This document shows positions 1-64,000 of a DNA stretch of 64,000 nucleotides, piece after piece (the first letter of the stretch is position 1; each line of letters starts with the position of its first letter). Both the position numbers and the translations under genes were made by a program. The DNA lies in assembly GCF_006385705.1 (NCBI RefSeq), contig NZ_VFRQ01000002.1:1-64000 (forward strand), in the 5' to 3' direction. The notes beneath the pieces were generated by a model. The model worked only from the letters and a program-made list of their open reading frames with translations. It made no database searches and was not told the origin of the DNA. This stretch comes from Pontibacter mangrovi. Its GTDB lineage: Bacteria > Bacteroidota > Bacteroidia > Cytophagales > Hymenobacteraceae.

Positions 1-40
<40 letters not shown>

Positions 41-253
41 GTAAGAATTATTTCCTGTGATTAAAAACCACAAATGTGTCTGTCCGACCCCGGGCTCCTT
101 TCCCCTCTCTTGTAAAGAGGGGAGAACCTTAATCTTAATTTCTGTCTCAAGCAATCTCTCAAAGAACTTTCCGAGGAGCTACTCTCCTCGCTTGCCATCT
201 CAACGATGTTGTCTCTCATTCCCCTTCCGAGCCGTTCGCTCTCTGGCGGGGTG

Positions 254-284
254 CAAAGGTCCGAAAGCCAAACCTAACTTCCAA
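254..284 (-). promoter_or_regulatory. rrn promoter copy 1 (nearest 16S), weaker box
   Basis: On the minus strand the -7 box is GACCTTTG (254-261), one base off TAnnTTTG, with TTG at 282-284 and a 20-nt spacer. It shares the following GCACCCC-type sequence with the other copies. Confidence 0.6.
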
Positions 285-345
285 ACAATCTGCGGTATTT
301 TTTTTCTCTCTATTTCCCTTTGGCCTGTCGCCTCGGGGCGGGCTG

Positions 346-378
346 CAAAGGTAAGAACTCCTTCTTATTTCGCAGCAA
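346..378 (-). promoter_or_regulatory. rrn promoter copy 2
   Basis: The -7 box TACCTTTG lies at 346-353 and is followed by GCAGCCCG. The best TTG is at 376-378 with a 22-nt spacer, longer than in the other copies. An A-rich tract lies upstream. Confidence 0.75.
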
Positions 379-441
379 ACTTTTTCAATCTTTTTTTTTC
401 TGAGCTCGTTTCGCTCAGAGGCTTCCCTGTGGAAGCGGCTG

Positions 442-471
442 CAAAGGTAAGGAACCCTTTCCGTTTTCCAA
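442..471 (-). promoter_or_regulatory. rrn promoter copy 3
   Basis: The -7 box TACCTTTG is at 442-449 and TTG at 469-471, with a 19-nt spacer, the exact Bacteroidota consensus. A perfect GCTTCC/GGAAGC hairpin (421-436) would form at the 5' end of its transcript. Confidence 0.85.
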
Positions 472-574
472 GCAAGCCGGCGAAGTTTTTTTTCGGTGAA
501 GACCGTTTCTTAAAACAACCTGCGGGCTGTGTTACCAGCGCCTCCCCCTCGCCGCCTCCTGCCGAAGCGGGCTG

Positions 575-604
575 CAAAGGTAAGAAGAGTTTCCGTATCC
601 GCAA
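575..604 (-). promoter_or_regulatory. rrn promoter copy 4
   Basis: The -7 box TACCTTTG is at 575-582 and TTG at 602-604, with a 19-nt spacer. The sequence downstream of the box (GCAGCCCGCTTC) matches copies 2 and 3. Confidence 0.85.
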
Positions 605-701
605 CAACCGGAGCAAAACTTTTTTCCCGGCGGCCTCTGCCCGGACGCATCGTCCTCACTTTGGCCAGCCTCTCGTTTCCCGTCCCTGCCGAACGGGGAT
701 G

Positions 702-731
702 CAAAAGTAGGAAGAAGAAGCGGACTTCCAA
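702..731 (-). promoter_or_regulatory. rrn promoter copy 5 (farthest)
   Basis: The -7 box TACTTTTG is at 702-709 and TTG at 729-731, with a 19-nt spacer. It is the most upstream member of the array. Confidence 0.8.
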
Positions 732-850
732 CACCCCACCAGGAAAAAAACCGCTACAACAGCGCATCTGGCTGAAAACGAGCGGGAAAAGTTTTACGGC
801 TTATACTTGCCCTGCTGGCAAATCATACTTCCGGACGCTTAGAAGTAACA

Positions 851-888
851 AAAAGGGAGCATGACTTAGTTCATCATGCTCCCTTTTT
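851..888. terminator. bidirectional intrinsic terminator
   Basis: Perfect stem GGGAGCATGA/TCATGCTCCC flanked by A and T runs. It ends the DUF2480 transcript and insulates it from the rrn promoters just beyond. Confidence 0.9.
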
Positions 889-907
889 CCATTCCTTTAA
901 ATACTAA

Positions 908-1423
908 TTATGCGTTTTTAGGCTTTTTATATAGCGGCACTGTGCTGCATGGCTCGCCATACATAATACTTGCGGCCACGGGCAACAGCTTCCGCATTAC
1001 CTCTACATAGGCATAGTTTGGTACTGGCACACTGCCACAGCCTTTCACTACCACCTTCGCATCGCGGTACTCCTCCATATCTACTTTCGCGATGGCTTCC
1101 TGAAACAGCGCCTGCTCCAGCGCCTCCAGATCACCGAACACAAAGTAGTTAGCGTGGTTCTGTAGCTTAACCGCCAGCAGCATGTATGCCCATGTTGGTA
1201 CGATAGCATCTACAGTGCAGGTAATGGCGATGTTCTTCCCAGCATACTGCGACCAGTCGTGCTCTTTCACAAACGTCCGAAAATCCTTTTCCCGCAGGAT
1301 CAATCCCTGGAAAAGATTCTCCTTAATATCATAGACAATCCGCTCGCCCGGATGAATCAGTTCTTCCAGGTTGAGCGTTACAAGCGCGCTCTGCGCCACA
1401 CGGTTTATTATCTCTTCTGACAT
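908..1423 (-). CDS. DUF2480 family protein
   Basis: This 171-residue cytoplasmic protein is recognised as the DUF2480 family, which is nearly confined to Bacteroidota and has no established function. Features seen are an acidic helical N-terminus, a central segment with WAYMLLAVKLQ, and a C-terminal GCGSVPVPNYAYVEVMRKL stretch with a Cys and a second Cys near GEPCSTVPLY. There is no signal peptide. It lies 15 nt downstream of tsaB on the same strand and is followed by a strong terminator, so it is the last gene of a tsaB operon. The operon is suggestive of a link to translation, but that is only inference. Confidence 0.9.
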   Translation of the reverse strand: MSEEIINRVAQSALVTLNLEELIHPGERIVYDIKENLFQGLILREKDFRTFVKEHDWSQYAGKNIAITCTVDAIVPTWAYMLLAVKLQNHANYFVFGDLEALEQALFQEAIAKVDMEEYRDAKVVVKGCGSVPVPNYAYVEVMRKLLPVAASIMYGEPCSTVPLYKKPKNA

Positions 1424-1438
1424 GATTGTACCTCCTGT

Positions 1439-2140
1439 TTACTTTACGCTTTTGGTTGGGCTTGTTATATAAACATCCTTCAGATAGAAGGGTTCATAAT
1501 AGGCTACGTCTTCGAATGCCTGCTCCTCATACTTTGGCAAGGCCAGTGCTCCTATTGTTTTAGCGTTTGGCAGCACGCCATCTATAAACAAGGCTTCGGC
1601 CTTTGTGTTTACCATACTTTTATACTTGGCGGCGCCGCTTCCGAAGAAGATGATCGGCTGCCCCTGCAGCCTTGCCTCCAGGGTATGCTCGTCTAATACA
1701 ACCGGCGCAATTGGCTCCACCTCCTGCAGCTCGTGTGTGAGCAGGCAAGTATACACCTCCATGCGGCGGGCATCCAGCATCGGGCAAAACAGGTAGCGGT
1801 CCGGATTCGGGGTCATGCTGATGACCTGGGCTGCCAGCCCGTACAAGGTGGACACCTCTAGCAATGGGATGTTGAGCGAAAAGCACAGGCCTTTGGCCGT
1901 AGAAACGCCAATCCGTAGTCCGGTGTAAGAGCCTGGTCCGCCCGACACGGCCACTGCGCTTAAGTCCTGCAGGGTAGCGCCGCAATTCTCCACCAACTGC
2001 GATACCATCACGGTGATGTGCGAGGAATGCGATTTCTCGATCTGTAGCTCGGATGCTCCCAGCAGCTGCTGACCTTTATATAAAGCAATGGAACAGACAG
2101 TAGTGGAGGTTTCGAGAGCGAGCAGCAGCGGCATGGGCAA
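1439..2140 (-). CDS. tsaB: tRNA threonylcarbamoyladenosine biosynthesis protein TsaB
   Basis: TsaB is the catalytically inactive ASKHA-fold partner of TsaD in t6A37 tRNA modification, acting with TsaC and TsaE. The 233-residue length is normal. Family hallmarks are the N-terminal LALETSTTVCSIAL strand, the KSHSSHI segment, and AVSGGPGSYTGLRIGVSTAKGL around residues 65-87. The start could be either Met of MPMP. It is first in a two-gene minus-strand operon with the DUF2480 gene. A TAATTTTG promoter box lies 27 nt upstream. Confidence 0.95.
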   Translation of the reverse strand: MPMPLLLALETSTTVCSIALYKGQQLLGASELQIEKSHSSHITVMVSQLVENCGATLQDLSAVAVSGGPGSYTGLRIGVSTAKGLCFSLNIPLLEVSTLYGLAAQVISMTPNPDRYLFCPMLDARRMEVYTCLLTHELQEVEPIAPVVLDEHTLEARLQGQPIIFFGSGAAKYKSMVNTKAEALFIDGVLPNAKTIGALALPKYEEQAFEDVAYYEPFYLKDVYITSPTKSVK

Positions 2141-2166
2141 GTATAATTACAGTTTATAGATGGGTG

Positions 2167-2197
2167 CAAAATTAAGCTAAGCTAACGAGGGCTCCAA
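2167..2197 (-). promoter_or_regulatory. promoter of tsaB-DUF2480
   Basis: On the minus strand TTG (2195-2197), 20 nt, TAATTTTG (2167-2174), 27 nt before the tsaB start. Confidence 0.75.
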
Positions 2198-2215
2198 AAG
2201 TATGGCTTTAAGACA

Positions 2216-2247
2216 GCAAAAGAGGGAGGCGCTTGCTGCACCTCCCT
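2216..2247 (-). terminator. terminator of the rpmH-rnpA-S41 operon
   Basis: Stem GGGAGG/CCTCCC, followed on the minus strand by TCTTTTG. The T tract is short, so efficiency is uncertain. Confidence 0.55.
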
Positions 2248-2272
2248 CCCCTGCCTGTGTGTTTTTATACGT

Positions 2273-3922
2273 TTAGTTGGCCTTCAGGTACCTTTCATAC
2301 TTCACCGGATCGTTCAGCACCTGCACGGCTGCCATAATATCCGGGTCATCATCAAAAGAAGACTCTATATATCCTTTCTGCAGATAGTAGCGCGAGGCAA
2401 TCTCAGCCTCCAGCATTTCCTGAATCTCGGAGCGGAAGCGCGTTAGGTCGTTTGCTTTGTTGTGCGATACTTTCTTTTTGATGGCCTCCAGCTCCGCCTG
2501 AATATCGTCGTAATGCTTGCCGTCTTTTGCTTTCGCGGCTACATCTTCCAGCTCGCTCTCGATGGCGGTTGTATATGATAGGTCTTTATCCTCCAGGTAA
2601 GACACGAACTTCTTATACTCGGCATCGGTTAGCTTAAATTCTTTAGCCGACGGAATGCTGGGGTGGTCTAGTTTATACTTGTTGGCATAATCAAAGAAGT
2701 ACCCTTTGCCGGCAATGGTTCTGGTGATCTCCGAGAAGTCGGGCTGCTCCACCTCCACATCTGGGCTCACGCCGCCGCCATCGTATACTACACGGCCTGC
2801 CGCGGTTTTAAAGGCCACACGAAGCGAATCAGGAATTTTGCCCACGCTGCCGTCCTCGTTGCGGTGCGCGTAATCGATGGCCTGTATGCAGCGGCCGCTC
2901 GGGATGTAGTATTTGGCAGTGGTAACTTTTAGCTGTGAGTTGTAAGACAGCGGGCGCGTTACCTGCACCAGCCCTTTGCCAAAAGTGCGCTCTCCCACCA
3001 GCACGGCGCGGTCATAGTCCTGCATTACACCGGCCACAATCTCGGAGGCCGAAGCGCTGCGCGAACTGGTAAGTATAACAAGCGGCATGTCCAGGTCCAG
3101 GGGCTCATCCAGCGCCTTGTAGGTTTTGTTCCACTCCTCCACCTTGCCTTTGGTGCTCACAATATCTTTGCCTTTGTCCACGAAAACGTTGGAGATGTTC
3201 ACCGCCTCGTGCAGCAGGCCGCCCGGGTTGTCGCGCAGGTCGAACACGATCTTCTTGGCGCCCATTTCTTTCAGCTTCTGCACCGCCGTCTTCACCTCTT
3301 TGCCGGCATCCACGGTAAAACCTGACAACTGAAAGTAGCCGATGTCTCCGTCAAGCATGCCATAGTATGGCACGTTATCTACCATGATGTTTTCGCGCAG
3401 CAGATCCACCGTTCTGGTCTTGCTCTGCCCATAGCTGCGTACTTCCAGTTTTATGGCGGTGTTGGCCTGCCCCTTTAGCAGCTTGCTTACCTCCTCCGTA
3501 GATTTGCCCCTTACGTCTACCCCGTTCACTTTCAGGATCTCGTCGCCGATAGCCAGCCCTGCCTTGTGCGCAGGCGAGTTCTCGTAAGGCATTTGCACCA
3601 TCACTTTGCCGTTACGGCTGCCGATTATGGCGCCAATGCCGCCATACTGCCCGGTGGTCATGGTGCGGAAATCCTCAATATCGTCTTCGGGAATATAATT
3701 AGTATAAGGGTCCAGCGACTTGAGCATGGCGTCGATGCCGGTGCGCATCATTTGCGCGGGCGGCACATCATCCACGTAATAGGTATTTACCTCTTTAAAT
3801 AGCGTCGCAAAAACATCGAGGTTCTTGGCTATTTCGAAGTAACGCTCAGAGTCGGTTTTAAAGGAGAAGAGGCCGAGGGCAAAAATGCCAACAACAAGGC
3901 CGGTTATAGTTTTCTTTTGCAT
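2273..3922 (-). CDS. S41 family C-terminal processing peptidase
   Basis: A 549-residue periplasmic or membrane-anchored serine protease of the Prc/CtpA type, which cleaves exported proteins near their C-termini. An N-terminal hydrophobic segment (about residues 5-21) acts as signal or anchor. A PDZ domain covers roughly 85-165 (GIGAIIG, NSPAHKAGLAIGDEIL). The S41 core contains DLRDNPGG near 229-236, the nucleophile motif SASASEI with Ser291, and the general base Lys316 in ERTFGKGLVQ, the usual 25-residue spacing. About 130 extra helical, charged residues follow the core. It sits 28 nt after rnpA, so it is probably cotranscribed with rpmH-rnpA. Confidence 0.93.
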   Translation of the reverse strand: MQKKTITGLVVGIFALGLFSFKTDSERYFEIAKNLDVFATLFKEVNTYYVDDVPPAQMMRTGIDAMLKSLDPYTNYIPEDDIEDFRTMTTGQYGGIGAIIGSRNGKVMVQMPYENSPAHKAGLAIGDEILKVNGVDVRGKSTEEVSKLLKGQANTAIKLEVRSYGQSKTRTVDLLRENIMVDNVPYYGMLDGDIGYFQLSGFTVDAGKEVKTAVQKLKEMGAKKIVFDLRDNPGGLLHEAVNISNVFVDKGKDIVSTKGKVEEWNKTYKALDEPLDLDMPLVILTSSRSASASEIVAGVMQDYDRAVLVGERTFGKGLVQVTRPLSYNSQLKVTTAKYYIPSGRCIQAIDYAHRNEDGSVGKIPDSLRVAFKTAAGRVVYDGGGVSPDVEVEQPDFSEITRTIAGKGYFFDYANKYKLDHPSIPSAKEFKLTDAEYKKFVSYLEDKDLSYTTAIESELEDVAAKAKDGKHYDDIQAELEAIKKKVSHNKANDLTRFRSEIQEMLEAEIASRYYLQKGYIESSFDDDPDIMAAVQVLNDPVKYERYLKAN

Positions 3923-3950
3923 AATATCAGGCTTAGGAGACGGGGACAGT

Positions 3951-4361
3951 CTATCTGTTTAGACAACGCTCCAAACCTGAAATTAGTTTTTTTTGAATAG
4001 AGTGGAAGGATTTTTTTTCCTTGCCAATGTAGAGGATACCCAACAGGCGGGGAGCCTGGTCCGGGTGCTGGTACAGGAGGTGCTTGTTAAGCCGGTACGC
4101 CTCCCGCATCTGCCTTTTGAGGCGGTTGCGGTCTACGGCGCGCTTAAAGTAACGCTTGGAAACGGAGATAAGCACCTGGGTTTGCCCAGGCGGCAGGTCC
4201 TGCGGGGTGCAGTACACGAACCGCAGCGGATACAAATTAAAAGAAGAACCCTTGGCGAACAGCTGCGAAATATGCCGCTTGCTGCACAAGTGTTCTTCTT
4301 TCGAAAATGTATAACTGTTAGGCTGGCTGGCTGGCTGCTCGTTAGCTGCTGCTGAATCCAT
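3951..4361 (-). CDS. rnpA: ribonuclease P protein component
   Basis: The 136-residue basic protein subunit of RNase P helps the catalytic RNA bind and cut pre-tRNA 5' leaders. The family is shown by FSKEEHLCSKRHI near the N-terminus and by the RNR-type signature in KRAVDRNRLKRQMREAYR (about 77-94). A 13-residue Ser/Asn/Gln-rich N-terminal extension precedes the domain, so a later start cannot be excluded, but no internal Met fits better. It follows rpmH by 41 nt, the conserved rpmH-rnpA order. Confidence 0.93.
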   Translation of the reverse strand: MDSAAANEQPASQPNSYTFSKEEHLCSKRHISQLFAKGSSFNLYPLRFVYCTPQDLPPGQTQVLISVSKRYFKRAVDRNRLKRQMREAYRLNKHLLYQHPDQAPRLLGILYIGKEKKSFHSIQKKLISGLERCLNR

Positions 4362-4402
4362 TAGCGGCTATGCAATAGCGAAGCCAATCCCTGCATCAGG
4401 AA

Positions 4403-4564
4403 TTAAGCTGCCTTATGTCTTTTCTCGCTAGAAACTGTCAGTCTCTTTCTGCCTTTGGCTCTTCTGCTGGCCAATACTCTTCTACCGTTAGCGGTTTCCA
4501 TTCTAGATCTGAAACCGTGCTTATTTCTTCTTTTTCTCTGAGAAGGCTGGAATGTTCTTTTCAT
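4403..4564 (-). CDS. rpmH: 50S ribosomal protein L34 (bL34)
   Basis: Translating the complement gives a 53-residue highly basic protein beginning [18 protein letters not shown] and ending SEKRHKAA, unmistakable L34. The family hallmark GFRSRM, then an [15 protein letters not shown] stretch, is intact. It is the first gene of the operon with rnpA and the S41 peptidase. A consensus promoter lies 29 nt upstream. There is no Shine-Dalgarno-like sequence, as usual for Bacteroidota. Confidence 0.97.
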
Positions 4565-4592
4565 CGTCTGCCAATGGTTTTATTATGGCCTG

Positions 4593-4622
4593 CAAAATTA
4601 GTAAAGCTTTGTAGAATAGCAA
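4593..4622 (-). promoter_or_regulatory. promoter of rpmH-rnpA-S41 operon
   Basis: Minus strand TTG (4620-4622), exactly 19 nt, TAATTTTG (4593-4600). The box lies 29 nt before the rpmH start codon. Confidence 0.88.
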
Positions 4623-4761
4623 AGTCTGCTTTATATTTTTTGCAAAAAGATACCGGGGTGGTGAGGAATTGCTGTTGAAACAGTTGTTGCAGAAGTATAA
4701 AGTTGTGGCTTTTGCTGGTTGCGGGTATAGCTATCCGGATATACTTACTGAACGCTTTTCT

Positions 4762-4783
4762 GGCGCAAGCGTCCGCTTGTGCC
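4762..4783. repeat. REP-like hairpin, GGCGCAAGC-type
   Basis: Arms GGCGCAAGC (4762-4770) and GCTTGTGCC (4775-4783) pair with one mismatch around a GTCC loop. The left part TGGCGC(A/G)AG(C/T)GTCC recurs at about 6949, suggesting a dispersed element. Confidence 0.55.
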
Positions 4784-5074
4784 TCGCTATACCCGCTGCT
4801 TTCTGCAACGTGAACTAAGCTATACTTCTTAGCTGCCATTCATCCTCAGTCTTACATACCTACAGTTGCATTGCTTACTTGGCTCCCTCCGAGGCCGGGA
4901 GGCCTCGCCTTCGGGCATCGCACTGAGTGCCTGAAGCTGCCTCCGCTCTGCTCCGGCTGCCGCATCCGCGGCACCGCAACATGCACAAGGCACTCTTTTT
5001 CGAGGGCCCCTACCCCCACCCAAAGGCTGGGATCAGTTTTCGATAGCCGCAGCTGACGCAGCTAACACAGAGTT

Positions 5075-5096
5075 CCCCTCCTTAGACAAGGAGGGG
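5075..5096. repeat. dispersed CCCCTCCTT hairpin element
   Basis: Perfect arms CCCCTCCTT/AAGGAGGGG with a 4-nt loop, followed by CAGGAGTGGTT. Relatives occur at 102-122, 7074-7100 and 10173-10188. It lacks a T run, so it is a repeat rather than a plain terminator. Confidence 0.6.
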
Positions 5097-5200
5097 CAGG
5101 AGTGGTTGGACTACCTGCAGCTAATCTTAAAGTATAAACTACCTTTACGCCACCAAACGTACTCTACAAAGTATAACCTGATTCATCAGCATCAAAAACT

Positions 5201-6916
5201 ATGATTTATTACCACCTCTCCTACCAAAACCCGCTCACGCACTTTGTTGATATCAAGATTACTGTAAAAAACAACCAGCAGCAGGAGTTATACTTGCAGC
5301 TGCCTGCTTGGCGGCCCGGCAGGTATGAGTTGCAGCACTTCGCGCAGAAGTTGCGCGCTGTTTCGGCCACAGCCAACGGAGAAAGTATAGCCATCGAGAA
5401 ACAAACGAAAGACCGGTGGCTGGTGCAGACTGGCGGGGCCGGAGAGGTTGAAATTAGCTACAGCTTTTTTGCGCGACAGATGGACGCCGGCGGCTCGTGG
5501 CTGGATGAGGAGCAGCTGTACCTGAACCCGATCAACTGCCTGATGGCGGTGGAAGGCCGCGAGCAGGAGCCCTGCCAACTGCAGCTGCAGCTACCGGAAG
5601 AGTGGCAGATCGCCTGCGGCTTACCGGAGGTGGAGAAACATACGTTAGAGGCCGCCAATTTCGATGAACTGGCCGATAGTCCCTTTATCGCCAGCGGCAG
5701 TCTGAAGCAGGAGACTTTTGAGGAGAGCGGCTATACGTTCCACATCTGGCTACAAGGCGACTGCCAGCCGGATTGGGAGAAAATGAAGCGTGATTTCATC
5801 GGGTTCACGAAGGAGCAGCTGGAGGTGTTCGGCGATTTTCCGGTGAAGGAATATCATTACCTGAACGAGATTTTGCCTTACCGCTTCTACCACGGCGTGG
5901 AGCATAGCCACTCCACTGTTATCACACTTGGCCCCGGCGAGCTGCTGATGACGCCCAGCCTGTACAAGGAGTTTGTGGGCGTGAGTTCGCATGAGCTTTT
6001 CCATACCTGGAACATCAAGAAAATACGGCCTAAGGAGATGCTGCCCTACAATTTTGCGCAGGAGAACTACTTTAAAACCGGCTATGTGGCTGAGGGCATC
6101 ACCACCTACTACGGCGATTACATGCTGGCCCGCAGCGGCTTCTTCACCGCCGAGGCATACTTTGAGGAGCTCAACACCAGCTTTCAGCGTTACTTTGCCG
6201 ACTACAGCCGTAACAACCTCTCCGTGGCAGACTCTTCTTTCGACCTGTGGCTGGACGGCTACAAACCCGGCGTTCCCGACCGCAAGGTATCTATCTACAT
6301 CAAAGGCGCCCTCACGGCCCTGCTCCTAGACCTGCAGCTGCGCAAAGCTACTGGCAACAAAGCAAGTATGGATGTGGTGATGCGGGAGCTGTGGGAGCGA
6401 TTCGGCAAGAAGAACATCGGCTACACCGAACAGGATTATGCGCAGCTGGTGGATGAGGTGGCGGCGCAGTCGTTCCAGTCATACTTCAGCAAATACATTA
6501 ACGGCACCGAAAGTATAGAACCGGCACTGGATGAGGCGCTGCGTTATGTGGGTTGTGAGTTGAAGGAGCACCAGAACCCGCTCATTTACGAGGGTAAGTA
6601 TGGCTTTAAGGTATCCTCAGAGGGGAGCATAAAAGTAACCGCCATTGCCCCCGGTTCCCCGGCGAGCGAGTTGCTAAGTATAGATGATGAACTGGTGGCC
6701 CTGAACGGGCGCAAGCTGGAGAACAACCTGCAACAGCTGCTGGCGCTGGAGCCGCAGGAGGTGGAGTTGGCACTGTTCCGGGAAAGGCAGCTGCGCGTGG
6801 TAAGGCTGGAGCCGAACGGGAAAAGCTTCTACAGCAAGTATACTGTACAAAAACGGCAGGATGCCACAGAGGCGGAGAAGGAGAACTTTAAGCTGTGGCT
6901 GAAACAGGCGTTTTAG
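5201..6916 (+). CDS. M61 family metallopeptidase with PDZ domain
   Basis: A 571-residue zinc aminopeptidase of the M61 (glycyl aminopeptidase) family. An N-terminal beta domain (about 1-160) precedes the catalytic region with HELFH at 264-268 and a likely third zinc ligand Glu298 in VAEGITTYYGDY. A PDZ domain spans about 470-535 (VTAIAPGSPASELLSIDDELVALNG). There is no signal peptide, so a cytoplasmic location is likely. Ser-Ile is repeatedly encoded AGTATA here, part of the AAGTATA word excess. It stands alone between palindrome-rich spacers. The physiological substrate cannot be told from sequence. Confidence 0.93.
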   Translation: MIYYHLSYQNPLTHFVDIKITVKNNQQQELYLQLPAWRPGRYELQHFAQKLRAVSATANGESIAIEKQTKDRWLVQTGGAGEVEISYSFFARQMDAGGSWLDEEQLYLNPINCLMAVEGREQEPCQLQLQLPEEWQIACGLPEVEKHTLEAANFDELADSPFIASGSLKQETFEESGYTFHIWLQGDCQPDWEKMKRDFIGFTKEQLEVFGDFPVKEYHYLNEILPYRFYHGVEHSHSTVITLGPGELLMTPSLYKEFVGVSSHELFHTWNIKKIRPKEMLPYNFAQENYFKTGYVAEGITTYYGDYMLARSGFFTAEAYFEELNTSFQRYFADYSRNNLSVADSSFDLWLDGYKPGVPDRKVSIYIKGALTALLLDLQLRKATGNKASMDVVMRELWERFGKKNIGYTEQDYAQLVDEVAAQSFQSYFSKYINGTESIEPALDEALRYVGCELKEHQNPLIYEGKYGFKVSSEGSIKVTAIAPGSPASELLSIDDELVALNGRKLENNLQQLLALEPQEVELALFRERQLRVVRLEPNGKSFYSKYTVQKRQDATEAEKENFKLWLKQAF

Positions 6917-6981
6917 ACAGGTCTTTCTTTTACTGATGTCCTTAGCTGGCGCGAGTGTCCATGCTCGGAACCTCCTATTTC

Positions 6982-7047
6982 CTGGCCCTCCGGGCCAGTT
7001 GAGTCAGAGACTCAACCTTACATGTAAGTCACAAATCTGGAGATTTG
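6982..7047. repeat. array of four abutting palindromes
   Basis: Four perfect palindromes follow each other almost without gaps: CTGGCCC/GGGCCAG (6982-6998), GTTGAGTC/GACTCAAC (6998-7016), CTTACATGTAAG (7017-7028) and CAAATCT/AGATTTG (7032-7047). They are preceded by a TGGCGCGAGTGTCC sequence (about 6949) also seen at 4761. No coding sequence is present. Confidence 0.75.
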
Positions 7048-7073
7048 CGCCAGAGAGTGGAGAACTTAATAGA

Positions 7074-7100
7074 CACCCCTCCTCGGAGGTAGTAGGGGTG
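7074..7100. repeat. dispersed CCCCTCCT-type hairpin, possible terminator
   Basis: Outer arms CACCCCT/AGGGGTG enclose a small CCTC/GAGG stem. It lies between the convergent M61 and flavoprotein genes and could end either transcript, although it lacks a T run. It resembles the elements at 5075 and 10173. Confidence 0.5.
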
Positions 7101-7123
7101 GGTTTAAACTTGCTGCTAAAACC

Positions 7124-8362
7124 TTAATTAAACAGCAACTTAGCGTAAAATGAAGGCTGCCGGAATCGCTCCCGCAGGTCGACGTCGTTGAGCATGCAGG
7201 AGATGGTTTCGGCGAGGGCTTGGCTTTTGGATGCCCTGGAGGCCACCACGTCAAAAAGCCATGGGTAACGGAGCAGCTTTTGCAGGTGGCGGCTCAGGCG
7301 CAGTTCCTTCCAGAGGCGATTATACACGGCTTTATCGTAACCTTGCATGAATTGTGCAGAGAAATCCTGCTGCTGCAGGCACTTTGCCGCCTGCTCTGCC
7401 GCCCAGCGCCCACTGATCATGGCATTGCTGATGCCTTCACCGGTAAAAGGATCTATCAAGGCACCGGCATCGCCTAAGAGCATATAGTTATCGCCGGAGA
7501 TGATTCTTTTTCTAGAGCCCAGTGGCAAACCAAAGCCACGGATATCGTCCACCACCTCCGCGTTGGCAAAGCGCTTTTTAAGTTCGGAGTGCGATGCAAT
7601 CATGCGCTGCATCTCTTTTTTCAGGTTCACTTTTTTGCGGCTCACTGCGCTGCTCAGCATGCCCACCCCCACGTTAGCCTCGCCGTTGGGCAGCGGGAAA
7701 ATCCAGAAGTAGCCTGGCAGAAAGTCCTTGAAGAAATGGAGCTCTATAAAATTATCGGCATCCATACCGGCCACGCCTTTGTAGTAGGCCCGCAGGCCCG
7801 CGCAGTAATGCTCCGCTTCCTGCTCCAGCCCCGCCACATGCCTGGTAAAACCCGATTGCGCTCCGTTGGCCACGAGTAGCAATTTTGCCTGCACCAGCGC
7901 CTGCCCCTGCTTATCCGAAAGTATAAATCCGCCTTCCGGCATGCGTTCATACTTGGCCACGTCTACATTCTCCCGAAAGCCGATCTCCGGTCGTTGCCGC
8001 ACCTGCTCTATCAGAAAATCATCAAAATGAATGCGTTTGGAGATGAAGCCCGCGGGCGTATCCTGCTCCGGGTTATAGTTATACATGAACGGCACGCTCA
8101 GCTTATGCCCACCCGGCGATATAAAATGGATACCCCACGAGGGCAGCGCCTCCTGCTGCTCTCCGAGTTGCGCGGGCAGTTCCGGCGCGATGCGGCGCAG
8201 CTCGTTCACTACTTTGCCGCTCAGGGCATCGCCGCAAATCTTGTCGCGCGGAAAGGTGGCTTTATCTAACAGAAGCGAGGGAATGCCTTTGTTGGCAAGG
8301 TGCAGGGCAGCAGTGGCTCCGGCAGGCCCGGCGCCAAGTATGCAGATGTCGGTTTTGTGCAT
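7124..8362 (-). CDS. geranylgeranyl-reductase-like FAD-dependent oxidoreductase
   Basis: A 412-residue flavoprotein. The N-terminal dinucleotide-binding motif is ILGAGPAGATAALHLANKG (residues 8-26), followed by FPRDKICGDALS, the family's conserved segment. The second FAD motif is LLGDAGALIDPFTGEGI near 284-300. These match the geranylgeranyl reductase/CbrA-type family, whose members reduce isoprenoid double bonds or act on other hydrophobic substrates. The actual substrate is unknown. Candidates in this phylum are menaquinone or other isoprenoid chains, but this is inference. There is no signal peptide. It is convergent with the M61 gene and apparently monocistronic. Confidence 0.85.
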   Translation of the reverse strand: MHKTDICILGAGPAGATAALHLANKGIPSLLLDKATFPRDKICGDALSGKVVNELRRIAPELPAQLGEQQEALPSWGIHFISPGGHKLSVPFMYNYNPEQDTPAGFISKRIHFDDFLIEQVRQRPEIGFRENVDVAKYERMPEGGFILSDKQGQALVQAKLLLVANGAQSGFTRHVAGLEQEAEHYCAGLRAYYKGVAGMDADNFIELHFFKDFLPGYFWIFPLPNGEANVGVGMLSSAVSRKKVNLKKEMQRMIASHSELKKRFANAEVVDDIRGFGLPLGSRKRIISGDNYMLLGDAGALIDPFTGEGISNAMISGRWAAEQAAKCLQQQDFSAQFMQGYDKAVYNRLWKELRLSRHLQKLLRYPWLFDVVASRASKSQALAETISCMLNDVDLRERFRQPSFYAKLLFN

Positions 8363-8420
8363 GGTGAGTTGTAAAGCCTGCTAAAGATAACAGAAGCGGC
8401 CAAACGTCGCAAACCGGACA

Positions 8421-8452
8421 TAAAAAAGGGAAGCCCTATCAATAGGGCTTCC
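8421..8452 (-). terminator. intrinsic terminator of the Asn-rich small gene
   Basis: Perfect 11-bp stem GGAAGCCCTAT/ATAGGGCTTCC with a 2-nt loop. On the minus strand it is followed by CCTTTTTTATG. Confidence 0.88.
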
Positions 8453-8491
8453 TCTTCTACAGTTTTCATAGCTTATTTTGCGTGGAATGCC

Positions 8492-8692
8492 TTACTTTTT
8501 ATCGTACGGCATATTGTTACCGCCCTTTGCAAGGTTGCGGTTCGGGTTCTGCACTTTGGTTGCGTCTTTGTTCAGTGCATTGCGGTTCGGATTGTCGTCG
8601 ATTCTACCCATCGGCTTATTAGGGTCGGCCTGGTTCGGGTTATTCTTCTTCAACTCATCCTGTGTCTTTTTATTTTCGTTCTTGATGCTCAT
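8492..8692 (-). CDS. small Asn/Lys-rich hydrophilic protein, unknown function
   Basis: A 66-residue protein with no hydrophobic core, starting MSIKNENKKTQDELKKNN and containing repeated NPN-type turns (NPNQADPNKP, DDNPNRN, VQNPNRN). It is probably intrinsically disordered. The strong terminator immediately downstream and correct orientation favour a real gene. The frame on the opposite strand is hydrophobic, has no terminator or promoter and is probably a shadow. No family is recognised. Disordered stress or nucleic-acid-associated proteins are possible analogues, but nothing in the sequence proves this. Confidence 0.65.
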   Translation of the reverse strand: MSIKNENKKTQDELKKNNPNQADPNKPMGRIDDNPNRNALNKDATKVQNPNRNLAKGGNNMPYDKK

Positions 8693-8828
8693 AGCTTGTA
8701 TTCTTAACAGTGTCTAGTATAGTTTACCCCATTCGGCCATACTTTGTTGCACTTAGATGATATACATCCTCCTTTTAAACGCATTCAACGCCGCTTCAGA
8801 AGCATATAAATTGCACAATATCTAAAAC

Positions 8829-8857
8829 AAAAAAGGGAAGCCGAGGCCTCCCTTTTT
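8829..8857. terminator. bidirectional terminator after PfkB kinase
   Basis: Stem GGGAAGCC/GGCCTCCC (one mismatch) flanked by six A and five T. The downstream T run continues into TATACTTTATA. Confidence 0.82.
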
Positions 8858-8878
8858 ATACTTTATACGTTGCTATAC

Positions 8879-9802
8879 TTACTGCAGCACGGTGTCAAAC
8901 GCCACCAGGTCCACGAATTGCTGCACGCGGTTGTCGATCTCCTCCTGCGTCAGGTTCTTCAGGCGTTCCGTACCAAACTTCTCCACGCAGAACGAGGCCA
9001 TCGCTGAACCATGAATTACGGCGCGCTTCATACTCTCAAAGCTGATATCGTCGGTGCTGGCCAGGTAACCGATAAAGCCACCCGCGAAGGTATCGCCGGC
9101 TCCGGTTGGGTCGAACACCTCCTCCAGCGGCAGGGCAGGCGCGAAGAACACTTTCTCCTCGTGGAACAACAGAGCGCCGTGCTCGCCTTTTTTGATGATC
9201 AGGAACTTCGGCCCCATCGCCATGATCTTCTTGGCAGCTTTCACCAAAGAGTACTCACCGCTCAGCTGGCGCGCCTCCTCATCGTTGATCGAAAGCACAT
9301 CTATGAGTTTGATCGTCTCCTTCAGCTCCTCCAGGGCAATGTCCATCCAGAAGTTCATGGTGTCCATCACGATCAGCTTCGGGCGGTTGTTCAGGCGCTC
9401 GATCACGGTTTTCTGCACCTGCGGCGCCAGATTGCCCAGCATCAGGTATTCGCAGTTCTGGTAGCTCTCCGGGATGATCGGGTCAAAATCAGCCAGCACG
9501 TTCAGCTCGGTAGCCAGCGTTTCGCGGCTGTTCATGTCGTTAAAGTAGCGGCCAGACCAGAAGAACGATTTTTCATTCTCCTTCACCTGCACACCTTCGG
9601 TGCTGATGCTGCGCTGGTGCATCAGGGCCATGTGGTCCTGGTCGAAATCGCCGCCCACTACCGACACCACATTCACCGGCTTCACGAAGTATGAAGACGA
9701 CAAAGAAATATATGTGGCCGCACCGCCCACGATCTTATCTGTTTTTCCGAAGGGAGTCTCCAGCGCATCAAACGCCATCGAACCTACTACTACTAAGCTC
9801 AT
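8879..9802 (-). CDS. PfkB family carbohydrate kinase
   Basis: A 307-residue ribokinase-fold sugar kinase. The N-terminal MSLVVVGSMAFDALETPFG strand and GGAATYISLSSSYF are the substrate-binding part. The C-terminal signature DPTGAGDTFAGGFIGYL (about 231-247) holds the anion hole and catalytic Asp. NDEEARQLSGEYS matches the family's nucleotide-side helix. Substrate specificity is not readable; adenosine kinase-like, ribokinase-like and other sugar kinases share these motifs. It appears monocistronic with its own terminator. Confidence 0.9.
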   Translation of the reverse strand: MSLVVVGSMAFDALETPFGKTDKIVGGAATYISLSSSYFVKPVNVVSVVGGDFDQDHMALMHQRSISTEGVQVKENEKSFFWSGRYFNDMNSRETLATELNVLADFDPIIPESYQNCEYLMLGNLAPQVQKTVIERLNNRPKLIVMDTMNFWMDIALEELKETIKLIDVLSINDEEARQLSGEYSLVKAAKKIMAMGPKFLIIKKGEHGALLFHEEKVFFAPALPLEEVFDPTGAGDTFAGGFIGYLASTDDISFESMKRAVIHGSAMASFCVEKFGTERLKNLTQEEIDNRVQQFVDLVAFDTVLQ

Positions 9803-9908
9803 ATCTTTTAATTGTTTTTTGTCAAATTGTTTAATTGTTGAATGGTATTACTGATTCGTACTCGTGATCAACAATTTAACCATAAAGCAATTTAACCATT
9901 AAAATGAA

Positions 9909-9939
9909 AAAAGCCCTTGAAGGTTCGCTTCAAGGGCTT
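9909..9939 (-). terminator. terminator of tRNA-His
   Basis: Perfect 11-bp stem AAGCCCTTGAA/TTCAAGGGCTT directly abutting the CCA end of the tRNA on the minus strand, followed by TTTTTTCATTTT. Confidence 0.92.
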
Positions 9940-10016
9940 GGGGTGGAAGATGGGGCTCGAACCCACGACCCCCAGAATCACAATCTGGTGCTCTAACCTA
10001 CTGAGCTACAACCACC
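9939..10016 (-). tRNA. tRNA-His (anticodon GTG)
   Basis: The complement folds as a cloverleaf with anticodon loop TTGTGAT (anticodon GTG, stem CCAGA/TCTGG), D-arm TAGCTCAGTAGGTTAGAGC and T-arm GTGGG/CCCAT around TTCGAGC. It has the histidine-specific extra G at -1 opposite C73, and CCA is encoded. The acceptor stem shows two apparent U-U mismatches (5-68 and 6-67). It is a single-gene unit with its own promoter and terminator. Confidence 0.96.
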
Positions 10017-10034
10017 GTGTCTCATTTGAGTGTG

Positions 10035-10064
10035 CAAATATACGCAGGAAATGACACAATGCAA
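10035..10064 (-). promoter_or_regulatory. promoter of tRNA-His
   Basis: Minus strand TTG (10062-10064), exactly 19 nt, TATATTTG (10035-10042), 18 nt before the tRNA. Confidence 0.88.
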
Positions 10065-10172
10065 TACTCTAAGCGCATTTTTGCAGAAAAAATCTTAAGC
10101 ATCATCACTTAAAAAAGTTAACCAATTAAAGCAAAGACAGTTGCCATAGAGTAAACTTTGAAGTGAAACCTG

Positions 10173-10226
10173 CCCCTCCCAAGAGGGGAGTTAGGTACTA
10201 CGGAAAAATCCCCTCCTCAGAGGAGC
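10173..10226. repeat. two dispersed CCCCTC-type hairpins
   Basis: CCCCTC/GAGGGG (10173-10188), followed by AGTTAGGTACTA, then CTCCTC/GAGGAG-type (10214-10226). They resemble the elements at 5075 and 7074. Confidence 0.5.
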
Positions 10227-10233
10227 CCTATTT

Positions 10234-10368
10234 GCCGCAAGTTTGCAACTTGTGGCTTAACATGAGGCCAGTTTATAACTGGCGTATATCAAAACCATAC
10301 TTTCGGCAGTTACAAACTGCCGCCATACCCTACCACCAGTTACCGCTACGCTCAAACTGGCGGTATGG
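10234..10368. repeat. cluster of four AGTT/AACT palindromes (REP-like)
   Basis: GCCGCAAGTT/AACTTGTGGC (10234-10256, one mismatch), GCCAGTT/AACTGGC (10267-10283) and GGCAGTT/AACTGCC (10305-10321) each have a 3-nt loop. A fourth, CCAGTT/AACTGG (10336-10360), is nested in outer arms CCATACC/GGTATGG. All share an AGTT...AACT core, so they look like members of one REP-type family. No gene is present here. Confidence 0.75.
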
Positions 10369-10374
10369 TAGACA

Positions 10375-10743
10375 TTACCGACTCAGCTTACTCCCGCACC
10401 ACGGGCAGTAGTTGATCACCACCATCGTGGCGCTGCCGTTGTGCACCGGTATCCCGTAAAGCCCTTCGTCCCATTTGTTGATGATCACGTCCGGGTCATC
10501 ATACTTTGGCTCTCCCTCCTCATCCAGGCTTTGGTATACTTTGTCGGCCATCATCAGGCAGCAATAGCCTTCGTAGTCGAAGCCCTGGCTCTTTAGCTTT
10601 TCGGCAGTAGCCCAGTTATAGCACGCCTCGTCCTCATGTATGGCATCCACATAAGCCTCATACTCCTCCGACTGCACGACTTCCTCCGGCAGCTGCTTCC
10701 CGAAAAAGCGGGCGTGCAGCTCTTTAAACTTCTCCAGCTCCAT
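10375..10743 (-). CDS. small conserved hypothetical protein with C-terminal CxxC
   Basis: A 122-residue soluble, acidic protein. The N-terminal half is helical and charged (MELEKFKELHARFFGKQLPEE). The C-terminus has VVINYCPWCGSKLSR, a CPWCG knuckle typical of half a zinc ribbon. Another Cys pair (GYCCLMM) lies near the middle and might complete a metal site. There is no signal peptide. It begins 3 nt after the dihydroorotase stop codon, so the two are almost certainly cotranscribed. It may belong to a DUF of CPWCG-ending proteins (perhaps DUF6980), which I cannot confirm. Function unknown. Confidence 0.75.
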   Translation of the reverse strand: MELEKFKELHARFFGKQLPEEVVQSEEYEAYVDAIHEDEACYNWATAEKLKSQGFDYEGYCCLMMADKVYQSLDEEGEPKYDDPDVIINKWDEGLYGIPVHNGSATMVVINYCPWCGSKLSR

Positions 10744-10746
10744 ACT

Positions 10747-12081
10747 TTACCTGTCGAACAGCATTCGCTCGCCTTTCTTGCTCTCGTCAAACGTGCCGTT
10801 GGCAAAAGCCAGGTGCCCGGAAACAATGGTATGTGTAATGGAAGAGCTGAAGGTATGGCCCTCGAATGGCGACCAGCCGCACTTGTAGTAGGTATTTTCT
10901 TTCGTAACCGTATAGGGTTTGTTCAGGTCCACCAGCACCAGGTCGGCCCAGTAGCCTTCTCTAATATAGCCTCGCTCGCGCACGTTGAAAAGTATGGCCG
11001 GTGCATGGCTCATCTTCTCCACCATCTTCTCCAGCGGCAGTTTGCCTTCGCGCACAAACTCCAGCATCATCTGCAGCGAGTGCTGCACCAGCGGCACCCC
11101 GGACGGCGCTTTTTTATACTTGTTTTGCTTCTCTTCCCAGGTATGCGGCGCGTGGTCTGTGGCAATCACATCCAGTTTATCCTCCAGCAAGCCTTTCAGC
11201 AAACCCTCTTTGTGGCGATGCTCTTTGATAGCCGGGTTGCACTTGATCTGGGTGCCATAGGTATCGTAATCCTCCTTATCAAACCACAGGTGATGCACGC
11301 ATACTTCAGCGGTAATGCGCTTCTGCTCCAACGGAATGTCGTTTCGAAACAGTTTCAGTTCCTCCTCGGTCGAAATATGCAGAATATGCAGGCGCGTGTT
11401 GTGCTTCTCGGCCAGCTTCACGGCCAGGTAACTCGACTTAAAACAGGCTGTTTCGTTGCGGATCTCGGGGTGGCATTTTACCGGAATGTCCTCGCCATAC
11501 TTCTCCTCATATAAAGCCATGTTGTCGCGGATGGTCTGCTCGTCCTCGCAATGCACTGCAATCGGCAGTTTGGCTTTGGCAAATATCTCCTCCAGCGTTT
11601 CGGCGTTGTCGACCAACATGTTGCCGGTAGAGGAGCCCATAAAGATCTTGATGCCGCAGACGGTGTTGGGATTGGTGAGTAGCACCTCAGCCAGGTTATC
11701 GTTGGTGGCGCCCATGTAAAAGGAATAGTTCGCCAGCGAGGTCTCGGCCGCAATTTTATACTTGTCTTCCAGCAGCTCCTGCGTGGTGGCGTTCGGCACG
11801 GTGTTCGGCATCTCCATAAAAGAGGTGGTTCCGCCTGCCACAGCCGCACGGGCCTCTGTTTCAATAACGGCCTTGTGCGTCAGCCCCGGCTCCCGGAAAT
11901 GCACCTGATCGTCAATCACGCCAGGCAGCAAATGCAAACCGGTAGCGTCTATGGTTTCGTCAGCCTCGGCGGTTATACTTTGTCCGATCTGCGCGATGCG
12001 ACCGTTCTGCACCAGCACATCGGCAGTGGTTATACTTCCTTCGTTTACGAGTTGCGCGTTCTTTATGAGGATACTTTTCAT
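10747..12081 (-). CDS. pyrC: dihydroorotase
   Basis: A 444-residue amidohydrolase that interconverts carbamoyl aspartate and dihydroorotate in pyrimidine synthesis. Seen are GLHLLPGVIDDQVHFREPG (metal site, about 49-67), GGTTSFMEMPNT, HILHISTEEEL and ATDHAPHTWEEKQ, the type I dihydroorotase pattern. The usual HxH pair is QVH here, so one zinc ligand His is replaced by Gln. I recall the same substitution in other Bacteroidota enzymes. It precedes the CxxC small protein by 3 nt. An allantoinase or inactive paralogue is a lesser possibility. Confidence 0.85.
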   Translation of the reverse strand: MKSILIKNAQLVNEGSITTADVLVQNGRIAQIGQSITAEADETIDATGLHLLPGVIDDQVHFREPGLTHKAVIETEARAAVAGGTTSFMEMPNTVPNATTQELLEDKYKIAAETSLANYSFYMGATNDNLAEVLLTNPNTVCGIKIFMGSSTGNMLVDNAETLEEIFAKAKLPIAVHCEDEQTIRDNMALYEEKYGEDIPVKCHPEIRNETACFKSSYLAVKLAEKHNTRLHILHISTEEELKLFRNDIPLEQKRITAEVCVHHLWFDKEDYDTYGTQIKCNPAIKEHRHKEGLLKGLLEDKLDVIATDHAPHTWEEKQNKYKKAPSGVPLVQHSLQMMLEFVREGKLPLEKMVEKMSHAPAILFNVRERGYIREGYWADLVLVDLNKPYTVTKENTYYKCGWSPFEGHTFSSSITHTIVSGHLAFANGTFDESKKGERMLFDR

Positions 12082-12129
12082 GATGCTAAGATACGGAGAG
12101 AAGAGATAAGGAGTGAAGAATTTCTGGTT

Positions 12130-12750
12130 TTACTCACTAGCTGAAGTTAGTTTCTCATCAATAAGCTCTACCCATTTAATTTGTGCTTCCAACCATTCAT
12201 ACCTCTTCCATGCTTTAGAATACTCACCTTCTTTTTGGTAATCCTTTAATTCAAATTCATATTCTGAAGTGCCTTGCCTCATCTCTACTTCCTGAAAAGA
12301 GTAGTGACTTATACTTGCAGGCACGGATATGATTATCGCCCCATCGGCTTTTACCTTTCTAATGCCGATCTCAGTCTTTTGCAATATGGCTTTGTTGTTC
12401 TCATAAAACGAAAACACATCAGGAAGCTCCTTCAAACCCATTACATTTTCATAACAGCAGCTGATTTGCTTTAAATAGCTTTTTCCATCTTTTTGCCATA
12501 TGATTTTCGCATTTACACCTTCACCTTCGCAGGCGCAAGGAGGCTCCTGCCCCTTTTCATAAAGGATGTAGCAACCCACACAACCAGTAGTATAGATCAG
12601 AAAGGTGTCAACTTTACTTGTTACCAGCTCTTGCCGGGCTAGCTCAACCTTACCGTAAACATCAAACTTTGCCTCCTGCCCCTTTACTGATCCTAGTGTT
12701 AATATTGAAAAAGCTACCACGAGCAACATATTAAAGTATAACCGAGGCAT
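12130..12750 (-). CDS. exported Cys-rich protein of unknown function
   Basis: A 206-residue protein with a clear signal peptide (NMLLVVAFSILTLGSVKG, cut near QE). The mature part has clustered cysteines (TTGCVGCYILYEKG, PPCACEGEG, ISCCYEN) between residues 55 and 100, suggesting disulfides or a metal site, then a charged helical C-terminus. No family is recognised. Base composition is lower in GC than its neighbours, hinting at faster divergence or acquisition. It is divergent from the DEAD-box gene and apparently on its own. Confidence 0.7.
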   Translation of the reverse strand: MPRLYFNMLLVVAFSILTLGSVKGQEAKFDVYGKVELARQELVTSKVDTFLIYTTGCVGCYILYEKGQEPPCACEGEGVNAKIIWQKDGKSYLKQISCCYENVMGLKELPDVFSFYENNKAILQKTEIGIRKVKADGAIIISVPASISHYSFQEVEMRQGTSEYEFELKDYQKEGEYSKAWKRYEWLEAQIKWVELIDEKLTSASE

Positions 12751-12830
12751 AGAGCTTATTTTAGTTTAGCCTAAGATAAAACTAAATCCACGCATTCCAA
12801 TCCGTTTACCTCCCTCCCGCAAAAATCCCG

Positions 12831-12838
12831 TACCTTTG
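12831..12838 (+). promoter_or_regulatory. -7 box of the DEAD-box helicase promoter
   Basis: TACCTTTG followed by CATAG lies 30 nt before the start codon. No clear TTG sits at the -33 position, so only the -7 element is supported. Confidence 0.6.
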
Positions 12839-12867
12839 CATAGCAACACCAAGTATAAAATACCGCC

Positions 12868-14229
12868 ATGGCCGAAGAAGCAGAGAAAGAGATAACCACG
12901 TTCGAGGATTTTAAGCTGAACAAGCAGCTGCTGAACGCCATTGCCGAGGCCGGCTACGAAAAGCCCACGCCTATACAGCTGCAGGCCATCCCGCTGATCA
13001 TGGCGGGCCACGATATATTAGGAATCGCCCAGACTGGAACCGGTAAAACCGCCGCTTTCCTGCTGCCGCTGCTCATGAAGGTGAAGTATGCGCAGGGCCA
13101 GCACCCGCGCGCGCTCATCATCGCGCCTACCCGCGAGCTGGTGATGCAGATCGAGGAGAACATCACGCTGCTGGCCAAGTATACCGACATCCGCCACACG
13201 GCCATTTACGGCGGACTTGGCCCCAAAACACAGATCGAGAACATCAGCAAAGGCCTTGATATCCTGGTGTCCACGCCCAAACGCCTGATGGAGCTATACT
13301 TTAGAGGCGACCTGATTCTGAAAGACCTGAAAACGCTGATACTGGACGAGGCCGACAAGATGATGGACATGGGCTTTATGCCGCAGATCCGCCAGCTGCT
13401 GGAGGTGATTCCGCGCAAGCGCCAGAACCTGCTTTTCTCAGCTACCATGCCGGATAAGGTAGTGCAGCTGTCGGAGGAGTTTCTGGAGTTCCCGACGCGG
13501 GTAGAGATAACGCCGCAGGCCACGCCCGTGGAGACCGTGAGCCAAACTTTATATCGTGTTCCCAACCTGCGCACCAAAATAGAGCTGCTGGAGCACCTGA
13601 TCCAGGACAACGAAACGTTTAACCGCGTCATCATCTTCACGCGCAGCAAGAAGAACGCCGAGAGCGTGTCGAAGTTCCTGGAGCACCGCGATTATGGCGA
13701 GGTGCGCGCCATACATGGCAACAAAGGCCAGAACACGCGCATCAACTCCATGGAGGCTTTTAAAGGCGGCGAGGTGCGCTTTTTAGTGGCGACCGATGTG
13801 GCAGCCCGCGGCATCGACGTGACCATGGTGAGCCATGTGATCAACTTTGACGTGCCGCTGATCTACGAGGATTACGTGCACCGCATTGGCCGCACCGGCC
13901 GCGCCGAGAACGAAGGCGCCGCCATCACTTTCGCCACCGAAGCCGAGATGTACCACGTGCACAAAATCGAGAAGATCATCCGCATGCAAATACCGGAGGT
14001 GCCGATGCCGGCCGATGTGAAGGTTTTCGAGACGCCTTTTGAGGAGCAGCAGGAGATGGCCATGGAGATTGACCGCCAGAAGCGCCGCGAGAACCCGGAC
14101 TTCAAAGGCGCTTTCCATGAGAAGAAAGGCAAGCACAAGTCTAACTTCGCGAAAGGCAAGAAAGGCAAAGGCGACCCGAAGAACTCGTTTTGGCAGAAGA
14201 CCAAGAAAAAAGGAAGCCGGAAAAAATAG
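12868..14229 (+). CDS. DEAD-box ATP-dependent RNA helicase
   Basis: A 453-residue RNA helicase of the RhlE/CsdA-like group. Motifs in order: Q motif (PTPIQLQAIP), motif I AQTGTGKT (54-61), APTREL, motif II DEAD (160-163), SAT, ATDVAARGID, and motif VI HRIGRTGR (338-345). The last about 75 residues are a Lys/Arg-rich disordered tail likely binding RNA. Such proteins remodel RNA in ribosome assembly and cold growth; the exact substrate is not readable. It is monocistronic, with a -7 box upstream and a strong terminator after it. Confidence 0.95.
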   Translation: MAEEAEKEITTFEDFKLNKQLLNAIAEAGYEKPTPIQLQAIPLIMAGHDILGIAQTGTGKTAAFLLPLLMKVKYAQGQHPRALIIAPTRELVMQIEENITLLAKYTDIRHTAIYGGLGPKTQIENISKGLDILVSTPKRLMELYFRGDLILKDLKTLILDEADKMMDMGFMPQIRQLLEVIPRKRQNLLFSATMPDKVVQLSEEFLEFPTRVEITPQATPVETVSQTLYRVPNLRTKIELLEHLIQDNETFNRVIIFTRSKKNAESVSKFLEHRDYGEVRAIHGNKGQNTRINSMEAFKGGEVRFLVATDVAARGIDVTMVSHVINFDVPLIYEDYVHRIGRTGRAENEGAAITFATEAEMYHVHKIEKIIRMQIPEVPMPADVKVFETPFEEQQEMAMEIDRQKRRENPDFKGAFHEKKGKHKSNFAKGKKGKGDPKNSFWQKTKKKGSRKK

Positions 14230-14230
14230 A

Positions 14231-14257
14231 AAAAGCAGCCTAACCGGCTGCTTTTTT
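14231..14257. terminator. terminator of the DEAD-box helicase gene
   Basis: GCAGCC/GGCTGC stem with four A before and six T after. It can also serve the convergent membrane-protein gene. Confidence 0.9.
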
Positions 14258-14282
14258 GTTTATAGGCTTATACTTCTTGCGG

Positions 14283-14759
14283 CTACCAGAACCACAGCTT
14301 TATACTAACGAGCATGTTCTGCGCCACCTGTCCAAACTCAAAAACCATCAGGTTCAGGATAGCGCTCCAGAACACAGCGCTCCAGAGCATGTGGATAAAG
14401 ATATTTTTGCGGGGAGCCCCGAAAAGAGCCGCTACGATTGTCCCAAAAATAGGCGTGAGCAAAATGGGGGTAAGAAAGGCTACACCGGGCACGCCAAAAC
14501 GCTGCCATACCTGCACAATGCGCCGGCTCTTCTTATTAAAAACTGGTTGCCTGCGGGCGCGTCGCCGCGCCGAGAACCACTTAGAAGCCGCCCTGCCCAC
14601 TACCGAAAAGATCACGACACTCGTCATCATGCCGGCCACTGTCAGCAGCACCGTCTCTACGTAAGACAATCCCAGCGATGCTCCGGTAAGCGGCCCTCCA
14701 AAGAACTTGACCATGCTAACCAGGTAAACGGAAACGTATTTTATTACTTCAACCCACAC
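14283..14759 (-). CDS. small multi-pass membrane protein
   Basis: A 158-residue protein with about four hydrophobic segments: residues 5-25, 29-54, about 90-115 (GVPGVAFLTPILLTPIFGTIVAAL) and 122-145. A basic loop ARRRARRQPVFNKKSRR separates the pairs, positioning it in the cytoplasm. The ITPILLTPIFGTIVA pattern resembles the small multidrug export/YqaA-like membrane group, but similarity is only suggestive. It is convergent with the helicase gene. Function unknown. Confidence 0.75.
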   Translation of the reverse strand: MWVEVIKYVSVYLVSMVKFFGGPLTGASLGLSYVETVLLTVAGMMTSVVIFSVVGRAASKWFSARRRARRQPVFNKKSRRIVQVWQRFGVPGVAFLTPILLTPIFGTIVAALFGAPRKNIFIHMLWSAVFWSAILNLMVFEFGQVAQNMLVSIKLWFW

Positions 14760-14937
14760 AGATCTCTACACTAAAAAATTGCATTATAAAACTTCAAGAG
14801 GCTGGAATATTCCTTTATACGCAATTTGCAAAAATAAATACTATCAATTTTCCAACACCACGCTTCAATAAAACGCTAATTACCAGGTTTTTGCGCAGCC
14901 GCAGGTATAACAGGCTGCCCATGCCTTAAGTTCATGC

Positions 14938-15594
14938 CTATATTTTAGGCCCAAAGGCCAGGTCGCCGGCATCGCCAAGGCCCGGCACAATATAGGCTTT
15001 TTCGTTCAAATGGTCATCCAGCGCGCCCAGCCAGATATGCGCCTCCGGCACCTGCTCCTGCACATAGGCCAGCCCCTCCGGCGCGGCAATGGCAGCGGCA
15101 ATGTGCACCTGCACCGGCTTGCCGTGCCGCAGCATGCCCTGGTACGATTTCACCAGCGAGCGGCCCGTGGCCAGCATCGGGTCAGCCAGGATCAGGATCT
15201 TGTCGTGCAGGTCGGTAGAAGCCAAGTACTCCATATTGATCTGCAGCGCCGTATTTTCTTCCTCCACCCGGTAAGCGCCCACAAACGTGCTGAAAGCCTT
15301 GTCGAAGTAGTTGAGCATGCCCTGGTACAGCGGCAAACCGGCCCGAAGGATGGTAGCCAGCACCGGCTGCTCGGCCAGCAGCTGCGTGCGGGTCTGGGCC
15401 AGCGGCGTGGTAATTTCCGCTTCTTTATAAGGCAGCGTTTTCGATATCTCGTAGGCCAGCAGCTCGCCCAGGCGCTCCAGATTCCGGCGGAAACGCAGGC
15501 TGTCGCGGTGTATGTTCACGTCGCGCAGTTCGGCCACAAAATGGTTTGCCAGCGAGGGAGTGTCGGTCAGGATGTGTACTTGCTTATGTTCCAT
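14938..15594 (-). CDS. upp: uracil phosphoribosyltransferase
   Basis: A 218-residue pyrimidine salvage enzyme converting uracil and PRPP to UMP. The PRPP loop ILADPMLATGRSL (about 134-146) and the uracil-binding C-terminal YIVPGLGDAGDLAFG (about 200-214) are intact. Length is normal. It seems monocistronic, with about 245 nt between its start and the divergent RemB-like gene. Confidence 0.95.
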   Translation of the reverse strand: MEHKQVHILTDTPSLANHFVAELRDVNIHRDSLRFRRNLERLGELLAYEISKTLPYKEAEITTPLAQTRTQLLAEQPVLATILRAGLPLYQGMLNYFDKAFSTFVGAYRVEEENTALQINMEYLASTDLHDKILILADPMLATGRSLVKSYQGMLRHGKPVQVHIAAAIAAPEGLAYVQEQVPEAHIWLGALDDHLNEKAYIVPGLGDAGDLAFGPKI

Positions 15595-15839
15595 AAGTAT
15601 GCGCTACAGCTGTTTTGCCCTTAAAGATACACAACCTGCCGGCCTTCTCGCAAAAGCCGCCTTTATTTTACACGAACCTGCGCACGCTACATTTTCAGCC
15701 GCAAACATACCCCTCCTGCCCGATTACTCGTTATGTTACCTCAAAAACCTCTTTACTCCGCTGTTGCTACGGCTACAGTAAGCCTTAAAAACTGTACATT
15801 CGCATTTTATCATATTGATTTCCTATTAACGACTTATAC

Positions 15840-17501
15840 ATGAAACGCATACTTGGCGCTTTTGCCTTCTCGCTTGCCGCCTTTGCCGCTCAGGCGCAGG
15901 ATGTGTATATGCCTTACGACCGCGATACCTATCACCTCGTGGACCGCTACCAGATAAAGTTCGGCGACCAGGTGCCCAACATGCACACGGCTGTGCGCCC
16001 CTATGGCCGGGCCGATGTGGCTGAGCTGGCCGAGATCAGCGCCCGCAACGCCGTTTCCCGTGCCGATGAGTTCAATGCCGCCTACCTGCTCAACGACAAC
16101 TGGAATTACACAGACCAGGCGCAGAACGAGAGCCGCAAGCCTTTTCTTACGCACTTCTACCGCAACAAAACAGACCTGTACCATGTGGACACGGAGGACT
16201 TTGTGCTGCGCGTGAACCCGGTCATCCATTTTGAGGTGGGGCTGGACAATGAGTCGGACGGGGTGCGCTATGTGAACACGCGCGGCGTGCAGCTGGAGGG
16301 GCAGATAGACGAGCGCTTTGGCTTTTATGCCTTTGTGGGCGAGAACCAGGCGCGCTACCCGGAGTATGTGAACCGCCGCATCCGCCGCGATGGCGTGGTG
16401 CCGCACGAGGGTTTCTGGAAAGACTTTAAGAACGACGGTGCCGATTACATTACCGCCCGCGGTTACCTGAACTACGCCCTGAGCAAGCACGTGGAGGTAC
16501 AGCTGGGCCACGACCGCCACTTCATCGGCGACGGCTACCGCTCCATCATTTACTCCGACTACGCGCCGCCGGCTTTCTTCCTCAAGCTCAACACCAAAGT
16601 ATGGAAGCTGCACTACATGAACCTCTTCCAGGAGCTGATCCCGGTGTTTAACCGCAAGGATGAGCTGTACCCTAAGAAGTACATGGCACTGCACCGCCTG
16701 GGCGTAAACGTGACCGACAACTTTAACTTCGGCCTGTTTGAGCAGATCATTTTTGCACGGGGCAAGGGCCGCTTTGAGCTGCAGTACCTGAACCCAGTTA
16801 TCTTCTACCGCAGCGTGGAACACGGCCTGGGCAGCCCGGACAACGCCATGCTGGGTGGCGATTTCCGCTGGAACATCCGGAACCGGGTGCAGCTTTACGG
16901 CCAGGTGCTGCTAGATGAGTTTATCCTGGACATGGTGAAGGATAGCAACGGCTGGTGGGGCAACAAGTTTGCCGGCCAGATCGGGGCGAAGTACATCGAT
17001 GCCTTTGGCGTAAGCAACCTGGACCTGCAGGGCGAGGTGAATGCCATTCGGCCTTATACTTACCAGTACGAGGACGAGTTCTCAAACTTCCAGCACTACC
17101 GCCAGCCGCTGGCGCACCCAATCGGGGCAAACCTGATGGAGCTGGTGGGCATCGTACGGTACCAGCCTATCCCGCGCCTGAACCTGACGGCTAAAGCCAT
17201 TGCCACGCAGTATGGCCAGGACATCGTAACAGCCACGGACACCCTGAACTACGGCAACAACGTGCTCCTCTCCTACCTCGACAGGGTATCCACCTACGGC
17301 AACGAGATCGGGCAAGGCGTAAAAACCAACCAGGTGCACCTCGACCTGACGGCCACTTTCCAGCTGCGCCACAACGTTTTCCTGGACCTGAAGCAGATTG
17401 TGCGCCGCGTGCAGGCCGAGGGCGAGGCCCCGGACTATAACACGTCCCTCACGACGTTTGCCTTCCGCTGGAACATCCCGCAAAGGCTGCACGAGTTTTA
17501 A
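15840..17501 (+). CDS. RemB-like/Wzi-like outer membrane beta-barrel protein
   Basis: A 553-residue exported protein with signal peptide MKRILGAFAFSLAAFAAQAQ. The mature part is rich in alternating aromatic beta-strands, and contains GHDRHFIGDGYRSIIYSDYAPP (about 219-240), the characteristic motif I associate with the gliding motility protein RemB and Wzi-like capsule-assembly barrels. RemB of Flavobacterium johnsoniae supports gliding, so with gldB elsewhere in the window a gliding or surface-polysaccharide role is plausible. The last residues (FRWNIPQRLHEF) end in Phe as in many barrels. Exact function is unproven. Confidence 0.8.
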   Translation: MKRILGAFAFSLAAFAAQAQDVYMPYDRDTYHLVDRYQIKFGDQVPNMHTAVRPYGRADVAELAEISARNAVSRADEFNAAYLLNDNWNYTDQAQNESRKPFLTHFYRNKTDLYHVDTEDFVLRVNPVIHFEVGLDNESDGVRYVNTRGVQLEGQIDERFGFYAFVGENQARYPEYVNRRIRRDGVVPHEGFWKDFKNDGADYITARGYLNYALSKHVEVQLGHDRHFIGDGYRSIIYSDYAPPAFFLKLNTKVWKLHYMNLFQELIPVFNRKDELYPKKYMALHRLGVNVTDNFNFGLFEQIIFARGKGRFELQYLNPVIFYRSVEHGLGSPDNAMLGGDFRWNIRNRVQLYGQVLLDEFILDMVKDSNGWWGNKFAGQIGAKYIDAFGVSNLDLQGEVNAIRPYTYQYEDEFSNFQHYRQPLAHPIGANLMELVGIVRYQPIPRLNLTAKAIATQYGQDIVTATDTLNYGNNVLLSYLDRVSTYGNEIGQGVKTNQVHLDLTATFQLRHNVFLDLKQIVRRVQAEGEAPDYNTSLTTFAFRWNIPQRLHEF

Positions 17502-17511
17502 CCTCCTCCCG

Positions 17512-17545
17512 CCCCCTCCTAAAAACAGGAGGGGGTTATTTTTTA
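17512..17545 (+). terminator. terminator of the RemB-like gene
   Basis: Perfect 9-bp stem CCCCCTCCT/AGGAGGGGG, then TTATTTTTTA. Confidence 0.9.
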
Positions 17546-17624
17546 TACTTCACCTGCTATACTTCTCCAGCTGCCAACTTTCAAGTCACGGCAGCTCTAT
17601 CTCTATTCATACATACTTAAGCTG

Positions 17625-17835
17625 GTGAAAGGTAGAAGGGAAACTTTCTACCTTTTTACTTTTCTACCTTTCTACCTTTTATTAAGTATCTTTGCGGCGG
17701 CTTAGGGGCTTGCGCTTTAACAGCCATAGTATAAACATTTTAAACCTTGATACGTGGCTGCGGCAGTGCGGCCATACTTGTTGCCGGCGCGCTGAAAGGC
17801 TCGTGCAGAAGAGGTAGCCGGCAACCCGACATACC
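17625..17835 (+). promoter_or_regulatory. promoter and structured leader of the ABC exporter gene
   Basis: A hairpin AAAGGTAGAA/TTCTACCTTT (about 17629-17655) is followed by more TTCTACC repeats. The -7 box TATCTTTG lies at 17687-17694, without a clear TTG. The roughly 130-nt leader holds a 9-bp inverted repeat GTTGCCGGC (17780-17788)/GCCGGCAAC (17817-17825) ending 10 nt before the start codon, placed to influence initiation. Confidence 0.6.
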
Positions 17836-19674
17836 ATGAAGACTTACCTTCGCATACTTCAGTTTGCCAAGCCTTATAGCAGGTTTGTGCCGCTTTACTC
17901 ACTTTATACTTTCCTGGGCATCATTTTCGGCCTGTTCAACTTCACGCTCCTTATCCCGCTGCTAGATGTGTTGTTTGGTAAGGTAGGTCAAGAAAAAGTT
18001 ATGGAGATGGTAGCCAACAAACCTGAATTTGCTCTAAACCTGGAGTTCTTCAAAGACTTTTTCTACTACCATTTTGGTCATGTTATTCTTGACCAAGGGC
18101 GTGAGGGGGCGTTGCTGTTCGTCTGCATCATCATTATCATCTCGGTGTTTCTGGCGAATCTGTTCCGCTACCTGGCTTTCCGGATTGTGGGGGCGCTGCG
18201 GGCGCACGTGGTACGCAACATGCGCCACGCCATTTACAAACGTGTAACAGAGCTGCACCTGGGTTACTTCAGCAACGAGCGCAAAGGCGACCTGATGACG
18301 CGCCTGACCGTGGACATACAGGAAGTGGAAAGCTCGGTGGTGAGCACTCTGACGGTGGTGATCCGGGAGCCGATCTCTATCATCGCCTTCTTCATACTTC
18401 TGTTCAACATGTCAGTGGAGCTGACGCTATTCTCGCTCATACTTCTGCCGCTGTCCGGGGGTATTATTGCCGGCATCTCCAAACGCCTGAAGCGCAAGGC
18501 CAAGGAAGGGCAGAACTCCCTCAGCTTTATACTTACTATTATTGATGAAACGCTGAGCGGCATGCGCGTGGTAAAAGCCTTTAACGCAGAGCCTTTTATA
18601 CTTAGCAAGTTCCACGACCAAAACGACCGTTACGCCCGCATCCAGCGCTCCATTGCCAACAAACGCGACCTGGCCTCCCCGCTGTCGGAGTTTCTGGGGG
18701 TATCGGTGGTGGCGGGGCTGCTGCTGTATGGCGGCACGCTGGTACTCAACCAGGAGTCTAACCTAACAGCCAGTGAGTTTATCACCTACATCATCCTTTT
18801 CTCGCAGGTGCTGGTGCCGGCCAAGGCCATGTCGGCGGCGTTTAGCAACATACAGCGCGGCCTGGTGTCCGGCAACCGGGTGCTGCAGGTGATCGACACC
18901 AAGCCGCAGATCGTGAACAAGCCCAACGCCAAGGTGCTGCCCGCTTTCAGAGAGGAGATCGAGTTTAGGGAGGTGGCCTTTGCCTACGGCGATAAACCGG
19001 TGCTGCAGCACATTAACTTCCACATCCAGAAAGGCAAGACGGTGGCTTTGGTGGGCCCTTCAGGTGGCGGCAAGTCCACGCTGGCAGACCTGCTGCCGCG
19101 CTTCTACGACCCAACCAGCGGCGCCATACTCATCGACGGCCACGACATCCGCGACTATACCATGGAGTCGGTGCGGGCGCAGATGGGCGTGGTAACGCAG
19201 GAGTCCATCCTGTTCAACGACACCATCTTCAACAACATCGCCTTTAACAAGACCGATGCCACCGAGGAGGAAGTGATTGCCGCCGCCAAAATTGCTAATG
19301 CGCACGAGTTCATCATCAACGCCGAGAACGGCTACCAGACCATGATCGGCGACCGCGGCGGCAAACTGTCGGGCGGGCAGCGCCAGCGCTTAAGCATAGC
19401 CCGGGCCATCCTGCAGAACCCGCCCATCCTTATTCTGGACGAAGCCACCTCGGCGCTGGACACAGAATCGGAGAAGTTGGTGCAGGAAGCGCTGACAAAT
19501 TTGATGAAGAACCGCACCTCCATTGTTATAGCGCATAGGTTAAGTACCATTCAGCATGCCGATGAGATACTGGTGCTGCAGCATGGCAAAATTGTGGAAA
19601 AAGGCACGCACGAAGAACTGCTGGAACACGCCGGTTTGTATGCCAAACTAACGCAAATGCAGCTGACGGTTTAG
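17836..19674 (+). CDS. ABC transporter, fused permease/ATPase (MsbA-like exporter)
   Basis: A 612-residue type IV ABC half-transporter. Six transmembrane helices occupy about residues 15-325. The nucleotide-binding domain has Walker A GPSGGGKST (407-415), signature LSGGQRQR (511-518), Walker B LILDEATSALD and the switch His in IVIAHRLSTI. MsbA-type members flip lipid A or lipids across the inner membrane, and gmhA nearby fits envelope assembly, but drug export is equally possible by sequence. Ile-Leu pairs are repeatedly encoded ATACTT, contributing to the window-wide TATACTT excess. Confidence 0.93.
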   Translation: MKTYLRILQFAKPYSRFVPLYSLYTFLGIIFGLFNFTLLIPLLDVLFGKVGQEKVMEMVANKPEFALNLEFFKDFFYYHFGHVILDQGREGALLFVCIIIIISVFLANLFRYLAFRIVGALRAHVVRNMRHAIYKRVTELHLGYFSNERKGDLMTRLTVDIQEVESSVVSTLTVVIREPISIIAFFILLFNMSVELTLFSLILLPLSGGIIAGISKRLKRKAKEGQNSLSFILTIIDETLSGMRVVKAFNAEPFILSKFHDQNDRYARIQRSIANKRDLASPLSEFLGVSVVAGLLLYGGTLVLNQESNLTASEFITYIILFSQVLVPAKAMSAAFSNIQRGLVSGNRVLQVIDTKPQIVNKPNAKVLPAFREEIEFREVAFAYGDKPVLQHINFHIQKGKTVALVGPSGGGKSTLADLLPRFYDPTSGAILIDGHDIRDYTMESVRAQMGVVTQESILFNDTIFNNIAFNKTDATEEEVIAAAKIANAHEFIINAENGYQTMIGDRGGKLSGGQRQRLSIARAILQNPPILILDEATSALDTESEKLVQEALTNLMKNRTSIVIAHRLSTIQHADEILVLQHGKIVEKGTHEELLEHAGLYAKLTQMQLTV

Positions 19675-19737
19675 GATTAATTTGCACTCCGAAAATACTG
19701 GCACAGCCTAAATAGCAAATTTAGAAGTACATAGTAT

Positions 19738-19766
19738 TTGCAAATAATAATTTTTTGTTAATTTTA
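19738..19766 (+). promoter_or_regulatory. promoter of the membrane protein-gmhA operon
   Basis: TTG (19738-19740), 18 nt, TAATTTTA (19759-19766), 35 nt before the start codon. Confidence 0.7.
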
Positions 19767-19801
19767 GCGAAACAGTTGTTGTACCCAAATCGCTAAAAAG
19801 C

Positions 19802-20143
19802 ATGAAAGCTTGTAAAGCACTACTCGATGTACTTGTGTTTGGCTATATCATTTTCACAGTACTGCTCCTGGCAGGGGCCATAGACGAAAATACTATTTTG
19901 GATACGAACGCCCAGGACGAGGTGCTGACGCTTTACCGCGCGCTGGTAGCCACGGGTGGCGTGGTGATGCTGGCCCGCGTGTTGATGAGCAGCATCTACG
20001 TGGCTGACTTACAGCATGAAAAGTACCGGGCCGAACTAAAAATCAACAACCTGAAGGCTACCCTTTACGAAAAGCGCCAGGCGTTCAGGAGCAACAACTA
20101 TAAAGAAACCTACGCCGAAGAACAACAGGCCGAGGTTGCTTAA
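19802..20143 (+). CDS. small two-helix membrane protein, unknown
   Basis: A 113-residue protein with two predicted membrane segments (about 9-26 and 48-65) and a C-terminal charged, probably coiled-coil tail ([24 protein letters not shown]). There is no cleavable signal peptide. It ends 8 nt before gmhA, so it is likely cotranscribed. No family is recognised; a cytoplasmic-facing scaffold is conceivable but speculative. Confidence 0.75.
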
Positions 20144-20151
20144 AAACTTAC

Positions 20152-20727
20152 ATGACATCTAACACCATACTTGCAGAACTAACGCAGGCACAGGAAGTGC
20201 TCGCAGCGTTTCTGTCTGATGCGGAAAATATCGCCGCCATAGAAAAAGCCGCCGACACCATGGCCGCATCCATCAAGAGCGGCGGTAAAATACTGAGCTG
20301 CGGCAACGGCGGCTCCATGTGCGACGCCATGCACTTTGCCGAAGAGCTTACCGGCCGCTACCGCGACAACCGTAAAGCCATCCCGGCCATCTCCATCTCC
20401 GACGCCAGCCACATGAGCTGCGTGGGCAACGATTACGGCTACGAGTATGTTTTCTCGCGCTACCTGGAGGCCCTGGGCAACCAAGGCGATGTGCTGCTGG
20501 CCATCAGCACCAGCGGCAACTCGGGTAACGTGCTGAAAGCCGCCGAAACAGCCAAAGCCAAGGGCATGAAAGTAGTAGGCCTTACGGGCAAGGATGGCGG
20601 CAAACTGGCCCCGCTCTGCGACGTGGAGGTGCGCGTGCCCCACTTCGGCTACGCTGACCGCGTGCAGGAAATCCACATCAAGATAATCCACATATTTATA
20701 CTGCTGCTGGAGCAGAAGCTGGTATAA
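20152..20727 (+). CDS. gmhA: D-sedoheptulose 7-phosphate isomerase
   Basis: A 191-residue SIS-domain isomerase making D-glycero-manno-heptose 7-phosphate, the first step to ADP-heptose for LPS core or surface glycans. Seen are [23 protein letters not shown], with the catalytic Glu, [33 protein letters not shown] (phosphate loop), and the C-terminal catalytic His in [10 protein letters not shown]. Length is typical of GmhA. It follows the small membrane protein by 8 nt. The remaining heptose genes are not in the window. Confidence 0.94.
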
Positions 20728-20763
20728 GTATAGCTTAAAGTATAATGTATGATCCGGGCGGGA

Positions 20764-20796
20764 GGGCAAGTCTCTCTTGCCCGGATTTTCGTTTTT
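20764..20796 (+). terminator. terminator of gmhA operon
   Basis: Stem GGGCAAG/CTTGCCC with a 5-nt loop, then CGGATTTTCGTTTTT. Confidence 0.75.
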
Positions 20797-20846
20797 CAGG
20801 CAGCAGCGTATATTTATGGTATGATGCACGTAAATAATAAACGCCG

Positions 20847-20889
20847 GTTGCGCTTTACCCGCACCGTGTATGGATGGGTTAAGCGCAAC
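20847..20889 (+). promoter_or_regulatory. long hairpin upstream of a lipoprotein gene
   Basis: 14-nt arms (20847-20860 and 20876-20889) pair with one mismatch around a 15-nt loop. It ends 32 nt before the lipoprotein start, after the gmhA terminator. There is no T run, so it may be a leader structure or an operator rather than a terminator. Confidence 0.5.
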
Positions 20890-20921
20890 TGGGTTCTTAA
20901 ATAAAATTTATACTTCTCCGG

Positions 20922-21566
20922 ATGAAGCACACGCTGTACGTTATACTTTGCCTCGCCCTGCTCTCCTGCCAAAACCAGGAAAACCAAAACGAGCAGACCA
21001 CTCCTGTCACCACACCAGCACCGGACACCGCCGCTGCGGTTGCCCAACCCGCTCCCCCTCCCACGCCAGACCCTGCCTACCTGATCAAGCCGGGAGAAAG
21101 TATAGGTAAGATAGAACTGGGCATGCCCGGCACCAATCTGGCCAAAATACTCGGCGAGCCCGACAGCACGGATGCCGCCATGGGCAAGGCGCTGCTGTTC
21201 TGGGTAGATGGGCAAGAGTACGTGGCGCTTTACACCGTGGCAGATTTCGGGGGGAAGGATGAGCGGCCCAAAGTGCAGCAGGTGCAGGTAACCTCCCCGG
21301 CGTTTAAGACAGCAGACGGCATAGGCACAGGCAAGGCGCTGCCAGAAATACGCCGCACGTATAGCGGGTTGCAGCCACTGGCATACTACCAAAACGCGCA
21401 GCAGCAACAAGTATACATTTTTGATGACCGGCAGCAGGGCATCGCGTTTGAGGTGACGTTGCCGGACAGCACCTGCACCGCCATCACCATCCACCCCAAA
21501 GGCGAAAGCATGACCGACGCGTACCTGCCCCTGCACCCCGATATGACGCGGATTGGCAGACAATAG
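20922..21566 (+). CDS. putative lipoprotein, unknown function
   Basis: A 214-residue protein with a lipoprotein signal peptide (YVILCLALLSC, lipobox Cys at about 16). A Thr/Pro/Ala-rich linker (about 25-52) precedes a globular domain beginning LIKPGESIGKIELGMPGTNLAKILGEPD. GKIELGMPxxxLxKILGEPD resembles the repeats of small bacterial lipoproteins that carry a BLIP/SmpA-like fold, but I cannot place it firmly. It is a single gene between gmhA and comM. Confidence 0.8.
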   Translation: MKHTLYVILCLALLSCQNQENQNEQTTPVTTPAPDTAAAVAQPAPPPTPDPAYLIKPGESIGKIELGMPGTNLAKILGEPDSTDAAMGKALLFWVDGQEYVALYTVADFGGKDERPKVQQVQVTSPAFKTADGIGTGKALPEIRRTYSGLQPLAYYQNAQQQQVYIFDDRQQGIAFEVTLPDSTCTAITIHPKGESMTDAYLPLHPDMTRIGRQ

Positions 21567-21679
21567 TACCTATCAGGCTTAAATTATACTATTAGGGTAT
21601 AAACAGGAATCAATTGGCGGCCGCGGGTGTTCCGCATCAAAAATACTCATACTCCTATACTTCTTACCTGGAAGGAAAC

Positions 21680-23218
21680 ATGCTTATTAAGACGTTTGGC
21701 AGCGCCGTGCAGGGCGTGCATGCCTACACCATTACCGTAGAGGTTAGCGTTAGCGCCGGCACAAAGTATTTTATGGTCGGCTTGCCGGACAACGCCGTGA
21801 AGGAAAGCGAGCAGCGCATAGAGTCTGCCCTGAAGCAGTACGGCTACAAAATCCCGCGGCAGAAGATCGTGATCAACCTGGCCCCCGCCGATATCCGCAA
21901 AGAAGGCTCCTCTTACGACCTCACCATTGCCATGGGCATCCTGGCGGCCTCCGGCCAAATCTCCGATAGTAAGGTCTCGCAGTACATGATCATGGGCGAG
22001 CTTTCGCTGGATGGTTCGCTGCGGCCGATAAAGGGCGTTTTGCCCATTGCCATACAGGCCCGCAAAGAAGGTTTTAAAGGATTTATACTTCCGGCACAGA
22101 ACGCGCAGGAGGCCGCCATCGTGAATAACCTGGAGGTGATCGGGGTGAACAACATTCTGGAGGCGATTGAGTTTTTAGACGGGGCCCGTGAGATTGAGCC
22201 GCTGGTGATAAACACCCGCGAGCTTTTCGGCAACACCGCCGACCAGTACGCCGCCGACTTCTCGGATGTGCAGGGGCAGGAGAACATCAAACGCGCCCTG
22301 GAGATTGCCGCCGCCGGCGGCCATAACCTCATCATGATCGGCCCGCCGGGTGCCGGCAAGACCATGCTGGCCAAGCGGCTACCGTCTATCCTGCCGCCCC
22401 TCTCGATGCACGAGGCGCTGGAGACAACCAAAATACACTCTGTGGCCGGCAAACTGGGCGAAGCGGCCTCACTGATGACGACGCGCCCGTACCGCTCGCC
22501 GCACCATACTATTTCGGATGTGGCGCTGGTGGGTGGCGGAGGCGTGCCGCAGCCCGGCGAGATCTCGCTGTCGCATAACGGGGTGCTGTTTCTGGATGAG
22601 CTGCCGGAGTTTAAGCGCACGGTGCTGGAGGTGATGCGCCAGCCGCTGGAGGAGCGCCGCGTCACCATCTCCCGCGCCAAGACCACGATTGATTTTCCGG
22701 CCAACTTTATGCTGGTGGCCAGCATGAACCCGTGCCCGTGCGGCTACTACAATCACCCTGAGAAAGAATGCGTATGCGGCCCCGGCGTGGTGCAAAGATA
22801 CTTAAATAAAGTAAGCGGCCCGCTGCTGGACCGCATCGACCTGCACGTGGAGGTAACGCCGGTAACGTTTGACGAGATGACCGCCACGCGCAAGGCCGAA
22901 GACAGTGCCTCGGTGCGCGAGCGTGTGATGCAGGCGCGGGAAGTGCAGACAGAGCGGTTCAAGGACATGCCGCAGATTCACTCCAATGCCATGATGCCCT
23001 CCCAGATGGTGAAGGAAGTATGCCAGATAAACGAGGCAGGCCGGGCGCTGCTGAAAACCGCCATGGAGCGCCTTGGCCTCTCGGCCCGCGCCTACGACCG
23101 CATCCTGAAAGTGAGCCGCACCATTGCCGACCTGGCCGGAAGCGATGAAATTAAAATTGAGCATTTGGCAGAAGCCATCCAGTACCGCAGCCTGGACAGA
23201 GAGGGTTGGGCCGGCTAA
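21680..23218 (+). CDS. comM: YifB/ComM family Mg-chelatase-like AAA+ ATPase
   Basis: A 512-residue AAA+ protein; ComM of naturally competent bacteria promotes branch migration during integration of taken-up DNA. An N-terminal ChlI/Lon-S16-like domain (about 1-170, GLPDNAVKESEQRIESAL) precedes Walker A GPPGAGKTMLAKRLPSILPP, Walker B LFLDELPEF, and a C-terminal Mg-chelatase subdomain with PCPCGYYNHPEKECVCGPG (Zn-like Cys). The start at 21680 is chosen because MLIKTFGSAVQG is the conserved N-terminus; an upstream in-frame ATG at 21614 would add 22 non-conserved residues. Confidence 0.93.
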   Translation: MLIKTFGSAVQGVHAYTITVEVSVSAGTKYFMVGLPDNAVKESEQRIESALKQYGYKIPRQKIVINLAPADIRKEGSSYDLTIAMGILAASGQISDSKVSQYMIMGELSLDGSLRPIKGVLPIAIQARKEGFKGFILPAQNAQEAAIVNNLEVIGVNNILEAIEFLDGAREIEPLVINTRELFGNTADQYAADFSDVQGQENIKRALEIAAAGGHNLIMIGPPGAGKTMLAKRLPSILPPLSMHEALETTKIHSVAGKLGEAASLMTTRPYRSPHHTISDVALVGGGGVPQPGEISLSHNGVLFLDELPEFKRTVLEVMRQPLEERRVTISRAKTTIDFPANFMLVASMNPCPCGYYNHPEKECVCGPGVVQRYLNKVSGPLLDRIDLHVEVTPVTFDEMTATRKAEDSASVRERVMQAREVQTERFKDMPQIHSNAMMPSQMVKEVCQINEAGRALLKTAMERLGLSARAYDRILKVSRTIADLAGSDEIKIEHLAEAIQYRSLDREGWAG

Positions 23219-23259
23219 TTTACACTATACAATATCCTATAAAACAGATCATTACCCTC

Positions 23260-23293
23260 AGCGGCAGCCATACCTGGCTGCCGCTCTTTTTTT
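23260..23293 (+). terminator. terminator of comM
   Basis: Perfect 11-bp stem AGCGGCAGCCA/TGGCTGCCGCT with a 4-nt loop, then CTTTTTTTG. Confidence 0.92.
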
Positions 23294-23456
23294 GCCTTTT
23301 TTGTAAGTGGCCCTCCCTAAATTGTTCTTTTGCATCGCCAAGATTGTGCTATGGTACCATACTTTTCCTAAAACCGTGCGTAATAGCATACAACTAACAA
23401 GCAAAGTAGGCTTGTATGACGTGGGTTGTATTATTCCCCTTAAACTTGACTAGACT

Positions 23457-24038
23457 ATGAAAAAGCTTTTTTTACTTTTCGCATTTACGCTGGCAACTAT
23501 TTTTGCCGCACAAGCGCAGGCACAGATCGGCATCCGTGCCGGCGTTAACTACTCGGGCCTTACCGGCGACGAGATGGACGCCACGGACAGGCTGTTCCGC
23601 TTTCATGCGGGTTTAACCTCCAAGTTCTTCCTCTCCTCGGATGAGTTCTTCGCGCTGCAGCCAGAGATCCTTTTCTCGCAGAAAGGCGGGGAGTCTAAGG
23701 ACGATAACTACAAGCTGAAGGTAAGCTACATTGACGTGCCGGTGCTGGCGCACATAAACGCAGGCCCGATTTACTTTGAGGCTGGCCCACAGGTGTCGTT
23801 CCGGGTGGCAGGCGAGACAGAGGTAGGCAACACTACCTATGATGACGACATTGACCAGTTTAAGCGCACCAGCCTTGGCTACGCAGCAGGAGTTGGCCTG
23901 GCCGCCACTACGCTCGGCCTAAACGTGGGCGTGCGCTACAACGGCGACATCTCCCAGCTAAACGATAACGACCATGCCCCTGAGTTTAGGAACAGCGTGT
24001 TTATGCTGACGCTGGCTTACATGCTCTCAGGCCGCTAG
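23457..24038 (+). CDS. small outer membrane beta-barrel protein (PorT-type family)
   Basis: A 193-residue exported protein with signal peptide MKKLFLLFAFTLATIFAAQAQ. The rest is a run of amphipathic beta-strands of the outer membrane beta-barrel family 13/PorT-like type, e.g. GIRAGVNYSGL, HAGLTSKFF, LQPEILFSQKGG, AGPIYFEAGPQVSF, NVGVRYNGDI. It is a paralogue of the next gene (24351-25022), sharing order and motifs. No T9SS-specific assignment can be made; the family also includes simple porins of unknown function. Confidence 0.9.
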   Translation: MKKLFLLFAFTLATIFAAQAQAQIGIRAGVNYSGLTGDEMDATDRLFRFHAGLTSKFFLSSDEFFALQPEILFSQKGGESKDDNYKLKVSYIDVPVLAHINAGPIYFEAGPQVSFRVAGETEVGNTTYDDDIDQFKRTSLGYAAGVGLAATTLGLNVGVRYNGDISQLNDNDHAPEFRNSVFMLTLAYMLSGR

Positions 24039-24076
24039 GCCATGCCGTTAGTACAAAACTGAACTATGGAAAACTA

Positions 24077-24104
24077 AAATCCGGCTTAACCGCCGGATTT
24101 TTTA
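24077..24104 (+). terminator. terminator after first barrel gene
   Basis: AAATCCGGC/GCCGGATTT stem with a 6-nt loop and a six-T tail. Confidence 0.9.
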
Positions 24105-24350
24105 TATCTCATTATCAAACATTTCCATTAAAAAACAATAGATACAACCAATCTATATAGCCTTAAGCTATGTTTTGGCCCACTTGTTGTAAGCTGTAGC
24201 ATTACATACATGTGGGCGCACTGCCAAGGGTAAAAGTTTATACTATATGACCCAAAGACTTGCGCCAGTTTTATGGCTTTACGTAAACCTCAACAACCAA
24301 AACCCTGTATGCTGCACGTTAGATGCGCGTACCATTTAATTTGAACAACC

Positions 24351-25022
24351 ATGAAGAAGCTAATTTTATCAATTGCCATTGCACTGGCAGGTTTTAGCGC
24401 TGCCCAGGCTCAGTCCGGAGTAGGCATCAGAGCCGGCGGTAATTTCTCCAACCTTTCCGGCGACCTGAAAGAGGAGTCTAAGTACGAAAACAAGGTCGGC
24501 TTCCACGCCGGACTTACTTACAACATACCTGTAGTGGGTAATTTCTTCTCCATTCAGCCGGAGCTGCTGTACTCCAACAAGGGCTTTAAGTATGAAGACA
24601 CCGAGTTTACCGTTCCGGTTACAAACGATGTGTTCCGCCGAGAGGGCAACATGAACTATAACTACCTGGAGCTGCCTGTGCTGGCACGCATCAAGGCCGG
24701 CCCGATTTATTTCGAAGCCGGTCCGCAGGCCTCTTACCTCCTGAGCGTGAACAACAACATCAAAGAGTACCTGAACAACGAGCGCCAGAACTCGGCCACC
24801 ACCGAGATCGACAAAAGCGACATGAAGGACTTTGAGTTTGGCTATGCCGCCGGCGTGGGTATTACAAGCGGCATGCTAAGTATAGGCGTGCGCTACAACG
24901 GCAGCATCACTGACTTTATGGATAAGTCCTCTACAGATTATTTCGATGATGAAAACTTTAGAGACGCGCGCCACTCCACCATCATGCTTTCGCTGGGCCT
25001 GAACTTCTCAGCCGGACAATAA
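24351..25022 (+). CDS. outer membrane beta-barrel protein, paralogue of preceding gene
   Basis: A 223-residue exported protein, signal peptide MKKLILSIAIALAGFSAAQAQ. It has the same strand order as its neighbour: GIRAGGNFSNL, HAGLTYNIP, IQPELLYSNKG, AGPIYFEAGPQASY, SIGVRYNGSITD. The extra 30 residues lie in extended acidic loops (e.g. LNNERQNSATTEIDKSDMKD), likely surface-exposed. Tandem duplication followed by loop divergence is inferred. The terminator between them shows they are separate transcripts. The 246 nt between that terminator and this gene hold no recognisable gene. Confidence 0.9.
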   Translation: MKKLILSIAIALAGFSAAQAQSGVGIRAGGNFSNLSGDLKEESKYENKVGFHAGLTYNIPVVGNFFSIQPELLYSNKGFKYEDTEFTVPVTNDVFRREGNMNYNYLELPVLARIKAGPIYFEAGPQASYLLSVNNNIKEYLNNERQNSATTEIDKSDMKDFEFGYAAGVGITSGMLSIGVRYNGSITDFMDKSSTDYFDDENFRDARHSTIMLSLGLNFSAGQ

Positions 25023-25102
25023 TTTTCTTTTCCTGTAATACGGAGCCCGTTCTGCCTATTGGTGGGGCGGGCTTTATACTTTTATACTTTCGGCTAAAAC
25101 AA

Positions 25103-25134
25103 AACAGCCCGGCTATGTTGGTAGCCGGGCTGTT
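25103..25134 (-). terminator. terminator of the dipeptidase gene
   Basis: Perfect 13-bp stem AACAGCCCGGCTA/TAGCCGGGCTGTT with a 6-nt loop, minus-strand tail TTTTG. It lies between convergent genes and may serve both. TATACTTT words flank it. Confidence 0.85.
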
Positions 25135-25158
25135 TATACTTTATACTTTGGCTGATGC

Positions 25159-26523
25159 CTACTTCTTCAGCTCTGCAAAGTATTTGTAGAACTGCGGTAT
25201 CGTTTCGATGCCTTTCATGTAGTTAAACAGGCCATAATGCTCATTCGGCGAGTGGATGGCGTCTGAGTCCAGGCCAAAGCCCATCAGCACAGAGTCCAGT
25301 CCGAGCTCCGACTTGAACATGGCCACGATCGGGATAGAGCCACCGCTGCGCACCGGTATCGGCTTCACGCCGAAGGTTTCCTCGTAGGCCTTCGAGGCGG
25401 CCTGGTAAGCAGGCGAATCGGTTGGCGTTACCACCGGCTCACCGCCATGGTGCGGCTTCACCTCTACCTTCACACTCTTCGGCGCTATGCTCTCAAAGTG
25501 CTTCTTAAACTTCTCGGTGATCTCCTCCGAGCTTTGGTTGGGCACCAGGCGCATCGAGATCTTGGCGTAGGCCTTGGAAGGGATCACTGTTTTGGCACCC
25601 TCGCCGGTATAGCCGCCCCATATGCCGTTCACGTCCAGCGTCGGGCGGATGGAGTTGCGCTCCATGGTTACGTAGCCTGCCTCGCCGTGCACGTCGCCTA
25701 AGCCAATGGATTTTTTATACTTCTCCAGGTCAAATGGGGCACGGGCCATCTCAGCGCGCTCCTCCTGGCTCAGCTCCTCCACATTGTCGTAGAAGCCCGG
25801 GATGGTGATGTGGTTGTTCTCGTCGTGCATGGAGGCGATCATCTGGCACAGGATGTTGATCGGGTTGGCCACAGCGCCGCCGTACAGGCCGGAGTGCAGG
25901 TCGCGGTTCGGGCCCGTTACCTCTACCTCCACATAGCTCAGGCCACGCAGGCCGGTGGTAATAGATGGCGTGTCGTTGCCCAGCATGCCGGTGTCCGAGA
26001 TCAGGATCACGTCGCCGGTGAGGCGGTCTTTGTTCTCGCGCACAAAGGTAGCCAGGTTCACGGACCCTACTTCCTCCTCCCCCTCAATCATAAACTTCAC
26101 GTTGCAGGCCAACGTACCGGTTTTCACCATTGTCTCAAAAGCCTTTACGTGCATGTACATCTGGCCTTTGTCGTCGCAGGCGCCGCGGGCATATATGTTG
26201 CCGTCTTTAATCACAGGCTCGAAAGGAGGCGAGTTCCACAGCTCATACGGGTCGGCGGGCTGCACATCGTAGTGGCCGTACACCAGCACCGTCGGCAGGC
26301 TCGGGTCCACCATCTTCTCGCCGTACACCACCGGGTTGCCTGCCGTCTCCACCAGCTCCACGTTATCGGCACCGGCCTCCAGCAGGCGCTCTTTCAGGAA
26401 CTCGGCGTTGCGCATCACATCACCCTTAAACTTAGGGTCGGCGCTTACAGAAGGGATGCGCAGCATGTCGAGCAGCTCGTTTACAAAGCGGTCTTTGTTG
26501 TCGTTGATATATTGGTTGATCAT
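25159..26523 (-). CDS. M20 family dipeptidase
   Basis: A 454-residue cytosolic metallopeptidase of the M20A/carnosinase-like (CNDP) group. The catalytic Asp site is VLVYGHYDVQPADPYELW (about 80-97), followed by ARGACDDKGQMYMHVKA (bridging Asp) and EGEEEVGS (general base Glu). A dimerisation domain follows (about 200-350, VEVTGPNRDLHSGLYGG). The last His ligand is in IHSPNEHYGLFNYMKG. It probably hydrolyses dipeptides with broad specificity. Monocistronic. Confidence 0.94.
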   Translation of the reverse strand: MINQYINDNKDRFVNELLDMLRIPSVSADPKFKGDVMRNAEFLKERLLEAGADNVELVETAGNPVVYGEKMVDPSLPTVLVYGHYDVQPADPYELWNSPPFEPVIKDGNIYARGACDDKGQMYMHVKAFETMVKTGTLACNVKFMIEGEEEVGSVNLATFVRENKDRLTGDVILISDTGMLGNDTPSITTGLRGLSYVEVEVTGPNRDLHSGLYGGAVANPINILCQMIASMHDENNHITIPGFYDNVEELSQEERAEMARAPFDLEKYKKSIGLGDVHGEAGYVTMERNSIRPTLDVNGIWGGYTGEGAKTVIPSKAYAKISMRLVPNQSSEEITEKFKKHFESIAPKSVKVEVKPHHGGEPVVTPTDSPAYQAASKAYEETFGVKPIPVRSGGSIPIVAMFKSELGLDSVLMGFGLDSDAIHSPNEHYGLFNYMKGIETIPQFYKYFAELKK

Positions 26524-26560
26524 AGTTTATAGTATAGCACTGGTTCGACTTAAAGTTACA

Positions 26561-26592
26561 AAAAAAAGCCACCCTTGCTGTGCAGGATGGCT
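26561..26592 (-). terminator. terminator of plsY
   Basis: Imperfect stem around GCCACCCTTGC and GCAGGATGGC; the minus-strand product ends in a run of seven T or more. Confidence 0.78.
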
Positions 26593-26621
26593 CTTCTCAT
26601 ATTTTTTATACTTTGCTGTAC

Positions 26622-27269
26622 TTATCGTTTGCGGCCCAGCTTTATGTTGGCCTTGCTTTCCTCGCCGGCAATCAGGCGGTTAATGTTCTTGCGGTGCGTG
26701 AGCACCACCACCGCGAAAAGTATAAACCCGAAAATGATGAGGATCGGGTTTTCGGGGTGGAAACGCGGCACCAACAGCAACAGCATCGGAAAGGCCAGCG
26801 CCGCGATCATAGAGCCCAGCGAAACATACTTGGACGTGAACAGCACCACCACAAAAATGGCAATGCACATCAGGGCCACCACCGGCTCAATGGCAAGCAT
26901 CATGCCCAGCAGCGTAGCCACGCCTTTGCCGCCCTTAAAGTTCTCGTATACCGGGAAAATATGCCCCAGTACGCCAATAGCTCCGTAAATCAGTTGGAAA
27001 ACGATCAGCTGCTCGGGCTCAATAGCATTGAAGATCACTAAGAAACCTGCCAGCGAGGTGGCCGTCCAGCCTTTAAAGATATCGAGCAGCATTACCACTG
27101 TACCCGGCTTCTTGCCCAGCACCCGAAAGGTGTTGGTGGCACCGGAGTTGCCGCTGCCATGCTGCCGAATGTCAATGCCATAGTATGCCTTTCCTATCCA
27201 AACGGCGGAGCAAATAGAGCCGATCAGATAAGCCACTACGGCAAATACAGCTATAAGCAAAATATTCAT
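26622..27269 (-). CDS. plsY: glycerol-3-phosphate acyltransferase PlsY
   Basis: A 215-residue integral membrane enzyme that acylates glycerol-3-phosphate from acyl-phosphate, the first step of phospholipid synthesis with PlsX. Motif 1 HGSGNSGATN is at 37-46, motif 2 KGWTATSLAGF near 85-95 and motif 3 KGGKGVATLLG near 117-127 are all present. It has five hydrophobic segments and a short basic C-terminal tail. A promoter lies about 90 nt upstream and a terminator follows, so it is probably monocistronic. Confidence 0.94.
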   Translation of the reverse strand: MNILLIAVFAVVAYLIGSICSAVWIGKAYYGIDIRQHGSGNSGATNTFRVLGKKPGTVVMLLDIFKGWTATSLAGFLVIFNAIEPEQLIVFQLIYGAIGVLGHIFPVYENFKGGKGVATLLGMMLAIEPVVALMCIAIFVVVLFTSKYVSLGSMIAALAFPMLLLLVPRFHPENPILIIFGFILFAVVVLTHRKNINRLIAGEESKANIKLGRKR

Positions 27270-27356
27270 ACTTGTATGGTTTTAACCGGGAGTGTTCCTT
27301 CCGCAAGCTCATCCCAAATGCCGACCGGCACCCGTTTTGAGAAGCGAAAACGAGCC

Positions 27357-27386
27357 CAAATATAGCTAATTCTTAATTCACAGCAT
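27357..27386 (-). promoter_or_regulatory. probable promoter of plsY
   Basis: Minus strand TATATTTG (27357-27364); the -33 triplet at 19 nt is ATG rather than TTG, so the upstream element is imperfect. Confidence 0.55.
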
Positions 27387-27439
27387 AGTGTTTGGGCGCT
27401 CCTTTAACCTATACGCACTGTTTAGGGTTCCTGGTTATC

Positions 27440-30400
27440 TCAGTATATATCGGATTCCTCTTCTTCGTTTTTCTTCTTCTTACGCTTACGCTCCTTTTTG
27501 CCGCCGTCTTCGTCAGAAATGAAGTCGAAGTTGCCGGTCGGCTCGTTCACCACCTGCTCGGTTGCGGCCTGAAAGCCTTGCTTGCCGCCCAGGTAGGTAT
27601 TCTGGAAATAGTTCAGGAACTCGTTCTTCTCGATCGGGGCTGCCTCGTAGATGCCAAAGCTGCCGCCGGAGCCGCGCCCGCCTTTAGACTTGGAGCGCAC
27701 TTCTTTGTTAAACTTATCATCCGAAGAGGTAAGGCTGAGGCCATTCTGAAAGAAGCTGTAGTAGTACCAGGTATACGGGTCGGCCTGCAGGTACAGGTTT
27801 ACCACCGGTTCGCCGTTCATGTCCTGCTTCAGCTCCAGGTAACCGTCCATTACCGAGTTGATGTCTTCTTTCATACTGCTGGCCAAACTCAGGCCGCCCA
27901 CACTGTACCAGGCTTTCTGCTCGTTAGACCAGCGCAGGTCCACGTTGTTCAGCACCAGGCTTCGCTGCAGCTTTTTAGACAGCTCCGGAAGCGGCACATG
28001 CTCTACGGCAACCATTTCTTTGTACCTGCGCACTTCGCGGTCTCCGATAAACTCACCCAGTTTGTAAAGCATGCTCTCATCTGAGTTGTTTATCCCCGAC
28101 ACGCCCACGGCGTTACCCCGCAGGTTGCCGGCCATCGCCTCTAGCGCTTTCGTTGGCATGTCCATATCCAGTACCAGAAACGTGTTGAGCTTGTACCTGC
28201 TGCTGTCCACATTGGCGTCGCCGCTGCCCGATGCCTCCACCGCAAAGCCCTTCACGGGCTTTACCAGGTTCAGCTTTCCTTCAAAATGGATGGTGTTGGA
28301 GGCCTCGTTGTAGCGCAGCACGTTTCCTTCGTAGGCATCACCGTAGGCACGCTCTTCGCGGCCCATCTTAAATTCGCCGCTCTCTTTGTCGTAAGACAAC
28401 AGGCCATCCACCGTAAACAAGTCCAGGTCTTCCTCCGCCTGCTTCCGCGACACGAAAGTGTTGTACAGCTTACCGGATCCGGTAGACACGTGCAAGCCCG
28501 TGTGCAGCGGCGAACCGTCCGCGGCTTTGGGCTTCAGGATCGGGATGCGCACATTGTTCGGGTCAAGCGTGTCTTTCTTGTAAGGGAACCAGTCTGAGTC
28601 GGCCGGGTTGCCGGTAAAGTTAAGCTTCACCTCCCCGTCAAAGTCCATGGTAGCCAGCGGTGCCTGCATCATCACCTTGCCGCGGTAAAGTATGCGCGGG
28701 AAGATGTAAAATGGCGTTGCTTCCTCCATGTTGGCTGTGGCAAAAGTATAGACCGGCTTCTTTTTTTCCTGCGGATTGCCATACACAAAGTCTGCAAAGC
28801 GCAGCTGGAAAGAGTCGCCGGCGGCATTGTAGTAGTCATGCACGGCATCGCCTTTAAACGCCAGCCGGGATTCGACCTCGATGTTGCCGTTGTAGAGCTT
28901 GTGGTACTGCTGCACAGAGTCGGCCAGGATGGTGGCATTGCGCAGGGTGCGCATGCTGGCTCCCGCCATAATAGCCACATTCCCGCTGTCTGGCACTATG
29001 TACGTATCGGCCACGGCAATGTGCGGCACCCCGGTTGCGTGCAGGGTGTTGTCCTGCAGGCTAAACTCGCCTCCCTCTGCCATAAACTTCAGGCCTTCCT
29101 GCTCCGGGCTCATGGAGTAGAACCAGTTCTTGCCGCCGTTTTTGTCGGCTTGCAGGCTTACCTTTTTCTGGTTCATGTCCCAGCGGGCGCTGCTCATGGA
29201 TGTTTTGTACTGCGTTTTCGGGAACTCCATACTTGCCGCGCCTGTCTGCTCCGCCTCAAAGTCTACCAGGCCGGTGGTCATGTCGTAAGTAAAGGCCACG
29301 TCCTGCGCTTTTACCGCCGGGGTTCCCTCCACATCCGACTTCACAAGCATCTGGGCGTTGTTTCCGCTAAAGCTGCGCTGCCCAAACCGGAACTTCGGGG
29401 AAGTTACATTGGCCACCTCGTTATCCAGCACACCACTGCCATATAAACCTCCCGGCGAGAGCTTGGCCACACCTTTCAACGTATAGCCTTCTTTGTATAC
29501 TTTCATCGGCTCCTCGGTGGTTTGCAAGTACATGGTGTCGGCCTGCGGCTGCCAGTTCATGTTAAAATTCTTGAGCGAGGCTACCGGGTAGGCGGTTCCG
29601 CCCACGGTGGATTCTGCGATGGTTACTTCGGTTCCTCCTTTGGCCACAGCACCGTTTTTGTAGAACGTATACTCCGGCGCCTGCAGCGTAGCCGACAGGT
29701 AGGTTATCTTTCCTTTGCTTTGGATGCCCGCAGAACTCATCATAATAGTATCGTGAACCATACCTTTGCCTCCGTAAGCAGGCAAGCCATTGGCAGGCGG
29801 CTGGTAGTAGAAGCCCAGGGTCTCATCAGGCATCATCTGCAGCTTTGCCTTTATAGGTGGGAAAATACCGCCTGAGTTAAAGGTGCCGTCAAAAGACACC
29901 ACCTGCTTGCCTGAGCTCAGGCTGTCGAGCTTAAACGGCGGCATATCGAAGTATACGGTGCTGTCGTAAGCCCCACCCGCCACATCCGGACGGGCAAAGG
30001 CCATCTGCGCACCGGCCACGGCATCGAATTTAGGGTACTCGGCCAGGTACTTCTCCCCTGATTTATTGTTGGGCTTGTTGATGTAAAGCTTGCCCGACAA
30101 GTTGCCACCTTTGTTGCTCGTAAGCAACTGCTCCGAGCCTTTGTTCTGCCGGCCCCTGCGCCCCCCCGACACCAGCGCAATGGTATCCAGCTTGGCCAGG
30201 TCGATGGCAAACTCATCGTAGTTAAACCTGAACTCTGTGCCGCGCAGGGCTAGGCGGCTGGCGTATACTTGCCCGTCAAACTCAATGTCGCGGTTTTTCA
30301 GGATGTGCACCTCCTCGCGGCGCGGCAGGATGTATACGCTGGAAGTATCGTTGTTAAACGTGATGCGGTTTACACCGCGCACCGTCAGCTTGTTATCGTC

Positions 30401-32218
30401 CAGGTTTAGCGTGGCGTTGCGGCCAGACGGCACCACTGATTTAATGACGATGTGGTCGTAATCGTTTTGGTCGCGGGAGGCGCCCACGTAGTGCCAGGCT
30501 TTGTTCTTGAGTTGGATGTACCCGGAGGCAGGGTCATAGTCCAGGTAGCTTTGGTACGACATAGCCTCGGCGGCCTCCCGGATGGCTTTCTCGTTAAGGC
30601 GGGTGGCACGGGCCACGTCTGCGGCATAAAACGAGCTGGACTTCGCCTTGGCGGCATACCCAATCAGCACCTGCAGCGGGTGGAACGGCGCAATGCCCAC
30701 CAACTGCTGGTAGCGCACGTTAGAATAATAGTCCGTGGACTCCAGCTGCACCGGAATCAGGGTCTTGGTATTGAGGATGGAGAACTCAATCTCCGGCTGG
30801 TTCAGGTTCCAGTGTATCCGCTCTGCGGTAATTTCCAGGTTATGGTAAGAGTCGTAGAACGGGGTGCGGGCATACGGCCCTTTATCCTTGGTCAGAGTCA
30901 GGTTTTGGTTCGTGCGGGCGTAGCGCAGCTGCATGGCCGGGTGCGTCAGCGAGTCCTGCCCCTGGTATATGGCTACCGTAGCGCGGTTTGCCAGCACCAG
31001 CGAGTCCTCAAAAGTATAGTTGCGGGCCATGGTACGGAACCGGCGCTTGCCCTGGTGCGACACCACCAGCTGCGACAGGCTGCCATCCAGCGGGCGGCTG
31101 CCAATAACGTTACCTGTCAGCGAGAAGCCACCAGTGTAGGCCATGTCGGCGCCCAGGTTGTTGAGGCGGGCATCGCTGGTAAAAGAGGTAAATTTAGGGT
31201 AAGGGTAATTGCCGTTTTTGCGCTTGCTGCTCATCCACTCCAAGGCACCGTCTACGGGCGCAGCCAGCACGGCCGGATACGACACTTTCACGTCCGGCGC
31301 CTTGAACCCGGCAAAGCTCGTGCTGAAGCTATACTTGTTAAGCTCAGCCTTTGCCGGCTCCCCCTTCACTTCCCAGTTAAAGTTGCCGCCTTCGCCCACT
31401 AACAGGTTCTGCGTCAGCATCAGCTGCCCGGAGGTGCTTTGGATGGCTGCCGAGTCCCAGGGGGTCACGAACACTAAGGCCACGTTTTCCAGCTTCAGCA
31501 CCGGACCGGAGACCTTGGGCATGGCAGGTATAAACTGCCGCTTCAGGCTCTCCTTGCGCTTCTGCTCGTTCTTCTGCTTATCTTCTTTTTTAGGTTGCGG
31601 AGCAATGGTTCCCCAGCCGTCGTCTACCCAAGCCTCGTCTGTCGTCTCGGTGCTGCTTTCCTGCTCGCCCCAGGCTCCTCCGCCCCAGGCATCTTCCGCT
31701 GGCTCCTCTGCTGCTTTGCTGGCGCCTTCATAGGCAAAGCTGTAGCTGCCTCCGTTGGCACGCAGGCTATAGTAAGCGTTCCGGAACAGCTGGTTCTGCT
31801 GCATAAACAAACTCGTAGTCCGCAGAAACTGCTCCAGGCTTTTGGTATCCTCCTGCTTCACCGTTTTGGCCGTCACCTCCAACAGGTTGTCCAGCTTAGC
31901 GCCTGCCAGGCTCTGCTTTTTAACGCCTGCCGTGAGGGTGGTAAAGAAATCCACGAAGTGCGGGCTGGTGCGCATGCGCTTGCGGTACATGTTTTGGGCA
32001 ATGTCCACGACTTCCTTCTGCTGCCGGGCAGTAAGTTTTCCGCTGTTCCATACTTCTTCCAGGTCGGCAGAGAGCGCTTCGGCATTCTCCGCCTTGCCAT
32101 TCAGCAGCATGGCCTTCGCGTCTTCCAAAAACTTCTCAGGCTCACCAGAAAGCTTGGTCTGCTGCGCCTGCACCGTTAGAACCGATAAAAAAAAGAGAAG
32201 GGGTAAAAGTTGTTTCAT
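27440..32218 (-). CDS. giant exported beta-rich protein of unknown function (1592 aa)
   Basis: A 1592-residue protein with signal peptide MKQLLPLLFFLSVLTVQAQ. Layout seen: a helical N-terminal region (about 20-150); a Gly/Trp/acidic linker (about 165-210, WGGGAWGEQ, WVDDGWG); a Lys-rich stretch (210-230); then more than 1200 residues of repeating short beta-strands with G-x-V/A patterns, such as FSLTGNVIG, FDGTFNSGG, MDFDGEVKLNFTG. The C-terminal tail is very basic then acidic (KKERKRKKKKNEEEESD). No enzyme motif, transmembrane segment or T9SS domain is apparent. It starts 42 nt after prmA, so they may be cotranscribed. A periplasmic beta-groove or outer-membrane assembly role (AsmA/LptD-like) is only a guess. 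Confidence 0.9.
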   Translation of the reverse strand: MKQLLPLLFFLSVLTVQAQQTKLSGEPEKFLEDAKAMLLNGKAENAEALSADLEEVWNSGKLTARQQKEVVDIAQNMYRKRMRTSPHFVDFFTTLTAGVKKQSLAGAKLDNLLEVTAKTVKQEDTKSLEQFLRTTSLFMQQNQLFRNAYYSLRANGGSYSFAYEGASKAAEEPAEDAWGGGAWGEQESSTETTDEAWVDDGWGTIAPQPKKEDKQKNEQKRKESLKRQFIPAMPKVSGPVLKLENVALVFVTPWDSAAIQSTSGQLMLTQNLLVGEGGNFNWEVKGEPAKAELNKYSFSTSFAGFKAPDVKVSYPAVLAAPVDGALEWMSSKRKNGNYPYPKFTSFTSDARLNNLGADMAYTGGFSLTGNVIGSRPLDGSLSQLVVSHQGKRRFRTMARNYTFEDSLVLANRATVAIYQGQDSLTHPAMQLRYARTNQNLTLTKDKGPYARTPFYDSYHNLEITAERIHWNLNQPEIEFSILNTKTLIPVQLESTDYYSNVRYQQLVGIAPFHPLQVLIGYAAKAKSSSFYAADVARATRLNEKAIREAAEAMSYQSYLDYDPASGYIQLKNKAWHYVGASRDQNDYDHIVIKSVVPSGRNATLNLDDNKLTVRGVNRITFNNDTSSVYILPRREEVHILKNRDIEFDGQVYASRLALRGTEFRFNYDEFAIDLAKLDTIALVSGGRRGRQNKGSEQLLTSNKGGNLSGKLYINKPNNKSGEKYLAEYPKFDAVAGAQMAFARPDVAGGAYDSTVYFDMPPFKLDSLSSGKQVVSFDGTFNSGGIFPPIKAKLQMMPDETLGFYYQPPANGLPAYGGKGMVHDTIMMSSAGIQSKGKITYLSATLQAPEYTFYKNGAVAKGGTEVTIAESTVGGTAYPVASLKNFNMNWQPQADTMYLQTTEEPMKVYKEGYTLKGVAKLSPGGLYGSGVLDNEVANVTSPKFRFGQRSFSGNNAQMLVKSDVEGTPAVKAQDVAFTYDMTTGLVDFEAEQTGAASMEFPKTQYKTSMSSARWDMNQKKVSLQADKNGGKNWFYSMSPEQEGLKFMAEGGEFSLQDNTLHATGVPHIAVADTYIVPDSGNVAIMAGASMRTLRNATILADSVQQYHKLYNGNIEVESRLAFKGDAVHDYYNAAGDSFQLRFADFVYGNPQEKKKPVYTFATANMEEATPFYIFPRILYRGKVMMQAPLATMDFDGEVKLNFTGNPADSDWFPYKKDTLDPNNVRIPILKPKAADGSPLHTGLHVSTGSGKLYNTFVSRKQAEEDLDLFTVDGLLSYDKESGEFKMGREERAYGDAYEGNVLRYNEASNTIHFEGKLNLVKPVKGFAVEASGSGDANVDSSRYKLNTFLVLDMDMPTKALEAMAGNLRGNAVGVSGINNSDESMLYKLGEFIGDREVRRYKEMVAVEHVPLPELSKKLQRSLVLNNVDLRWSNEQKAWYSVGGLSLASSMKEDINSVMDGYLELKQDMNGEPVVNLYLQADPYTWYYYSFFQNGLSLTSSDDKFNKEVRSKSKGGRGSGGSFGIYEAAPIEKNEFLNYFQNTYLGGKQGFQAATEQVVNEPTGNFDFISDEDGGKKERKRKKKKNEEEESDIY

Positions 32219-32260
32219 AAAAGGTGGCAGTTGGATGATTGGATAATATACTTTTATGCT

Positions 32261-33091
32261 TTACTGCGCCCTGAAAACGGCCGAAACCCAGTTGTTCTTC
32301 ACCCGGTGCGACACGTACGTCAGGCCCAGTTCCTCGCAGCGCTGCTGTATCATGGGCAGGTCCTCGGTATAGAAGCCGCTTAGCAGCAGCCAGCCCTGCG
32401 GTTTCAGCACAGCCCTGTAAGCGGGCATGTCTTCTAAAAGAACGTTTCGGTTGATGTTGGCTAGTATAACATCGAAAGGTTTTTCTCCCGTAATTGTCTC
32501 AGCGCCACCGAGTCGAACGTCTATACTGGCGTATCCGTTCAGCTCAGCGTTCTCGCGGGCGTTCTCTACGGTCCAGTCCTCAATCTCCACCGCCACGATC
32601 TCCGATGCCCCCAACTCGCCGGCCATGATGGCCAGAATGCCGGTGCCGCAGCCCATGTCCAGCACGCGCTTGCCCTGGTGGTCCAGCGTCAGCTGGTTCT
32701 CGATCATGAGCGTAGTGGTTTCGTGGTGGCCCGTGCCAAACGACATCTTCGGGTTGATGACGACGTTATACTTGGCATTTTCAGGCTTTTCATGGAAAGA
32801 GGCACGCACAGACACCTCGCCGCCGATAAACAGCGGCTCGAAGTTGCGCTCCCACTCCTCGTTCCAGTTCTGGCGCTCGATTTTCTGCACCGTATACTCC
32901 ACCTGCACAAAGTCGGCGTAGCGGGCAAACAGCTCCTCCAGCTCCTGCTGGCTATACTTGTCTTCTTCGATGTAGGCGCTAAAGCCGTCTTCCGTCTCTA
33001 CAAAGGCGTCAAAACCCAGCTCTCCCAGCTCGGCTGTCAGTATGTCCGCAAAGTCTGCGTCTACTTTTAAGGTTACTTCTATAAAATCCAT
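32261..33091 (-). CDS. prmA: ribosomal protein L11 methyltransferase
   Basis: A 276-residue SAM-dependent methyltransferase that trimethylates L11. The N-terminal L11-recognition domain (MDFIEVTLKVDADFADILTAEL) is followed by NPKMSFGTGHHETT, motif I VLDMGCGTGILAIMA, and ILANINRNVL. The start at 33091 is chosen because the conserved N-terminus begins MDFIEV; an upstream Met (33223) would add 44 residues rich in Cys and Arg that look non-coding. A 1592-residue exported protein follows 42 nt downstream. Confidence 0.94.
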   Translation of the reverse strand: MDFIEVTLKVDADFADILTAELGELGFDAFVETEDGFSAYIEEDKYSQQELEELFARYADFVQVEYTVQKIERQNWNEEWERNFEPLFIGGEVSVRASFHEKPENAKYNVVINPKMSFGTGHHETTTLMIENQLTLDHQGKRVLDMGCGTGILAIMAGELGASEIVAVEIEDWTVENARENAELNGYASIDVRLGGAETITGEKPFDVILANINRNVLLEDMPAYRAVLKPQGWLLLSGFYTEDLPMIQQRCEELGLTYVSHRVKNNWVSAVFRAQ

Positions 33092-33156
33092 GGTAAAAAT
33101 TATTCTCGGCAAGTGGCAAAAGCGCGCGCATCGGTAAAATGCACGGTAAAATCGGC

Positions 33157-33456
33157 TTAGTAGCGCTGGTCCGTCACATACAGCACATGGTCGGCAAAGG
33201 CTTTGTTCGGCGTCAGGTACCAAACGGCAGGCGCGTCGGCAAACAGCTTGTTGCTCTCGCGGTACACTACCATATCGGCAAAGGCCTCCTCCTCGCCCAG
33301 GTATACTACCCGCGAGGCAGTTGTCTTGTACACGGGGTTACGCTCCAGGTAAACAGACCCGTATACCTGGCAGTGGTTGCGCGCTACTTCTGCAGCAGGA
33401 GCAGCGTGCTCGTACGGCAACAGCAACATCCAAAGTATAAACAGCGCCTGCATCAT
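33157..33456 (-). CDS. small exported protein with FAD-repeats (DUF6150-like)
   Basis: A 99-residue protein with an N-terminal hydrophobic signal (MQALFILWMLLLPYEHAAPA). The mature part is a run of short beta-strands repeating F-A-D-x-x-V-x-Y: EEAFADMVVYRES, NKLFADAPAVWYL, NKAFADHVLYVTD. This pattern is what I associate with DUF6150; assignment tentative. It sits between prmA (65 nt downstream) and tpiA, separated from the latter by a terminator. Confidence 0.75.
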   Translation of the reverse strand: MMQALFILWMLLLPYEHAAPAAEVARNHCQVYGSVYLERNPVYKTTASRVVYLGEEEAFADMVVYRESNKLFADAPAVWYLTPNKAFADHVLYVTDQRY

Positions 33457-33485
33457 ATTAATTTGTTAAAATATAGGCAAGATAC

Positions 33486-33524
33486 AAAAAAAGGTCGCCA
33501 ATCCAGCAGACCAGCGACCTCTTT
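33486..33524 (-). terminator. terminator of tpiA
   Basis: AGGTCGC/GCGACCT stem, minus-strand tail of seven T. Confidence 0.85.
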
Positions 33525-33543
33525 AACAATTTCTTATTGTATT

Positions 33544-34305
33544 TTAGATGGATTTGATCACATCCGTAAAATCTCTTGATTTCAGGGAGGCTCCTCCGAT
33601 CAAACCTCCGTCCACGTCGGCCTGCGAGAACAGCTCCTGCGCGTTTTTCGGGTTGCAGCTGCCGCCGTACAGGATGCTGCAGTTGTAGGCTGCCTCGGCA
33701 TCGAACATACGGGACAGCTGTTCGCGGATGTACTCGTGCATTTCCTGCGCCTGCTGGCTGCTGGCGGTGCGGCCCGTGCCAATTGCCCAGATCGGCTCAT
33801 AGGCGATCACCACCTGGTCGAACTCCTCGTTGCTCAGGTAAGAGAGGCTGTCGTGCAGCTGCTTGCCCACATACTCAAAGTGGCGGTCGGCATCGCGCTC
33901 CTCCAGTGGCTCGCCGCAGCAGAAGATAGGCTTCATGCCGTGGGCAATGGTGGCTTTCATTTTCTGGTACAGCGTCTGGGCATCTTCGTGGTGGTAAAGG
34001 CGGCGCTCGCTGTGCCCGATGATCACGTACTCCACGCCAACAGACTTCAGCATGGCAGCCGACACCTCGCCGGTGTAGGCACCGCTCTCGTGCTCGCTCA
34101 CGTTCTGCGCGGCCAGGTGCATTTTATCATTGCCCTGCACCAGTTTGCCCACGCTTTGCAGGAACGGGAACGGCGGCGCCACCACCACGGCCACCTCGCC
34201 ACTCACCTCGTCCTTCACCATATTATCAATCTCCGATACCAGCGACAGCGCCTCCTCGGCGGTTTTATTCATTTTCCAGTTGCCTGCGACAATTTTCTTT
34301 CTCAT
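33544..34305 (-). CDS. tpiA: triosephosphate isomerase
   Basis: A 253-residue TIM-barrel glycolytic enzyme interconverting DHAP and glyceraldehyde 3-phosphate. The active-site Lys is in GNWKMNKTAEEA (residue 11 region), the electrophilic His in IIGHSERR, the catalytic Glu in AYEPIWAIGTGRTAS, and the phosphate loop in ILYGGSCNPKNAQEL. Length is normal. It is divergent from the M16 protease gene and followed by a terminator. Confidence 0.97.
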   Translation of the reverse strand: MRKKIVAGNWKMNKTAEEALSLVSEIDNMVKDEVSGEVAVVVAPPFPFLQSVGKLVQGNDKMHLAAQNVSEHESGAYTGEVSAAMLKSVGVEYVIIGHSERRLYHHEDAQTLYQKMKATIAHGMKPIFCCGEPLEERDADRHFEYVGKQLHDSLSYLSNEEFDQVVIAYEPIWAIGTGRTASSQQAQEMHEYIREQLSRMFDAEAAYNCSILYGGSCNPKNAQELFSQADVDGGLIGGASLKSRDFTDVIKSI

Positions 34306-34489
34306 GTTTTATACTTTGTTGATGATCAATATGCTTGGTTTAACAGCCACAGCTGCTTTACGGCAAGATAGTAAAATATGGTATACCCGCCTTATTTTAT
34401 ACTATGCTTCCGATAACCCGAGGAGGGATCAGGCAGCCGGCTATTGCGAACTATACTGCTATTCCTCCAAAAATCCGCTGCTTTTTGCG

Positions 34490-34497
34490 TACCTTTG
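34490..34497 (+). promoter_or_regulatory. -7 box of the M16 protease promoter
   Basis: TACCTTTG followed by CAGGC, 20 nt before the start codon. No TTG at the expected distance. Confidence 0.6.
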
Positions 34498-34517
34498 CAG
34501 GCTAATTTTAGATTTGA

Positions 34518-35750
34518 ATGCCTGATTATCATATTCATACTTTACCTAACGGAATACGGGTTGTACACAAGCAGGTGCTGCACACCAAGATAGCGCACAG
34601 CGGCTTTGTGATGGACATTGGCAGCCGCGACGAGCTGCCGCAGGAGCAGGGCCTGGCCCACTTCTGGGAGCACATGGCCTTTAAAGGCACCCAAAAGCGC
34701 AAATCCTTCCATATCCTGAATCGCCTGGAGACAGTGGGCGGCGAGCTGAACGCCTATACCACTAAAGAGAAGATATGCTTCTACAGCTCCGTGCTGGATA
34801 AGCACTTTGAGAAGTCGTTTGAGCTGCTCACGGATATCACGTTCCGTTCTGTTTTCCCGGAGAAGGAGATCGAGAAAGAGCGCGGCGTGATTCTGGAGGA
34901 GATGGCCATGTACCTGGACACGCCGGAGGAAGCCATTGTGGATGAGTTTGACGCCGTGGTGTTTGACGGGCACCCGCTGGGCAACAACATCCTAGGCACC
35001 AAAGAAAGCGTGTCCGGTTTCCAGAAGCAGGATTTCCTGGATTTTCTGGACCGCAACCTGAGCACCGATGCACTGGTGTTCTGCTCCGTGAGCAACCTGC
35101 CGTTCGAGAAGGTGGTGAAGCTGGCCGAGAAGTACCTCAGCGACATTCCAAGTATAAAAAAGCACCGCGAGCGTGTGCCTTTCACCGGCTATACGCCCAA
35201 GGCTGTCACCATCGAGAAACCGATCTCGCAGGCGCACTGCGTCATCGGCTGCCCGGCCTATGCCCTGGCCGACGACCGCCGCATCCCGTTTTTTATGCTG
35301 AACAACCTGCTGGGCGGCCCTGGCATGAACTCCCGCCTGAACCTGGCCGTGCGCGAGAAGCACGGGCTGGTGTATACCATCGACTCCAACTACGCCACTT
35401 ATATTGATACCGGCCTGCTGAGCATCTACTTCGGCACGGAGAAGAAACAGCTCAAGCGCACCACCTCGCTGGTGATGAAGGAACTGAAGAAGCTGCGCGA
35501 AAAACAACTCGGCTCGCTGCAACTGCACACCGCCAAAGAACAGCTAATGGGGCAGCTGGCCATGGCCGAGGAGAGCAACATGGGCCTGATGATGATGCTG
35601 GGCAAAAGCGTCCTGGACCAGGGCAAGGCAGAGTCGCTGAACGAGATTTTCGACAAGATCAAAAGTATAGAGGCCCACGACCTGATGGATATCGCCAACG
35701 ACGTGCTGCGCGAGGAGAACCTGAGCATCCTGAATTATGTGCCGAGTTAA
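34518..35750 (+). CDS. M16 family zinc metalloprotease
   Basis: A 410-residue single-module pitrilysin-family peptidase. The inverted zinc motif HFWEH is at 48-52, in GLAHFWEHMAFKGTQKR, with the distal Glu ligand in ERGVILEEMAMY (about 120-131). The C-terminal half has the family's RLNLAVREKHGLVYTIDS. It probably forms a dimer like the processing-peptidase beta type. There is no signal peptide, so it is likely cytoplasmic. It is followed by a palindromic AT-rich spacer and an O-methyltransferase. Confidence 0.93.
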   Translation: MPDYHIHTLPNGIRVVHKQVLHTKIAHSGFVMDIGSRDELPQEQGLAHFWEHMAFKGTQKRKSFHILNRLETVGGELNAYTTKEKICFYSSVLDKHFEKSFELLTDITFRSVFPEKEIEKERGVILEEMAMYLDTPEEAIVDEFDAVVFDGHPLGNNILGTKESVSGFQKQDFLDFLDRNLSTDALVFCSVSNLPFEKVVKLAEKYLSDIPSIKKHRERVPFTGYTPKAVTIEKPISQAHCVIGCPAYALADDRRIPFFMLNNLLGGPGMNSRLNLAVREKHGLVYTIDSNYATYIDTGLLSIYFGTEKKQLKRTTSLVMKELKKLREKQLGSLQLHTAKEQLMGQLAMAEESNMGLMMMLGKSVLDQGKAESLNEIFDKIKSIEAHDLMDIANDVLREENLSILNYVPS

Positions 35751-35882
35751 TGGTTAAATTGCTGCATTGTTAAATTGTTTGTTGTTGATTGTTTATAGTT
35801 TGGAGCTTATCCTTTATTATGCAGCCGCTCTAGCTGAAGAAACAATTAGCAATTAACAACCATCAATCAACAATCTAAGACT
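35751..35882. repeat. AT-rich spacer with inverted TTGTTGATTG elements
   Basis: The left end carries TTAAATTG, GTTAAATTG and TTGTTGATTG; the right end carries CAATTAACAACC and CAATCAACAATC, so the spacer could fold on itself. Similar spacers occur at 9812-9897 and 60089-60180. No gene or clear promoter. Confidence 0.5.
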
Positions 35883-36527
35883 ATGGAATTTATAGACGAA
35901 GAACTGCTGCGCTACTCCGAGGACCATACGTCGCCGGAGAGTGAGCTACTGCACAAGATAAACCGCCAGACGCACCTGAGCGTGATGAAGCCGCGCATGC
36001 TGTCGGGGCACCTGCAGGGGCGGCTGCTGAGCATGTACTCTAAAATGATACAGCCAAAGCAGATCCTGGAGATCGGCACCTACACCGGCTACTCGGCGCT
36101 GTGCATGGCCGAGGGCCTGCAGCCGGGCGGCACCCTGCACACCGTGGATATAAACGAGGAGTTGGAGGAGCGCGTGCGGGGCTACTTCGAGGAATCCGGC
36201 TACGGTGAGCAGATGAAGCTGTACATCGGCAATGCGCTGGAAATCGTGCCCACCCTTGATGTTGCCTTTGACTTGGTGTTCATCGATGCCGACAAGATCA
36301 ACTATACCCGCTACTATGAGATGGTGGTGGATAAAGTGCGCCCCGGCGGCTACATCATCGCCGACAACGTGCTCTGGAGCGGCAAGGTGCTGGAGAAGTA
36401 CCGCAAAAAGCTGGATGAGGACACCAAGGCCGTAATGGACTTTAACCTGCACGTGCACCAGGATGAGCGCGTAGAGAACCTCCTGCTGCCGGTGCGCGAC
36501 GGCCTGATGATCGCCCGAAAAAAATAA
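35883..36527 (+). CDS. class I SAM-dependent O-methyltransferase
   Basis: A 214-residue methyltransferase of the CCoAOMT/COMT family (Methyltransf_3). Motif I ILEIGTYTGYSALCMAEGL (about 60-78), acidic DIN after the second strand, and the metal-site FVFIDADKINY and PGGYIIADNVLWSGKVL are conserved. It is probably cytoplasmic; substrate unknown (catechols or polyketides in characterised members). Confidence 0.93.
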   Translation: MEFIDEELLRYSEDHTSPESELLHKINRQTHLSVMKPRMLSGHLQGRLLSMYSKMIQPKQILEIGTYTGYSALCMAEGLQPGGTLHTVDINEELEERVRGYFEESGYGEQMKLYIGNALEIVPTLDVAFDLVFIDADKINYTRYYEMVVDKVRPGGYIIADNVLWSGKVLEKYRKKLDEDTKAVMDFNLHVHQDERVENLLLPVRDGLMIARKK

Positions 36528-36535
36528 AAGTATCA

Positions 36536-36567
36536 GGAGAGGCGCCGCCCGGAGCTTCTCCTTTTTT
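36536..36567 (+). terminator. terminator of the O-methyltransferase gene
   Basis: GGAGAGGC/GCTTCTCC stem (one mismatch) with six T. Confidence 0.78.
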
Positions 36568-36706
36568 CTTGCCTTGCCCTAACCCGCTATACTTCTGCAG
36601 CTTAGCCTTCACCCCTGCTCTTTTGGGTAAAATTCTGCACTTTTCTTTCCCTAAAAAATAATGCAGGAACTTCGCGTATCGTTTTAGAATACGAAGCTTT
36701 TTGCGT

Positions 36707-36770
36707 TAATTTTGCATTAGCTATATTCGATTCTGAACGCATTAACATATAGTCATTTAACTATAGTTAA
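36707..36770 (+). promoter_or_regulatory. promoter box and perfect palindrome upstream of the LysM transglycosylase
   Basis: TAATTTTG followed by CAT (36707-36714) is a good -7 box; TAG rather than TTG stands at 19 nt. About 43 nt downstream a perfect 14-bp palindrome TTAACTATAGTTAA lies at 36757-36770, within the leader, 57 nt before the start. It could be an operator. Confidence 0.55.
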
Positions 36771-36827
36771 CTCAACAGAAAGTAGAACCTCCTTTTCACA
36801 GTTAATCAAACTTAAGCGTCTCTCGCC

Positions 36828-39110
36828 ATGAGAAAACCCTTTACCAGTCTTCTTCTCCTTCTGCTGCTGCCGATGCTTGCCCTGGCTCAGGCCGTAAAAG
36901 TGCCCAATAACATTTATTTTGCCGATATCCACCTGAAGGTTTCTGACAGGGCCCAGGCCGAGATACAGAAAAAGGTAGATGCCCTGCAGCGCAGCCAGTT
37001 ATACTTTCAGATGAAGGTGGATTTGGCCGATGCCTACTTTCCGGTGATTGAGCGCGTTTTTAAGGAAGAAGGCGTGCCAGACGATTTTAAGTACCTGGCC
37101 CTGCAGGAAAGCGGACTGATCGGCGATGCGGTGTCTACCTCGAACGCCGTGGGCTACTGGCAGTTTAAGCGGGAGGCCGCCCTGGACTTTAACCTGCGCA
37201 TGGACCGCGTGGTGGACGAGCGCCGCCACATTGTGGAGGCCAGCCGTGGCGCGGCCAAGTACTTTAAGCGCAGCAACACCTATTATAATAACTGGCTCAA
37301 CTCCCTGCTGTCGTACTACCTGGGCTATACCGGCGCCAAGGCGTATACCAAGCCCTCCGACAACGGAACCTCTAAAATGGACATCACGGAGAAGACGAAT
37401 GAGTACGTGCTGACGTTTCTGGCGCATAAAGTAGCCTACGATGCCTTTGTAGGCAAAACTACGCCGCCGGCGGTGTCGCTGCGCGAGCTGCGGGCTACCC
37501 CGGGCCAAAGCCTCTCGGAAATTGCCCTGGCCACCAAAACCGATTACAGCGAGCTGGAGAAGTATAACAAGTGGCTGCTGGGAAACTCCATTCCCTCCGA
37601 CAAAGATTATTATGTGCTGATTCCGGTGCGCAACGGCAGCGATGAGAACCTGATGGCCTCTGTTAAAAACAGCAAGCCGACCCTGCCGCGCCAAAACAAC
37701 AATAGCAAAGTCGCTGCCGCCCTGGTGAAGCGTAACAACCTGAACGCCCTGGTGGCCCGCGAAGGCGATACCAAAGACAAACTGGCGCTGCAGGCAGGCA
37801 TCTCCACCCGCAGGTTCCTGAAGTATAACGACATGCGCAGCTTCGACAAGATTGAGCCGGGCACTGCCTACTACATAGAGCCTAAGCGCACTACAGCCGA
37901 CGCTGAGTTCCACGTGGTGCAGCCCGGTGAGACCATGCAGATGATCTCGCAGCACTATGGCCTGCGCCTGGGCTGGCTGCTGTTCAAGAACCGCATGAAG
38001 CGCAACGAGGTGCCCGTGCCGGGCCGTGTGCTGTGGCTGCAGAAACGCCGCCCAAGCCACACGCCTGTGGAAGTGCGCGATCCGGACAAAGCAAGTATAG
38101 CAGCTGCCGGCAACAAGTATGAGCCCGTGGCCGCAGAAGCCTCGCCGGCCCCTAAAAAAGAGAACTTCTTCACCCGCCTCATCAACAAGCTAAAAGGCAC
38201 TACGCAAGCCCCTGCCGAGGAGGCCGAGGAAGAAACCGTTGCCACCGCACCTCCTGCAGAAGAAGTGGTTTATGAGGAAGAGACAGCGCCAGAAGCTGCT
38301 CCGGATAATGAAAGCACCACAGAAAAGAACACAACCCTATACCCTGGCACACCTAAAACGGAGCCAGCAGCAGTAGAAGCACCTTCAGAAGAGATAGCGG
38401 AACAGACAGAAGAGGAGCCGGAGCTAGAGCAAGCCCCTGCCGTAGAAACAGACCCTTTTGTGACAGAAGAAACGGAGACGGAAGAGGCCCCGGCAACAGT
38501 AGCGACATCTGCACCTGCCGAGGAGCCAACCGCTGCCAAAGAGCCTGTTCTGCCAACGCTGCCCGCAGCAAAGCCTACCACGCACGTCGTGAAGCAAGGC
38601 GAAACGCTGTATGGCATCTCCAGAATGTATGCCGTGACTATAGATGACCTGGTGAACTGGAACAAGCTGGGAGAGGAGCCACTGAAACTAGGACAGGAAC
38701 TCTTGATCGCCGAGCCGCTGCAGCAGCCTGAAGAAACTGAAGCACCTGCCACAGCGCCAGGCACCGGCAGTGAGTTCCATACCGTGGCCGCCGGCGAAAC
38801 GCTGTACCAGATCTCTAAAACATATAATGTATCGGTGGACCAGTTGCGCCAGTGGAACAGCCTGCAAGGCAGCAGCCTGAGCCTAGGTCAGGAGTTGCGG
38901 GTAAAGGCCCCTGCCACCGCTCCTCGGCCGGCTACGAAGGCAAGCACCAACAACTCCGGCGGCACCATCTACCACACCGTGGCTACCGGCGAGAGCATGT
39001 ACCAGATCTCGCGCAAGTATAATGTTACCATCAAAGACATTATGGAATGGAACAACAAGCCAGATTTCTCGGTAAGCGTGGGCGAAAAGCTGGAGATCCG
39101 GAAGAAGTGA
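36828..39110 (+). CDS. exported lytic transglycosylase with multiple LysM domains (MltD-like)
   Basis: A 760-residue envelope murein hydrolase. Signal peptide MRKPFTSLLLLLLLPMLALAQ. The SLT domain carries catalytic Glu94 in LALQESGL and GYWQFKREAALDF. Six LysM-like repeats follow: three divergent ones at about 225-405 (PGQSLSEIA, EGDTKDKLA, PGETMQMIS) and three canonical ones at about 585-760 (QGETLYGISRMY, AGETLYQISKTY, TGESMYQISRKY). A low-complexity Glu/Ala/Pro/Thr linker (about 430-580) separates the groups. It cleaves peptidoglycan glycan strands while binding the wall by LysM. It is followed by a 19-bp-arm terminator. Confidence 0.93.
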   Translation: MRKPFTSLLLLLLLPMLALAQAVKVPNNIYFADIHLKVSDRAQAEIQKKVDALQRSQLYFQMKVDLADAYFPVIERVFKEEGVPDDFKYLALQESGLIGDAVSTSNAVGYWQFKREAALDFNLRMDRVVDERRHIVEASRGAAKYFKRSNTYYNNWLNSLLSYYLGYTGAKAYTKPSDNGTSKMDITEKTNEYVLTFLAHKVAYDAFVGKTTPPAVSLRELRATPGQSLSEIALATKTDYSELEKYNKWLLGNSIPSDKDYYVLIPVRNGSDENLMASVKNSKPTLPRQNNNSKVAAALVKRNNLNALVAREGDTKDKLALQAGISTRRFLKYNDMRSFDKIEPGTAYYIEPKRTTADAEFHVVQPGETMQMISQHYGLRLGWLLFKNRMKRNEVPVPGRVLWLQKRRPSHTPVEVRDPDKASIAAAGNKYEPVAAEASPAPKKENFFTRLINKLKGTTQAPAEEAEEETVATAPPAEEVVYEEETAPEAAPDNESTTEKNTTLYPGTPKTEPAAVEAPSEEIAEQTEEEPELEQAPAVETDPFVTEETETEEAPATVATSAPAEEPTAAKEPVLPTLPAAKPTTHVVKQGETLYGISRMYAVTIDDLVNWNKLGEEPLKLGQELLIAEPLQQPEETEAPATAPGTGSEFHTVAAGETLYQISKTYNVSVDQLRQWNSLQGSSLSLGQELRVKAPATAPRPATKASTNNSGGTIYHTVATGESMYQISRKYNVTIKDIMEWNNKPDFSVSVGEKLEIRKK

Positions 39111-39177
39111 TTTTGGTTGTTGGTTGTTGGAAGCAAGTATGAAGGGAGCCGCAACTACTGACCGGACAGCCATAGAC

Positions 39178-39225
39178 GCATAAAGTATAAAAGCCGCACA
39201 TAAAGCCGGCTTTTATACTTTATGC
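39178..39225. terminator. bidirectional terminator with long AT-flanked stem
   Basis: Perfect 19-bp arms (39178-39196 and 39207-39225), loop 10 nt; the A/T parts of the arms include AAAGTATA and its complement. It lies between convergent LysM and MFS genes. Confidence 0.9.
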
Positions 39226-39237
39226 GCCAATACACAC

Positions 39238-40557
39238 CTACTGCTCTTCCTGGGCGGTGGTGAGACCGGAGGCCGCCTGCAGGCCGGTGGCAATTTCGGG
39301 CACAATGCCCATGCGCTCGTAAATGGGCTGCACCATACGCCGCAGCTTTGGCAAGTTTACGGCAAAGGGAATAATGCTCAGGCAACACAGGAACCCGCAC
39401 CCTGCCAAGGTATACCCTACCCCCACCTGCTCTGCCACGGAGCCTGCCAGCATACTGCCCACCGGGGCCATGCCCATAAAAGCCGTAGAGTAAAAGCTCA
39501 TTACCCGCCCGCGTTTGTCATCCTCCACCAGCGTTTGCAGCAGCGTGTTGCACGAGGCCATGGTCACGATCATCCCAAAACCGGTAAACAGCATCAGCAA
39601 CAGCGAGAGTGTCAACACCTCAGAAAAAGAAAAGGCGATCAGGGCCAGACCGAACAGCGACATCGTGAAAATGATTATCCTGCCCAGGCCAAGCACCGAC
39701 TTGCGTTGCGCCAGAAACAATGCGCCGCTTAAGGCGCCCAAGCCCGACGCCCCCATCAGGTAGCCGAGCGTATTGGCCCCACCATGCAATATATCGCGGG
39801 CAAAAACCGGCAGCAGCACCGTAAACGGCATCCCGAACAGGCTTAGCAGCGCCACGATCATGATCAGGGCCCGGATGGGCGGAAAGCCAAATGCGTACTG
39901 AAACCCTTCCTGCAACGACTGCCATACTTTGCGCTCCTGCTGCACCCGCTCAAAAGGCTTCAGCCGCATCAGCAGCAACGACCCAATAACGGCAATATAG
40001 CTGACGGCATTGATCAAAATGCACATGCCCTCCCCCACTGCTGCGATCAGGAGGCCGGCGATGGTTGGGCCCACCAGGCGCGCCATGTTAAACATAGAGG
40101 AATTCAGGGCGATGGCGTTGCTCAGGTTCTCCCGCTTTTCCACCATCTCCACCACAAAGGCCTGCCGCGTAGAAATATCAAACCCGTTGATGACGCCCAG
40201 AAAAGCGCTCAAAGACAGCACATGCCAGATTTCTATGGTTTCGGTGAGCACCAGCACAGCCAGCGTGGAAGCCTGCACCATCGAGAGCGTCTGCGTGACG
40301 ATCAGCACCTTGTGGCGGTTAAACTTATCGGCCAGTACCCCGGCAAACGGCCCAAGTATAAACGAAGGAATCTGGCTGGAGAAGGTAACGGCACCCAGCA
40401 GGAACACAGAGTCGGTGAGGCGGTACACCAGCCAGCTCAGGGCGATCTGCTGCATCCAGGTGCCGATCAGCGAAATCCCCTGCCCTATAAAAAACAACCT
40501 ATAGTTACGCGAGCTCAGCGCCCGAAACATGCCACTCAATTTCTCTACTGCTGCCAT
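39238..40557 (-). CDS. MFS transporter (EntS/MFS_3-like)
   Basis: A 439-residue major facilitator with about 12 hydrophobic segments. The N-terminus SRNYRLFFIGQGISLIGTWMQQIALSWLVYRLT and LGPFAGVLADKFNRHKVL (loop 2-3 motif A: GVLADKFNRHK) are typical of the MFS_3/EntS exporter group. The loop 8-9 sequence FGMPFTVLLPVFARDILHGG matches this group. A substrate such as a siderophore or drug cannot be inferred. Monocistronic; convergent with the LysM transglycosylase gene. Confidence 0.92.
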   Translation of the reverse strand: MAAVEKLSGMFRALSSRNYRLFFIGQGISLIGTWMQQIALSWLVYRLTDSVFLLGAVTFSSQIPSFILGPFAGVLADKFNRHKVLIVTQTLSMVQASTLAVLVLTETIEIWHVLSLSAFLGVINGFDISTRQAFVVEMVEKRENLSNAIALNSSMFNMARLVGPTIAGLLIAAVGEGMCILINAVSYIAVIGSLLLMRLKPFERVQQERKVWQSLQEGFQYAFGFPPIRALIMIVALLSLFGMPFTVLLPVFARDILHGGANTLGYLMGASGLGALSGALFLAQRKSVLGLGRIIIFTMSLFGLALIAFSFSEVLTLSLLLMLFTGFGMIVTMASCNTLLQTLVEDDKRGRVMSFYSTAFMGMAPVGSMLAGSVAEQVGVGYTLAGCGFLCCLSIIPFAVNLPKLRRMVQPIYERMGIVPEIATGLQAASGLTTAQEEQ

Positions 40558-40739
40558 AGTTTATACTTGCCGCTGCATTTTGCGCAGCACAGGCTTATAC
40601 GTACGTGTGCTTCAAGTTTAAGAGTTATTTTTAGATACGGGATCTCCCGCCGTCCAAAAGCGCTTTCATGCTGCCAATCTTTGGTGCAGCGGGGGACTAA
40701 TTCCGTGTTATTTTTGTTACAGCTGAGGCCGCTTTTGGT

Positions 40740-40770
40740 TTGGGAGCTGGCCCGTTTTTCTGTAATTTTA
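40740..40770 (+). promoter_or_regulatory. probable dnaE promoter
   Basis: TTG (40740-40742), 20 nt, TAATTTTA (40763-40770). It would give a leader of about 190 nt before the dnaE start. That leader contains no obvious gene. Confidence 0.6.
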
Positions 40771-40969
40771 ACATCCCGAAAATGACTTGGGCTGCACCAA
40801 TTATAAAGTATAGATTAGTGTTTTAAGGTGGAAAGTAAGTATGCTTTTCAATAATTTCAAAAGGCTAGGAAGTTTATAAAAGTCAAATTGGTAAAGTAGC
40901 ACCTGGAGCTGATTTCCAGGTTAAGAGTCATTTTTAATTCATAATTTTCAATTTCTAATACATAGAGAT

Positions 40970-44593
<3,624 letters not shown>

Positions 44594-44708
44594 TTTGAAG
44601 ATTTGGAGGTGAGGAGATGTGGAAATGCATCTGCTCATCTGTTAAAGTATAGGACGAGGTATGCTGCTGTGGTGGCATATCTCGTTTTCGTTTTGCCTTT
44701 ACTTACTC

Positions 44709-44768
44709 TGCTCTTTCGGATCTGCTCTTTCGGACTTCCTAGTCCGAAAGAGCAGATCCGAAAGAGCA
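44709..44768. repeat. perfect long inverted repeat upstream of the RAYT gene
   Basis: 28-bp arms (44709-44736 and 44741-44768) pair perfectly around a 4-nt TCCT loop. Each arm contains the unit GCTCTTTCGGA twice, in tandem. It ends 27 nt before the transposase start. There is no T tail, so a terminator role is unlikely. It is a candidate REP-type substrate of the adjacent transposase. Confidence 0.8.
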
Positions 44769-44795
44769 AATTAATTGTTGAGGTATAAAGCTGCT

Positions 44796-45341
44796 ATGAG
44801 CCTCAAAAACAGACTCATACCCGGCGGTTTATACTTTCTCACAATGACAGTAGTGGATTGGGTTGATATCTTTACTCGTCCAGTCTACAAACATATCCTT
44901 GTGGATGCCCTTAAATTCTGCCAGGAGAAGAAAGGCCTGCGACTTCATGCATGGATATTGATGAGTAACCATTTGCACCTGATCGCATCAACGGTAGAGG
45001 ACAAAAATCTCTCTGACATCCTGCGGGACTTTAAGCAGTTTACCAGCCGCAAAATAGTTGCTACCATACAGGATGAGCCGGAGAGCCGCAGGCAATGGCT
45101 ATTGCACCGCTTTGAGTTTAATGCTAAGCTCAACCCAAAAGTACGCCATTACAAAGTATGGCAGGATGGCAATGAGGCAAAAGAGCTCATCAGCAACACT
45201 TTTATAGACCAAAAGCTAAATTACCTACATCAAAACCCGGTGCGGGCGGAGTGGGTGAACGAGCCGGAGCATTACCGTTACAGCTCGGCCAACAACTACG
45301 CCGGAAACTGCGGACTGCTGCAGGTGGAGCTGTTAGAGTGA
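44796..45341 (+). CDS. REP-associated tyrosine transposase (RAYT), HUH family
   Basis: A 181-residue Y1 transposase of the TnpA-REP group. The HUH motif is in WILMSNHLHLIAS (about 51-63), preceded by an IS200-like N-terminus (MSLKNRLIPGGLYFLTMTVVDW). The catalytic Tyr context is KLNYLHQNPVRAEWV near 141-155, and YRYSSANNYAG near 164-174 is the family's C-terminal signature. RAYTs cut and process REP hairpins rather than mobilise large elements. The start 44796 is chosen (ATG, MSLKNR) over an upstream TTG. It lies downstream of a perfect hairpin. Confidence 0.92.
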   Translation: MSLKNRLIPGGLYFLTMTVVDWVDIFTRPVYKHILVDALKFCQEKKGLRLHAWILMSNHLHLIASTVEDKNLSDILRDFKQFTSRKIVATIQDEPESRRQWLLHRFEFNAKLNPKVRHYKVWQDGNEAKELISNTFIDQKLNYLHQNPVRAEWVNEPEHYRYSSANNYAGNCGLLQVELLE

Positions 45342-45614
45342 TTCGATTTTCCTGCCCTTCTTAGCTCTTACTGCCATACCTCTTCTTGCCTTCTCCTCAG
45401 CATCTTCCATTACAGTATCTCCGCTTACACCTATTTCCTCCTACATTTCTTAGCCCACATTTGCATCTGAAACTTTTATTTACAACATTTGTTTATACAA
45501 ACGTATAGTATCTAACGCGGGTATCTGTCGTAAGTATAACAAAAGCAGGGGTTTCCTGTTGTTGCTAGTGTTAAACCCGACAGCTTGGCAGGCTGCAGAA
45601 GTTTGGTGCCGAAT

Positions 45615-45644
45615 TTGCCAGACCTGTTATTGTTATTATATTTA
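45615..45644 (+). promoter_or_regulatory. promoter of trxA
   Basis: TTG (45615-45617), exactly 19 nt, TATATTTA (45637-45644), 34 nt before the start. The 270 nt between the RAYT gene and this promoter show no gene. Confidence 0.8.
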
Positions 45645-45678
45645 ACCATTGAAATAAACACAACAAACCGATAATCTT

Positions 45679-46005
45679 ATGGCTAACAAAGCAATAGAAA
45701 TCACAGACGCTAATTTTGATGAAATCATCAATTCTGATAAACCAGTACTGGTAGACTTTTGGGCAGAGTGGTGCGGTCCATGCCGCATGGTAGGCCCGAT
45801 TGTAGAAGAGCTTGCCGGCGAGTATGAAGGCAAAGCTGTGATTGGTAAAGTAGACGTGGATGCTAACCCACAAACCTCAGCTAAATTCGGTATCCGCAGC
45901 ATCCCAACTCTGCTGGTATTCAAAAACGGCGAGGTGGTAGACAAGCAGGTAGGCGCAGTGCCTAAAAACGTGCTGTCTCAGAAGCTGGAAGCTCAGATGG
46001 CTTAA
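45679..46005 (+). CDS. trxA: thioredoxin
   Basis: A 108-residue cytosolic disulfide reductase. The active site WCGPC is at 31-35, with the family's [23 protein letters not shown] and cis-Pro region [15 protein letters not shown] all in place. No signal peptide. It has its own promoter and terminator. Confidence 0.98.
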
Positions 46006-46029
46006 GCAATACTGCAACTATAAATGTAT

Positions 46030-46063
46030 AAAAGCGGCTCCTTCTGCAGAGGGAGCCGCTTTT
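46030..46063 (+). terminator. terminator of trxA
   Basis: 12-bp stem AAAAGCGGCTCC/GGAGCCGCTTTT with a 10-nt loop. The minus strand also ends in T, so it may also stop the convergent gene at 46092. Confidence 0.9.
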
Positions 46064-46091
46064 CGTTTTGTATATCAACAATAACAGCAAC

Positions 46092-46739
46092 TTACTTCAC
46101 CGATACTTCTAGGCGCACCATCAGGTTCTGATAAAACGCTTCGCTTTCGCCTTTTACCTTTCGCGGGTAAAGCTGTATCCAAACCGGGTCTTCCGTCATA
46201 AAACGGTATACATAAAACGGGCAGGTGTCGCACTCATTCGTCATTCCGACAAAGGGCCCGCTGTCTTGCCTGGTAGATTGCGGCCAGCTCACGGCCGCAA
46301 AAACACCTTGCTCAGGCAGCACCAGGTTATATGCTGAAATATCCAGCCAATGCCAGTAAGTATTATTCTTAGGTCGAAACTCCAGCGGTGATGGCAGAAG
46401 CGGCACGCCGGGCAAACCGGCTGAGTCTACGCTGTAAAGGTATACCTGTAATTTATTGGGTCTCCTGAATAGGTCCGGCGCCGCACGCTTGTGGTAGATG
46501 TAAACGCCTATTTTATCTATAAAGCCCTCTCTTCCGTTGGCGGGAATATGGTAGGCTGTCTGGTAAAGCGGGTAATCCTTGCTGCCGCCGTGGCCATAGT
46601 CGGCTCTTTTTTGCTTTGTGCCCAGCACTTCCTTCCGCAGGTTCGGCCGCACCACCACCTCCTTCAGCTTCACGTCCTGCGCATAGCTGCCCATACTTAT
46701 CAGCAGTAACAGTACCAGCCATGTTGCCCTTTGTGTCAT
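46092..46739 (-). CDS. exported protein of unknown function
   Basis: A 215-residue protein with signal peptide MTQRATWLVLLLLISMGSYAQ; the start is set here because the next upstream Met adds 9 residues before the signal peptide. The mature beginning VKLKEVVVRPNLRKEVLGTK resembles the carboxypeptidase-regulatory/TonB-plug style segments of Bacteroidota surface proteins. The rest is beta-rich (VYIYHKR, LQVYLYSVD, DISAYNLVLPEQGVFAAVSW) with NECDTCPF. It is convergent with trxA and lies 86 nt downstream of DUF421. Function unknown. Confidence 0.8.
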   Translation of the reverse strand: MTQRATWLVLLLLISMGSYAQDVKLKEVVVRPNLRKEVLGTKQKRADYGHGGSKDYPLYQTAYHIPANGREGFIDKIGVYIYHKRAAPDLFRRPNKLQVYLYSVDSAGLPGVPLLPSPLEFRPKNNTYWHWLDISAYNLVLPEQGVFAAVSWPQSTRQDSGPFVGMTNECDTCPFYVYRFMTEDPVWIQLYPRKVKGESEAFYQNLMVRLEVSVK

Positions 46740-46825
46740 ACGCTTGCAGGGATTAACTAAGTACAAAGAAAAGGGATATTTCCCAAACCCACTACCTTTA
46801 GTAACAACCTAAAGCAGATTACTGT

Positions 46826-47335
46826 TTACGCTTCATCGTCCTTTTTAAGGATGACGCTGATCTTGCCGCTGCGCTCCAAGTAGGCATGTTTGATGCGGTC
46901 TGTGCCAACATGGCTGCCAGCGCTACGGATAGCCTCTCTCAGGTCGTTTTGGGTTACGCTGCTTTCCTCCATGGCCTGCTTCTGTAGCTCGCCGTCTTTA
47001 ACAAGTGCCTTGGATCTGCCTTTAATAAAAGTACCCAGCCCGAAATCAGTATGAAAAGCGAAAGAGGCCAGCAGCTTATGCAGCATCACTAGCACAAAGG
47101 CGGCGGCTATGGTGGGCCAGAAGGGGGCGTTGCCGGTAATGGCACGGCTTAGAATGGAGCCATAGATAATGCCCAGCACAATGTCGAAGGCGGAGTTTTT
47201 ACCGAAGATGCGGTGGTTGCCTATGCGAATGATGAACAGGGCGGCGAAAAAAACGCCCACTGCCCTGGCAGACATTTGCCACCAGGTAAGGGTGTTGTCG
47301 TGGATGCCGAAGATGAACTCAAAATACTCGCCCAT
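46826..47335 (-). CDS. DUF421 (YetF-type) membrane protein
   Basis: A 169-residue protein of the DUF421 family. An N-terminal membrane part with about three helices (residues 17-40, 48-66, 72-95) carries RIGNHRIFGKNSAFDIVLGIIYGSILSRAITG, the family signature. A C-terminal YetF domain (GTFIKGRSKALVKDGELQKQAME...) is cytoplasmic. Function is unestablished; some members respond to stress. It lies 42 nt after a large exported protein gene and probably shares its transcript. Confidence 0.9.
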   Translation of the reverse strand: MGEYFEFIFGIHDNTLTWWQMSARAVGVFFAALFIIRIGNHRIFGKNSAFDIVLGIIYGSILSRAITGNAPFWPTIAAAFVLVMLHKLLASFAFHTDFGLGTFIKGRSKALVKDGELQKQAMEESSVTQNDLREAIRSAGSHVGTDRIKHAYLERSGKISVILKKDDEA

Positions 47336-47377
47336 GCTCTGAAAACGCAGGCCACCGGAGGAGGGTTATACCTGCTG

Positions 47378-49309
47378 CTAACCGGCCTCGTCGCAGCTGC
47401 AAAGGCCTTTATCCAGCGTATACAGCACCTCGAAGTTCTTCTCCACCTCCTGCACCTGGTGCTGCAGGCGGGCATTATACTCCAGCACCTTGTCCAGGCG
47501 CTCCTCGCTCAGCTCCACTTTGTTCATCGCGTCCAGCATCTGTATGGATTTGCCTAGCTCGGCGTTTTTCTCGTGCATACGGCTGATGTACTGGTCCAGC
47601 GCGTCGTCTGTAGTAGCCGAGGCCGTTTGCAGGTTGTTCTCGATGCACAGCTGGCGCTTGAGGAACTTAAACACCGTGGCCTCTGCATGTTGGTTGAGCT
47701 CTTCTTTTTTCTTCAGGGCCTGCTTTAGCTTAAAGCTGTCGTAGCGCTTGTTGTAGTCGGTAATCACTTCGCGCACCTTTTCGCGGCAGGCCTGGCACTT
47801 GCTGGCACTGGCTTTCTCCAGCAGGGCGTTGCGCTGCGGCATGGTTTCGTCGTTGGCCTCGGTACTGCCCAGGCGCTGCACGTCTTTCTGAAACACCTCG
47901 GCATACTGCTGCTCTTCCAGCTTCTGGGTAAGGCGCACAATGGCTTCCCCCTCCACCGAGGCGGTTAGCACTTCCGGCTTTGGCAACTCGATGGCATGCA
48001 GCCTGGCCAGGGCAGCCTCGCGTTTCTCCGGCGTGTTCCAGGACTTCGGATCGTTCTCCAGCTCGCGCAGCGTGTTCACCAGCATTTTCCCGTTTTTCAG
48101 GTTATGGTCTCCCTCTAGGTATAAGTCGGCGTTGGTAAGTATGTTCTCATACTCTTTCCGGAAGATGTTCTGGTAGGTGCTGTTCTTGGCGAACTCTTTT
48201 TGGCGGGCATCAAAAATGCCTTTCAGGCGCTTATACTCCTGCACAATCCCGAACAGGTTCTTGGCGTTTATATCGGCGCTGTTGTTGCGGTAGTTCAGCC
48301 GGTAGGTGTTCAGGTTTTGTTTCATATCGGCAAAAGAGCGTAGATACTCTATAAAGAGCTTCTCCTGCCGGTAAGTCTCGTCGTTTATCAGCTGCTGCTC
48401 ATAGGCTGCCTGTATCTTCTGTTTCCGCTTCTCGATCAGGTCCAGGGTTATTTCGTCGCCTGTCAGCACATCCATCTTGTACAGCGACTTATAGTTGGCC
48501 ACCACCATGTAAGGATAGTCTTTGTAGCCGGTCATTTCCTCTAGCTGGCGGCGGTCCAGCTTGTTCGGGTTCTTCTGCAGGTAGTCCGCAAGCTTTACTG
48601 TTTTTATGTCCACCTTCTTCACATCGTTCGGCACAAATACATAAATGCGCACCGAGTGCAGGCGCGTGTCAAAGTCCTGGCCCTCGTAGAGGCGGATGGT
48701 GGAGCTGAACTTATACTCCTTGCGGCTGGCCCTGGCGTTGAGCAGGTTTCCGAACTCCCCCACCAACGACAGCACAGCCCCCGAAGGCGTGGTAAGCTTG
48801 GAGATGGCCATCAGCTGGTTTGCCACTAGGTTAAATACCTGATCGCTTTGGCCGTTGGTAATGGCCTTGGCATTGATTACCGCATCAATGTTGTTGTTGG
48901 CAGAGCCAAGGGGCATTTTATCGATAATGCGTACTACCTCCTGGTGGTCGCTTACCTGGGTTTTGTAGTCGTTCCGGTCCTGCTCCACTGCAAAATTATA
49001 GAGCGGGTATACAATGTCGTCGTTGCCGAAAACCTTCATGTTTTTCAGCTGCGCCGTAATCATGAGGTACTCCAGCACGTTGCCATACTTCTTCTTAGGC
49101 TTGCGCCTGCCTGTCTCCAGCTCGTTCAGTACGCGCGTAAATTTATTGCCGTTAAAAAGGTAAATATCCGTAGAAAGGTACTGCCATTCATCCGAAAACT
49201 CGAAATCATCGTTGTAACTATACCCAAGGCGGGTCTCGATGGTGCGTTGAGCAAAAACTGCCTGCTGGCAAACAAGAAGGGCTAGTAGGGCTAAAAGTAT
49301 TTTTCTCAT
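47378..49309 (-). CDS. exported coiled-coil protein of unknown function
   Basis: A 643-residue protein. Start 49309 is chosen because it directly gives a signal peptide (MRKILLALLALLVCQQAVFAQ); the longer frame adds 19 residues. An N-terminal beta-containing domain (about 20-270) precedes long charged helices with coiled-coil character (about 280-610; EYKRLKGIFDARQKEF, LKQALKKKEELNQ). Four cysteines lie as SKCQACREK, RQLCIE and LCSCDEAG, the last near the C-terminus. It is probably periplasmic. It precedes DUF421 by 42 nt. No family recognised. Confidence 0.8.
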   Translation of the reverse strand: MRKILLALLALLVCQQAVFAQRTIETRLGYSYNDDFEFSDEWQYLSTDIYLFNGNKFTRVLNELETGRRKPKKKYGNVLEYLMITAQLKNMKVFGNDDIVYPLYNFAVEQDRNDYKTQVSDHQEVVRIIDKMPLGSANNNIDAVINAKAITNGQSDQVFNLVANQLMAISKLTTPSGAVLSLVGEFGNLLNARASRKEYKFSSTIRLYEGQDFDTRLHSVRIYVFVPNDVKKVDIKTVKLADYLQKNPNKLDRRQLEEMTGYKDYPYMVVANYKSLYKMDVLTGDEITLDLIEKRKQKIQAAYEQQLINDETYRQEKLFIEYLRSFADMKQNLNTYRLNYRNNSADINAKNLFGIVQEYKRLKGIFDARQKEFAKNSTYQNIFRKEYENILTNADLYLEGDHNLKNGKMLVNTLRELENDPKSWNTPEKREAALARLHAIELPKPEVLTASVEGEAIVRLTQKLEEQQYAEVFQKDVQRLGSTEANDETMPQRNALLEKASASKCQACREKVREVITDYNKRYDSFKLKQALKKKEELNQHAEATVFKFLKRQLCIENNLQTASATTDDALDQYISRMHEKNAELGKSIQMLDAMNKVELSEERLDKVLEYNARLQHQVQEVEKNFEVLYTLDKGLCSCDEAG

Positions 49310-49434
49310 AAACTCGTCGTGTCTTGGGCGGTGGAGCAAAAAAGCCGCCGCACAAACTGAAACCACTAAACGTTTAAGGTGGTGTATAAGTGCATTAAAG
49401 ATGCTAATAATAACGCTATAATCATAAAATTAGT

Positions 49435-49848
49435 ATGAAATCAAAGATGAAGGCATACGTGCTGATGGGTTTTACACTTTGCGCCGGCCTTGTTTCGGCA
49501 GAGGGGGCCATGGCACAAGCAAACGCTGTGGCTAACACAACCATGAGCACTCCTAAATTATCAGAAGAGCAGAAAGTAGAGCGCCTGATACAGCTGGTGG
49601 CTAAAATGGACGGCGCCACGTTTATCCGCAACGGCAGCGACCATACTTGCCGCGAAGCTGCAGAGCACCTGGAGTCTAAGTGGGAGAAGCACCGGGATGA
49701 GGTAAAGACAGCGCAAGGGTTTATAAAGGAACTGGCCTCCCACTCGGGCTTAACGGGCGAGCCGTATCAGATCCGCTTTGCCGACGGCACTGTTAAAACC
49801 ACACAGGAAGTACTGCTGGCGGAGCTGCAGGAGTTGGAGCAGCAATAA
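49435..49848 (+). CDS. DUF5329 family exported protein
   Basis: A 137-residue protein with signal peptide (MKAYVLMGFTLCAGLVSAEGAMAQ). The mature part matches DUF5329: KVERLIQLVAKMDGATFIRNGSDHTCREAAEHLESKWEKH, then a helical C-terminus (QIRFADGTVKTTQEVLLAELQELE). The family is periplasmic and uncharacterised. Start choice between Met1 and Met4 is unclear. It is divergent from the coiled-coil gene and precedes a STAS-type gene by 50 nt. Confidence 0.88.
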   Translation: MKSKMKAYVLMGFTLCAGLVSAEGAMAQANAVANTTMSTPKLSEEQKVERLIQLVAKMDGATFIRNGSDHTCREAAEHLESKWEKHRDEVKTAQGFIKELASHSGLTGEPYQIRFADGTVKTTQEVLLAELQELEQQ

Positions 49849-49898
49849 AGCCTAACGTATGTGCCCCAAGCACGTATAGCTAACCTGAATATAATCCT

Positions 49899-50261
49899 AT
49901 GCCTATGTTACAGCTACTCGAACAGTCGAAAGATAGCCTGGTGGCGCTTCGGATCTCCGGCAGCGTGGACCGGAACGACTATGACGTAATGCTCCCCCTG
50001 CTGCAGGAGCGCATCAAACAGCACGGCAAAATACGCGTGTACGCCGAGGTACAGGACGTGGAAGACTACTCGCTGAAAGCGCTGTGGGAAGACATAAAGT
50101 TTGACGTAAAACACGCCACCGACTTCAGCAAGGTGGCGCTTGTGGGCGACAAGAAGTGGGTAGACTGGCTAACGGTAATGGCTAAACCCTTTACCAGCGC
50201 CGAAGTGAAATATTTTGACTTTAGCCAACAGCCGCAGGCCTGGGCCTGGATTAACGAATAA
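49899..50261 (+). CDS. SpoIIAA-like STAS-domain protein
   Basis: A 120-residue soluble protein with the SpoIIAA-like fold: GSVDRNDYDVMLPLLQERIKQHGKIRVYAEVQDVEDYSLKALWEDIKF and KVALVGDKKWVDWLTVMAKPF. These match the family found in many bacteria, thought to bind lipids or act in regulation; no partner is evident here. Its gene is 50 nt after DUF5329, and followed by a strong terminator shared with uvrA. Confidence 0.9.
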   Translation: MPMLQLLEQSKDSLVALRISGSVDRNDYDVMLPLLQERIKQHGKIRVYAEVQDVEDYSLKALWEDIKFDVKHATDFSKVALVGDKKWVDWLTVMAKPFTSAEVKYFDFSQQPQAWAWINE

Positions 50262-50280
50262 ACGAACCGCCGCTTTTAGG

Positions 50281-50336
50281 TATAAAGTATAAAAAGCCGC
50301 TGCAAGTGTGAATGCAGCGGCTTTTTATACTTTATA
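50281..50336. terminator. bidirectional terminator with 24-bp perfect stem
   Basis: Arms 50281-50304 and 50313-50336 pair perfectly over 24 bp; the core is GCCGCTGCA/TGCAGCGGC and the outer parts carry AAAGTATA. It separates convergent STAS and uvrA genes. Confidence 0.95.
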
Positions 50337-50350
50337 CTTTTGTACTTCGC

Positions 50351-53158
50351 TTACAGCTTATCCTTCAGGAACCTGGCGGTGTGGTTATCCTCCAGTTTCG
50401 CCATCTCCTCCGGCGTACCCTCAAACAACAGGTGCCCACCGTTCAAACCTCCTTCCGGGCCAAGGTCTATGATCCAGTCGGCGGATTTGATGATGTCCAT
50501 GTTGTGCTCGATGATGACGACGGTGTTGCCGTTCTCGATCAGGGCATTGATAGAGGTGAGTAGTTTGCTGATGTCGTGGAAGTGCAGGCCAGTGCTGGGC
50601 TCGTCGAAGATGAAGAGGAGGTTCTCCTGATGCGGCTGCGCACCTTTGGTCAGGAACGACGCCAGCTTCACGCGCTGCGCCTCACCACCCGAAAGCGTAT
50701 TACTCGACTGCCCCAGCCGGATATACCCAAGGCCCACATCATTCAGCGGCCTCAGCTTCTCAATGATCTTCGGCTGGTCGGCAAAGAAATCGATGCTGTC
50801 GGCGATGGTCATGTCCAGCACATCCGAGATGCTCTTGTCTTTATACTTGATGTCGAGCACGTCCTGTTTGAAGCGTTGCCCGTGGCAGCTCTCGCAAGTC
50901 AGGTAAATATCGGCCATAAACTGCATCTCAATCTTCACCTGTCCCTCGCCCTGGCATACTTCGCAGCGGCCGCCCTCGATGTTGAAAGAGAAGTGCGACG
51001 GCTTGAATCCGCGCGATTTCGCCAGCGGCTGGTCAGCATACAAGGTACGGATGGCATCATAAGCCTTCACGTACGTTACTGGGTTAGAGCGCGAGGATTT
51101 ACCGATCGGGTTCTGATCCACAAACTCCACGTGCTCAATCTTGCCATAGTCACCGGCCAACTTGTCGAACTTACCGGTTGCCTCAGCGGTAGAGCCGTGC
51201 AGCTTCTGCATGGCCGGCGCCAGTATCTTCTTGATCAGGGTTGATTTACCCGAGCCGCTCACGCCCGTCACCACCGTCATCACGCCCAGCGGAACCTTCA
51301 CGTTCAGGTTCTTCAGGTTGTTCTCCCGCGCCCCGTTCAGTTCAATGGCATTGCGCCACTTGCGCCGCTGCGTCGGCACCGGCACCTCCATTCGGCCGCT
51401 CAGGTATTTGGCGGTATAGGTGTTCGCCTGCTTCGCCAGCTCATCCAGCGTTCCCTGGAACATCAGGTTACCGCCCCCGGAGCCTGCCTCCGGCCCAATG
51501 TCGATTAGCTGGTCTGCGGCGCGCATCATCTCCTCCTCATGCTCCACCACAATCACCGTGTTGCCCAGCTGCTGCAGCGAGCGCAACACGCCAATCAGCT
51601 GCTCCGAGTCTTTCGGGTGCAGGCCTATACTTGGCTCATCCAGAATGTACATCGATCCCACCAAGGCACTGCCCAGCGAGGTGGCCAGGTTGATGCGCTG
51701 GCTCTCACCGCCGGAGAGGGTGTTGGAAAGACGGTTGAGGGTGAGGTAGCCCAAGCCCACGCGCTCCAGGTACCCCAGGCGGTTCGCCACCTCCGTTACC
51801 AGGCGCTCAGCCACGTTCTGCTCGTGCTCCGTCAGTTGCAGGTTCCGGAAAAACGGCAGCACCTGCGTGATCGGCATCAGCACGAGGTCGGTTATACTCT
51901 TGCCGCTTACTTTCACGTAGCTGGCATCCTTGCGCAGGCGCGAGCCTTTGCAGTCGGGGCAGGTGGTGCGGCCACGGTAGCGCGAGAGCATCACGCGGTA
52001 CTGTATCTTGTGCGTCTGCGACTGTATCTCTTTAAAGAAGGCATTGAGGCCGGAGAAGTACTTGTTGCCTGTCCAGAGCAGCTCCTGCTCTGCCTCCGTC
52101 AGCTCGTTATATGGCCTGTGTATCGGGAAATCGAAGCGAATGCCGTTCTTGAGCAGCGGCTGCAGCCACTCGTTCATCTTATCGGTGCGCCACGGCGCGA
52201 TGGCTCCTTCGTATACCGTCAGGCTCTTATCTGGGATCACCAGGTCCGGGTCGATACCCAGCACGCTGCCGAAGCCCTCGCAGGTTTGGCAGGCGCCGTA
52301 GGGGTTGTTGAAGCTGAAGAAGTTAACCGACGGCTCCTCAAAGAGCATCCCATCCAGCTCAAACCTATCGGAGAACACGCGCTCCTCGTCGTTTCCATAC
52401 TTGACGCGGCACTCGCCGTGGCCCTCGAAAAAGGCGGTCTGCACCGAGTCAGCAATCCGGAACTGCAGGTCTTCGTCGCTTTTGTAGATCACGGCCCGGT
52501 CTACAAGTATAAATACCTCTTTGCCTAGCTTTGGCTTCTTCTCCTCCAGCAGCTCCTCTATAAAGTATACTTGTCCGTTGGCGTAGATGCGCGAGTAGCC
52601 TTTCTGCAGCAGCAGGTCCAGCTCCTTGGCCAGCGTGCGCTCCTTGTGCTGGTGCAGCGGCGCCAGGATCATCACACGGGCCTCATCCTCCAAAGAGAAA
52701 ATAAAGTCCACCACATCGGTTACCGTATCCTTCTGCACCACCTCCCCGGAGATAGGTGAGTAGGTCTTGCCGATGCGGGCGTAGAGCAGCTTCAGGTAAT
52801 CGTAGATCTCGGTGCTGGTGCCCACCGTGGAGCGGTTGTTTTTTATACTTACCTTCTGCTCAATGGCGATGGCCGGGCTGATGCCGCGGATATAATCTAC
52901 GTCCGGCTTATCCATGCGGCCCAGGAACTGGCGCGCGTAGGAGCTCAGGCTCTCCACATACATGCGCTGCCCCTCGGCATACAAGGTGTCAAAGGCCAGC
53001 GACGACTTGCCGGAGCCGGACAGGCCCGTGATGACGATGAACTTATTGCGGGGCAGGGCCACACTCAGGTTTTTGAGGTTGTGCACCCGTGCTCCTTTTA
53101 TAATAATGTTCTGACGGGCATCCAGCTCGTCCAGTTTATCTTCGGTTATGTTTACCAT
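50351..53158 (-). CDS. uvrA: excinuclease ABC subunit A
   Basis: A 935-residue nucleotide-excision repair protein recognising DNA damage with UvrB. Two ABC ATPase halves are present: Walker [21 protein letters not shown] (N-terminal) and [15 protein letters not shown] (C-terminal); signature [12 protein letters not shown] and [12 protein letters not shown]; zinc fingers CPDCKGSRL and [16 protein letters not shown]...CESCHGQR. The start 53158 ([12 protein letters not shown]) is preferred; an upstream Met at 53224 adds a Cys/Lys-rich 22 residues not typical of the family. Confidence 0.96.
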
Positions 53159-53228
53159 ATATTCGTTAGCCCCTGCGGCAAGTATAAGTTGCCGTTTCTG
53201 AGGCTGTTTTAAGCAAATTTTCAATCTG

Positions 53229-53259
53229 TAAAGTTACGAATAGATAACCGCTTTTAGAA
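53229..53259 (-). promoter_or_regulatory. probable uvrA promoter
   Basis: Minus strand TTC (53257-53259), 20 nt, TAACTTTA (53229-53236), about 70 nt before the chosen start. Both elements are one base off consensus. Confidence 0.45.
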
Positions 53260-53552
53260 GGGCTTTGTTGCAGGAGCTGCCATAACGCCCTGTACGCCTA
53301 AGCCGCGCTTTGCCTGCCGCAGTTTTCAACGCTTCTATCTATTGTGCTTGGTTTCACTGGAAATATCCGCCACTTCACTAAAATCCTATCTGTTCTGCTT
53401 GCCAGCTTTTGCCGGGCCCGTACATAACAATACATCTAGTGGAACTGGTTTCTTGCAATACTTCAGCAGGCCAGCTCCACTTTTACGCCTCGTTTACCCT
53501 AAGCGGTATGCCTCCTGCTACACTTTGTGCCTGAACCACTTGCTGCTCCACC
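53260..53552. other. about 290-nt intergenic region, nothing clear
   Basis: Lies between divergent uvrA and the T9SS cargo gene. It has no recognisable family, palindrome or promoter beyond the uvrA box. The short plus-strand frame here is composed of ordinary leader sequence. Confidence 0.5.
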
Positions 53553-54590
53553 ATGAAGAACACTTTTACGCTGCTCGGGCCGTTTTTTGCCCTCCTAGCT
53601 TTCCTTATAGTTACCCCTTCCGCCTTACAGGCGCAAGGCCTGGAAGAGGGGGTATGTCGGTACGAAGATGACTGCCTCTTTATTGAGTTTGTGGCTATTC
53701 AGGAAGAAAGCCCCACTTCCACTGAGCTGCTGGTGGTCATGTCGGCTATTCTTGGCGAGAGCGGCCGGTGCTCTACGATCGACGGCCTTATCCTGAGCCC
53801 CGTTGGCGGCCTTCCTACGCTGGTTACCCGCGAAGACCTGGAGGAGAATGACAACTTTATAGAACTGACCGTGAACCGGGCCTTGTTCACGGCAACCCCT
53901 GATGTGGTGGTGGCTTCTTTCCAGTACTTCCGCCTGCCATTCATCGGTTTTGAGTTCCCTATTCCCACCGACATTGTGGATATGCAGGCCCGCCTCGACT
54001 CGGATGACCCATGCCTGCCTATTACCCCGCTTCCCGTAGAACTGGCAACCTTTACGGGCAAGGCAACCCAAAGCGGCATCAGCCTGGAGTGGGAAACGGC
54101 CAGTGAGACGAACAACAGCCATTTTGAGGTAGAGCGCAGCACCGACGGCGTTGCGTTTGAACAGCTTGCCCGCGTAGAAGGCCACGGCAACTCCATAACC
54201 GCCATCCGCTACACTTACTTAGATAAACACCCGCTGCCAGGCTTAAGCTACTATAGGCTGCGCCAGGTTGATTTTGACGGGCAGTACGAGTTTTCTAAAA
54301 TTATAAGCGTTAAAGCACAGGAACGCAGCGGCACCTTGCAGGTAGAAGTATGGCCTAACCCCTGCCAAAGCGGCGACTGTGCCCTGAACATTTCTACTGC
54401 AGAGGCCAACCAACCGGTGCGGGTGCAGCTCCGGGACCTGACAGGGCGAGTAGTTTTTGAGCAGAGCTTCCTGAACGACGATACGCCCATACAGCTAACC
54501 CAGCAGCAGTTAGAGGGGCTGCAAGGGGTGTTTATACTTTCCGCTGAGGCCGGCCAGGAGGTAACGCAGCAGCGGCTGGTGCTGGAATAA
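53553..54590 (+). CDS. secreted protein with type IX secretion sorting domain
   Basis: A 345-residue protein with a signal peptide (about 1-27, LLAFLIVTPSALQAQ). An N-terminal region with several Cys pairs (residues 34-150) is followed by a Fn3-like segment (about 165-250; SLEWETASETNNSHFEVERSTDGVAFEQLARVEG, SYYRLRQVDFDGQYEFSKI), the common pre-CTD module of Bacteroidota. The C-terminus is a type A T9SS sorting domain: VEVWPNPCQSG ... LTGRVVFEQS ... GVFILSAEAGQEVTQQRLVLE. It is thus secreted by T9SS and probably surface-anchored; activity unknown. Confidence 0.88.
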   Translation: MKNTFTLLGPFFALLAFLIVTPSALQAQGLEEGVCRYEDDCLFIEFVAIQEESPTSTELLVVMSAILGESGRCSTIDGLILSPVGGLPTLVTREDLEENDNFIELTVNRALFTATPDVVVASFQYFRLPFIGFEFPIPTDIVDMQARLDSDDPCLPITPLPVELATFTGKATQSGISLEWETASETNNSHFEVERSTDGVAFEQLARVEGHGNSITAIRYTYLDKHPLPGLSYYRLRQVDFDGQYEFSKIISVKAQERSGTLQVEVWPNPCQSGDCALNISTAEANQPVRVQLRDLTGRVVFEQSFLNDDTPIQLTQQQLEGLQGVFILSAEAGQEVTQQRLVLE

Positions 54591-54670
54591 GACCGCTATA
54601 CTTCATTCTACTGGCCAGGCACAGTGCATGCACCGCTGTAGTACAGTCATTTTAAAACAACTTTTATACT

Positions 54671-54793
54671 ATGGGAAAAGGCGATAAAAAAACCAGAAGA
54701 GGGAAAATAACCAAAGGCACTTTTGGCAAAAGGCGCCCTCACAAAGGCTATAAGCAAAAAGAGAAGCCTGCTGAAAAGGAATCCGGCTCTTAG
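54671..54793 (+). CDS. 30S ribosomal protein THX (bTHX)
   Basis: Translation gives a 40-residue basic protein starting MGKGDKKTRRGKITKGTFGK and containing RRPHKGYK, ending in KESGS. MGKGDKKTxRGKIxKGxxGKRRP is the hallmark of bacterial bTHX, common in Bacteroidota. The ATG follows TTTTATACT with no Shine-Dalgarno. It is too short for most gene finders and sits alone between the T9SS cargo gene and an unknown protein. Confidence 0.92.
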   Translation: MGKGDKKTRRGKITKGTFGKRRPHKGYKQKEKPAEKESGS

Positions 54794-55210
54794 CCTAACC
54801 TCTATGTTCCTGCCGTCGGCCAGGCCAGGGTTTCATACCTGCTGCCTGGTCGACTTGTTTTAGCCCTTATCCATTGACACCCTAACAAGTATGTTTCAGC
54901 CTGATAATCAAGCACTCTTATTTAAATAAGTTATGATCTTGCTAAAAATACTCCTACTTCTGCAACTATGGCTTAGTGATAAAGGTATAAACATTTACCT
55001 ATTTTAATTTGGGCACTGCTCTCCGGGTGCCGCCACCGGCACGTAAAAGATGGCCCACAGGAACAACACAATAGCCACTGTGTTATGCGGTAGGCGAAGC
55101 ATTACAAATTGTAAAGTATACTTTTCTAAGACAACGCAAGTCTCGCAGGTTCGTACCTTGGGGCTATAAGACGTTTAATAATTATTTTAGAACCTAATAA
55201 ACACTATTCC
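54794..55210. other. 417-nt intergenic region, no gene supported
   Basis: No coding sequence with family features is visible; a 24-codon hydrophobic frame at 54932 is not convincing. A TACCTTGG sequence near 55155 resembles a -7 box, one base off, but lacks TTG at 19 nt. Confidence 0.5.
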
Positions 55211-55549
55211 ATGCAAGTACTGGACATCAGAAATTTGTTGGAGAACATCGAGCGGAAGGTGTACCAGCAGGAAATCACTACTGACGCGGACGTTACGAAA
55301 CTAATAAACACAGAGATCGCGAAAGCCATCAACTTAAAATCTAAAAAAGAAAACGAGGCTGAAGTAGACCTGCTGAAAAACGTTTCATGCACCACGCTGG
55401 AGTGCTACCTGGACCACCTGAAAGCCGTAGAGGCCAAGCTCAAGAAACCCTGCAACATCTCAGCGCAATGCAACCCTGTAGAGGAGCGCGACATTAATCG
55501 CCGCCTGCTGCTCATCCTGAACCGCCTGAAGGGCTATAGCCGGGAGTAG
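55211..55549 (+). CDS. small helical protein of unknown function
   Basis: A 112-residue soluble, Lys-rich, all-helical protein. A central Cys pair (LKNVSCTTLECYLDHLKAVE) and two further Cys (KKPCNISAQCNPVE) might form a metal or disulfide site. The C-terminus RRLLLILNRLKGYSRE is strongly basic. No signal peptide, no known family. It is followed by a terminator and precedes the truncated haemoglobin gene. Confidence 0.7.
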   Translation: MQVLDIRNLLENIERKVYQQEITTDADVTKLINTEIAKAINLKSKKENEAEVDLLKNVSCTTLECYLDHLKAVEAKLKKPCNISAQCNPVEERDINRRLLLILNRLKGYSRE

Positions 55550-55578
55550 CGCAACGGCACCGTACTAATTTTCTGACC

Positions 55579-55618
55579 ATCCTTCGTAAGATTCCTCAGC
55601 TCTTTCGAAGGATTTTTT
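55579..55618 (+). terminator. terminator of the small helical-protein gene
   Basis: 8-bp stem ATCCTTCG/CGAAGGAT with an extended loop, then six T. Confidence 0.75.
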
Positions 55619-55711
55619 ATGTCTGCCCACTTGCTATAGGCTATACATGACCAAGATCATTTTTTTGCTGCACTGTAGCACGTATACTTGTGATTTTACA
55701 GAGAACCGGTC

Positions 55712-56110
55712 ATGGATATTACAGCCACAAAGAGAGATATAAGCACAGAGGAGGACGTGAAGCTGCTCGTGGACACGTTCTATGACAGCGTGAATGAGGA
55801 CGAGCTGCTCTCGCCAATTTTTAACGGATTTGCACAGGTAAACTGGCAGCACCACCTGCCCATTATGTATAACTTCTGGAGCTCGCTTATCTTTGGCAGC
55901 ATGGCTTACAAAGGGCAGCCTTTCCCGAAGCACCTGCGCCTGCCCATACAGCAGGAGCATTTCTCGAGGTGGGTGTTGCTGTTTACCCAAACCATAGACA
56001 AGCTTTTTGAAGGCACCAAGGCCGAGGAAGCCAAGCACAAGGCCAAAAGTATAGCCCGGATTTTTCAGATGCGCATGGGCCTGCTAAGCATACTAGACCA
56101 GGAAACCTGA
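55712..56110 (+). CDS. group III truncated haemoglobin
   Basis: A 132-residue globin of the 2-over-2 group III (trHbP) type. The proximal haem His is in EHFSRWVLLF (His83), and the helix A/B region LVDTFYDSVNED has the B10-position aromatic. FPKHLRLP and AKSIARIFQMRM are typical. Function in this group is undetermined (NO/O2 chemistry is likely). It stands alone, with a terminator on each side. Confidence 0.88.
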   Translation: MDITATKRDISTEEDVKLLVDTFYDSVNEDELLSPIFNGFAQVNWQHHLPIMYNFWSSLIFGSMAYKGQPFPKHLRLPIQQEHFSRWVLLFTQTIDKLFEGTKAEEAKHKAKSIARIFQMRMGLLSILDQET

Positions 56111-56137
56111 TAACACACCCATACCCTTTATACTTGG

Positions 56138-56170
56138 AAAGGCAGCAGCTGCGGAGCTACTGCCTTTTTA
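56138..56170 (+). terminator. terminator of the globin gene
   Basis: Near-perfect stem GGCAGCAGCT/AGCTACTGCC (one mismatch), followed by five T. Confidence 0.75.
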
Positions 56171-56506
56171 GGTTCTTTAGCATTCTTCTGCAACCACAGC
56201 GCCTGCTCTTGGGCTCCACCTCCCCCGGCTTGCCACCTAACTGCTGTCTGCCCACCCCAGGTGCCTTTACGTACTTTTCGGCTCCGTCCACCAAATTTTT
56301 CACCTGTTTTTAAGCCACACACTTTCAGGCAATTGCACCATAAAAGATAGCTTTTTGCTATATGTGGAAAACTAAATTAAACCCATCGCATTATAACTTT
56401 CATTTTACTTACGTATATACCATTTTAGGCTTCTGCAGCGCAACGTTTTTTGGCGGCAGCAAGTATAAGGCCAACTTCTTTTTTTGAATAATACCGGCAT
56501 TAATGC
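56171..56506. other. 336-nt intergenic region, nothing clear
   Basis: AT-rich in its second half and without a recognisable gene. It contains one AAGTATA (about 56461) and leads to the sigma-factor promoter at 56507. Confidence 0.5.
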
Positions 56507-56537
56507 TTGCACATCCAAAAGGCGTTCTATATATTTG
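56507..56537 (+). promoter_or_regulatory. promoter of the ECF sigma operon
   Basis: TTG (56507-56509), 20 nt, TATATTTG (56530-56537), 86 nt before the start codon. It matches the housekeeping consensus, not an evident self-regulated ECF promoter. Confidence 0.75.
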
Positions 56538-56623
56538 ATTTACATTTCTGAAAAAAACTGTTTAAAACAAGTAAACGCGACAATATGATATAAAGCTCTA
56601 CGTTAACTTAATGTAGCTTTAAG

Positions 56624-57226
56624 ATGAATACAACTACCCAGATGAGCGACTCTGCATTGGTGTCACTCTACATCGCAGGTAATGAAGGTGCGTTTGAACA
56701 GCTTGTAAACAGGCACAAAAACAAAGTCTACACTACTATTTTATTGATCGTAAAGGACTCGTACACGGCCGAGGACCTCATGCAGGATGCGTTTATAAAA
56801 GCCATCCATACCATGAAGGGCGGACGCTACAACGAGGAAGGCAAATTTTCTTCGTGGATATGCCGCATTGCCCACAACCTGGCAATCGACCATTTCCGTA
56901 AAGAGAAGAGAAGCCCGGTGATCACGCTGGAAGACGGCAGCAACGTGTTCAATAACATGTCTTTCTCTGAGGACTCCGCGGAGTCGCAGCAGATTAAAGA
57001 GGACACGCATGCCCATTTACGCGAGCTTATCCAGACGCTGCCACAGTCGCAGCGCGAAGTTCTGATGATGCGCCACTACGCAGAGATGAGCTTCCAGGAG
57101 ATAGCCGACGCTACCGGTGTGAGCATCAACACTGCCCTGGGCCGTATGCGCTATGCGCTGATCAACCTCAGGAAAAAGATGCTAAAAAATAATATCGCGT
57201 ATGATACAAACCTCTACTCAGAATGA
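56624..57226 (+). CDS. ECF-type RNA polymerase sigma factor
   Basis: A 200-residue sigma-70 family protein. Region 2: AEDLMQDAFIKAIHTMKGGRYNEEGKFSSWICRIAHNLAIDHFRK (about 46-90); region 4: LPQSQREVLMMRHYAEMSFQEIADATGVSINTALGRMRYALINLRKKM (about 140-187). It belongs to the Bacteroidota-expanded ECF class. It overlaps the next gene by 26 nt, so translational coupling is likely. Target genes are unknown. Confidence 0.93.
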   Translation: MNTTTQMSDSALVSLYIAGNEGAFEQLVNRHKNKVYTTILLIVKDSYTAEDLMQDAFIKAIHTMKGGRYNEEGKFSSWICRIAHNLAIDHFRKEKRSPVITLEDGSNVFNNMSFSEDSAESQQIKEDTHAHLRELIQTLPQSQREVLMMRHYAEMSFQEIADATGVSINTALGRMRYALINLRKKMLKNNIAYDTNLYSE

Positions 57227-57431
57227 ACTGATTCAGTATGTATATGATGAGTTGGCCGACGACGCCTGCGCACAGCTGGAATCAGCGTTAATGCAAGACA
57301 CAGAGCTGGCCGAGGGCTGCTCCGATCTTCTCCTGCTCCAGCAGCTCCTCGACGGAGCCGCAAAAGCGCCCAGCGAACGCTCGGTACAAAACATATTAAA
57401 TTACTCAAAAAGCTTAAGTTTGCAGTCCTAA
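57201..57431 (+). CDS. short putative anti-sigma-type protein
   Basis: A 76-residue acidic helical protein starting MIQTSTQNELIQYVYDELADDACAQLESALMQDTEL. This E/L-rich pattern is typical of the short proteins seen directly after Bacteroidota ECF genes, and is likely an anti-sigma or regulator. It lacks a membrane segment and HxxxCxxC zinc motif. It overlaps the sigma gene by 26 nt (different frame). Function is inferred from position. Confidence 0.7.
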   Translation: MIQTSTQNELIQYVYDELADDACAQLESALMQDTELAEGCSDLLLLQQLLDGAAKAPSERSVQNILNYSKSLSLQS

Positions 57432-57451
57432 CCAGATTGCAAGCTTTTTTT
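57408..57451 (+). terminator. bulged terminator between anti-sigma and nth genes
   Basis: Arms AAAAAGCTT and TGCA (left) pair with TGCA and AAGCTTTTT (right) around a 5-nt bulge. The T run ends directly at the nth ATG, so it may act as an attenuator. Confidence 0.5.
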
Positions 57452-58135
57452 ATGCAGAAAAAGGAACGCTACAAGCTCCTGATTGAGTACTTTACCCAAC
57501 ACTTTCCGGAGCCGGAGACCGAACTGGCTTACAGCAACCCCTATGAGCTGATCCTGGCTGTGGTGCTGAGCGCCCAGTGCACCGACAAGCGCGTGAACAT
57601 GGTAACGCCCGCTCTTTTTGAGGCTTACCCCACGGCAGAGGCACTGGCTACTGCCACGCCTGAGGATATTTTCCCGCTGATCAGAAGTATCTCCTATCCG
57701 AACAACAAGGCCAAGCACTTGGCTGGATTAGGCAAGATGCTGGTAGAGCAGTTTAACAGCGAAGTACCCAGCACCGTGGAGGAACTTGTGAAACTGCCGG
57801 GCGTGGGCCGCAAAACAGCAAACGTCATTGTGTCGGTCATCTGGAACCAGCCGGCCATGGCCGTGGATACGCACGTGTTCCGGGTAAGCAAGCGCCTGGG
57901 GCTTGTAACTAAAACCGCCAAAACACCCCTGGAGGTGGAGAAGCAGCTGGTCGCCAATATTCCGCAGGAGCTTATCTCTAAAGCGCATCATTGGCTTATA
58001 CTGCATGGCCGCTACATTTGCCTGGCCCGCCGCCCCAAGTGCGAGGAATGCCCCCTCACCCACTTCTGCGCCTTCTTCCAGAAAAACTTCCCCAACATCC
58101 CGGACGACCCGGAGAATAAGGTGGGTGGGGTGTAG
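57452..58135 (+). CDS. nth: endonuclease III
   Basis: A 227-residue base-excision repair DNA glycosylase/AP lyase. Seen are SAQCTDKRVN (with the catalytic Lys), HhH ELVKLPGVGRKTANVIVSVIW, AVDTHVFRVSKRLGL with the catalytic Asp, and the C-terminal [4Fe-4S] cluster CLARRPKCEECPLTHFC (Cys spacing 6-2-5). ATG at 57452 gives MQKKERYKLL; an upstream TTG would encode only 5 extra residues. It may share the sigma operon by read-through. Confidence 0.95.
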   Translation: MQKKERYKLLIEYFTQHFPEPETELAYSNPYELILAVVLSAQCTDKRVNMVTPALFEAYPTAEALATATPEDIFPLIRSISYPNNKAKHLAGLGKMLVEQFNSEVPSTVEELVKLPGVGRKTANVIVSVIWNQPAMAVDTHVFRVSKRLGLVTKTAKTPLEVEKQLVANIPQELISKAHHWLILHGRYICLARRPKCEECPLTHFCAFFQKNFPNIPDDPENKVGGV

Positions 58136-58149
58136 AAAATAGAATTTCC

Positions 58150-58198
58150 TATAAAGTAAAACAGGCAAGCTTTACCGGCTTGCCTGTTTTACTTTATA
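58150..58198. terminator. bidirectional terminator with 21-bp stem
   Basis: Perfect 21-bp arms (58150-58170 and 58178-58198) with core ACAGGCAAGC/GCTTGCCTGT and outer ATAAAGT/ACTTTAT. It separates convergent nth and DUF4890 genes. Confidence 0.92.
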
Positions 58199-58203
58199 CC
58201 TTT

Positions 58204-58704
58204 TTAGCGGGATTGCTGCATTCTGCCTTTTTCCTGATGGCCGCGCTTGCCTTTGCCACCTTTTTTGTGGTGCTTGGCTTTCATCTGCTCGCGCTTCTGG
58301 GCCTGCATTTCCTCATACTTGGCATACTGCTTTTTGTTGAGGATGTCTTTCATTTCCTCGTTGTGGCGCTGGTGGGCAGCCATCATTTCGGAACGCATCT
58401 GCTCTCGGTTAGCCGCATCTTTTCTGTCGCCTCTTTTAAAGTTGGCTCGCTTGGCCTCTCGCTCTTTGGCCTCCTTCAGGTGCAGCGCCTTTACCTTTTT
58501 CGCCTGCGATTTGTTCAGGTCCAGTTCCTTGGTAAGGCGCTCTGTTCTGGCCTCTGCTCTTTCTTCCGGAGATTTGCGCTCGCCTTTGTGTTTGTGCATT
58601 CTTGCCTCCTGGCGAGGCTTTGTAGTGTCTTGTGCTACTGCGGGTGCTACAGTGCTTCCTATAACCAGCACGCCTAGTGCCAGTGCTAACAGGTTCTTTT
58701 TCAT
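58204..58704 (-). CDS. DUF4890 family exported basic protein
   Basis: A 166-residue protein with signal peptide MKKNLLALALGVLVIGSTVAPAVAQ. The mature region is a Lys/Arg/Glu-rich helical Spy-like fold: RTERLTKELDLNKSQAKKVKALHLKEAKEREA and MAAHQRHNEEMKDILNKKQYAKYEEMQAQKREQMKAKH. This matches DUF4890, related to periplasmic Spy/CpxP chaperones. The C-terminal tail is a highly basic Gly/Lys/His run. It probably acts as a periplasmic chaperone or stress protein, but this is inference from family shape. Confidence 0.85.
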   Translation of the reverse strand: MKKNLLALALGVLVIGSTVAPAVAQDTTKPRQEARMHKHKGERKSPEERAEARTERLTKELDLNKSQAKKVKALHLKEAKEREAKRANFKRGDRKDAANREQMRSEMMAAHQRHNEEMKDILNKKQYAKYEEMQAQKREQMKAKHHKKGGKGKRGHQEKGRMQQSR

Positions 58705-58879
58705 CTTGTTCGGGTTAAGTCGGTTAGATAGATGCTGCCAAACCTACGTTGGGATTTTGCAGCTACTTCTTCATTACCAAAGGGCGTGCCAAAACGCACC
58801 AACGGCGGCGGCAACTAATCATCAACAGTGAAAGGTATAAGGAAACCCTGTAAAACAGGATGAAACCAGAAAAATATTT

Positions 58880-60088
58880 TTAATAGGCTGGCAACTGCAC
58901 CGCACGCAGCAGCACCTCTTCTACCTGCTGCACTAGCTGCTTGCGGTCGAAGAGTTTGCGGGCAATGGCGGCCCCATTAGCGGAGGCTTGTTGCAGTTGC
59001 TGCGGCTGTGCCAGCACCTGCCGAAGCGTTTGCGCCAGCGCCTCCGGCTGCTCTGCAGGCGTATACCAGCCGCACCTGTGTTGCTCCACAAACGTTTTGG
59101 TCCAGCCCGGGTTGGTAACGATGGCTGGCGTGCCGCAGGCGAGGCTGTCGTAAAACTTGGCCGGCGAGTTGCTGGCCAGCACCGGCAGATCATTAAAAGG
59201 CACCAGCGACACATCCGCCAGCTTAAATAGCTTAAACACCTCAGGGCGAGGCTGCGGCGGCAGCAAGAGCAAATTAGGCGCTCGCTGCGCCAGTTCCTTC
59301 AGCTGCGGCTCATAGTACCCGTTGCCGGTAAACACAAACATTATACTTGTATCAGCGGCCATCCTTTGGATGGTTTGCATGAGCGTGGGCATGCTGTTGG
59401 CGCGGCCGTAGGTGCCGGCGTAAAGCACCACCCGCTTGCCCTGCAGGCTATACTTTTGCCGCAGGGCTTCTACCTCCTGTTCTCCCACAGCATCCGCCAT
59501 GTCTAAATCAGTGCCGTTGTAGTTGGTGGTGATCTTCTCCCGCGGAATACCTAATCCGGCCACATACGCCGTCATATCCGGAGAGAGGGTGATGATGTGG
59601 CTGGCGCTCTCGTAAAGCCGGCGCTCCATGCTGAAGAGGCGCTGCTGCAGCCAGCTGTTCTGCACCGCGCCCATCTGTATCGGGAAACTAGGCCACAGGT
59701 CCTGCACCTCGAATACCCACGGCACACCGCGTAGCTTTGCCACCTGCGCCGCCACCCACGGCGTGCTCAGCGGCGTAGACACAGCCCACAGCACATCGGG
59801 CTTGTCCAGCTGCATGGTGCGCTTAAAGGCACTTCCGGCAAAGCCCGCAAACGACTTCAGGCGCTTGCGCACCCCCATTTTGTTTGTGTATGGCGCCACA
59901 ACCTCTTGCAGTTCCACGCCCTCCGGCACCCAGCTATAGTTATGCGTAATGCGGGTTTTACGCCAGCCATCGCCCGTTACCAGGCTAACCCTGTGCCGCT
60001 GCGCCAGCTCCTCCATAAAGGAGTAATGGCGGCAAGTGGCAGGGCAGTCCGGGTTGTGGTGATGCTGGTTTAAAAGGGCAATGTGCAT
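58880..60088 (-). CDS. glycosyltransferase family 4 protein
   Basis: A 402-residue GT-B glycosyltransferase (WbuB-like). The N-terminus (MHIALLNQHHHNPDCPATCRHYSFMEELAQR) and Rossmann DVLWAVSTPLSTPWVAAQVAKLRGVPWVFEVQDLWPSF are typical of the WbuB group. The donor site is VVLYAGTYGRANSMPTLM and the ending ASNSPAKFYDSLACGTPAIVTNPG has the usual Ex7E-like area. It transfers a sugar, perhaps to surface polysaccharide, but donor and acceptor are unknown. No neighbours in a polysaccharide cluster are seen. Confidence 0.9.
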   Translation of the reverse strand: MHIALLNQHHHNPDCPATCRHYSFMEELAQRHRVSLVTGDGWRKTRITHNYSWVPEGVELQEVVAPYTNKMGVRKRLKSFAGFAGSAFKRTMQLDKPDVLWAVSTPLSTPWVAAQVAKLRGVPWVFEVQDLWPSFPIQMGAVQNSWLQQRLFSMERRLYESASHIITLSPDMTAYVAGLGIPREKITTNYNGTDLDMADAVGEQEVEALRQKYSLQGKRVVLYAGTYGRANSMPTLMQTIQRMAADTSIMFVFTGNGYYEPQLKELAQRAPNLLLLPPQPRPEVFKLFKLADVSLVPFNDLPVLASNSPAKFYDSLACGTPAIVTNPGWTKTFVEQHRCGWYTPAEQPEALAQTLRQVLAQPQQLQQASANGAAIARKLFDRKQLVQQVEEVLLRAVQLPAY

Positions 60089-60195
60089 TCTTGATTGTTG
60101 AATTGTTGGATTGCTAAATGGCTGAAAGGCATGACCGGAATCGGCACGTGACGTACATCAACAATTTAACAATGAAGCCATGTAGCGATTTACAG
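60089..60195. repeat. AT-rich spacer with inverted TTGTTGAATTG elements
   Basis: The left end has TTGATTGTTGAATTGTTGGATTG and the right end CATCAACAATTTAACAATG, partly complementary. It resembles spacers at 9812-9897 and 35751-35880. No gene is present. Confidence 0.5.
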
Positions 60196-61200
60196 CTACC
60201 GTTTCTTCTCCGGCTTATACTTCGACTCGTCAAATATTTTTCGGTAGTCTGTCTCGGCCATGAGTTCCGGCAGCGTTACCTCCGGGTGGCGCTCCATGTA
60301 CTTGCGCACGATCTGCCAGCCTACCCATGTACCGATGCGGCCAGGGGCTGTAGCGTCTATTTCCGGGGTATTCGGGCGCTCGCCGATATACTTGTTCACC
60401 ACAAACGGTGTTTTGTCAAACAGCAGTTCCTTCTCCACAAAATGCGCCCAAATGCGGCCTTCGTTGTGGGTTACATCGGCTATTTCCTTGTCTGTATAAG
60501 AGATGATCTTGGAGTCTGGCACACATGGCAGCACCGACTGCACAAAATAATAGGCCTTGCCCATCCCAATCATCTCAGACAGCAGGTTGCGGTCTTTAAA
60601 ATTAGTTTTGTTATAGCGGTTGGAGAGCAGCAGCATGGCGGCAGGCACCATCTTGTCCGGCTCGTAGCGCTTCAGAATGTAGTCGTAGGCCTGCGGGCGG
60701 TACTTTGCCTCCGTCCCTATGAAGTAGTCGATGCCGAACACGATCAGGCTGTCCGATACGTACAGGTCGTTGCCCAGGGTGCCCAGGCCGGTCACGAAGG
60801 TTTTCACCTGCGGTACCTCAAACTGCGGGTAGTTATACTTCAGCACTTTAAATGCGCCCTCCAGCTGCTTCTCCTGCTCCTGCATGTTGCGGAAGGTGCT
60901 CATGGCCTGCTGCGCCAGCGAGTCGAGGGAGGCATTGGTGGCCAGGTCGTAAAGCGGGTTTATAAACGCCGAATCGGAAGGATACTCGCTCTGCTGCAGG
61001 TACTGCCTTGCAAAGTACGGGTGCGATTTTACAAAGGCAGCCACATCGGCTTTAGACTCTATCTCAAAAAAAGGCTTTTCCAGGCGCTCTATCTTCACCT
61101 CCACCGGAATCTTTGCCACCTCTTCGGGCAGCTCGCAGCTTTCTTTGCCACAGCCGACGGTAAATACAAGTAAGGCAAGTATAAGTAATCTGTAATACAT
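60196..61200 (-). CDS. gldB: gliding motility lipoprotein GldB
   Basis: A 334-residue outer-membrane-type lipoprotein needed for Bacteroidota gliding and T9SS-dependent secretion. Lipobox LVFTVGCGKES (Cys17) after a short signal peptide. The body has SESKADVAAFVKSHPYF-type segments, FVTGLGTLGNDLYVSDSLIVFGIDYFIG, HNEGRIWAHFVEKELLFDKTPFVVNKYIGERPNTPEIDATAPGRIGTWVGWQIVRKYMERHPEVTLPELM, matching the GldB family well. It is divergent from a PorT-type barrel gene. Its role in gliding is known from Flavobacterium. Confidence 0.92.
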   Translation of the reverse strand: MYYRLLILALLVFTVGCGKESCELPEEVAKIPVEVKIERLEKPFFEIESKADVAAFVKSHPYFARQYLQQSEYPSDSAFINPLYDLATNASLDSLAQQAMSTFRNMQEQEKQLEGAFKVLKYNYPQFEVPQVKTFVTGLGTLGNDLYVSDSLIVFGIDYFIGTEAKYRPQAYDYILKRYEPDKMVPAAMLLLSNRYNKTNFKDRNLLSEMIGMGKAYYFVQSVLPCVPDSKIISYTDKEIADVTHNEGRIWAHFVEKELLFDKTPFVVNKYIGERPNTPEIDATAPGRIGTWVGWQIVRKYMERHPEVTLPELMAETDYRKIFDESKYKPEKKR

Positions 61201-61207
61201 TGTTTCG

Positions 61208-61225
61208 TATCTTTGTACAAAAATA
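61208..61225. promoter_or_regulatory. two opposed -7 boxes between gldB and the PorT-type gene
   Basis: TATCTTTG (61208-61215, plus) and TATTTTTG (61218-61225, minus) are separated by just 2 nt. Neither has a TTG at 19 nt, so upstream elements are weak. Confidence 0.55.
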
Positions 61226-61274
61226 AGTGGTTACTTCGTAATAGGTAACGCAAAGTATAATAAAAGCTAAGCTA

Positions 61275-61946
61275 ATGAAGAAATTTACACTTTTGTTGCT
61301 GTTTTTGTGCGCCAGTTTCACATCTATGGCGCAGGTCGAGATTGGCCTGCAATTATCCCCTACTGTTTCGGGCAACCGCTTTGTGGCCGAGGACAGGTAT
61401 AACTTCGAGAAAGAAAGCAACAAGCTGCGCCTGGGCGTGGGCGTGGTGGTAGATTATTTCTTTGCTCAGAACTACGCCTTCAGCACCGGCCTGATGTACC
61501 GTAGCAAGGGGGCAGAGATTACCTACAACTACACCCGCGAAAATGGCGACGGCTCCACTGAAAGCATCAGCGGGAAAGATGACATTGGCGTGCAGTATGT
61601 AGAGTTGCCGCTAACCCTGAAGCTGTTTACGAACGAAGTGGCCCCCGGCACGATTTTATACTTCCAGGTGGGTGGCTCATTGAACACCAAGGTGGCCGCG
61701 CAGGTAAACGACAAGAAAGTGATCGACAGCGAGAAGGTGATCAAGCGCTTCAATATTTTTGAGGCGGATGCCATACTTGGCGGCGGCGTGGAGTTTCAGA
61801 TGGGAGAGAGCACCAAAATCTTTGGCGGCCTTACCTACCGCCGCGGCCTTACCGACATAGACGACTACTATGAAAAGAAGTTCGATGACAAGAACATCTC
61901 TGTGAAGAACAACGGCGTATCGCTGGACTTCGGCCTGAAGTTCTAA
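61275..61946 (+). CDS. PorT-type outer membrane beta-barrel protein
   Basis: A 223-residue protein, signal peptide MKKFTLLLLFLCASFTSMAQ. Beta-strands with GLQLSPTVSGNRFV, FSTGLMYRSKGAEITY, YVELPLTLKLFTNEV, LYFQVGGSLNTKVAAQVNDK and a Phe-ending last strand fit the PorT-type family, seen next to or within T9SS loci. It is divergent from gldB. It might be the T9SS component PorT/SprT or just a relative; length and motifs do not decide. Confidence 0.85.
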   Translation: MKKFTLLLLFLCASFTSMAQVEIGLQLSPTVSGNRFVAEDRYNFEKESNKLRLGVGVVVDYFFAQNYAFSTGLMYRSKGAEITYNYTRENGDGSTESISGKDDIGVQYVELPLTLKLFTNEVAPGTILYFQVGGSLNTKVAAQVNDKKVIDSEKVIKRFNIFEADAILGGGVEFQMGESTKIFGGLTYRRGLTDIDDYYEKKFDDKNISVKNNGVSLDFGLKF

Positions 61947-61969
61947 AAGCCATACTTTATAAAATGAAG

Positions 61970-62005
61970 AAAGCCGCCCCGATAACTACCGGAGCGGCTT
62001 TTTTG
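61970..62005 (+). terminator. terminator of the PorT-type gene
   Basis: AAGCCGC/GCGGCTT stem with internal pairing, followed by four T and GTG; preceded by A on the minus side, so bidirectional. Confidence 0.82.
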
Positions 62006-62021
62006 TGTAAGTAAGCCGGGC

Positions 62022-63620
62022 TTACTCCTCTTCTTTATCCTGCACGCCATTCATGTCGCTGAAGGCGGAACGCAATTCTATTTCCTCGCCTCTACTGTCC
62101 ATCACTTTAAATTCCATGATGCCGAGGGAAGTGTCCTTTATCAGGCTTACCCACTTAAAGTACTTGAAGAACCACTTCACCTGCCGTGAGAATAGCCCCT
62201 TGGTGTAGTAGGCGTGCACAAACGGGTGTAAGTATACTTCCAGACTCTTGTGGTTGTGGCTCGTCAGCAGGTCGTCTACCGCTGCGTCAATTTCGTCCGT
62301 TACCAGAATACTGGCAGATGTTTTACCGGTGCCGCCGCAGGTAGGGCAAACTTCGCCGGTAACAATGTTTTGCTCGGGCCTCACGCGCTGTCTCGTGATC
62401 TGCATCAGGCCGAATTTCGAGATCGGAAGGATGGTAGACTTGGAACGGTCTTTCTTCATTTCCTCCTTCACCACCTCGTATACTTTCTGGCGGTTTTCCG
62501 GCGACTTCATATCGATGAAGTCTACTACAATGATACCACCTATATCCCGGAGGCGCAGCTGACGGGCCACTTCTTTGGCGGCCATCATGTTCACGTGCAG
62601 TGCGGTTGCCTCCTGATCGGTTTCGGTATTGGATTTATTCCCACTGTTCACGTCGATCACATGCAGCGCCTCGGTGTGCTCTATCACCAGGTATCCGCCC
62701 CCTGGTATCGTCACGGTTTTTCCGAAAGCAGCCTTTAGCTGTTTCTCGATGTGGAAGTGTTCAAAGGTCTTGGTTTTGCCGGTATAGTGCTTCAGGATCT
62801 TGATCCTTTCAGGCGCTATACTGTGCACGTATGCCTTGATCTCATCATAGAGCTGGGTGTTATCCACTACTATGTTGTCAAAGCTCTCGTTTAGTAAATC
62901 CCTCAAGATGGAGGAAGAACGATTGAGCTCGCCAATGATCTTATCGTTTGGCTTTGCTATTCTGAGGGTTTTAAAGCCCTCTTCCCAATTTGCTAGCATG
63001 TTGCGCAGGTCTCTGTCGAGCTCTGCCACATCGCGGCCTTCTGCCACTGTCCGGATAATCACGCCGAAGTTCTCCGGCTTTATACTTGTGATCAGGCGTT
63101 TCAGTCGGGTCCGCTCCTCTTTGCTGACGATCTTTTTGGATACGCTTACCGTGTTTGAGAACGGCACGAGCACCAGGTATCGCCCGGCAAGAGAAAGCTC
63201 GCAGGATAAGCGTGGGCCTTTGGTTGAGATAGGCTCTTTAACGATCTGCACCAACAGCTGCTGCCCTTTCTTGAGCACGTCAGCTATCTTGCCGAGTTTG
63301 TCTATCTCAGGCTCAAACTTTGCCTGGTTTAGCTTGGGTGTTGCGTTCTTCTGTGTTTGCGCCGCCTTTACGTACTTGTTCAGCGTTTTGATGTTGGCGC
63401 CCAGGTCGTGGTAATGCAGGAAAGCATCCTTCTGGTAACCGATATCAATAAAGGCGGCGTTCAGTCCAGGCATTACCTTTTTTACAGTCCCCAGAAAAAT
63501 ATCACCTACAATGTAGTCCGTGTCCTTCGACTCGAAGTGATATTCAACCAGGCGTTTATCCTGTAAAAGCGCAATGCGATCCCCATCCTGAGTAGAATTG
63601 ATGATCAGCTCGTTGCTCAA
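62022..63620 (-). CDS. rng: ribonuclease G (Rne/Rng family)
   Basis: A 532-residue endoribonuclease of the RNase E/G family that processes 16S rRNA 5' ends and decays mRNA. The S1 domain is in YIVGDIFLGTVKKVMPGLNAAFIDIGYQKDAFLHYHDLG (about 37-75). The catalytic region contains VIDVNSGNKSNTETDQEATALHVNMMAAKEVARQLRLRDIGGIIVVDFIDM, and the zinc-link CPTCGGTGKT (about 442-451). Length is normal; the membrane tail of RNase E is absent. It follows a 29-residue ribosomal-type gene on the same strand. Confidence 0.95.
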   Translation of the reverse strand: MSNELIINSTQDGDRIALLQDKRLVEYHFESKDTDYIVGDIFLGTVKKVMPGLNAAFIDIGYQKDAFLHYHDLGANIKTLNKYVKAAQTQKNATPKLNQAKFEPEIDKLGKIADVLKKGQQLLVQIVKEPISTKGPRLSCELSLAGRYLVLVPFSNTVSVSKKIVSKEERTRLKRLITSIKPENFGVIIRTVAEGRDVAELDRDLRNMLANWEEGFKTLRIAKPNDKIIGELNRSSSILRDLLNESFDNIVVDNTQLYDEIKAYVHSIAPERIKILKHYTGKTKTFEHFHIEKQLKAAFGKTVTIPGGGYLVIEHTEALHVIDVNSGNKSNTETDQEATALHVNMMAAKEVARQLRLRDIGGIIVVDFIDMKSPENRQKVYEVVKEEMKKDRSKSTILPISKFGLMQITRQRVRPEQNIVTGEVCPTCGGTGKTSASILVTDEIDAAVDDLLTSHNHKSLEVYLHPFVHAYYTKGLFSRQVKWFFKYFKWVSLIKDTSLGIMEFKVMDSRGEEIELRSAFSDMNGVQDKEEE

Positions 63621-63658
63621 TTTCTCTCAAATGGTTATGTTGGATGTATAAGACCAAA

Positions 63659-63685
63659 GCCCACTTTAGCTTATGCAAAGTGGGC
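63659..63685 (-). terminator. terminator or attenuator between bS22-like and rng
   Basis: Perfect 9-bp stem GCCCACTTT/AAAGTGGGC with a 9-nt loop. The minus-strand T tract is short (TTTGGTCTT), so it may only attenuate into rng. Confidence 0.65.
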
Positions 63686-63704
63686 CCTCGTGAACGCAGA
63701 AGAA

Positions 63705-63794
63705 TTACTTCTTCTTATGTCTGTTTTTTCTAAGGCGCTTCTTTCTTTTGTGTGTAGCGATCTTATGTCTTTTTCTTTTCTTTCCGCAAGGCAT
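63705..63794 (-). CDS. 29-residue bS22/AURKAIP1-COX24-domain ribosomal protein
   Basis: Translation gives a 29-residue very basic protein, MPCGKKRKRHKIATHKRKKR then LRKNRHKKK. It matches the small AURKAIP1/COX24-domain proteins of Bacteroidota, the bacterial relatives of mitochondrial mS38 (bS22-like). It is below usual gene-finding length. It lies 43 nt after a TPR protein and 84 nt before rng. Confidence 0.88.
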   Translation of the reverse strand: MPCGKKRKRHKIATHKRKKRLRKNRHKKK

Positions 63795-63836
63795 AATCTT
63801 GTAGTTTTTGTTTTATGGATGATTTCGTTAAATGCT

Positions 63837-64000
63837 TTACTGTAGTTTTGCCAGGTATTCGTCTACCGAGGCATTCAGGGCTGGGTCAGCGCTCATGCCT
63901 TTCACCTTGTTAAACAGCTCCTTGGCTCTTTCGTTCTGCCCCGTCTCTGCCAACGCCACAGCCAGGTAGAAGGTTCCTTCCACGTGCTGCGGGTTTACCG
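63837..64000 (-). CDS. TPR-domain protein, C-terminal fragment
   Basis: The complement encodes VNPQHVEGTFYLAVALAET then GQNERAKELFNKVKG, a TPR helix pair, ending in VDEYLAKLQ. The 5' part lies beyond the window, so only about 54 codons are visible. Confidence 0.8.
   Translation of the reverse strand, partial: VNPQHVEGTFYLAVALAETGQNERAKELFNKVKGMSADPALNASVDEYLAKLQ

Follow-up and report, generated by a model that had tools for sequence, protein, structure and literature searches.

A doubled REP hairpin, probably a collapsed array, beside a subclass 2.6-like RAYT gene of Pontibacter

Introduction

In the REPtrons and REPINs of E. coli, Pseudomonas and Stenotrophomonas, a RAYT (TnpA-REP) gene is accompanied by GTAG-tagged REPs in both orientations that carry a 5' foot and have dispersed copies. 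The published TnpA-REP/RAYT enzymes are strand-specific, and the GTAG foot and features of the loop or stem matter to them in differing measure (PMC8266576). The enzymes closest to the one discussed here belong to TnpAY1 subclass 2.6 (RAYT group 5) of the Bacteroidetes, defined by NH[LIV]H, WQ and YIH[QN]NP motifs, a length of about 179 aa and a HUH-Y distance of about 82, and their genes lie beside atypical secondary structures that lack GTAG and have further copies in the genome (PMC6006769). These GTAG-less structures were already known as atypical, and the main texts consulted assign no foot to them. Double-foot REPs, in which the 5' foot is mirrored at the 3' end, have been published for subclass 2.4, with a central deletion between inverted REPs as the proposed origin (PMC6006769). 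Quasipalindrome template-switch mutations (for example PMC7202029) make an imperfect inverted repeat perfect.

The locus compared with these systems lies in a 64-kb window of Pontibacter mangrovi (positions 1 to 64,000 of contig NZ_VFRQ01000002.1). It is best read as a genuine REP/RAYT locus from a subclass that is known but little described, and its doubled hairpin as a private rearrangement, not a new type of substrate. The kind of system is already known; the foot, the anatomy of the array and the tracking of several hairpin families in Pontibacter are new.

Table 1. Features of the dnaE-trxA locus in the window.
Feature	Position	Strand	Remarks
dnaE	40970..44593	+	flanking conserved neighbour
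dnaE terminator-like hairpin	44651..44688	+	T-rich run after; separate element; similar inverted repeat there in most congeners
Doubled REP hairpin, 28-bp arms (collapsed REP array, probable)	44709..44768	.	
Left outer arm	44709..44720	+	read as H1 5' arm of orthologous arrays; alignment of 14 orthologous loci
Inner "double-foot" REP TCTGCTCTTTCGGACTTCCTAGTCCGAAAGAGCAGA	44721..44756	+	core GGACTTCCTAGTCC at 44732-44745, matches dispersed family
Right outer arm and flank TCCGAAAGAGCAAAT	44757..44771	+	collinear with L013 H1' 3' arm TCCGAAACAGCAAA; alignment of orthologous loci
RAYT / TnpA-REP gene	44796..45341	+	181 aa, HUH Y1 nuclease; H59-L-H61, W122-Q123, Y143; intact; stop 45339-45341
trxA	45679..46005	+	flanking conserved neighbour

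The RAYT gene and its neighbourhood

The gene had been called a RAYT transposase from its sequence, and this identification is borne out. The protein matches the NCBIfam model REP_Tyr_transpos (NF047646) with 107.8 bits against a cut-off of 80, as well as Pfam Y1_Tnp, and by both sequence and fold it is nearest to 4er8, the E. coli TnpA-REP bound to a REP hairpin (best PDB match of an AlphaFold model with pLDDT 93). H59, H61, W122 and Y143 are invariant across 56 homologs. With its HUH motif, its catalytic tyrosine and a Y1 fold close to that of TnpA-REP, the protein is a RAYT. Its NHLH, WQ and YLHQNP motifs (the last with I to L relative to the published form), its length and the distance of 84 from H59 to Y143 fit subclass 2.6, judged by the motifs, length and spacing in Table 1 and the text of PMC6006769.

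Comparison with those orthologs for which dS was computable puts dN/dS at about 0.03-0.05, a rough value since dS exceeds 1, and the gene has thus been kept under selection. Some orthologs contain stops. Two more RAYT homologs in the same genome, at G000:C31:124927-125436 (L010) and G000:C34:1148-1339 (L012), have an in-frame stop each, so that at least two RAYT genes of this genome look decayed.

Among Pontibacter RAYT orthologs of at least 75% identity, dnaE adjoins the gene in all and trxA does so too in most; some Rufibacter have both neighbours beside the RAYT as well, and Botryobacter has dnaE. A search for hairpins around this gene family in relatives, which the original prediction had proposed, found REP-type arrays upstream of the orthologs. 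These consist of four small hairpins in an inverted array, H1 H2 H2' H1', two per orientation, and their cores include GGACTTCCTAGTCC, GGATTTCCTAATCC and GGACATCCATGTCC. One locus (L024, the RAYT of G030) differs from the other orthologs in that the RAYT is inverted in the middle of the array, with two hairpins on each side, possibly through an inversion between REP pairs. Elsewhere, another RAYT (L096) has, 473 nt before its start, a palindrome without mismatches that spans about 60 nt (GGAAGCAAGCTAATAAGCTGTTGCTCCCC...), a further long-armed hairpin but one of different sequence.

The window is also rich in the 7-mer AAGTATA/TATACTT, its top 7-mer, which occurs 114 times in 64 kb (for example at 802, 1621, 44645 and 50285), 13.7 times the second-order Markov expectation. 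Seventy-one of the 114 sites are inside ORFs, which cover 81% of the sequence. Pontibacter loci have it at about 1.7/kb, whereas other Bacteroidota, Hymenobacter and Rufibacter among them, have it at 0.06-0.26/kb, and the 7-mer resembles an uptake-sequence-like or highly iterated genus motif.

The doubled hairpin

In place of the four-hairpin array of its relatives, the window has one doubled hairpin. It had been described as a perfect inverted repeat with 28-bp arms and a 4-nt loop, doubled internally in each arm and ending 27 nt before the transposase start, and every part of this description proved exact: the arms (44709-44736 and 44741-44768) are complementary at 28 of 28 positions around the loop TCCT (44737-44740), GCTCTTTCGGA is present twice per arm, and 27 nt separate the end at 44768 from the RAYT ATG at 44796. 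This is the longest close inverted repeat within the window, and the DNA of 44700-44775 folds at -35.8 kcal/mol, whereas 200 dinucleotide shuffles give -6.7 +/- 2.0 (z -14.8).

A search of the genome for further copies gave a divided answer, as the inner core GGACTTCCTAGTCC is dispersed but the doubled arm has a single location. The exact 28-bp hairpin was accordingly dropped as a candidate genome-wide repeat. The tandem TTTCGGATCTGCTCTTTCGGA is absent from the 49 other Pontibacter genomes (50 searched, including its own), and a scan of GTDB r220, which may omit the genome itself, gave no match to the doubled arm before a T-type core.

Alignment with the nearest relative, L013, shows that the right flank of the window hairpin matches the H1' 3' flank, and that the right outer arm departs from the H1' 3' arm by one C-to-G difference (CAGCA to GAGCA), which perfects its pairing with H1. 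Between the outer arms, a single complete hairpin with mirrored feet now stands where the array interior was. All feet of the window hairpin are mirrored and paired inside the perfect stem, whereas ordinary copies have the foot outside the stem or at its ragged base. Given that the doubling is private to this genome, that it replaces the array and that its 5' foot is paired, the nested hairpin fits a mutational product better. Of the proposal of a cognate substrate, the presence of REP-type hairpins at orthologous loci and dispersed in the genome is supported; that the doubled 28-bp hairpin is itself a repeated, conserved substrate is not.

Dispersed cores, foot and families

The genome contains 31 exact core copies, 22 of the T-type GGAYTTCYTARTCC and nine of the A-type GGACATCCNTGTCC, with none for reversed control patterns, and they are often paired or in fours about 30 nt apart. 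These copies elsewhere in the genome would be the likely cognate sites of the window RAYT. The notion that each core type, A-type (GGACATCC) or T-type (GGAYTTCC), belongs to a RAYT lineage of its own was dropped, as both occur in the same arrays about 30 nt apart. RAYT genes with REP hairpins and dispersed copies, the association that makes a REPtron, are found in the orthologs; in the genome under study, the core is dispersed and the window retains only one altered hairpin.

Cores were counted in 37 Pontibacter genomes. A RAYT ortholog is present in 13 of these, which contain 6-101 cores each; the other 24 contain 0-31, with 0-5 in the majority (Mann-Whitney p 1.4e-5). Four genomes without the gene (G017, G018, G025 and G029) still have 11-31 cores, so REPs can persist after the gene is lost or depend on a different RAYT. 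On the dnaE tree the RAYT was gained or lost eight times. With relatedness controlled by independent pairs the trend is one-sided, 3.3 agreeing and 0 opposing when 6 cores is taken as the threshold, but there are only four well supported pairs, with which significance is unreachable. When core counts were compared across genomes, copies of GGATTTGYAATCC did not exclusively follow their own RAYT clade.

The dinucleotide CT is found at -7,-6 before the core in 95 of 99 distinct family copies (CTG 69, CTC 25, CTT 1), and is conserved over 24 different basal stems, while the corresponding 3' position shows no conservation and mostly holds no mirror. CTG also stands in front of 179 of the 213 T-type cores from 13 genomes; at the same position, GCT is present in 97-100% of family L and more weakly in family D. 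By its place, CT(G/C) corresponds to the GTAG foot that other REPs carry, with a presumed role in recognition. The family has the short stem-loop and the conserved 5' foot outside the stem that characterize REPs in general, although the window hairpin pairs its foot, and CTG or CTC stands in 94 of the 99 copies where canonical REPs have 5' GTAG or GTGG. Mirrored-foot cores are rare: 11 were found, in nine of 50 Pontibacter genomes, as against hundreds of ordinary cores.

That there may be several REP-type families had been suggested, and several do coexist. An AGTT/AACT array at 10240-10323 (CAAGTTTGCAACTTG, GCCAGTTTATAACTGGC, CGGCAGTTACAAACTGCCG) belongs to a family that occurs beside another RAYT clade, whose member in this genome (C31:124927) is interrupted by a stop. 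The CCCCTC...GAGGGG palindromes at 102, 5075, 10173 and 17513 are unlike the RAYT-linked families seen here. When the nearest REP core to each of 72 RAYT genes was placed on the RAYT tree, core family changed 17 times (minimum 12) compared with a shuffled mean of 52.2, with none of 200 shuffles as low, a result that partly reflects joint inheritance of loci and uses family patterns defined after the neighbourhoods had been seen. Sister RAYT clades have cores that are similar yet distinct, and matching core families are also found beside RAYT paralogs at other loci.

Origin of the doubled hairpin

The explanation that we consider probable is that of a vertically inherited subclass 2.6 REPtron, whose array in the window was collapsed by an intrastrand template switch into a doubled palindrome that is predicted to be a poor substrate. 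The ancestral locus would have had the RAYT between dnaE and trxA with the array H1 H2 H2' H1'. We infer that the enzyme recognises single-stranded REP hairpins through the core and the 5' foot CT(G/C), and it would cut and rejoin them, seeding copies elsewhere in the genome. Most simply, a replication slippage (14-nt) would have copied the H1 5' arm TCTGCTCTTTCGGA twice; synthesis would have run past the core, the new strand would have folded back on itself and used its own arm as template, and a return to the old template would have followed in the H1' 3' flank. Such a single template switch would explain at once why the arms are in tandem and pair perfectly, why the array interior is gone and why the H1' arm has its C-to-G change. 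With its feet paired in the stem, the hairpin should serve the RAYT poorly. Two-step routes are possible, and a tandem duplication followed by quasipalindrome correction, or a REP-into-REP insertion, would result in nearly the same hairpin.

It is unlikely that the doubled hairpin is instead an active substrate, symmetric between the strands and under selection to be bound by the RAYT, in which double-foot REPs like those of subclass 2.4 would let the enzyme work on either strand. A foot-like GCTC does precede the core on both strands, mirrored-foot cores recur at low frequency (two, and a case with one mismatch, at the same locus in other species), and the published double-foot REPs, with their proposed origin by central deletion, offer a precedent. 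However, the scarcity of mirrored feet, the retention of CT on the 5' side in 95 of 99 copies without a 3' mirror, the restriction of the doubling to one genome and the strand specificity of published TnpA-REP enzymes (PMC8266576) all speak against it.

A regulatory role, either as terminator of dnaE or as a 5'-UTR hairpin damping RAYT translation, is suggested by the great stability of the hairpin and its position 27 nt before the RAYT start, but is quite improbable. Termination of dnaE can do without 44709-44768 because a conserved terminator-like hairpin lies about 20 nt upstream; no T run follows 44768, Rfam gives no match, and relatives have four small hairpins at this place instead. A promoter scan returned two sites, no more than in shuffles.

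That RAYT and hairpins are merely neighbours by shared descent, functionally unrelated, is very unlikely: the locus is syntenic in many species and linked sequences are inherited together, but this does not fit the dispersed copies, the higher counts in RAYT-bearing species, the foot conserved on otherwise divergent stems or the matching families beside paralogs at other loci.

Relation to known systems and implications

The probable template-switch collapse within a subclass 2.6 REPtron can now be set against the described systems. The Pontibacter locus has in common with subclass 2.6, besides the protein motifs and length, the atypical flanking structures and their copies elsewhere, yet it differs from the published account in that the hairpins are defined (a four-hairpin array, a CT(G/C) foot and, within a single genus, about a dozen families of cores) and the window copy is collapsed. 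The REPtrons of E. coli, Pseudomonas and Stenotrophomonas differ in having GTAG in place of CT(G/C), another RAYT subclass and hundreds rather than tens of exact cores. Compared with the double-foot REPs of subclass 2.4, the foot sequence is different and the hairpin is doubled once more, with 28-bp perfect arms. Unlike the quasipalindrome mutations (for example PMC7202029), the change would here have taken place within a REP array and is deduced by comparison only.

Array collapse and gene loss recur at the dnaE-trxA locus, as is shown by solo mirrored-foot hairpins at the same place in congeners without an intact RAYT (L196, L202 and L205) and by RAYT fragments (L194 and L202). The Pontibacter set allows the collapse of arrays and the loss of the RAYT to be followed by comparison at one locus. 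It also offers many related RAYTs, every one accompanied by its matching hairpin family, so that the choice of REPs by RAYTs becomes directly testable. Somewhat more tentatively, subclass 2.6 RAYTs may read a CT(G/C) foot together with a clade-specific core, with some ten parallel specificities in Pontibacter, and the window system may have silenced its own array through a collapse that hides the foot. If these parallel specificities are real, a recognition code could be read from the Pontibacter RAYT/REP pairs.
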